22,612 nucleotides of DNA. Origin: a virus. The position numbers and the translations under genes are program-made. The notes below the pieces were generated by a model that made no database searches, was not told the origin of the DNA, and was given only the letters and a program-made list of their open reading frames with translations. Shown one piece after another: positions 1 through 22,612 of this stretch (position 1 is its first letter; each line of letters opens with the position of its first letter). Location: the IMG/VR virus record IMGVR_UViG_3300035698_010137, positions 1 through 22,612 of that record; one strand, 5' to 3'.

Positions 1-78
1 CGCCGCAAGCCTCTCATTAGCCTCTGACATGTGCAATAGTAATTCATCTGGATCGGTAAATGCCGTTAAGTCAATCAT
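1..78 (-). CDS. Unrecognised phage protein, N-terminal part only (runs off left edge)
   Basis: An open frame of 26 codons starts at ATG 78 and is still open at the window edge. It begins MIDLTAFTDPDELL and continues with LHMSEANERLAA. The start is supported by a strong Shine-Dalgarno sequence (GGGAGG, about 6 nt before the ATG) and by overlap with the stop codon of the preceding gene at 71-73, so it is translationally coupled to it. The visible part is acidic and probably helical. No family is recognised and nothing can be said about function from 26 residues. Confidence 0.6.
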   Translation of the reverse strand, partial: MIDLTAFTDPDELLLHMSEANERLAA

Positions 79-322
79 CAAAAGCCTCCCTAAAACATTC
101 ATTATAAATATCGTCATATTCATGCAGTGTAGGGTCAAAGGTGAGCCCAGTCGCAGCGTTTATAATTGTTTCTATGTCGATGTGCGCAGGGTTATCAGGC
201 TCATATGGCGCTCCAAGGCTGTCCCTACATCCACGCTCATGAGCAAACGCCTGATATGTAACCAGAATTTCGATGTCGCGATCTTCACGCTCAGAATAAA
301 TCTCCGTTAACAATTCATTCAT
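71..322 (-). CDS. Unrecognised small acidic phage protein (83 aa)
   Basis: This 83-residue acidic protein starts MNELLTEIYSERED and ends FREAFDD. It has no membrane segment, no signal peptide and no motif I recognise. Its ATG at 320-322 overlaps the TGA of the upstream alanine-rich gene (ATGA-type overlap), and its own stop overlaps the start of the next gene, so it sits inside a tightly coupled chain. A GGGA stretch lies just upstream of the start. Composition (many Glu/Asp, scattered Tyr, His and aromatic residues) fits a small soluble accessory protein. Such phage proteins often bind host proteins, but that is only a general possibility. Coding status is supported by spacing, not by homology. 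Confidence 0.6.
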   Translation of the reverse strand: MNELLTEIYSEREDRDIEILVTYQAFAHERGCRDSLGAPYEPDNPAHIDIETIINAATGLTFDPTLHEYDDIYNECFREAFDD

Positions 323-1011
323 TTTTTCCCTTTCTGCGCACGTGCGCTCGAGACCATAGCCGTAAGCCGTCGGTTTTGCACAGCATGAGCAGCATGAGCA
401 GCAGCAGCATGAGCAGCATGAGCATTAACAGCATGAGCAGCAGCACAAGCAGCAACATGAGCAGCACCAGCATAAGCAGCAGCATGAGCAGCAGCAGCAC
501 ATGAGGCAGCATAAGCATCAGCAGCAGCACATGAGGCAGCATAAGCATGAGCAGCAGCACGAGCAGCACATGAGGCAGCAGCGCATGAGGCAGCATAAGC
601 ATCATAAGCGAGCTCTGTATCAGTGATTTCTCCTTGCAGCCATTTGCGTTTGGCTGCTATCGCGTCGAAGAATCGTTGATCGGGATTTTTGATAAGTGCG
701 AGTGCATCTTCCGCGCAACGGCACGAAAATTCGTGGAAGACTTTTTTCGCGTCGATCATCCATAATACCTTGCGGTTGCGCCCAACGATTTTGTCATCAC
801 CGACGATCACATCGCCCGTGATCTCCACTCGGCAGACGATGCTGCCGCCCGCATAGCCAAGAGCATCAATCAGACGCTGCGATCCGTGCATACCGTTGAC
901 GCACAGGTGTGGGTCACCGCGTTTTAGTCGATATGTCTTGCCGGTCCGGACTAGTCGTCTATCACGATACCCAAGCCGCTTATCATCCCCCAAAATATGC
1001 CAAGCCTTCAT
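319..1011 (-). CDS. DUF7666-type protein with long alanine-rich C-terminal repeat tail
   Basis: The first ~102 residues match a pattern I recognise as the DUF7666 family of phage and bacterial proteins: start MKAWHILGDDKRLGY, then the Cys-x-Asn-Gly-Met-His 'G-hit' around residues 37-42, ICR-like VCRVEITGDVI near 59-70, GDDK at 71-74, VLWMIDA near 82-88 and the FHEF-Cys-x-Cys-Ala end near 92-100. The biochemical function of this family is unknown to me. Residues ~135-211 are almost pure alanine broken by Tyr, His, Ser-Cys and Asp, and members of this family often carry such Ala-rich tails. The last ~19 residues are basic. I chose ATG 1011 rather than the longer frame to 1119 because the family homology starts there and the ATG overlaps the stop of an upstream coupled gene. 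A start four codons earlier (1023) is possible. Confidence 0.8.
   Translation of the reverse strand: MKAWHILGDDKRLGYRDRRLVRTGKTYRLKRGDPHLCVNGMHGSQRLIDALGYAGGSIVCRVEITGDVIVGDDKIVGRNRKVLWMIDAKKVFHEFSCRCAEDALALIKNPDQRFFDAIAAKRKWLQGEITDTELAYDAYAASCAAASCAARAAAHAYAASCAAADAYAASCAAAAHAAAYAGAAHVAACAAAHAVNAHAAHAAAAHAAHAVQNRRLTAMVSSARAQKGKK
379..609 (-). repeat. GCT-dominated codon repeat encoding the alanine-rich tail
   Basis: This 231-bp stretch of imperfect short repeats (AGC, AGCATG and AGCATA units as seen on the plus strand) encodes 77 residues. In the coding strand nearly every alanine is GCT, whereas the rest of the gene mixes GCG, GCA and GCC. A longer unit encoding Ala-Tyr-Ala-Ala-Ser-Cys-Ala-Ala occurs three times near the start of the tract (about 500-600). 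The reading frame is preserved throughout. The uniform codon use indicates recent growth by replication slippage or unequal recombination, not selection of individual codons. Confidence 0.85.
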
Positions 1012-1181
1012 CGTGATCCCCATATCTGATCGCACAAAACGATTATGCCAAAAGGTACACTCCAAATCAGCAGCGAGACCAGCATCGGCGAGAGGCAGCC
1101 TGCCGCACGATCTCTCCACGTCTTTTCGGCGGACATGCGCTTCTGCTCAGCATACGCCTCGACCGCTGCCTTGTGCTGCAT
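1008..1181 (-). CDS. Small single-span membrane protein (57 aa)
   Basis: A 57-codon gene starts at ATG 1181 and ends in TGA 1008-1010. The N-terminal half (MQHKAAVEAYAEQKRMSAEK, then TWRDRAAG) is charged and helical. Residues ~29-50 form one hydrophobic segment (CLSPMLVSLLIW, then SVPFGIIVLC), followed by a short tail. The ATG lies 2 nt after the TAA of the previous gene, and its TGA overlaps the ATG of the DUF7666-type gene (ATGA). Both junctions are what a coupled operon gene would show. With only 57 codons it is easily missed. No family is recognised; it could be a small inner-membrane regulator or a toxin-like peptide, but nothing in the sequence decides this. Confidence 0.65.
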   Translation of the reverse strand: MQHKAAVEAYAEQKRMSAEKTWRDRAAGCLSPMLVSLLIWSVPFGIIVLCDQIWGSR

Positions 1182-1183
1182 GA

Positions 1184-1456
1184 TTATATCATATCCTCTC
1201 GCAGCAAAACGGCGATTGGCAATACCGGTACCTTGGTCCCGTAGAGGTTAAGGCTTAAATTTTTCCCGCCGTCACTATACGCTCGGGGATAAGCCACCGA
1301 GTGACCAGTCCCCTCGTAAAAATAACCTGCGACTACGCCTCTGCTTTCGAGGCAACACAATTGCAAATGACCCACCGATGGATAGCGCTCCGATCTGTCT
1401 ATTGCGCGGCGGACAAAACCCTTTGGCTGCTCTTCTTCTTTAATTTCTCCCAGCAT
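1184..1456 (-). CDS. Unrecognised phage protein (90 aa)
   Basis: This 90-residue soluble protein runs from MLGEIKEEEQPKGF to LPIAVLLREDMI. I chose ATG 1456 because a GGGGAG Shine-Dalgarno sequence, itself part of the end of the upstream gene, lies about 8 nt before it and the upstream stop is at 1461. A longer frame to 1513 would overlap the upstream gene by 50 bp without a better signal. The middle has a Cys-Cys pair (LQLCCLES) and a Gly/Tyr-rich stretch (GYFYEGTGHSVAYPRAY), suggesting a small beta-rich fold. No family recognised. It is followed after 2 nt by the 57 aa membrane-protein gene. Confidence 0.65.
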   Translation of the reverse strand: MLGEIKEEEQPKGFVRRAIDRSERYPSVGHLQLCCLESRGVVAGYFYEGTGHSVAYPRAYSDGGKNLSLNLYGTKVPVLPIAVLLREDMI

Positions 1457-1460
1457 TATT

Positions 1461-1985
1461 TTACTCCCCATCCGTTTCGGCTTTGGCAATAGCGGCTCTA
1501 ACTCTTGCTGCAATTGCTCCGACCTGTACCAGAATTTTGTTTGGCAGGATGCCGTGGTCTGAGAGGAGGCCCGCTTCTACCACCGCTTCCAGCGCGTCCA
1601 GCGCGTCTGCGACAAGGCGGGCGTTTGTCAGGAGCTCATCATCGATCTCGTCAAGCTCGGCAAGCTCCCAAGTTTCACCCTCATCGTCGAGCCTGCTCCG
1701 CACCGCGGCCTGGGCCGACCCTATATTGTGCGCGCAAAAATCCAAAGATGCGCCGCGAGCAAACCTTTGAGCTTCCGCCAAAGTCAACAGGCGGAGAGAA
1801 TAGAGATCAAAGCCCAAAGCCTCTTTTGCCTCCTCAAAAGTGATCGCCCGATTACCAAAATGCTCATCAATATAATCGCCTTCGGCGATGCATACGCGAT
1901 CAATAAAATCTTGCTCATCTTCAGCGACCCATGCGGTCGCCGGTCCCTGACCCGTAATTTCGACGACGTAAATTGCTTTGCTCAT
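1461..1985 (-). CDS. Unrecognised acidic protein, full-length member of a duplicated gene pair (174 aa)
   Basis: This 174-residue acidic protein begins MSKAIYVVEITGQG. The N-terminal ~60 residues look like a small alpha/beta module with the stretch TAWVAEDEQDFIDRV. The remainder is helix-rich and strongly acidic (DELDEIDDELL-type segments, then an Ala/Val-rich helix). Start ATG 1985 is set by an AGGAG Shine-Dalgarno sequence about 8 nt upstream. The frame is open further upstream (to 2075) only because it runs into remnants of the duplicated copy. The N-terminal 60 codons and the leader including the Shine-Dalgarno sequence are repeated 320 bp upstream in the 2033-2305 gene. No family is recognised. 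Negative charge is seen in many phage inhibitors and DNA mimics, but that is only a possibility. Confidence 0.7.
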   Translation of the reverse strand: MSKAIYVVEITGQGPATAWVAEDEQDFIDRVCIAEGDYIDEHFGNRAITFEEAKEALGFDLYSLRLLTLAEAQRFARGASLDFCAHNIGSAQAAVRSRLDDEGETWELAELDEIDDELLTNARLVADALDALEAVVEAGLLSDHGILPNKILVQVGAIAARVRAAIAKAETDGE

Positions 1986-2032
1986 TTTTTTCTCCTCATG
2001 CCTAGTCAAAAAAACTTCAAAACGCTCCATCC

Positions 2033-2305
2033 TCAGGTGCAGGGAGTACAGAGCAGAGCCCAAAGCCTCGCCCAAAGCCTCTTGGGCCTCGGCAAACGTG
2101 ACCGCCCGATTACTAAAATGCTTAGCTCAGAGCCCAAAGCCTCTTGGGCCTCGGCAAACGTGATCGCCCGATTACCAAAATGCTCGTCAATGTAACCGCC
2201 TTCGCCGAGACATACGCGATCAATAAAATCTTGCTCATCTTCAGCGACCCATGCGGTCGCCGGTCCCTGACCCGTAATTTCGACGACGGAAATTGCTTTG
2301 CTCAT
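2033..2305 (-). CDS. Frameshifted, truncated paralogue of the neighbouring 174 aa gene (90 aa)
   Basis: The first ~58 residues (MSKAISVVEITGQG to AEAQEALG) match the start of the gene at 1461-1985 with few changes. After that the protein diverges into LSILVIGRSRLPRPKRLW and ends after 90 residues. The divergent part is the same DNA that encodes NRAITFAEAQEALG, read in another frame: a 62-bp tandem duplication, not a multiple of three, has shifted the frame. Without it the frame would run on into the downstream copy. The AAGGAG Shine-Dalgarno sequence and ATG 2305 are intact, so a short basic-tailed protein may still be made. It is either a decaying copy or a new short variant; the sequence alone cannot say which. 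Confidence 0.6.
   Translation of the reverse strand: MSKAISVVEITGQGPATAWVAEDEQDFIDRVCLGEGGYIDEHFGNRAITFAEAQEALGSELSILVIGRSRLPRPKRLWARLWALLCTPCT
2058..2184 (-). repeat. Nested tandem duplications (12 bp and 62 bp) inside the second gene copy
   Basis: A 53-bp block at 2070-2122 recurs at 2132-2184 with only two or so differences, giving a 62-bp period with a 9-bp linker. In front of it a 12-bp unit (gcccaaagcctc) is repeated directly at 2058-2069 and 2070-2081. Compared with the other gene copy the net insertion is 74 bp, which is not divisible by three and explains the shifted C terminus of the 2033-2305 product. Confidence 0.85.
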
Positions 2306-2340
2306 TTTTTTCTCCTTATGCCTAGTCAAGTTTGTGTAAA

Positions 2341-2538
2341 TCATCCCCGACGGCCAAGACAATCGCCGCAGCGGCAATCATCCGCTCCGCAAAGAGCGTT
2401 ACGGACCTTTCGCGCCCAAGCCTTATCCGCACTGGTCGCGGTGTAGGATGACAGCCGGTCATAGATCGTAATAATTTGCTCGGCTGTCTTGCTCGTCCGG
2501 TACTCGGTGCGATGGTGGCTGTTTGTAAGTGTTTGCAT
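2341..2538 (-). CDS. Unrecognised small basic protein with C-terminal cysteine cluster (65 aa)
   Basis: This 65-residue protein starts MQTLTNSHHRTEYRTSKTAE and ends in ALCGADDCRCGDCLGRRG, with four cysteines in the last 16 residues, a possible small metal-binding knuckle. Start ATG 2538 is set by an AAGGAG Shine-Dalgarno sequence about 6 nt upstream; the frame extends nine codons further, but that part contains the Shine-Dalgarno sequence itself. The central part (AEQIITIYDRLSSYTATSADKAWARKVRNAL) is helical and basic, so nucleic-acid binding is possible but unproven. It lies between the 134 aa gene and the duplicated pair in the left operon. Confidence 0.6.
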   Translation of the reverse strand: MQTLTNSHHRTEYRTSKTAEQIITIYDRLSSYTATSADKAWARKVRNALCGADDCRCGDCLGRRG

Positions 2539-2586
2539 TTTGTTCTCCTTTTTTTTGGCCCTCATTGGCCTGCCCTTAATCGGTCA

Positions 2587-2991
2587 TTAATCGGTCATTA
2601 CGCTCGCCATAAATTTTGCGTGATCTTGGTATTCCGCCTCATCTTCGGAGGCTTTTTTGGACTTGGCCTCAGCGGCCAAATACTCCGGACCAGCTTGGAC
2701 CCTGCTAATTGCATCAAGTACACGACTCAAATTTTTGGCCGTCATACCTAGACGGCCGATCCGTCCTGCGACCCCGTCTGTAAGGCGGTCATATTTGGGA
2801 GCGCCATAACCCATGTGACCCATACCCTCGACCGTGGCCTCGATCGACACACAATATACGTAGTGCGGTTTCCACGAGCCGAAATGCATGTAACCCTTGT
2901 CTCGCCATTCTTTTATCGTGACCGTAGCCTTTGCACCTGCGCCGGTCAGCCACTCGATTGTTGCGCTTGGATTGTTTTTTTTATCGCTCAT
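2587..2991 (-). CDS. Unrecognised protein, first gene of the left operon (134 aa)
   Basis: This 134-residue protein starts MSDKKNNPSATIEWLTGAG. The first ~75 residues look beta-rich with many aromatics (KEWRDKGYMHFGSWKPHYVY), the rest is helical and charged (EYLAAEAKSKKASEDEAEYQ). The start has the best Shine-Dalgarno sequence of the left region (AAGGAGG at 2999-3005, 7 nt spacing). It is the first gene behind the promoter, leader and terminator at 3012-3162, so its expression should depend on read-through of that terminator. At its 3' end the sequence encoding Met-Thr-Asp-stop is directly repeated (11-12 bp), giving two consecutive in-register stop codons. No family recognised. Confidence 0.7.
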   Translation of the reverse strand: MSDKKNNPSATIEWLTGAGAKATVTIKEWRDKGYMHFGSWKPHYVYCVSIEATVEGMGHMGYGAPKYDRLTDGVAGRIGRLGMTAKNLSRVLDAISRVQAGPEYLAAEAKSKKASEDEAEYQDHAKFMASVMTD

Positions 2992-3011
2992 CGTTGTTCC
3001 TCCTTATCCGC

Positions 3012-3051
3012 AAAAAAAACGGCCCTGACCACCATCGGGGCGGTCAGGGCC
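3012..3051 (-). terminator. Rho-independent terminator or attenuator before the left operon
   Basis: A perfect 10-bp GC-rich stem (GGCCCTGACC at 3021-3030 pairing with 3042-3051) with an 11-nt loop is followed on the minus strand by a run of eight T (3012-3019, allowing one intervening base). This is a textbook intrinsic terminator for leftward transcription. It ends only 7 nt before the Shine-Dalgarno sequence of the 2587-2991 gene, and it lies downstream of the promoter at 3135-3162. It therefore terminates or attenuates the new transcript as well as read-through from the virion operon. Confidence 0.9.
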
Positions 3052-3128
3052 ACCCCAAAGCTGACTAGGCAAGTAGGGGAGAAAGGTTTTGTCTTGGTCT
3101 TGGTTATCTTGTCCCAGTCAGCTAAGTT
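3012..3128 (-). ncRNA. Predicted ~117-nt structured leader or small RNA
   Basis: From the predicted transcription start (about 3128) to the end of the T run is about 117 nt with no plausible start codon and Shine-Dalgarno pair of its own. It contains a perfect 8-bp inverted repeat (AGCTGACT at 3116-3123 on the minus strand pairing with 3059-3066) enclosing about 49 nt, followed by the terminator hairpin. The enclosed loop carries a short direct repeat (CAAGAC twice). The arrangement fits either a terminated small RNA or the 5' leader of an attenuated operon. Promoter and terminator are seen directly; RNA function is inferred. Confidence 0.5.
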
Positions 3129-3134
3129 AATTTA

Positions 3135-3162
3135 ACTATAGCCCATCCAGAGGGTGAGTCAA
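3135..3162 (-). promoter_or_regulatory. Strong sigma70-type promoter for the left operon
   Basis: On the minus strand TTGACT (3157-3162) is followed after 16 bp by TATAGT (3135-3140). Each hexamer matches the bacterial consensus in five of six positions and the flank downstream is AT-rich. An inverted repeat GTTAA-N-TTAAC (3126-3136 on the plus strand) overlaps the end of the -10 element and the start site and could be an operator. The promoter lies in the 177-bp gap between the virion genes and the left accessory genes, the only sizeable gap inside the cluster. Confidence 0.75.
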
Positions 3163-3176
3163 ATACTTTTTTATTT

Positions 3177-3512
3177 TTATTGACGTTTTTTCTTCGGCTG
3201 GTTGAGCGGGGTAAATTGCGTACATCTATCGGCACTGCCGCAATTTCGCTTAATGACCGGCGTCTCGTTGCCGCCGAACGCGCATATTTGGGGAACACAG
3301 CACGGGCCTGTATGTGGGAGCATCCTGTCTTCGCGCCGCCAGTAAACGCAATCGGCAGGGCGTGGGGCGGGGTCTGCCTGTCCGGCCTCCCCATAAAATT
3401 TGAGCGTCCCGGCCTGGCAATAATCGCACAGGGCCTCCGAGCCAATCCTGATTCCGTGTCGATTACATATTTTCCGACCGTCGATGATTGCCATGTATTT
3501 ACAATCTATCAT
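3177..3512 (-). CDS. Ten-cysteine small protein, likely metal-binding (111 aa)
   Basis: This 111-residue protein has cysteines at about 4, 16, 29, 32, 55, 71, 72, 77, 91 and 97. The first half (start MIDCKYMAIIDGRKICNRHG, then ALCDYC) has the spacing of a zinc-ribbon or iron-sulphur type motif: Cys, Cys-x2-His, Cys-x2-Cys. The end is very basic (QPKKKRQ). Its ATG overlaps the stop of the upstream gene (ATGA). It is the last gene of the long virion operon, directly before the promoter of the left unit. A start at Met7 is possible. No named family is assigned; a metal-binding role is inferred from cysteine spacing only. Confidence 0.6.
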   Translation of the reverse strand: MIDCKYMAIIDGRKICNRHGIRIGSEALCDYCQAGTLKFYGEAGQADPAPRPADCVYWRREDRMLPHTGPCCVPQICAFGGNETPVIKRNCGSADRCTQFTPLNQPKKKRQ

Positions 3513-4429
3513 ATGATCGTTATGCTCCCTCCAGTTGCAATCGGGATGATCCGACTTATTCCGCTAAAGTAATCATTGCCGTATGCGATTTGATTTGCCA
3601 CAATCGATCCTGATATATCCGTACAATCCGGATCAGGGACAACGGCGTAGAATGTCGATGCAAAATTAAGCGAGAACGGAACCCGGTGGAAATTAAATAT
3701 AACCCATTCGGGGTCGAAATCGGGAGCCGGACCTTCGCGGCGGCCCATCTGCCAATAGAACTCTGGATATCCCATCAGGTAATCCTGAGTAGAACAATCG
3801 GCACTAAGCGATATCAGCACGTATGGGTAATCGATGTAATGGCAAACCCATTCGTACCACGGCGTCGGCCAATCTGCAGGAGTGGGCCCATACATTTGAC
3901 AATCAGGGACCGGGCCGCTCCAACTCGGCCCCCAGACACAGGCCGCCGTACCGCCAGGGCCCTGGCGGTTGACCCGTTGGATATTTAAATAAGTACAACC
4001 CGGCGGTGATCCGGTCGCGTCATAAAAACAGGATTCATCGATAATGTCCGACGCACTCCAACCGGAGCCTTTGGTGTAGTATGATCCGGTGTCGCATGCT
4101 CTCTGGCACGTGGTTGTAGGTGACGGCTTGGAGGCATATGATATATAATAGAAATCTTTGGACGTACCTTTTTTGCAAAAATCACAAGGATCGGAAATCC
4201 CGAATAATAGCCCCATAGGATTTGATTTTGCATCATGACCAATAAAGCCGTTTTGGTCATCATCGGTCATTGCGCGAACAGACACAACAACAGGATCGCC
4301 TTTTGCATCATAGACGATTATGCCATAGGCATCATTATCCTCAAGCGTCTGCAATGCGCCGGGATAGATGATAGGCTGCCCTAGAGCATCAACCATTATT
4401 ATTAAGTTTTCGCCAGCTGATATTGGCAT
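3509..4429 (-). CDS. Cysteine- and tyrosine-rich virion protein, possible tail adhesin (306 aa)
   Basis: The first ~85 residues (MPISAGENLIIMVDALGQP, then several DAKGDP- or DAKSNP-type turns) look like a beta-rich particle-attachment segment. After it comes a region of ~150 residues with eleven cysteines and many Pro, Trp, Tyr and Gly (for example DPCDFCKKG and WVCHYIDYPYVL), then a beta-rich end. This composition resembles small disulphide- or metal-stabilised adhesin tips. It lies at the distal end of the virion gene row, where receptor-binding proteins are common. The start ATG 4429 overlaps the previous stop (TAATG). No specific family is recognised; the adhesin assignment is from position and composition. 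Confidence 0.6.
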   Translation of the reverse strand: MPISAGENLIIMVDALGQPIIYPGALQTLEDNDAYGIIVYDAKGDPVVVSVRAMTDDDQNGFIGHDAKSNPMGLLFGISDPCDFCKKGTSKDFYYISYASKPSPTTTCQRACDTGSYYTKGSGWSASDIIDESCFYDATGSPPGCTYLNIQRVNRQGPGGTAACVWGPSWSGPVPDCQMYGPTPADWPTPWYEWVCHYIDYPYVLISLSADCSTQDYLMGYPEFYWQMGRREGPAPDFDPEWVIFNFHRVPFSLNFASTFYAVVPDPDCTDISGSIVANQIAYGNDYFSGISRIIPIATGGSITII

Positions 4430-4959
4430 TATGCCCCTGTATCAAATGTGTACACATCAAATGCAGTGCCCAGCTCGCTGGCGTCTTTGTCGATCATTTT
4501 TACGGATATTTCTCCAGCTGATTCGCCGTCTTGAGATCGTACCAGGAAAGGACCAGGATGCGCTACAAACACACCTATTGCATCGCTACCAGTATCCGCA
4601 ACAAATATCGCACCCGGCTTATATCTCACCATTTCGTCTTTGTCTTCTTCCCAACCATAAACATCGCCGACGGTCCCGGCCATATCGTATTTCGCAAAAA
4701 AGATGGGCCCTGCCAAACTAACACAATCACCATATTTTCCCGCATCTACTGGAGCACCAACATTGAGAAAAACGATAGGCCTAGCTGCCCTATCGACCGC
4801 CTCTAGAGACAAACAACGTCTACCGCTGTTCCAGCCGGTCGGCATCATATAAGCATACTGGTCAAGCGTACCGCTATCGGCGTTGTAAAATCTAAGGCCT
4901 TTCTGTCCTCCCCCATGGCCCCCTGAAAGTTGTACCGGCATGTTGTCCCAAGCTGTCAT
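4429..4959 (-). CDS. Unrecognised virion-associated protein (176 aa)
   Basis: This 176-residue protein starts MTAWDNMPVQLSGGHGGGQK. It is Gly/Asp-rich and beta-predicted, with repeated turns such as DADSGTLD, MAGTVGDVYGW and DTGSDAIGV. ATG 4959 is chosen because it follows an AGGGA Shine-Dalgarno sequence by about 8 nt and lies 2 nt after the stop of the hub gene; a TTG two codons earlier is less likely. The gene overlaps the next one by one base. Position between the 771 aa hub candidate and the cysteine-rich protein suggests a structural tail-tip component. No family recognised. Confidence 0.6.
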   Translation of the reverse strand: MTAWDNMPVQLSGGHGGGQKGLRFYNADSGTLDQYAYMMPTGWNSGRRCLSLEAVDRAARPIVFLNVGAPVDAGKYGDCVSLAGPIFFAKYDMAGTVGDVYGWEEDKDEMVRYKPGAIFVADTGSDAIGVFVAHPGPFLVRSQDGESAGEISVKMIDKDASELGTAFDVYTFDTGA

Positions 4960-4961
4960 AA

Positions 4962-7277
4962 TCAAACATCCCTATATGATATTAGGCCGTTGATATTTGT
5001 GGTCTGTGCCTCAAAATCATAAAGCACTGTCCCGACAATTGCATTCCACTCATAATCCTTATCTTTTGGATTGGCCTGTTGCATAACTACTTTTTTTATA
5101 AACATTCCCGCTTTATATTCAGGGCGAATCCCGATGAGTTTGAACTTGCTTGTGATATTGCCCCACTGCAACGACCAAAGCTTCCGTTCGGCAACGTACT
5201 CGGCTTGGATCTGTTCGCTCCCGGGCGGCACATATCTATCAAGTGGAGCTGTGCTTGTAGTGCTCCCAAGATAATACTTGGTCTGCAGCGCAGGCGTCGA
5301 ACCAACTTGATGGGATTCGTGGATCGCTTCAGGCATATCAAAATACTTTATCGGTGGTCCGCCCAAATCCTCGCGGTAGGAATTAGTCATGATATTAGAG
5401 TCGTTTGTGGTGTATGCAATTGTGCGGTGATCCAGAGGCATAGCGCAATTGATGCGAATATCTTTAAGTGATATATTACCGTCCCAACGTGCGCCCTCAC
5501 CGCTAAAAAATAGGTTGCCGTTATAGATGCAATAATCTTGACCGTCTGCATTTTCGGCGAACTGGTCGAGATAGATAGTGCCGTCAGGGTCAACCCGGAT
5601 CCCTTGCGAATATCCCGCGTCCACATATGACGCATTTTCCCCCTTGATCTCTACGCGGATAGGGAGTTTTGTGTGCAACCAGTTATTTTGGTTTTCGTCC
5701 CTGTTGATATTGCCGAGATAAAACTGGAGCTGTTCCGGCAAGATCGGACGCCTCCCAGAGTATTGTGGATACTTATCCTCGTCCTCATATACATCTGCAA
5801 CACCATCCAAACCGTCAACATATCGAGAATCAATATAGAACGCCCTGAAAACGCGGGGGAATGATTGGCGGGCTAGCTGGATGGCTTCGCGCAAGCCCGC
5901 CTTAGCCAACGGCCTGCCGCCGTCGCCGTCTGCCTCAAGGTAGTTGGCAAAGGTAAGATCGTCTTGCGTTTCTGGATAACGCGCCCATGACTCGGTCAGT
6001 AGCGCTTGGTTGGGGTTTTCCATCCCAGAAACGCATTGCTTAAATGCAATCTCTTCGCCAGGCGTCCAAGCAGGCTGTAGTGGATCGGTTGCGTTGCCCT
6101 CATATTTGATTGAGGTTTCGAGCCTGATAACGTCACCCTCTACCAATACGCTTTGAGCCGCTTCCCGGATGCTGTCACTCAGATCAAAATCATATGCCGT
6201 GTGGATATCGGTAGGCGTCCCCCCCCGCTGCAACGGGATCGTATTTGATGCGTTGCCGACAAACGCAGTATACCCTTTTGGGTGGAATATTATGCTTGAC
6301 TTGTATGATTTTGCGCCTTCGCCTGCCCCCTCTATCGCTGACACGGCGAACCCAAATTCGTGCGTCCCTGCTGCCTTGAGAGTCTTATCAAGGGCAATCA
6401 ATACCGTCTGCCCCTGCATATCGACGTCTGGCATCTTGCGATCAAGAGGATCAACAATATCTGGATTGTTGTTGGCGTCGTTAGGATCTCGGCCCTTCAT
6501 GGCGTCTATAGTTTTCTCATCCCATGCCAACCGCTTGCTTGCGTGGATACCTCTCCAGTGTTCTTTTATAATTCCCTTGCCATAATCAGGATCGATATTC
6601 AATATCAGCCAAAGATATTTCAAAAATCGTCTTGGAGTCCAAGCCGATATCTCTCCCTCTTTCAGCCCTTCGACGAAACCATCTTCCGAGGTTTCGTATG
6701 TTTTGCCCATATACGAAATGTTTGTAAAGACGGGATAAATATCATCATTGTATTTCGCACCTACGCAATTCCACAATCCTTTAGGATTTACCCTGGGCGT
6801 ATATCGACGAATCATTTTAATGGTTGCCGGGCCGGGCCCTTCTGCGTCGTACATCAACACGCCGCGCAAAGGGATCTGATTCATCAAAATTGAATCATCG
6901 TATGAAGTCCATATAATCTGATCGTTTGCGCCGTTGTCATTGCGGTCAAGCAGATTCCCAAGATGGATTGTCTCTTGCGAATCTTCACCGCCATCGACAG
7001 TAGAATTTATGTAGACCCTGACGCGGCTGCCCTTGCCGTTCTTCTTCGGGTCTTTCCACGCGTATCTATTTAGTGTAGTCGGTGCGGCTAATTCGTATCC
7101 TTTCCCAAAGTATGCATTTGCCCCAAGCCGCAATATCGCTTTGCCCGGAACAATACCCGTCGAATCCTCGACCGACATGCAATGCATAAAGCCGACGGCC
7201 TGCCCGTCTATTTCGACGACGGTTGTTACGGATGCTGATTCAGCCGATGCGGTAGATTCGATCGTTACTTGATCCAT
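4962..7277 (-). CDS. Large tail-tip or hub-like protein (771 aa)
   Basis: This is the largest protein of the window. It opens with a Ser/Thr-rich segment (MDQVTIESTASAESA) and VVEIDGQAVGF followed by VPGKAILRLG, reminiscent of the N-terminal ring-forming domains of phage hub proteins that wrap an argument domain before a long insert. The middle carries RRFLKYLWLILNIDPDYGKG, a helical domain (REAIQLARQSFPRVFRAFYID) and a glycine/aspartate-rich beta domain (YSQGIRVDPDGTIYLDQF). No lytic motif was found. Its start has AGAGG about 7 nt upstream and follows the previous stop by 2 nt. A central hub or tip protein is the best inference from size, order and texture, but I cannot assign a named family. 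Confidence 0.55.
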   Translation of the reverse strand: MDQVTIESTASAESASVTTVVEIDGQAVGFMHCMSVEDSTGIVPGKAILRLGANAYFGKGYELAAPTTLNRYAWKDPKKNGKGSRVRVYINSTVDGGEDSQETIHLGNLLDRNDNGANDQIIWTSYDDSILMNQIPLRGVLMYDAEGPGPATIKMIRRYTPRVNPKGLWNCVGAKYNDDIYPVFTNISYMGKTYETSEDGFVEGLKEGEISAWTPRRFLKYLWLILNIDPDYGKGIIKEHWRGIHASKRLAWDEKTIDAMKGRDPNDANNNPDIVDPLDRKMPDVDMQGQTVLIALDKTLKAAGTHEFGFAVSAIEGAGEGAKSYKSSIIFHPKGYTAFVGNASNTIPLQRGGTPTDIHTAYDFDLSDSIREAAQSVLVEGDVIRLETSIKYEGNATDPLQPAWTPGEEIAFKQCVSGMENPNQALLTESWARYPETQDDLTFANYLEADGDGGRPLAKAGLREAIQLARQSFPRVFRAFYIDSRYVDGLDGVADVYEDEDKYPQYSGRRPILPEQLQFYLGNINRDENQNNWLHTKLPIRVEIKGENASYVDAGYSQGIRVDPDGTIYLDQFAENADGQDYCIYNGNLFFSGEGARWDGNISLKDIRINCAMPLDHRTIAYTTNDSNIMTNSYREDLGGPPIKYFDMPEAIHESHQVGSTPALQTKYYLGSTTSTAPLDRYVPPGSEQIQAEYVAERKLWSLQWGNITSKFKLIGIRPEYKAGMFIKKVVMQQANPKDKDYEWNAIVGTVLYDFEAQTTNINGLISYRDV

Positions 7278-7279
7278 AG

Positions 7280-8839
7280 TCAGCCTCTACTAACATAAGA
7301 TTCTACGGTCGGAGCGGACACCGCTGAATCTGATAAATATATAGCCTGCTCCCGTGCGCTGTTTGCTGATTGCAATCCTGTCGCCGTTGCGGCTTTCGCT
7401 GTCACAAAATACGATCCAGATACCGACACAGTCGCAGAAAGATTTTCCACATAATTTACCCCGTCAAATAAAGAAAATGCCGCCGTGTCGTCCGGGTTGT
7501 CAAAATCATATACATCGTCTGCCTCTCGCACAAACAACTGCAACGATGACGCAGTACCCGGCGCACCGGCAATCGGATATGTGCCAAAGCATGACACAGT
7601 CAATCCATCCTCAGCCTGTACGTTATCAATACTTGGAGCGTTTGGCCGCGCCTCTACATAGTCCCCAGATGGATCATATTCCAGCGCTATCAATTGACCG
7701 CCCTGTACTTCCACGCCTCCAGCCTCTGCTCTGATAATCGCGTAGGCTGTTCCGGCATATCCCGTAATTGCTGGCAAAGTGATAGTGGTCGATCCTGCAA
7801 TAGCGGTTGCCGCCGCCGTCCCTGTATACAAATATGCATCGTCAATATTTTGCAGATACAGATTATAAGTTGCGCCAGCGGTCGCAGAGCCAGCGAAGGA
7901 TAACACCGTTGCCGCTGCATTGCCTGATTGATAAGCAATGTCAGACACCGGCCCCGGGATGCTCTGGATGATCTTGGTAATGGTTGCCGTCTCTGTGCCA
8001 CCTTCGTCGGTGTCAGATATCGCTCTAAGGCGATAATAATAGGTGTCGTCTGCGAGTTCGCTGGGTTCTGTCCATGAGCCGTCAGGCGTACCGTCAAAGG
8101 TAGCAGTGCCTACCGTAACAGTAGGCGGGTCTGACAGCCCGCGCAGTATCTCCATGTATTCAGGCCACCGGAAAAATACAAAGCCATCCATGGCAGCGGC
8201 ATCTGGAGTTGCGCCTGTGGTTACTGATCCGCTGATACCGCTGTCATCCAATTCTGTCAACGTAATCGAACCGGGATACGATCCTGTCCCGGTTGCAACA
8301 TCACCGGATGCATTTGATAATGTAATTATGGCCGTGCCAGCAGAAGCAGTCGATGACAAGACAAGGCTTCGCCTGCTTTCCTTTTCAGCGCTGAAAGTGT
8401 TCTGTAAATCGTAGCCCGTCAGTATCCAGCTTTCGAAAAAATCTATATCATCGTCATCGTCATCAATAGCACCGATGATTTCGCTTGTCCAATCCCATGT
8501 GTGCGTAACGTATTTTGAGGTATATTTTTCGTAATATTCTCGTACAACGTTTTGCATATCTATCGAGTTGTCAACGCCATGGCGCAAGACGACGATAGAC
8601 TTGTTACCAGTCCCGGGGGCGGGCAGGGTTACAGGCTGGCTTGGCGCACCTTCGGGGCAATAGGCAATACCGGCCAAGGCAGAATTATAATAGATTCCAA
8701 AGTTGCCGTTGCCCCACCCATCGGCAGCGGTAACGATGACGATCAGGCTGGAGTCATTCCGCACAAGTTGCGCATTTACCAACGCGCAGTGCTTATCAGG
8801 GTCACCGTGACCGGATTGTATGATGCTTCCCCAGTACAT
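7280..8839 (-). CDS. Tail-associated protein with FN3-like and other beta-sandwich domains (519 aa)
   Basis: Residues ~1-135 form an aromatic-rich N-terminal domain (WTSEIIGA near the end) followed by a run of six aspartates (126-131). Residues ~238-300 have a fibronectin-III-like signature (PPTVTVGTATFDGTP, then DDTYYYRLRAISD). Residues ~300-385 and ~395-510 look like two further Ig/FN3-like sandwiches rich in Ala, Thr and Gly. Such domains decorate phage tails and fibres and help surface adhesion. The start follows a GGAG Shine-Dalgarno sequence and overlaps the preceding stop (TAATG); the stop lies just before the 771 aa gene, so both belong to one transcript. Domain calls are by eye. Confidence 0.6.
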   Translation of the reverse strand: MYWGSIIQSGHGDPDKHCALVNAQLVRNDSSLIVIVTAADGWGNGNFGIYYNSALAGIAYCPEGAPSQPVTLPAPGTGNKSIVVLRHGVDNSIDMQNVVREYYEKYTSKYVTHTWDWTSEIIGAIDDDDDDIDFFESWILTGYDLQNTFSAEKESRRSLVLSSTASAGTAIITLSNASGDVATGTGSYPGSITLTELDDSGISGSVTTGATPDAAAMDGFVFFRWPEYMEILRGLSDPPTVTVGTATFDGTPDGSWTEPSELADDTYYYRLRAISDTDEGGTETATITKIIQSIPGPVSDIAYQSGNAAATVLSFAGSATAGATYNLYLQNIDDAYLYTGTAAATAIAGSTTITLPAITGYAGTAYAIIRAEAGGVEVQGGQLIALEYDPSGDYVEARPNAPSIDNVQAEDGLTVSCFGTYPIAGAPGTASSLQLFVREADDVYDFDNPDDTAAFSLFDGVNYVENLSATVSVSGSYFVTAKAATATGLQSANSAREQAIYLSDSAVSAPTVESYVSRG

Positions 8840-9147
8840 TATATCTCCGGTTTAGAGTTTTTCCACGCGATGTAAGCGGCTGCTGCTGCTCCAACGGTTG
8901 GCAAAAATCTCAGAACTAAAGCAAAAGCCTTATCGCTGATCCTCTGATTTCTCTTTTCGTCGGCCTTGTGTTTTTCTTCGTGATTTTCCAAAAATGTACA
9001 AGGCTGTTCAGGCAAGCGGTCATGGATGCTTTGCACAGATGACTCTATTTTGCCAACCGACACGGCAACAGATTTTGCGTTTTCGTAGAACTCTTTTTGG
9101 AGCTCGTCAATCCGAGTGTGGATCCTCAATATATCGTCGCTTGCCAT
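8839..9147 (-). CDS. XhlA-like or holin-associated membrane protein (102 aa)
   Basis: Residues ~1-45 are a heptad-like amphipathic helix (MASDDILRIHTRIDELQKEF) followed by a Cys-containing linker (LPEQPCTFLENHEEKH), a charged stretch, and a C-terminal membrane segment at ~74-95 (ALVLRFLPTVGAAAAAYIAW) with a short tail. This layout, with a cytoplasmic coiled coil and a single C-terminal span, is that of XhlA/holin-accessory proteins found in phage lysis cassettes. The gene overlaps the zinc-ribbon gene by 41 bp and is the last member of the small-gene cluster at 8.8-9.8 kb. Whether it makes membrane lesions or assists another holin cannot be told from sequence. Confidence 0.6.
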   Translation of the reverse strand: MASDDILRIHTRIDELQKEFYENAKSVAVSVGKIESSVQSIHDRLPEQPCTFLENHEEKHKADEKRNQRISDKAFALVLRFLPTVGAAAAAYIAWKNSKPEI

Positions 9148-9274
9148 ATCGATTATCTTTCATTTTGTTAAAGCAACTAGGACAAAAATAGGCTATTCTG
9201 CCACCGTTTATCAAGGCGGTAAACGCTGGATGACAAGCGAGGTTCTTCCCACATTTAGTACAGTGCCGCTCCAT
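9107..9274 (-). CDS. Small zinc-ribbon protein (55 aa)
   Basis: This 55-residue protein starts MERHCTKCGKNLACHP and has a second pair in AYFCPSCFNK. The two Cys-x2-Cys pairs (about 5/8 and 31/34), 22 residues apart, form a classic zinc ribbon, and the C-terminal half is basic (KMKDNRYGKRRY). ATG 9274 is preferred over a longer frame to 9322 because it overlaps the lipoprotein stop (TGATG) and is preceded by a weak AAGGG signal. It lies in the lysis-like cluster but zinc ribbons are not lysis factors; a nucleic-acid or protein-binding role is more likely. Function unknown. Confidence 0.6.
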   Translation of the reverse strand: MERHCTKCGKNLACHPAFTALINGGRIAYFCPSCFNKMKDNRYGKRRYIEDPHSD

Positions 9275-9513
9275 CACTCGCCCTTTGTGGCGTGAGGCCG
9301 CCCGACACGCCAACCGGGCCAAACCTTGACTTTGCGCCGCTCCCGCATCTGCGTTTCCTTATTGGTGATCCAGCAGTCGAGCGTCTTGATCTCGTCAATC
9401 TCGACCGTCTGCCCGGGACCGACATAGACCGGTTTTTCCAGCCAGCTACAACTCGTCAGAATCCCAGAAAGCAGCATCAGCGTCAGGATCAGAATCAATC
9501 TCGATTGCCTCAT
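9274..9513 (-). CDS. Small lipoprotein, outer-membrane spanin (Rz1-like) candidate (79 aa)
   Basis: The protein starts MRQSRLILILTLMLLSG, a short basic N terminus and hydrophobic core, and ends the signal with the lipobox Leu-Thr-Ser-Cys (Cys22). After the cysteine come SWLEKPVYVGPGQTVEI and a basic C-terminal part (TQMRERRKVKVWPGWRVGRP). Phage lipoproteins of this pattern sit in lysis cassettes and are usually annotated as o-spanin or Rz1-like. Start ATG 9513 has an AAGGAGG Shine-Dalgarno sequence about 8 nt upstream. Its first 68 bp overlap the 3' part of the 9446-9592 gene in another frame, as in Rz/Rz1 pairs. A long periplasmic i-spanin partner is not visible, so the spanin role is inferred. 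Confidence 0.6.
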   Translation of the reverse strand: MRQSRLILILTLMLLSGILTSCSWLEKPVYVGPGQTVEIDEIKTLDCWITNKETQMRERRKVKVWPGWRVGRPHATKGE

Positions 9514-9592
9514 GGTTCGCCTCCTTGGCCTTGACAAACGCCGAGAGTATCGCCTGAATCACCGCTATCAGAATCGCCAGTCCGGCCTTCAT
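9446..9592 (-). CDS. Very small membrane protein overlapping the lipoprotein gene (48 aa)
   Basis: A 48-codon frame starts at ATG 9592 and ends in TAG 9446-9448. The start has a purine-rich GGGAGAGG signal and follows the previous stop (9602) closely. Residues ~3-21 (AGLAILIAVIQAILSAFV) are hydrophobic and can span a membrane once; the tail is acidic (DSDPDADAAFWDSDEL). Its 3' part is shared out of frame with the lipoprotein start. It could be a small holin, an i-spanin remnant or a lysis regulator. The acidic C terminus and lack of a coiled coil argue against a normal i-spanin. Confidence 0.55.
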   Translation of the reverse strand: MKAGLAILIAVIQAILSAFVKAKEANHEAIEIDSDPDADAAFWDSDEL

Positions 9593-9601
9593 GACCTCTC
9601 C

Positions 9602-9805
9602 CTATTTCGTCGGAATTCCCGGAACCTCGACGACCTCGACCTCTTCGGCGGTTACCGCCTTGACGACGCCGGTCCCAGCAGAGATCACGGACTGCGTATC
9701 CGGCTTGGTCGTTGCGTCGTTGTCGCTGTGGGCGACATACCACCCCATGACGGCTGAGAGCAGAGCCAGAACCGCGACGATGATTGCTTTCGTTTTGGAC
9801 CCCAT
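9602..9805 (-). CDS. Small N-terminally anchored membrane protein (67 aa)
   Basis: The sequence MGSKTKAIIVAVLALLSAV begins with a short basic leader followed by a hydrophobic segment (~6-25, ending MGWYV), then a soluble, probably periplasmic tail ending with an acidic/valine-rich stretch (TAEEVEVVEVPGIPTK). It could be a signal anchor or a cleaved signal peptide. The start follows AGGAGGAATGTA, one of the best Shine-Dalgarno sequences in the window. It heads the cluster of small lysis-type genes. Candidate roles are pinholin or i-spanin-like protein; neither is shown by the sequence. Confidence 0.6.
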   Translation of the reverse strand: MGSKTKAIIVAVLALLSAVMGWYVAHSDNDATTKPDTQSVISAGTGVVKAVTAEEVEVVEVPGIPTK

Positions 9806-9858
9806 TACATTCCTCCTAAAGAGAGCGATGCGAAAATAGATATAATTTTGTCAATCGT

Positions 9859-10263
9859 TTACGACTCGATGATTTCGCGCCAACCTTTGCGGTTATTGAT
9901 TTTGGTTTTCGCTGCGGCTGGCAAATCACCCTCGGTCATGATCCCCTTGGCAATCAGCACGGTCAAAATATCCTCCGCCACCCTGATAAAATTTTCATCG
10001 GATGCAACAAGCTCACGCCGCGCAATGTCCTTCGGGTCTGGCGGCGGCGGCGGGGTATACGGTAAGATATCGGTCGGCATGTCTTCCCCGGACTGCGCAT
10101 AACGCCAAACTTTTTTCGCGTTCTTCGAATCATCCGAAAAATCATCAGGCCAACATTCGAGGCTCTCCGTTCTTCCAGCGGCCAGTGTGATAATTATTTT
10201 CGCCTTGCCGTCTTCTCTTTTCCGGATTATCTGATCCGGATCAATGCTATAATCAATACTCAT
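9859..10263 (-). CDS. Small tail-associated protein, tail-fibre-assembly-like (134 aa)
   Basis: This 134-residue protein starts MSIDYSIDPDQIIRKREDG, with a beta-rich N-terminal half (AKIIITLAAG), a proline run PYTPPPPPDPKD around residues 68-79, and a helical C-terminal half that ends NNRKGWREIIES. The layout of a small beta domain, a poly-proline hinge and a C-terminal helix is typical of the small proteins encoded next to phage tail fibres. The start has a G-rich signal 6 nt upstream and lies 2 nt from the stop of the LamG-like gene. No defined family is claimed. Confidence 0.55.
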   Translation of the reverse strand: MSIDYSIDPDQIIRKREDGKAKIIITLAAGRTESLECWPDDFSDDSKNAKKVWRYAQSGEDMPTDILPYTPPPPPDPKDIARRELVASDENFIRVAEDILTVLIAKGIMTEGDLPAAAKTKINNRKGWREIIES

Positions 10264-10264
10264 A

Positions 10265-10963
10265 TTATGCCCCCCATGGTCTGGTCAAATCATTCGCGTA
10301 AAAATTAAAGTCAGGAACCGATACAAAGTTTCGAATCGTCAAATCCTGCATTAGACCGTTAAAACTCAGCGACGGCGTTACCGAGTAATAACCGACATCA
10401 ACCGCGCCGGTGGTCGCCGGGATTTCGACGGTATCGTCAATCGTATCATCTTGCTCCTGCAACACCGCATCATAATAAGTACGGAAAGATGACTTGTTGT
10501 CAGACCCAAGCGGCATCCGCAGGCATGATACCGTATGCCATCCAGCCACGCCGGGATATGTTCCGGCATTGAGGCTGAGCAGCGTGGTAGATGCGGCCAA
10601 AAGTTGGAACACAATATGGCCTGATGTGTTGATATAGAGCGTCAACCGGTTGTCGTTGTTGGTAGACTTATTTAGTATTACCTCCGTAGTACCGGGCCAG
10701 GTTGTCGGTAAATATATCCGCGCATGGATCACAAAATCGCCCGTCCCAGATGCGCCAAAGCGGAACCCGGTGCTACCTGCGAGTTGGATTCGATCCTCAC
10801 TTCCCGCGCTGGAATTATCAAATGATGCGCACTGCCCATACAGTGCATTGGTCGTCGTCAACGCCGGGAGATTAGTCACATTGCCCACGCCGTATTTGTA
10901 CTCCTGCCCCGTGCCGAAACGAGATTGCCAAAGCAAGGCCGTATAGTCATCATATCCAAACAT
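10265..10963 (-). CDS. LamG/concanavalin-like virion protein (232 aa)
   Basis: Residues ~30-215 have the rhythm of a LamG or concanavalin-A-like lectin sandwich: CASFDNSSAGSEDRIQL, then TGDFVIHARIYLP, RLTLYINTSGHIVFQL, WHTVSCLRM and a final FNGLMQDLTIRN. In phages such domains serve as tail decorations or adhesins binding host glycans. Its start overlaps the end of the 451 aa fibre gene by one base, and it is followed by the poly-proline small protein, so it belongs to the adhesin module. The fold is assigned by eye. Confidence 0.65.
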   Translation of the reverse strand: MFGYDDYTALLWQSRFGTGQEYKYGVGNVTNLPALTTTNALYGQCASFDNSSAGSEDRIQLAGSTGFRFGASGTGDFVIHARIYLPTTWPGTTEVILNKSTNNDNRLTLYINTSGHIVFQLLAASTTLLSLNAGTYPGVAGWHTVSCLRMPLGSDNKSSFRTYYDAVLQEQDDTIDDTVEIPATTGAVDVGYYSVTPSLSFNGLMQDLTIRNFVSVPDFNFYANDLTRPWGA

Positions 10964-12318
10964 TATAGAGGCACTCCCATAAGGTCAACCCACAAATCAG
11001 CCGCGTCATTGGCTGGAGTTCCGCCGGTTGCGAGCGACACCTTAAGATCAATCAAGTCTTCGGCGGCGGCAGTATAATGCGTCAAGCTCATTGCGCCGCC
11101 AAAATCGTCAACCGTAGTGTCAACCTCTTTTTCTGCCGTGAAGATATTGTCGCCGCCGAAATTGATATTGACCGTCGGCTGTGTGGTAGTTGCCGCCGTG
11201 TCATCGGTCGAATGCTGTACGGTCGCCCTACCAAGGGCAAATGGCACAAGGGTGCGGTACGGACTATACCAAGCAGTTTTGATACCCGCATGGGTAACGC
11301 CAGCGTATTTGCCATCCATATCACGCAGCGGAATACGCAAGAGCGCGGACTCATTACAGACCTCTATCTTTGTGACGTTGTATGATGCGTTGAAAATATC
11401 AAGGTAGACCTCGATAGAAGTGCTTGCCGTCACATCACGGATGACCCCATAATAATAAGCATCGCCGCCCGTGTCGTCATAAGTTACCTTAACGCCCTGA
11501 CCTATAGATACATATGTGCCGGTGTACGGCAAGAGTACCGCGCTATCTGGAGTGAGTCCTGTGCTATCCTGGTAACACGTTTCCCATATGTCATTCTGGG
11601 GCTTAATAAATTGGATTGATACAAGCATCGCGCCGCTGACAGTGGTGTTATTATTCGTCCCGACGATAACCGTTTTTTGCGGGTACATCGGTCTTGTGGT
11701 TGTAGTTGCGCCGGGCGTTGTCCATGACAAATATTGAGTATCACCATCTGCCCATGTCGTAGAGCCTTCGCCATCATTTGTGCCAACAGTGTTGATCTTA
11801 TTGACTACTCCACTGATAGTAACAAATCCTTCCGCGTCAGCCGCTATCCCGGCATCCGATGTTACCATCCCAATCACCGACGACGCTTCGACGAGATCTG
11901 CATCAGCAAGGGCGGCAGTAGGACGATTACCTTGCGCCCCATTGATGTACACCATCGCGCCGTTAGCGATAGTGCTGCCTGTCTTGTTGACAATCAGCAC
12001 CCAAGTTTCGAGACCGACCTGGACCGTGCTCCCGGCGATTTTTGACATAACAGCCAGTACGCCATCAGCCGCATCCCAGTACATTTTTCCTTCCACATGC
12101 GCCCCCGGCGTGGGGCTTGTGCCGAATTGGAGGAAGTTGCTGAGTGCCATGTTGCCGGTAACATCGGCGATGGTTCCATCCCATGTAAAATTAGCCGCCC
12201 CGCCAAACGTTCCGGAATTGTTAAACTGAATCTGTGTATCAGCTCCACCGGGTGAAGTCGTACCACCACCACTACCACTCCCGCCGCCATAAACGAGGGG
12301 GAAAGAACAAGGTGCCAT
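10963..12318 (-). CDS. Tail fibre or adhesin-like protein (451 aa)
   Basis: The N terminus MAPCSFPLVYGGGSGSGGG carries a Gly/Ser linker, followed by the phage fibre motif ADTQIQFNNSGTFGG and a repeat-like DVTGNMALSNFLQFG. Residues ~100-190 contain ETWVLIVNKTGSTIANG and an Ala/Asp-rich segment that occurs in phage surface proteins. The C-terminal part is beta-rich (TVNINFGGDNIFTAEK) and ends WVDLMGVPL. The start has TAGGAG about 7 nt upstream. A trimeric fibre or receptor-binding protein is the best guess; it shares an overall style with the 12694-13887 gene. Confidence 0.65.
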   Translation of the reverse strand: MAPCSFPLVYGGGSGSGGGTTSPGGADTQIQFNNSGTFGGAANFTWDGTIADVTGNMALSNFLQFGTSPTPGAHVEGKMYWDAADGVLAVMSKIAGSTVQVGLETWVLIVNKTGSTIANGAMVYINGAQGNRPTAALADADLVEASSVIGMVTSDAGIAADAEGFVTISGVVNKINTVGTNDGEGSTTWADGDTQYLSWTTPGATTTTRPMYPQKTVIVGTNNNTTVSGAMLVSIQFIKPQNDIWETCYQDSTGLTPDSAVLLPYTGTYVSIGQGVKVTYDDTGGDAYYYGVIRDVTASTSIEVYLDIFNASYNVTKIEVCNESALLRIPLRDMDGKYAGVTHAGIKTAWYSPYRTLVPFALGRATVQHSTDDTAATTTQPTVNINFGGDNIFTAEKEVDTTVDDFGGAMSLTHYTAAAEDLIDLKVSLATGGTPANDAADLWVDLMGVPL

Positions 12319-12330
12319 GTTTGTCTCCTA

Positions 12331-12666
12331 TTAGTTAGCCGGGGCCGGAATGATCTGGAAAACAGGCGAACCGGCGATTGCCTTGTAATGCAGCACATCA
12401 CACTCAGGAGAGATGACAACCGAGAATCCAGATTGTACAAACCCTTTGTTGTCACCAGCCGCATATGTTGCCGTCACGGTAGGCGCGGATTCTCCCGGCT
12501 TTTGAACGCTGAAGAATATCGTGCCGGTCGATGCACCCGCCGCCGCATCGACTCCACTATGCGCGATAGTGTATGAGCGATAATCATCCAAGTCGATACT
12601 CTGTTGCGTTGTGGTCGCCGCCATAGTTGCGGGCTTGTTTGTGGTCATCTTAGTCGGGTTTGCCAT
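12331..12666 (-). CDS. Small beta-rich virion protein between two fibre genes (111 aa)
   Basis: This 111-residue, Thr/Ala-rich protein starts MANPTKMTTNKPATMAATTT and is followed by alternating hydrophobic strands (IFFSVQKPGESAP, GFSVVISPECDVLHY). The start has GGAGGTGGTGAA directly upstream, a strong Shine-Dalgarno sequence. Size, composition and location suggest a small fibre-associated or tail-surface protein, perhaps an Ig-like decoration. No family recognised. Confidence 0.6.
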   Translation of the reverse strand: MANPTKMTTNKPATMAATTTQQSIDLDDYRSYTIAHSGVDAAAGASTGTIFFSVQKPGESAPTVTATYAAGDNKGFVQSGFSVVISPECDVLHYKAIAGSPVFQIIPAPAN

Positions 12667-12693
12667 TTCACCACCTCCAAAAAGAGAAGAAAT

Positions 12694-13887
12694 TTATTTA
12701 GTCGTTATCTGTCTTGATCCAAGCGTATCGATCTCATAATGTACGCCTACGGTCATGACAACAGCATCGCCCGCATATGCATCACCTGACGCCGCGATAC
12801 GCTCTAGTTTAAAGCAAAATTGGTCAAATGTATCTGGCACGGTTAGAGTGATTGCGGCAGTTACACGTTTATATTGAGTATCATATGCCGTCTCAAATTC
12901 TTCCTCCTCGACGGGCGAAATTGTTTCGTCATCGGCCACGGAAAAATAAGTGAGCTTCCAGCGAACGTAATCAGTTCCCGACGGCGCAACGTTACCGCTC
13001 CAATGCACGTGAAACTGCGTGCTGCTTCCGACTTTCATTTGGTGCGGCATCTCAATTGATGCGCTACCCTTTTCGCCGATCGCATATCCAAGACCGAATA
13101 TATCTGTCCCAGTCCCGGTATTGTCGTCAAACTCGACTACACCGGGACGGCTTGACGGATTTTCTAGCACAAGCGAACCAATGTTAGCGTCTTCCCAAGT
13201 CGTGGCCGTATCCGCAAAAACCAACGTCCCATCAGATTCAAACTCAAATTCTTTCTCTCCGGATGAATCATAGCCAACAGCAATTGCTGTGCCGTTGTCC
13301 CGAAAAGTCACCTCCCGAAAAGCAGCATCGGCAATGGTAGTTGCGCCTATGGGCGTACCGTCGATTGTGCCGCCGTCGATATTTACAGCCGTATAATCCT
13401 GTACTGCTATCGTCCCGCAACCCACGTCGCTAGGGACTGCTCCCGATTTATTAAGCTTTGTCCAAGCTATTGCCGCGCTTGCGCTAACGTCTGCGTTGGT
13501 GATGGCAAGAGCCGTATCGACCTTGCTCCAAGCGATAGCCGCCGATGCGTTGATATCCGCGTCAACAATGACCCCCGCTGTGATTGCCGTTGCGCCCGTG
13601 TTGTCAATAGTCACATCGCCAGAAGCCGCCACCGAATTAAATAACGACCCATCGGCAACAAGGATATTTCCGTCGGTCGTAGTCCCGACAAAGGCGAATG
13701 AGTCATTGACGTAAATCATCCATGACAGCAAGATATCCATTTCATTCGCGCTTGACAGCGTCGGTAGATGCACATACGTTACGCCTGATTTGTTATCAGC
13801 GGAATCGTCATGGGTCCAATCGGCAAGGTCTTTTGTGCCGTCGAACCAATCTGCGCCCTTTATTGCGGTCGGAGTAAGTACAGCCAT
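12694..13887 (-). CDS. Tail fibre-like protein with Ala-Ile-Ala-Trp repeats (397 aa)
   Basis: Residues ~1-90 (MAVLTPTAIKGADWFDG) form an N-terminal attachment domain. Residues ~108-145 contain two copies of the phage-fibre repeat Asp-[Ile/Val]-x-Ala-Ser-Ala-Ala-Ile-Ala-Trp-[Ser/Thr]-Lys. Residues ~175-195 carry DGTPIGATTIADAAF, another common fibre element. The C-terminal domain from ~270 has MKVGSSTQFHVHWSGN and DAVVMTVGVHYEIDTLGSRQ, a pattern seen in the terminal domains of many phage structural proteins. It is the first of the fibre genes after the distal-tail gene. Confidence 0.75.
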   Translation of the reverse strand: MAVLTPTAIKGADWFDGTKDLADWTHDDSADNKSGVTYVHLPTLSSANEMDILLSWMIYVNDSFAFVGTTTDGNILVADGSLFNSVAASGDVTIDNTGATAITAGVIVDADINASAAIAWSKVDTALAITNADVSASAAIAWTKLNKSGAVPSDVGCGTIAVQDYTAVNIDGGTIDGTPIGATTIADAAFREVTFRDNGTAIAVGYDSSGEKEFEFESDGTLVFADTATTWEDANIGSLVLENPSSRPGVVEFDDNTGTGTDIFGLGYAIGEKGSASIEMPHQMKVGSSTQFHVHWSGNVAPSGTDYVRWKLTYFSVADDETISPVEEEEFETAYDTQYKRVTAAITLTVPDTFDQFCFKLERIAASGDAYAGDAVVMTVGVHYEIDTLGSRQITTK

Positions 13888-13890
13888 TTT

Positions 13891-14310
13891 TTAGTCATCC
13901 CTGATAAAGGTAAATTGAGCATCTAACCATGTAAGATTATTGCGCCCGGTTGCCTGCGGATCGGTCAAGCGTATTCCGCCGCTGGGCATCAACTCGCAAC
14001 GTGTATAGCTTGCGCCAACGTCGTCTGTAACGGTGCAGGCTTTGTTGGCCATTGCCGTAAGGTCTGCATTGTAATAGCCGATTGCCACGGCAATGAGTCC
14101 AACGTAGCGGACTTTAGCAACAATGTTGCCGCCCGTAGCTCCGGCTCGGATTACAAAATTACCATCGACGCCCGGGACGTGATAGCGCTTGATATCGTAA
14201 TCCCGACTCCCCGGATTGATAGACAGCGCATATCTGCCGTCTGCATGGGCGAGGCCCGCATAAGTAATCACAGATGAATCTTTTGGCGTAATCGTAAATG
14301 TAATACTCAA
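13891..14310 (-). CDS. Distal-tail or tail-tip candidate with TTG start (139 aa)
   Basis: The protein reads (M)SITFTITPKDSSVITYAG onwards; further on are YDIKRYHVPGVDGNF and GGNIVAKVRYVGL, and it ends LTWLDAQFTFIRDD. The whole chain is beta-rich. It follows the tape-measure gene, the usual place of the distal tail protein, but no family signature is clear. The frame has no ATG near its beginning. The TTG at 14308-14310 is chosen because a GGAG lies 6 nt in front and the codon overlaps the tape-measure stop (TTGA). An upstream TTG at 14322 is less well placed. Confidence 0.55.
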   Translation of the reverse strand: MSITFTITPKDSSVITYAGLAHADGRYALSINPGSRDYDIKRYHVPGVDGNFVIRAGATGGNIVAKVRYVGLIAVAIGYYNADLTAMANKACTVTDDVGASYTRCELMPSGGIRLTDPQATGRNNLTWLDAQFTFIRDD

Positions 14311-15431
14311 ATCTTGCTCCAATCACCAAAGGCGCTTACTATCATTTTCTCTTGCGCCCGGGTCTGCAACGCTCTCGTTTGTATTGCTATTCGCCAATCA
14401 GGGCGTTTTGCAATCATGGCCTTGCGGTCTGATATATGTTGCTCAGCTGCTCTAATCTGGCCTTGCTGTAGCTTATCCATTTGCTTATCAAGTTCGAGTT
14501 CATATCCAGACGGCATTATATCGCTCAATGCCATCCACATACGTGGCAACAATAACGCGCTTGACCTTTGTACGGATAACCGGGTTATTGCTCTTGCGCG
14601 CAGATTCCGCTTGCGGAAAGCCCCATGGCCGAACCTTGCTCTTGCATCACTAACTTGTCTTGACAGTAACCCGGCAGCGGCTCCGGCCTGTGAGGCGGCT
14701 CCGGACTCGATGCCAAGCACAGACTTTGCTATTTCGGTGAAACTTGACATAGATGCGTAGAGTTCAGCCTTCTTGACAGCCTCATTTTGCGCTACTTCGA
14801 TCTGACCGATCCCTCGCAAAGTGCCCCCGGAAACCGTTCGCTGCAGCAATTTCCCGACCTGTGATTGCAGGTCACCCTTTGCTTTGTTGCCCGCTGCGAC
14901 ACCTCTATAATGACCCTTGACCACTGCATCCGTAGCAAGCAACGCACCAACAGCCAATCCGATAGGACCGGCGACCCCGGCCACCTTTGCGCCCGCACCC
15001 TTGATGCCCGCGCCAAATTTGGCTATCCGCAACGCGGTTTGAGTTTTCCCCCTTGCTGCATAACGTGCGGCGACGCGCGTTGTAATCTCGCCGACCTGCG
15101 CGACATCCCCAAGGGTAAAGCCCCCGCGCAATAATCTGTTTGTTGCTGACAGAGAGCGATTTATTTTTCCTGCCGTCCTGTTTGCCGCCGACCCTCTACC
15201 CGTCTTATCAACCTTGCCCTGCGCTACGACCCCGGCCTTACGCTCTGCTATCGACGCTTCTTTTGTGCGCAGGCTAACAACTCGTGCGCTATCCCCCGCC
15301 TTCTCCGCAGCCTTGGCCTCTCGCTTGATCCCCTTGAGCTCATTCGACAGGTCTTTCGCCGCCCCCTTGTAGTCGCCAAACAGGGCTTTAAGATCGACAG
15401 GCAAATCAACTTTTGTACTTGGTCCGGCCAT
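14307..15431 (-). CDS. Short tape-measure protein (374 aa)
   Basis: This long, mostly helical, Ala/Lys/Arg-rich protein starts MAGPSTKVDLPVDLKALFG. Residues ~25-135 are a charged coiled-coil-like region. Residues ~139-171 form a Gly/Ala-rich hydrophobic segment (GAKVAGVAGPIGLAVGALL) of the kind found in tape-measure proteins, thought to interact with membrane during DNA delivery. The C-terminal third is again charged helices. At 374 residues it is short for the family and would set a tail of roughly 55 nm at 0.15 nm per residue. It follows the chaperone candidate by a TAATG overlap. An internal virion or neck protein is the alternative. Confidence 0.6.
   Translation of the reverse strand: MAGPSTKVDLPVDLKALFGDYKGAAKDLSNELKGIKREAKAAEKAGDSARVVSLRTKEASIAERKAGVVAQGKVDKTGRGSAANRTAGKINRSLSATNRLLRGGFTLGDVAQVGEITTRVAARYAARGKTQTALRIAKFGAGIKGAGAKVAGVAGPIGLAVGALLATDAVVKGHYRGVAAGNKAKGDLQSQVGKLLQRTVSGGTLRGIGQIEVAQNEAVKKAELYASMSSFTEIAKSVLGIESGAASQAGAAAGLLSRQVSDARARFGHGAFRKRNLRARAITRLSVQRSSALLLPRMWMALSDIMPSGYELELDKQMDKLQQGQIRAAEQHISDRKAMIAKRPDWRIAIQTRALQTRAQEKMIVSAFGDWSKI
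14308..14320 (-). promoter_or_regulatory. Ribosome-binding site supporting a TTG start
   Basis: On the minus strand GGAG (14317-14320) is followed after 6 nt by TTG (14308-14310). The TTG shares two bases with the TGA stop of the tape-measure gene, a coupled stop/start pair. This site decides the start of the distal-tail candidate. Confidence 0.55.
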
Positions 15432-15694
15432 TATGCATGTTCCACTTTAAGGGCCGGATGATTGTCGCTCTTCAACAACTTCAAGCCTCTTTCGTTGTGC
15501 GCTTCTTCGTCGAAATCTGGCTCTGTGTATGCCTGGATGCTGTCAAGCCATTCATCAAATTCTATCACCCGCGTCTGCAACGTCATAAACGCTTGAGTGA
15601 TTTCCGCATCGCTCCAGCTAGAGCAATCGCCACGGCACTCAATGCGCAAGTGAGCAAGCATCCAATTACGGATCAAAATCTTTCTGTCATCCAT
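15431..15694 (-). CDS. Tail-assembly-chaperone candidate (87 aa)
   Basis: This 87-residue acidic protein starts MDDRKILIRNWMLAHLRIEC and ends NHPALKVEHA. It lies exactly between the tail-tube candidate and the tape-measure gene, where tailed phages encode tail-assembly chaperones. No second frame and no slippery frameshift site typical of gpG/gpGT pairs is evident; only one short gene is present. The start has AAGGTG 9 nt upstream. The role is inferred from position only. Confidence 0.5.
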   Translation of the reverse strand: MDDRKILIRNWMLAHLRIECRGDCSSWSDAEITQAFMTLQTRVIEFDEWLDSIQAYTEPDFDEEAHNERGLKLLKSDNHPALKVEHA

Positions 15695-15703
15695 AGCATC
15701 ACC

Positions 15704-16099
15704 TTATGTTATCGGTACGGTCTTGCCGTCTTCCGATTCGTGGACAAAGCGCATTTCTGCATCACCGATGGCCGCACGCTCCTGCGACCCGCCAACACCC
15801 TCCAGCACCATGTCGGACAGAGTCACGCTTGCGGTAGATGACTTGGTTGAGAGCGTGTAGACAAGGTCAGACTTAGTCCCGATAGCATGCGTCTGCTTTA
15901 CCTCTTGTACCCGCACTGACGCCCGCATTTCCTTGTCAACAGAAAACTGCGTGCGCGGATATTCATCGTCGCCAGAGCGCGAACCCTCAGACCGCGATTC
16001 GTGGTCGTAGGTAACGGCAAGAGTTCCGCCGTCTGTCGCATCCCAACTCTCGGCGTTCCACGTGACGGTTTTCGGGTAAATAGTAACTATTACAGCCAT
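15704..16099 (-). CDS. Major tail-tube protein candidate (131 aa)
   Basis: The protein starts MAVIVTIYPKTVTWNAESW and is almost wholly beta-predicted, with a central glycine/serine/charged loop (GSRSGDDEYP), strands such as SDLVYTLSTKSSTASVTL, and a C-terminal DGKTVPIT. Size, beta content and position between the completion protein and the chaperone/tape-measure pair fit a small tail-tube protein. The start has AGGAG 9 nt upstream. No specific family signature is certain. Confidence 0.5.
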   Translation of the reverse strand: MAVIVTIYPKTVTWNAESWDATDGGTLAVTYDHESRSEGSRSGDDEYPRTQFSVDKEMRASVRVQEVKQTHAIGTKSDLVYTLSTKSSTASVTLSDMVLEGVGGSQERAAIGDAEMRFVHESEDGKTVPIT

Positions 16100-16110
16100 T
16101 TCAAAAACTC

Positions 16111-16869
16111 CTATGAAGAATTAGCGGCCCCGTTTATTTCACCTAAAACAAGGTCTGCAATCTTTTCCAATGCGACCTTTATCATCGCCCGTTCTTGCGG
16201 AGGCCGAAGATAGAAAAACCTCCTCGGCTTTACGACGGACGCCTCGCCAACCTTTATCGATTTTTCCTTTTGTTCTTTTCGGCTTATCATCACGCCTTGA
16301 GTTTTAACCCCCGTCCGAAACGTCCGACCTCTTTCTATAGCATCAATCGCCCGGTCTGATATTTCCGCCTGACCTAGCGCATATTTCTTGATTGACTTCT
16401 TGGCTCTCTGTCCGGCCTTTGCGCGCCTGACTTGCGCAGTACCAAAACCACTAGGCACGATATCGCCTGAAGTTCTCACAACATGCTCCAGGATAACGCG
16501 GCCTGAATTTATCGAGCCAGCGACAACATAAGAATCGTTAGCCGAACGTCCCGAATATTTTTTCATCCCAGAAGTCGGGAAAGTCACGATAAACGAAAAG
16601 CTCCCTTTACTAATTCTCGGATGAACAATTACGCGGTTGATATTAGCCTGCAATGTCCCGGTCTGACTCTTGATACCAGCGGCCCGCATATTCTGCGCAA
16701 TGGCCGCTCTAGCGATCCCCTCTGTTGCCTCTGCCGCCTGCTCTACAATTGGCTGCAAAACATCATCGGGTAAATCAGCGATAGCCTCAAGCGCCTTTAC
16801 ATTCCGGTCAACATAGGTCGCCGCCTTGCGGAATGCGCGGCTAGATACTCCAGAGCGTAGTGCAGGCAT
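16111..16869 (-). CDS. HK97 gp10-like tail-completion or neck protein (252 aa)
   Basis: The N-terminal part starts MPALRSGVSSRAFRKAATYV and continues with a helix ending in EGIARAAIAQNMRAAGI and the turn SQTGTLQANI (TGTL at ~70-73). This helix, Ser/Thr-Gly-Thr-Leu and strand layout is the hallmark of the HK97 gp10 family that joins heads to tails. The C-terminal half is strongly basic (VRRAKAGQRAKKSIKKYALG) and longer than in most members, so an extra domain may be present. The start overlaps the previous stop (TGATG). Confidence 0.65.
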   Translation of the reverse strand: MPALRSGVSSRAFRKAATYVDRNVKALEAIADLPDDVLQPIVEQAAEATEGIARAAIAQNMRAAGIKSQTGTLQANINRVIVHPRISKGSFSFIVTFPTSGMKKYSGRSANDSYVVAGSINSGRVILEHVVRTSGDIVPSGFGTAQVRRAKAGQRAKKSIKKYALGQAEISDRAIDAIERGRTFRTGVKTQGVMISRKEQKEKSIKVGEASVVKPRRFFYLRPPQERAMIKVALEKIADLVLGEINGAANSS

Positions 16870-17240
16870 CAGTGCGCAAACCTTTCGCCGTAGGTCTGTG
16901 TATTCATCGTGACGCCGCTACAGTCTGCGAGCGTCCCGTTGTTTGTCTCATAATCAGCAACATCGTACACCGTAGCGTTGTATGTTATCGTTGCCCCCGG
17001 CTTGATTGCCAGTGGCGGGAAATTGGTTTGCTTCGGGGCGAAGAATGTTAATAGCTGCATGTCCGTTGACGAATTTTGATTTAGCGTCGTCCCCCGACCA
17101 TATGGCTCGATCGCTGCGTATATCGTCACCGCGCTGTCACCCGGATTGACAAAGCTAATCTGTATGTACTGCCCGCTCTGGATCAATGCGCACAGAGCAG
17201 CTCCCGCTATGTCATCCTGCAAGTTTCCGCAAGCCATCAT
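16869..17240 (-). CDS. Head-tail connector-region protein (123 aa)
   Basis: This 123-residue beta-rich protein starts MMACGNLQDDIAGAALCALI and has strands YIQISFVNPGDSAVTIYAAI and ATITYNATVYDVADY. It has no membrane or signal features. It overlaps both neighbours by a few bases, between a connector gene and the gp10-like gene, so a stopper or neck role is likely by position. The ATG ATG start leaves two possible initiation codons (17240 or 17237). No family recognised. Confidence 0.55.
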   Translation of the reverse strand: MMACGNLQDDIAGAALCALIQSGQYIQISFVNPGDSAVTIYAAIEPYGRGTTLNQNSSTDMQLLTFFAPKQTNFPPLAIKPGATITYNATVYDVADYETNNGTLADCSGVTMNTQTYGERFAH

Positions 17241-17644
17241 CTTATCCTTGGTAACGATATATTAATATCGGCCTTGTGTTCGATCTCTTTGTGGATGCGG
17301 TAAAACGGGACTATGACCTTGACCTGTCGCTGGATCTCTTGACGATCTAGATTAGGGTCTGAGCTAATACCAGATATCGCACCTACTTGACCGTCGACGA
17401 TAGCCGTTGTGCGAGTCCCAATCGCAATCCAGCATGTCAGATACTCGACGAGAACCGTCTCCACATCCGGATCAAGAGCGGTCAAAAAGTCTGTTATCAA
17501 ACCATACGCTTGATATGTACTATTCTGGATGGTGTAGACTTGCATCGCCATATTTTCGCGATCCGTTGGCGTGTATTTAGTCGGCGAATATGGAACCTCA
17601 AGCACCTGGAACAATGCTATCTCTTGCGCTTTTGTAAGTGCCAT
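17237..17644 (-). CDS. Head-tail connector protein candidate (135 aa)
   Basis: This mostly helical protein starts MALTKAQEIALFQVLEVPYS. It contains YQAYGLITDFLTALDPDVET and ends with a basic segment (RQVKVIVPFYRIHKEIEHK). As the first gene after the capsid gene, a helical protein of this size is usually the connector that docks on the portal. I set the start at ATG 17644, with AGGA about 9 nt upstream; the longer frame to 17680 would begin inside the terminator hairpin. Confidence 0.6.
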   Translation of the reverse strand: MALTKAQEIALFQVLEVPYSPTKYTPTDRENMAMQVYTIQNSTYQAYGLITDFLTALDPDVETVLVEYLTCWIAIGTRTTAIVDGQVGAISGISSDPNLDRQEIQRQVKVIVPFYRIHKEIEHKADINISLPRIR

Positions 17645-17665
17645 TGTCTTAATTCCTGAAAAGGT

Positions 17666-17709
17666 AAAAAGACCCGCCAACCAACAAGCATAACTTGCCA
17701 GTTGGCGGG
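17666..17709 (-). terminator. Intrinsic terminator directly after the capsid gene
   Basis: A 9-bp stem (cccgccaac at 17673-17681 with gttggcggg at 17701-17709) continues, after a small internal loop, with a second 4-bp stem (caag/cttg) and a 5-nt loop. On the minus strand it is followed by TCTTTTT (17666-17672). It begins 11 nt after the capsid stop codon and ends just before the Shine-Dalgarno sequence of the connector gene. It should lower transcription of the tail genes relative to the capsid gene. Confidence 0.8.
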
Positions 17710-17720
17710 ATGATTATTTA

Positions 17721-18896
17721 CTAGGATGCATACGTCTCGACGCGGCACAGACGGCGGCTATCGATGGCGTTAGAGCCCCAGACGAGCGACACCTCAAACG
17801 CGATCTGTGCGTACTGCTCAAACACGGTCAACGCCATAACCACGCCGGACCGCTCATCATAAATCGGGAACTGGTTGCCCTGCGTGCTAAATCCCAGGAC
17901 ATTATCAGCCGGGATGCGCGTAACCAGCCCGAGGCCCCGGAAATCGCCCGCGAGGGTGACAAGCGAGGTACCAGTGGCAAGGGTCACAGCACCACTCGCA
18001 GCGGCGGCAGATTCGAGGCCACGGTCAAGCGACAGGGTCACTTCACCGGCGGCAGAGGCCTGTGTAGCCGCTGCCTGCAGCGCATAATCATAACCATGTA
18101 TAGTCACAACATCGCCAATCTCCAAATCACACGCGCCGGTTGCAGCTGCAACCGTGCACAGGATGGTAGTATCGCCAACGGCAGGAGTAGTACCGGCCTT
18201 GACGATCATGCCGGTGGTGATAGTCCCGGTGGTATGCGTAGGCGTTTGATGATCGGCTAACATGCCAAACCCAAGCTGGGGCGGCAAGATTCCCATATTC
18301 CGGACGGCGTTATCACCGGCGTAATTGACAAACTGCGTCGCGTCAAGTTTCTTGACGGCCTGCTCGTCTTTAAGGCTCATAACGTGATAACGGTTGTCTT
18401 TTGGGCACAGCTCTTTCGTCAGCGCGTAGTCAGCATCCGAGAGTATATCAATGCTCGAAGCATATGCCCCCGTTCCCGCGGTACCGACGTGGTTATAGAC
18501 CTTGGTGTAATTGGTAAACAGCTCCGCATTCAGCGCATAACTGACCGCGCGGACCGCCTCTTTTGTCTGCTCCATCGCCAGAGATTCAAGTTGGTAATCC
18601 TGACCTTCTTTTCCAGAAAGCGAGAACGCGGCTTTCTGGAAATTGTCAATAGTTATCGACTCACTGCCAACGGTGATATCGGACGGCGCGGGCGCGATGT
18701 TTGCAGCGGAAACCGGAGTTGCAGCCAATGCAGCGGGGACGCCCATATTTACCTTTTGCCCGATCTGCCCAGCCGCGTCAGATGCATCCTTGCTAGTGAT
18801 CGACGCCAGGGCCATTGACTGCGACAGCGCTTCCTTTGCTGCGCCGATAATGTTGGGCATAATGCCAGAAACTGCGCCAGCGATTATATTAGCCAT
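17721..18896 (-). CDS. Major capsid protein, P22 coat-like (391 aa)
   Basis: The protein starts MANIIAGAVSGIMPNIIGAA, then has an N-arm and the stretch SDITVGSESITIDNFQKAAF followed by an E-loop-type region and a long backbone helix (LESLAMEQTKEAVRAVSYAL). This pattern is that of P22 coat-like HK97-fold capsid proteins. Residues ~221-316 form an Ala/Thr/Gly-rich beta insertion (GTITTGMIVKAGTTPAVGD to LSLDRGLESAAAASG) at the place where P22 coat carries its I-domain. The last part (YDERSGVVMALTVFEQYAQI) returns to the core. The start has GGAG 9 nt upstream; a strong terminator follows the stop. The length is a little below that of P22 coat (about 430). Confidence 0.85.
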   Translation of the reverse strand: MANIIAGAVSGIMPNIIGAAKEALSQSMALASITSKDASDAAGQIGQKVNMGVPAALAATPVSAANIAPAPSDITVGSESITIDNFQKAAFSLSGKEGQDYQLESLAMEQTKEAVRAVSYALNAELFTNYTKVYNHVGTAGTGAYASSIDILSDADYALTKELCPKDNRYHVMSLKDEQAVKKLDATQFVNYAGDNAVRNMGILPPQLGFGMLADHQTPTHTTGTITTGMIVKAGTTPAVGDTTILCTVAAATGACDLEIGDVVTIHGYDYALQAAATQASAAGEVTLSLDRGLESAAAASGAVTLATGTSLVTLAGDFRGLGLVTRIPADNVLGFSTQGNQFPIYDERSGVVMALTVFEQYAQIAFEVSLVWGSNAIDSRRLCRVETYAS

Positions 18897-18922
18897 CTTT
18901 GATTCTCCAAATATTTAGAGCG

Positions 18923-19606
18923 TTACCGCTTGCCGTCCCATTGGTAATTACCGGATGCAAGCTGGTCTTTGCTCAAACGTCCCATCTCTCGATTAGACAC
19001 AAGTGTCACACTTTCGACGCCGCCCAAATGCGTCGCCGAACCATTACCCATCGGAGAGCGTTTTTGAGGCAGGAGCTTCTGCCCTCTATCCGACGCAATA
19101 TACGATTGCGCCCATTCGCCCAAACCGATTTCGATCTCATCATGACCCCGGTATGATATATCGAGATTGCCAAGGTCATCATCACTCAGGACAAAGTTAG
19201 ACTTTTCACGGCTCAATACCGCATCAACTGCAATGTCTGCAAGGTCCGCATCTGCTCCATGCTCCAGCAACTGATTTTTAATGCTGCCGCGCAAGTTAGC
19301 CTGTCTTGCCCGTGCCGTCTGCTCTTTCATCGCATTGACTTCGCTTTGCAACGCTTGATACTCGGTTGACTTTTGCGCACCTTCAGTATCTGTAATGCTT
19401 GCAGGTTTCAGTTCTGATATCGCAGAACTGATCCGCTCCATATCGCCCGTCATTTTACCAAGCGCGGAAGATTGACCGTTGATCCGCTGCATCGCTTTGT
19501 CAAAATCTGCCTTCGTTACATAGCTTTCATTTTCGTTTGAGGGCGCATCTGTTGCAGGCGGTGCGTCCGTTGCCGCCGGGGCTACATTGATTTCGCTAGC
19601 CGACAT
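18923..19606 (-). CDS. Capsid scaffold-like coiled-coil protein (227 aa)
   Basis: The N terminus (MSASEINVAPAATDAPPATD) is disordered, Ala/Pro-rich and acidic. Residues ~30-110 are a helical, coiled-coil-like region (KADFDKAMQRINGQSSALGK, then YQALQSEVNAMKEQTARARQ) and the C-terminal part is short and basic. This is the usual texture of a phage scaffolding protein, and the gene sits between portal and capsid as expected. No protease motif is visible. ATG 19606 is chosen because GGAG lies about 8 nt upstream; starts at 19636 (ATG) or 19642 (TTG) lie in a hairpin and have no such signal. Confidence 0.65.
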   Translation of the reverse strand: MSASEINVAPAATDAPPATDAPSNENESYVTKADFDKAMQRINGQSSALGKMTGDMERISSAISELKPASITDTEGAQKSTEYQALQSEVNAMKEQTARARQANLRGSIKNQLLEHGADADLADIAVDAVLSREKSNFVLSDDDLGNLDISYRGHDEIEIGLGEWAQSYIASDRGQKLLPQKRSPMGNGSATHLGGVESVTLVSNREMGRLSKDQLASGNYQWDGKR

Positions 19607-19630
19607 ATCCACATCTCCATCTATCAGTGA

Positions 19631-19648
19631 GGCCATTATCAAATGGCC
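19631..19648 (-). other. Short perfect hairpin between portal and scaffold genes
   Basis: GGCCATT and AATGGCC (7-bp perfect stem, 19631-19637 with 19642-19648) flank a 4-nt loop. There is no T run, so it is not an intrinsic terminator. It lies in the short portal-scaffold gap and would fold in the messenger RNA just upstream of the scaffold ribosome-binding site; it also sequesters the alternative ATG at 19636. Confidence 0.5.
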
Positions 19649-19653
19649 GATTA

Positions 19654-20940
19654 TTAATTTTCGTTTTCCATCTCTTCTTTTTCTTCGCTCTCGTCATCGT
19701 CTCCATATTCTGGCACATCATCATTAGCGAGTTGTTTGCCCAAGTCGTCAAACGAGACCGAGAAAGAATTAAATCCGAGTAACTTATATTCATCATTTCT
19801 CTTATTGCGGAAGATCAAAATACTGTTTAATGCCCGCGCAAGTGCCTCTTTGATCGGCCAGGCAAACGACGCTAGCAACACATGCATCGGGTCACGCATT
19901 GCATCGATAGCCGCGCCTGACAGCCTACCGGCTTGCGGTATGCTTGCCGCCTCAAGAGCCATCGCTTGGATACCCGTATAAAGATTCTTTTCAAGGCGCT
20001 GAATGTCTTCAAACGATGGCTTAAACGCGTCACCGTTTGGCGTCGAGTAAAGGTACGAATCAGCAGGGTCAAGTTTAATCGCGCTTGTTTCGCTCGAGAT
20101 GATTGACCCAATATCTTTGTCGGTCTTGATGACTGCCTGCGGAAAAGCGCACATGTCAATCAGCCAAGAAAGGGACGCTTCGCGATTAAACAACGCAACA
20201 GCCGTATCGTAAATCCGATCCATAACCCACTGACCGGGACGCAGTTTTACCTCAATTACCGGACAACGTCCGAAGTCATGGTCTGCAGTAGAGACCAAAT
20301 TTACCAGGTCACCTTGCTTTGGCTCCTTGTCCGCATCGACTGTTATCTCATACGTGGCGATAGTCGTATCGGTGTAGTATGTATATCGGATCGTCTTCTT
20401 GCGTTTCTCGCAAATCCCGTCATGCTCAATCATGACGGTTTTTATTCGAGCCCATATCAATTCCGCCCTATCGTTGTGTTGCCAATCATCAACTATAGCC
20501 CCGCTTGGAGCGGATATCCTAAACTGGTCAAAGTCAGGATCGTCCTCTACCAGCATGTAAGCTCGTCCGAACTTCAGTCCAGACAATAGGACATCTCGCA
20601 TAACGATAGGCAAATCAGTTCCGATGCCGTCGCAATCCTCGTTCAGCGTGCCGAGCTCTTTGTTTTCCGTCTTAATGACTGGCTCAACGTTAAACGTCGC
20701 AGCCGTAAACCAATCGACAAGACCGCCAACACGATTCGCATAGCGTGCGCTTTTCTTCCGGTTTTCGTATTGCTGTTTGTAGACTTTTTCGGATTCGCGC
20801 TTAGTCAAAAACCGGTCTATCAGCGTGTGGAATTTATCGCCACCGGAATACATGGCGTCATACCGCGCAAGCTTATCAGCTCGATAATCCGGGCCGGTCT
20901 TGGATATAGCCTTGTATTCTACTGTGCTCGGGAATCTCAT
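19654..20940 (-). CDS. Portal protein (428 aa)
   Basis: The protein starts MRFPSTVEYKAISKTGPDYR. The first ~140 residues are helical (including YENRKKSARYANRVGGLVDW), followed by a beta region (YTYYTDTTIATYEITVDADK). A helical stem and crown region contains DTAVALFNREASLSWLIDMC and IPQAGRLSGAAIDAMRDPMH (~334-353), which is typical of SPP1-gp6-like or DUF4055-like portals. The C terminus is very acidic (EYGDDDESEEKEEMENEN). It lies 3 bp behind the large terminase and before the scaffold gene, the canonical place for a dodecameric portal. Length is normal for small portals. Confidence 0.8.
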   Translation of the reverse strand: MRFPSTVEYKAISKTGPDYRADKLARYDAMYSGGDKFHTLIDRFLTKRESEKVYKQQYENRKKSARYANRVGGLVDWFTAATFNVEPVIKTENKELGTLNEDCDGIGTDLPIVMRDVLLSGLKFGRAYMLVEDDPDFDQFRISAPSGAIVDDWQHNDRAELIWARIKTVMIEHDGICEKRKKTIRYTYYTDTTIATYEITVDADKEPKQGDLVNLVSTADHDFGRCPVIEVKLRPGQWVMDRIYDTAVALFNREASLSWLIDMCAFPQAVIKTDKDIGSIISSETSAIKLDPADSYLYSTPNGDAFKPSFEDIQRLEKNLYTGIQAMALEAASIPQAGRLSGAAIDAMRDPMHVLLASFAWPIKEALARALNSILIFRNKRNDEYKLLGFNSFSVSFDDLGKQLANDDVPEYGDDDESEEKEEMENEN

Positions 20941-20943
20941 AGA

Positions 20944-22215
20944 TTACATTCCAATCGCGGCCAAACTGTGCGTATTGGCCTTCCGGTCAAACATGTTACG
21001 CCGTTTCGCAACCCACCCCAAATAGAGGGCCGCAACGAGGTCATCATGACCATGTCCACCCGTGTATTCGATGTTCCCATTAGTCCGGACCTTGTACTCA
21101 TAGAGTCCGAGTTGCTTCCTTAGTTCCGTGTTTTCTTCAGGTATCGCAATCTTACCTTGCTCGAAGGCCAAAGACAGAGCCGTAACAGCTTCCTGCTTGT
21201 TGCGCATAGTCCAGTTAAAAGCCCGCATGTTAGGGACGGCCTGCCGATAATGTTTGACATATTCATCAGGGTCAGCATGCCCGCCAGTTGCGCCGCCCGT
21301 CGTATCTGCAATCACAGACGCGCCGCCAAACATCTCCGAGATTCTTCTTACTCTTTGCGCGGACAGTTCGTGCTTCTGTCCGAGCGGAAAAGCTTCGGAA
21401 TAACAAGCACAATCGCTGTCAACATCAAGCACCACAACAGCGCAAGGGTCAGACACCCGGCCAATGTCAACCGCGACAAGGTAGGTTGATCCACTGTTCC
21501 CCGCTTCCAAATAATCGCCGCGCTTGGCTGACTCAAGATCTTCAGGCCTGAATACCCCGGCCTGATTCGCCGTCGGAATGCATTCATATTCTTGATTATA
21601 AATTGACGAGGGAAGCGAATCCTTGACCAGCTGCAGCTCTTCTTTCCCTGCTGCGGATCGGAAAACCAATCCAGAGCTTGACGGAAACCGCCATGATTTA
21701 TAATACTTCTGATTGGGGTCTTGACCCCGCATATACATCTGTTCGTAGTACCAGTTGTGACCGCGGAACTGCCCGGATATATACATCTGCCCGCGCCTGT
21801 CAGATATCAGCGGACGGATTACCGGCCAAAAATGATCTTCGGTTATGTCCTGAATCTCATCCACCCAAACCAAATCGAGCCCACTTCCGCGTAAATTCTT
21901 TGGCCGATCAAAAGATCGAAAGCCGATGACGCTACCATTGCAAAACTTTATAATAGGGTATGGCTGTGTTTTGCATGATGCGACCAACGGCAAAATAGAT
22001 TCATTTGTTGACATCATTTCCCAGACAGATATTGCCTGCGCATAGGACGGTGCGATATACCAACTTTTCTTGTCGCCCTTACAAGCGCATTCAAGCATTG
22101 CAGACGCGGCTTCGAAAGTTTTCCCCCAACGACGCCCGGCCATGATCGCCTTAAACCTTGCCGGATGCTTAATGACGTTTATCTGATCTTGAGTCAGGCT
22201 AAGCCGTATCTTCAA
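20944..22215 (-). CDS. terL: Large terminase subunit (DNA-packaging ATPase and nuclease, 423 aa)
   Basis: The protein pumps genomic DNA into the prohead and cuts it. Residues 26-33 AGRRWGKT are the Walker A motif, 113-120 LDLVWVDE the Walker B with catalytic Glu120, and YISGQFRG (~145-152) the coupling motif. The RNase-H-like nuclease has Asp250 (VAVDIGRVSDP), Asp304 (VIADTTGG) and a final Asp391/Asp392 (GGHGHDDLVAALYLGW). Length is normal. It overlaps the small-terminase candidate by 17 bp. The start appears to be TTG at 22213-22215; the next in-frame ATG (residue 25) would remove the N-terminal strand just before Walker A. Confidence 0.92.
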   Translation of the reverse strand: MKIRLSLTQDQINVIKHPARFKAIMAGRRWGKTFEAASAMLECACKGDKKSWYIAPSYAQAISVWEMMSTNESILPLVASCKTQPYPIIKFCNGSVIGFRSFDRPKNLRGSGLDLVWVDEIQDITEDHFWPVIRPLISDRRGQMYISGQFRGHNWYYEQMYMRGQDPNQKYYKSWRFPSSSGLVFRSAAGKEELQLVKDSLPSSIYNQEYECIPTANQAGVFRPEDLESAKRGDYLEAGNSGSTYLVAVDIGRVSDPCAVVVLDVDSDCACYSEAFPLGQKHELSAQRVRRISEMFGGASVIADTTGGATGGHADPDEYVKHYRQAVPNMRAFNWTMRNKQEAVTALSLAFEQGKIAIPEENTELRKQLGLYEYKVRTNGNIEYTGGHGHDDLVAALYLGWVAKRRNMFDRKANTHSLAAIGM

Positions 22216-22501
22216 CCGCTTCCCCTATCGCGATGGTATCCCACTGCAATTCGATGACCTTGTCAGAAACAGCCTCGCGGGCTTTCATCAACTTCTGGAG
22301 TAGCTCAATCGATTTGACCCCGGCGATATCAAGACCGCCTTCGGCTTGCATGCACTTCTTGACCTTATCAATTAACGCTTGCTCGATCATGCCCGGGTCG
22401 CATTGATGATCTTTAGCAACCGCACACACATCAGCCGCCGGTAGTTTGATGACGGGCCTAAGCTTTGGACTACTATTTTTTTTCGTCTGTTGTTTGGCCA
22501 T
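22199..22501 (-). CDS. Small terminase subunit candidate (100 aa)
   Basis: This 100-residue mainly helical protein has a basic N terminus (MAKQQTKKNSSPKLRPVIKL) followed by VCAVAKDHQCDPGMIEQALI, which could be a helix-turn-helix, and a second helical stretch (IELLQKLMKAREAVSDKVIE) that could oligomerise. It lies immediately before the large-terminase gene and overlaps it. The sequence is too divergent and short for a confident family call; the role rests on gene order. ATG 22501 is preferred over a TTG at 22510, as it has a GAGAA signal upstream. Confidence 0.6.
   Translation of the reverse strand: MAKQQTKKNSSPKLRPVIKLPAADVCAVAKDHQCDPGMIEQALIDKVKKCMQAEGGLDIAGVKSIELLQKLMKAREAVSDKVIELQWDTIAIGEAVEDTA
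22213..22225 (-). promoter_or_regulatory. Ribosome-binding site deciding a TTG start for the large terminase
   Basis: On the minus strand GGGGA (22221-22225) lies 5 nt before TTG (22213-22215). Together with the overlap with the upstream stop codon (22199-22201) this supports TTG initiation, and the resulting N terminus has the length needed for the ATPase fold. Confidence 0.5.
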
Positions 22502-22543
22502 AATTCTCAAACGCTATAGGCTTCGTGTCTCGCTTTTAACGAC

Positions 22544-22567
22544 GCATAAGTCCTTGCATAAGTCCTT
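22544..22567 (-). repeat. 12-bp tandem repeat upstream of the terminase genes
   Basis: The unit gcataagtcctt is directly repeated at 22544-22555 and 22556-22567; a third partial match (aataaggtcc) lies at 22575-22584. It sits 43-66 bp before the small-terminase start in the non-coding 22502-22612 stretch. Iterated short sites next to terminase genes can be packaging-recognition (cos or pac) sites or operators, but a function is not shown. No convincing promoter hexamer pair is visible in the stretch. Confidence 0.7.
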
Positions 22568-22612
22568 ACGGTACAATAAGGTCCGTTTTCTTTTTTCTCA
22601 CACACAGAAAAG

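What the first reader, a model, noticed from the sequence alone, without database searches (positions are those of the whole stretch)
3012..3162. Promoter, structured leader and terminator immediately before the left operon: attenuator or small RNA
A strong minus-strand promoter (TTGACT, 16 bp, TATAGT) would start a transcript of about 117 nt that ends in a perfect 10-bp hairpin plus T8. The hairpin lies 7 nt before the Shine-Dalgarno sequence of the first left-operon gene. Most transcripts should therefore stop before the genes unless an antiterminator, a ligand, a phage factor or structure switching in the leader (8-bp long-range stem 3059-3066/3116-3123) allows read-through. Alternatively the product is a phage small RNA, and the operon is expressed from the upstream virion transcript. 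Either would be a compact control element for an accessory operon of unknown genes.
Basis: partly seen in the sequence, partly recalled or inferred. Interest (0 to 1): 0.7.

Follow-up and report, generated by a model that had tools for sequence, protein, structure and literature searches.

The report
Phage leader with two competing hairpins
In front of a small accessory gene group, an unclassified phage carries a promoter and a short RNA leader that can fold either into a strong stop signal or into a hairpin that prevents it, which looks like a switch or dimmer for those genes, although no relative was found in which to confirm it.

Summary
The 185-nt gap at 2992-3176 is the largest non-coding gap in the window. 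On the minus strand it holds a good sigma70-like promoter with an A-rich upstream tract, a 13-bp perfect palindrome over -10/+1, a 15-bp stem, and the strongest intrinsic terminator of the window (13 bp plus U8), just ahead of the Shine-Dalgarno of the first left-operon gene.

A different hairpin does: a 9-bp stem, 3058-3050/3043-3035, takes up the terminator's whole 5' arm. It folds first, is separated from the terminator form by about 16-19 kcal/mol, and is unusual against shuffles (P about 0.001-0.002) and against 141 other terminators. Co-transcriptional read-through is therefore plausible: a leaky or conditional terminator yielding both a 117-nt RNA and the operon mRNA. The nearest described arrangement is Gifsy-1 IsrK.

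The RNA also has 18-bp bipartite complementarity to the ribosome-binding sites of two duplicated left-operon genes (P 0.003-0.07 depending on the null). No relatives were found, so covariation could not be tested. Ligand, trigger and host are unknown. A plain terminator ending the virion operon remains a serious rival.

The parts
3163..3184 (-). A/T-rich upstream tract (86% A+T) immediately before the -35, UP-element-like
3157..3162 (-). -35 hexamer TTGACT
3135..3140 (-). -10 hexamer TATAGT (16-nt spacer)
3125..3137 (.). perfect 13-bp palindrome AGTTAAATTAACT over -10/+1; candidate operator (inferred)
   Evidence: only exact copy in the window; 20 palindromes of this class in the window, 13 expected, so only its position is notable
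3012..3128 (-). predicted 117-nt leader RNA / small RNA
   Evidence: -53.2 kcal/mol, z = -6.5
3059..3123 (-). stem 1: 3123-3113/3069-3059 (11 bp), A bulge, 3111-3108/3073-3070 (4 bp); compatible with both the antiterminator-like hairpin and the terminator
3035..3058 (-). competing antiterminator-like hairpin AT, 3058-3050/3043-3035, 9 bp, loop CCCUGA, about -15 kcal/mol, abuts stem 1
3021..3051 (-). intrinsic terminator stem-loop T, 13 bp, -27.7 kcal/mol
3012..3019 (-). U8 tract of the terminator
2999..3005 (-). Shine-Dalgarno AAGGAGG of the first left-operon gene, just after the U tract
2587..2991 (-). first left-operon gene, 134 aa, no family match
3059..3090 (-). leader segment complementary in two blocks (11 + 7 bp) to the RBSs of two left-operon genes, -25.9 kcal/mol
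2305..2329 (-). RBS of the 90-aa gene 2305-2033: TTGACTAGGCATAAGGAGAAAAAAA; candidate target of the leader RNA
1985..2009 (-). RBS of the 174-aa gene 1985-1461: TTGACTAGGCATGAGGAGAAAAAAA; second candidate target, a copy of the first by tandem duplication
3177..3512 (-). last gene of the virion-side block, 111 aa, Cys-rich; ends 14 nt upstream of the -35
   Evidence: no family match

Best explanation
It is a cis-acting transcription control element for the left (accessory) operon. A sigma70-like promoter, possibly repressible through the palindrome over -10/+1, starts a leader that folds in order. Stem 1 forms first. Next a 9-bp hairpin (AT, 3058-3035) forms against stem 1 and takes up the 5' arm of the terminator. 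Only when the last bases are made can the more stable 13-bp terminator (T) form by displacing AT. Polymerases that pass while AT holds read into the operon; those that pause long enough, or whose AT strand is blocked, stop and release a 117-nt RNA. The AT/T competition thus sets the share of operon mRNA and small RNA, and also acts on transcripts arriving from the virion genes. Shown by computation: the parts, the mutually exclusive folds, the order of folding on the nascent RNA, and unusualness against shuffles and other terminators. Inferred: promoter use, the actual read-through fraction, any regulator or ligand, and the role of the palindrome.
For: Promoter, leader, terminator and SD are in the right order and strand in the largest non-coding gap of the window. 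RNA z = -6.5. Before T's 3' arm is made, the minimum is stem 1 + AT at -38.5; the full RNA is stem 1 + T at -53.2. AT stays the minimum until base 3027 of T's 3' arm is available, and the calculated AT-to-T barrier is 15.6 (zip path) to 18.7 kcal/mol (findpath). Sequestration of the 5' arm is as strong in only 0.2% of dinucleotide-shuffled upstream leaders and 0.1% of random 7-nt linkers, and this was the only one of 21 strong terminators with P<=0.05. In the larger control (144 terminators from phage contigs, 300 kb of E. coli K-12 and the window), with a looser stem definition it still had the second-lowest P. The only E. coli terminator with an equal or larger effect was the genuine ilvL attenuator. 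There is no room for another promoter between the terminator and the first gene (20 nt), so the operon must be reached by read-through or from a promoter further in.
Against: No relative was found, so neither AT nor stem 1 has covariation support. T is far more stable than AT at equilibrium, and RNA folding models leave out the polymerase and pseudoknotted invasion through AT's loop, which could let T form quickly. P depends on how the stem is delimited (0.001-0.007 versus 0.035). The test also misses classical attenuators (trp, his, thr and leu do not score), so it is a weak classifier. No leader peptide, Rfam family or known ligand-binding motif was found.
Confidence: 0.42

Rival explanations
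1. It is an ordinary terminator that ends the virion transcript and damps flow into the accessory genes, with an ordinary promoter in the same gap; AT and stem 1 have no regulatory role. Accessory genes are expressed by simple leakage.
For: The same phage has an equally strong hairpin directly after the major capsid gene and before the next virion gene (17 bp, -27.4 kcal/mol, T-rich tail at 17672), so strong terminators between genes that must both be expressed are part of its design. The promoter hexamers are only modestly above chance.
Against: It does not explain the 15-bp stem 1 (upstream region folds better than 99.2% of shuffles) or the AT hairpin (P 0.001-0.002). The promoter is placed to make a 117-nt RNA.
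Confidence: 0.27
2. The main product is the 117-nt small RNA, a phage regulator. It base-pairs with the RBSs of the two duplicated genes of the neighbouring operon (and possibly host mRNAs) and blocks their translation.
For: Own promoter, two stem-loops and U8 tail. Two-block complementarity to TTGACTAGGCAT..GGAGAAA at 2329-2305 and 2009-1985, -25.9 kcal/mol. P = 0.004 for the segment against all RBSs, 0.07 for the whole leader against all RBSs, 0.015 for the whole leader against left-operon RBSs, 0.003 with shuffled targets. Longest exact match 10 nt: P 0.044 (all RBSs) and 0.008 (left operon).
Against: The pairing segment is locked in stem 1 (-22.2 kcal/mol), so net pairing energy is about zero without help. 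The two targets are one duplication and count once. The comparison was made after seeing the match. No homologues.
Confidence: 0.17
3. Q-type or put-type processive antitermination: the polymerase is modified at the promoter-proximal region by a phage factor or by the leader RNA itself and then passes the terminator, as at the lambda late promoter.
For: The anatomy (promoter, short leader, intrinsic terminator, operon) is that of the lambda late leader as I know it from general knowledge. Lambda Q loads at a promoter-proximal sigma-dependent pause using a DNA element (PMC7171158). The palindrome over -10/+1 could be a DNA element of that kind.
Against: No antiterminator-like gene was recognised among the window proteins scanned, though the window is a fragment and many proteins match nothing. 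Here the operon is accessory, not the virion genes. No boxA-like sequence seen in the leader by eye.
Confidence: 0.1

Closest known systems
Gifsy-1 prophage isrK-orf45-anrP locus (PMC4825925)
   Same: Prophage promoter makes a short RNA ending at an intrinsic terminator; part of the transcripts reads through into a downstream operon; the short RNA pairs with an ORF of the read-through mRNA.
   Different: No sequence or gene homology shown. IsrK activates translation and the target lies directly downstream; here the complementary RBSs are about 700 and 1000 nt downstream and pairing would cover the SD, suggesting repression. In IsrK no terminator-competing hairpin was noted in the sections read.
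pT181-type antisense attenuator (PMC4878617)
   Same: An upstream sequence sequesters the 5' part of the terminator stem, so elongation is the default and termination occurs when that sequence is taken away.
   Different: There the antiterminator sequence lies in the base of the sensing hairpin and the trigger is a cis-encoded antisense RNA; here AT is a separate hairpin after stem 1 and no antisense promoter was found near the leader on the plus strand.
E. coli ilvL attenuator
   Same: The only E. coli terminator in the control set whose 5' arm is as strongly sequestered in the nascent RNA.
   Different: ilvL encodes a leader peptide; this leader has no credible one.
Lambda late promoter leader with Q antitermination
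   Same: Promoter, short leader, intrinsic terminator, operon.
   Different: No Q gene or Q-binding element identified here; downstream genes are accessory.

Membership tests
Transcription attenuator (conditional intrinsic terminator in a 5' leader) | promoter, leader and intrinsic terminator ahead of the first gene on the same strand | tested here: met
Transcription attenuator (conditional intrinsic terminator in a 5' leader) | a second structure that excludes the terminator | tested here: met
   AT 3058-3050/3043-3035 overlaps the whole 5' arm of T
Transcription attenuator (conditional intrinsic terminator in a 5' leader) | conservation or covariation of both structures in relatives | not testable with these tools
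   no relatives found:
Transcription attenuator (conditional intrinsic terminator in a 5' leader) | signal-dependent change of read-through | not testable with these tools
   needs in vitro transcription or reporters
Known riboswitch / leader / sRNA families (Rfam 15) | match at gathering score | tested here: not met
   no match at gathering score; only sub-threshold hits, none near its gathering score
Leader-peptide (trp/his type) attenuator | short translated ORF with a stall site in the leader | tested here: not met
   only a GTG ORF starting at 3053 inside the terminator and a TTG ORF starting at 3072 inside stem 1
IsrK-like dual small RNA/mRNA | short RNA complementary to a site in its own read-through mRNA | tested here: inconclusive
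   -25.9 kcal/mol two-block pairing, P 0.003-0.07 by null model, segment buried in stem 1
IsrK-like dual small RNA/mRNA | both isoforms observed | not testable with these tools
   needs Northern blot or RNA-seq
pT181-type antisense attenuator | antisense RNA promoter opposite the leader | tested here: not met
   no plus-strand promoter-like site between 2475 and 3488
Q-type antitermination leader | Q protein gene and Q-binding element | tested here: inconclusive
   no Q-family or other antiterminator match among the 20 window proteins scanned against PHROGs (10 of them also against Pfam; about 14 smaller virion-region ORFs not scanned); the window may be a fragment of the genome

The most novel reading that the evidence does not exclude
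A self-contained phage RNA circuit: the AT/T folding race divides transcripts of one promoter between an accessory-operon mRNA and a 117-nt small RNA, and that small RNA in turn pairs with the RBSs of two duplicated genes in the same mRNA, so one leader controls its operon at both transcription and translation.
Probability: 0.1. Interest if true: 0.75.

Novelty: new member of a known kind. Interest (0 to 1): 0.42.

Why it matters
Attenuators and read-through small RNAs are well known in bacteria but few have been worked out in phages. This one is compact (about 150 bp), sits in front of genes of unknown function, and gives a sharp, cheap test: seven bases (3058-3052) should control read-through. 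If the leader RNA also acts on the duplicated downstream genes, it would be a second, unrelated case of the IsrK arrangement.

Tried and rejected
Relatives: megablast and distant blastn against phages, tblastn of TerL, the first left-operon protein, the tail protein and MCP, eight scans of viral contigs and two of genome contigs gave only distant MCP/TerL relatives (no more than 34% identity), none sharing the leader or left operon. The single viral contig with the same terminator arms (L089) is unrelated in sequence and looks like a chance match.

A 2:3 helix between stem 1's 3' arm and the terminator's 5' arm: rejected, pair probability below 1e-7 in the full RNA.

Rfam with relaxed threshold: only sub-threshold chance hits. 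Leader peptide: none credible. Unrestricted RNAduplex of the full leader with RBSs is dominated by the G/C-rich terminator and was not used. The 13-bp palindrome as significant by itself: rejected, 20 such palindromes exist in the window.

Full report
CONTEXT. The window is a complete record of 22,612 bases from a virus collection, classed as linear and possibly a fragment. Recognisable genes run on the minus strand in virion order: terminase large subunit, portal, scaffold and major head protein, then uncharacterised genes down to 3177. After a 185-nt gap (2992-3176), the largest non-coding gap of the window, a second set of minus-strand genes of unknown function follows (2991 to 71; one matches DUF7666). 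The phage has no close relative in any collection searched. The host is unknown.

THE OBSERVATION. All stated parts exist. The promoter TTGACT-16-TATAGT scores third in the window; whole-window shuffles give 0-3 equal or better sites. It is the only one of the top three in a gene gap, and it follows a 22-nt stretch that is 86% A+T. The terminator is a 13-bp stem with U8, the strongest of the window. Perfect stems of at least 10 bp followed by a T tract occur once in the window and never in 20 shuffles. The predicted 117-nt RNA folds far better than shuffles (z = -6.5). A perfect 13-bp palindrome covers -10/+1. Palindromes of that class are not rare here (20 against 13 expected), so only its position suggests an operator.

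THE SWITCH. Folding the growing transcript shows another structure: once 3035 is made and before the terminator's 3' arm is available, UUGGGGUGG (3058-3050) pairs with CCGCCCCGA (3043-3035) next to stem 1. This hairpin, AT, uses the entire 5' arm of the terminator, so AT and T exclude each other. The totals are -38.5 for stem 1 + AT and -53.2 kcal/mol for the full RNA with T. AT remains the minimum until the transcript reaches 3027. The calculated barrier from AT to T is 15.6 along the zip path and 18.7 by findpath. If a polymerase covers about 14 nt of RNA (general knowledge), 3027 is exposed only when it stands near 3013, at the end of the U tract. This step is inference; nested-structure models cannot represent invasion through AT's loop or the polymerase.

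CONTROLS. With the upstream leader shuffled, 0.2% of cases sequester the 5' arm as strongly; with a random 7-nt linker, 0.1%. The same test on 21 strong terminators gave one with P<=0.05, this one. With a looser stem definition and 144 terminators, including 300 kb of E. coli K-12, it ranked second by P (0.035). The only E. coli terminator with an equal or larger effect was ilvL, a genuine attenuator, and one phage-contig terminator had a larger one. The test is not a general detector: trp, his, thr and leu do not score.

THE SMALL-RNA READING. The leader segment 3059-3090 can pair in two blocks with the RBSs of the genes starting at 2305 and 1985, covering the SD (-25.9 kcal/mol). These two RBSs are copies made by a tandem duplication (93% identical over 206 nt), so they count once. 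Depending on the null, P is 0.003 to 0.07. The segment lies in stem 1, which costs about 22 kcal/mol to open, so pairing would need help. This is suggestive only.

COMPARISON. The Gifsy-1 isrK locus is the nearest described arrangement: promoter, short RNA, leaky terminator, downstream operon, and pairing of the short RNA with its own read-through mRNA (PMC4825925). The AT logic resembles the pT181 attenuator, where an upstream sequence holds the 5' part of the terminator and elongation is the default (PMC4878617). Lambda-type Q antitermination (PMC7171158) cannot be excluded, but no such gene was recognised among the proteins scanned. No Rfam family matches and no leader peptide is credible.

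PLAIN ALTERNATIVE. This phage also has an equally strong hairpin right after the major capsid gene, where downstream virion genes must still be expressed. Strong terminators with read-through therefore seem to be part of its normal layout, and the element may be no more than the end of the virion unit plus a promoter. I give this 0.27.

VERDICT. Observation confirmed. Interpretation partly supported, with the switch moved to a different helix and the expected default questioned. It is a new member of a known kind, of moderate interest because it rests on one genome without relatives.

Noticed in passing
window 17673-17709 (-), T-rich tail at 17672: 17-bp terminator-like hairpin (-27.4 kcal/mol) directly after the major capsid gene and before the next virion gene, probably setting capsid:tail expression by read-through.
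   Followed up: partly
window 1804-2009 and 2124-2329: Tandem duplication (206 nt, 93% identical, 320 nt apart) that copied an RBS and the start of a left-operon gene; the upstream copy gives a 90-aa product beside the 174-aa one.
   Followed up: partly
window 319-1062 (-): DUF7666 protein with a low-complexity Ala/Cys/His-rich repeat tail (GCAGCATGAG-type repeats at 367-607).
   Followed up: no
window 2974-2982 and 3012-3020: U8 of the terminator is complementary to an A8 run in codons 4-6 of the first left-operon gene; on a read-through mRNA a 9-bp helix would enclose the SD and start codon in a loop.
   Followed up: no
window 3177-3512 (-): Cys-rich 111-aa protein without family match at the end of the virion-side block.
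   Followed up: no
whole window: Deeply divergent phage: head protein 25-34% identical to P22-coat-like proteins of Vibrio phages and metagenomic contigs; terminase 28% to Halorubrum phage Hardycor1 and 25-28% to Thermus phages; the two tail-region proteins searched gave no match.
   Followed up: partly
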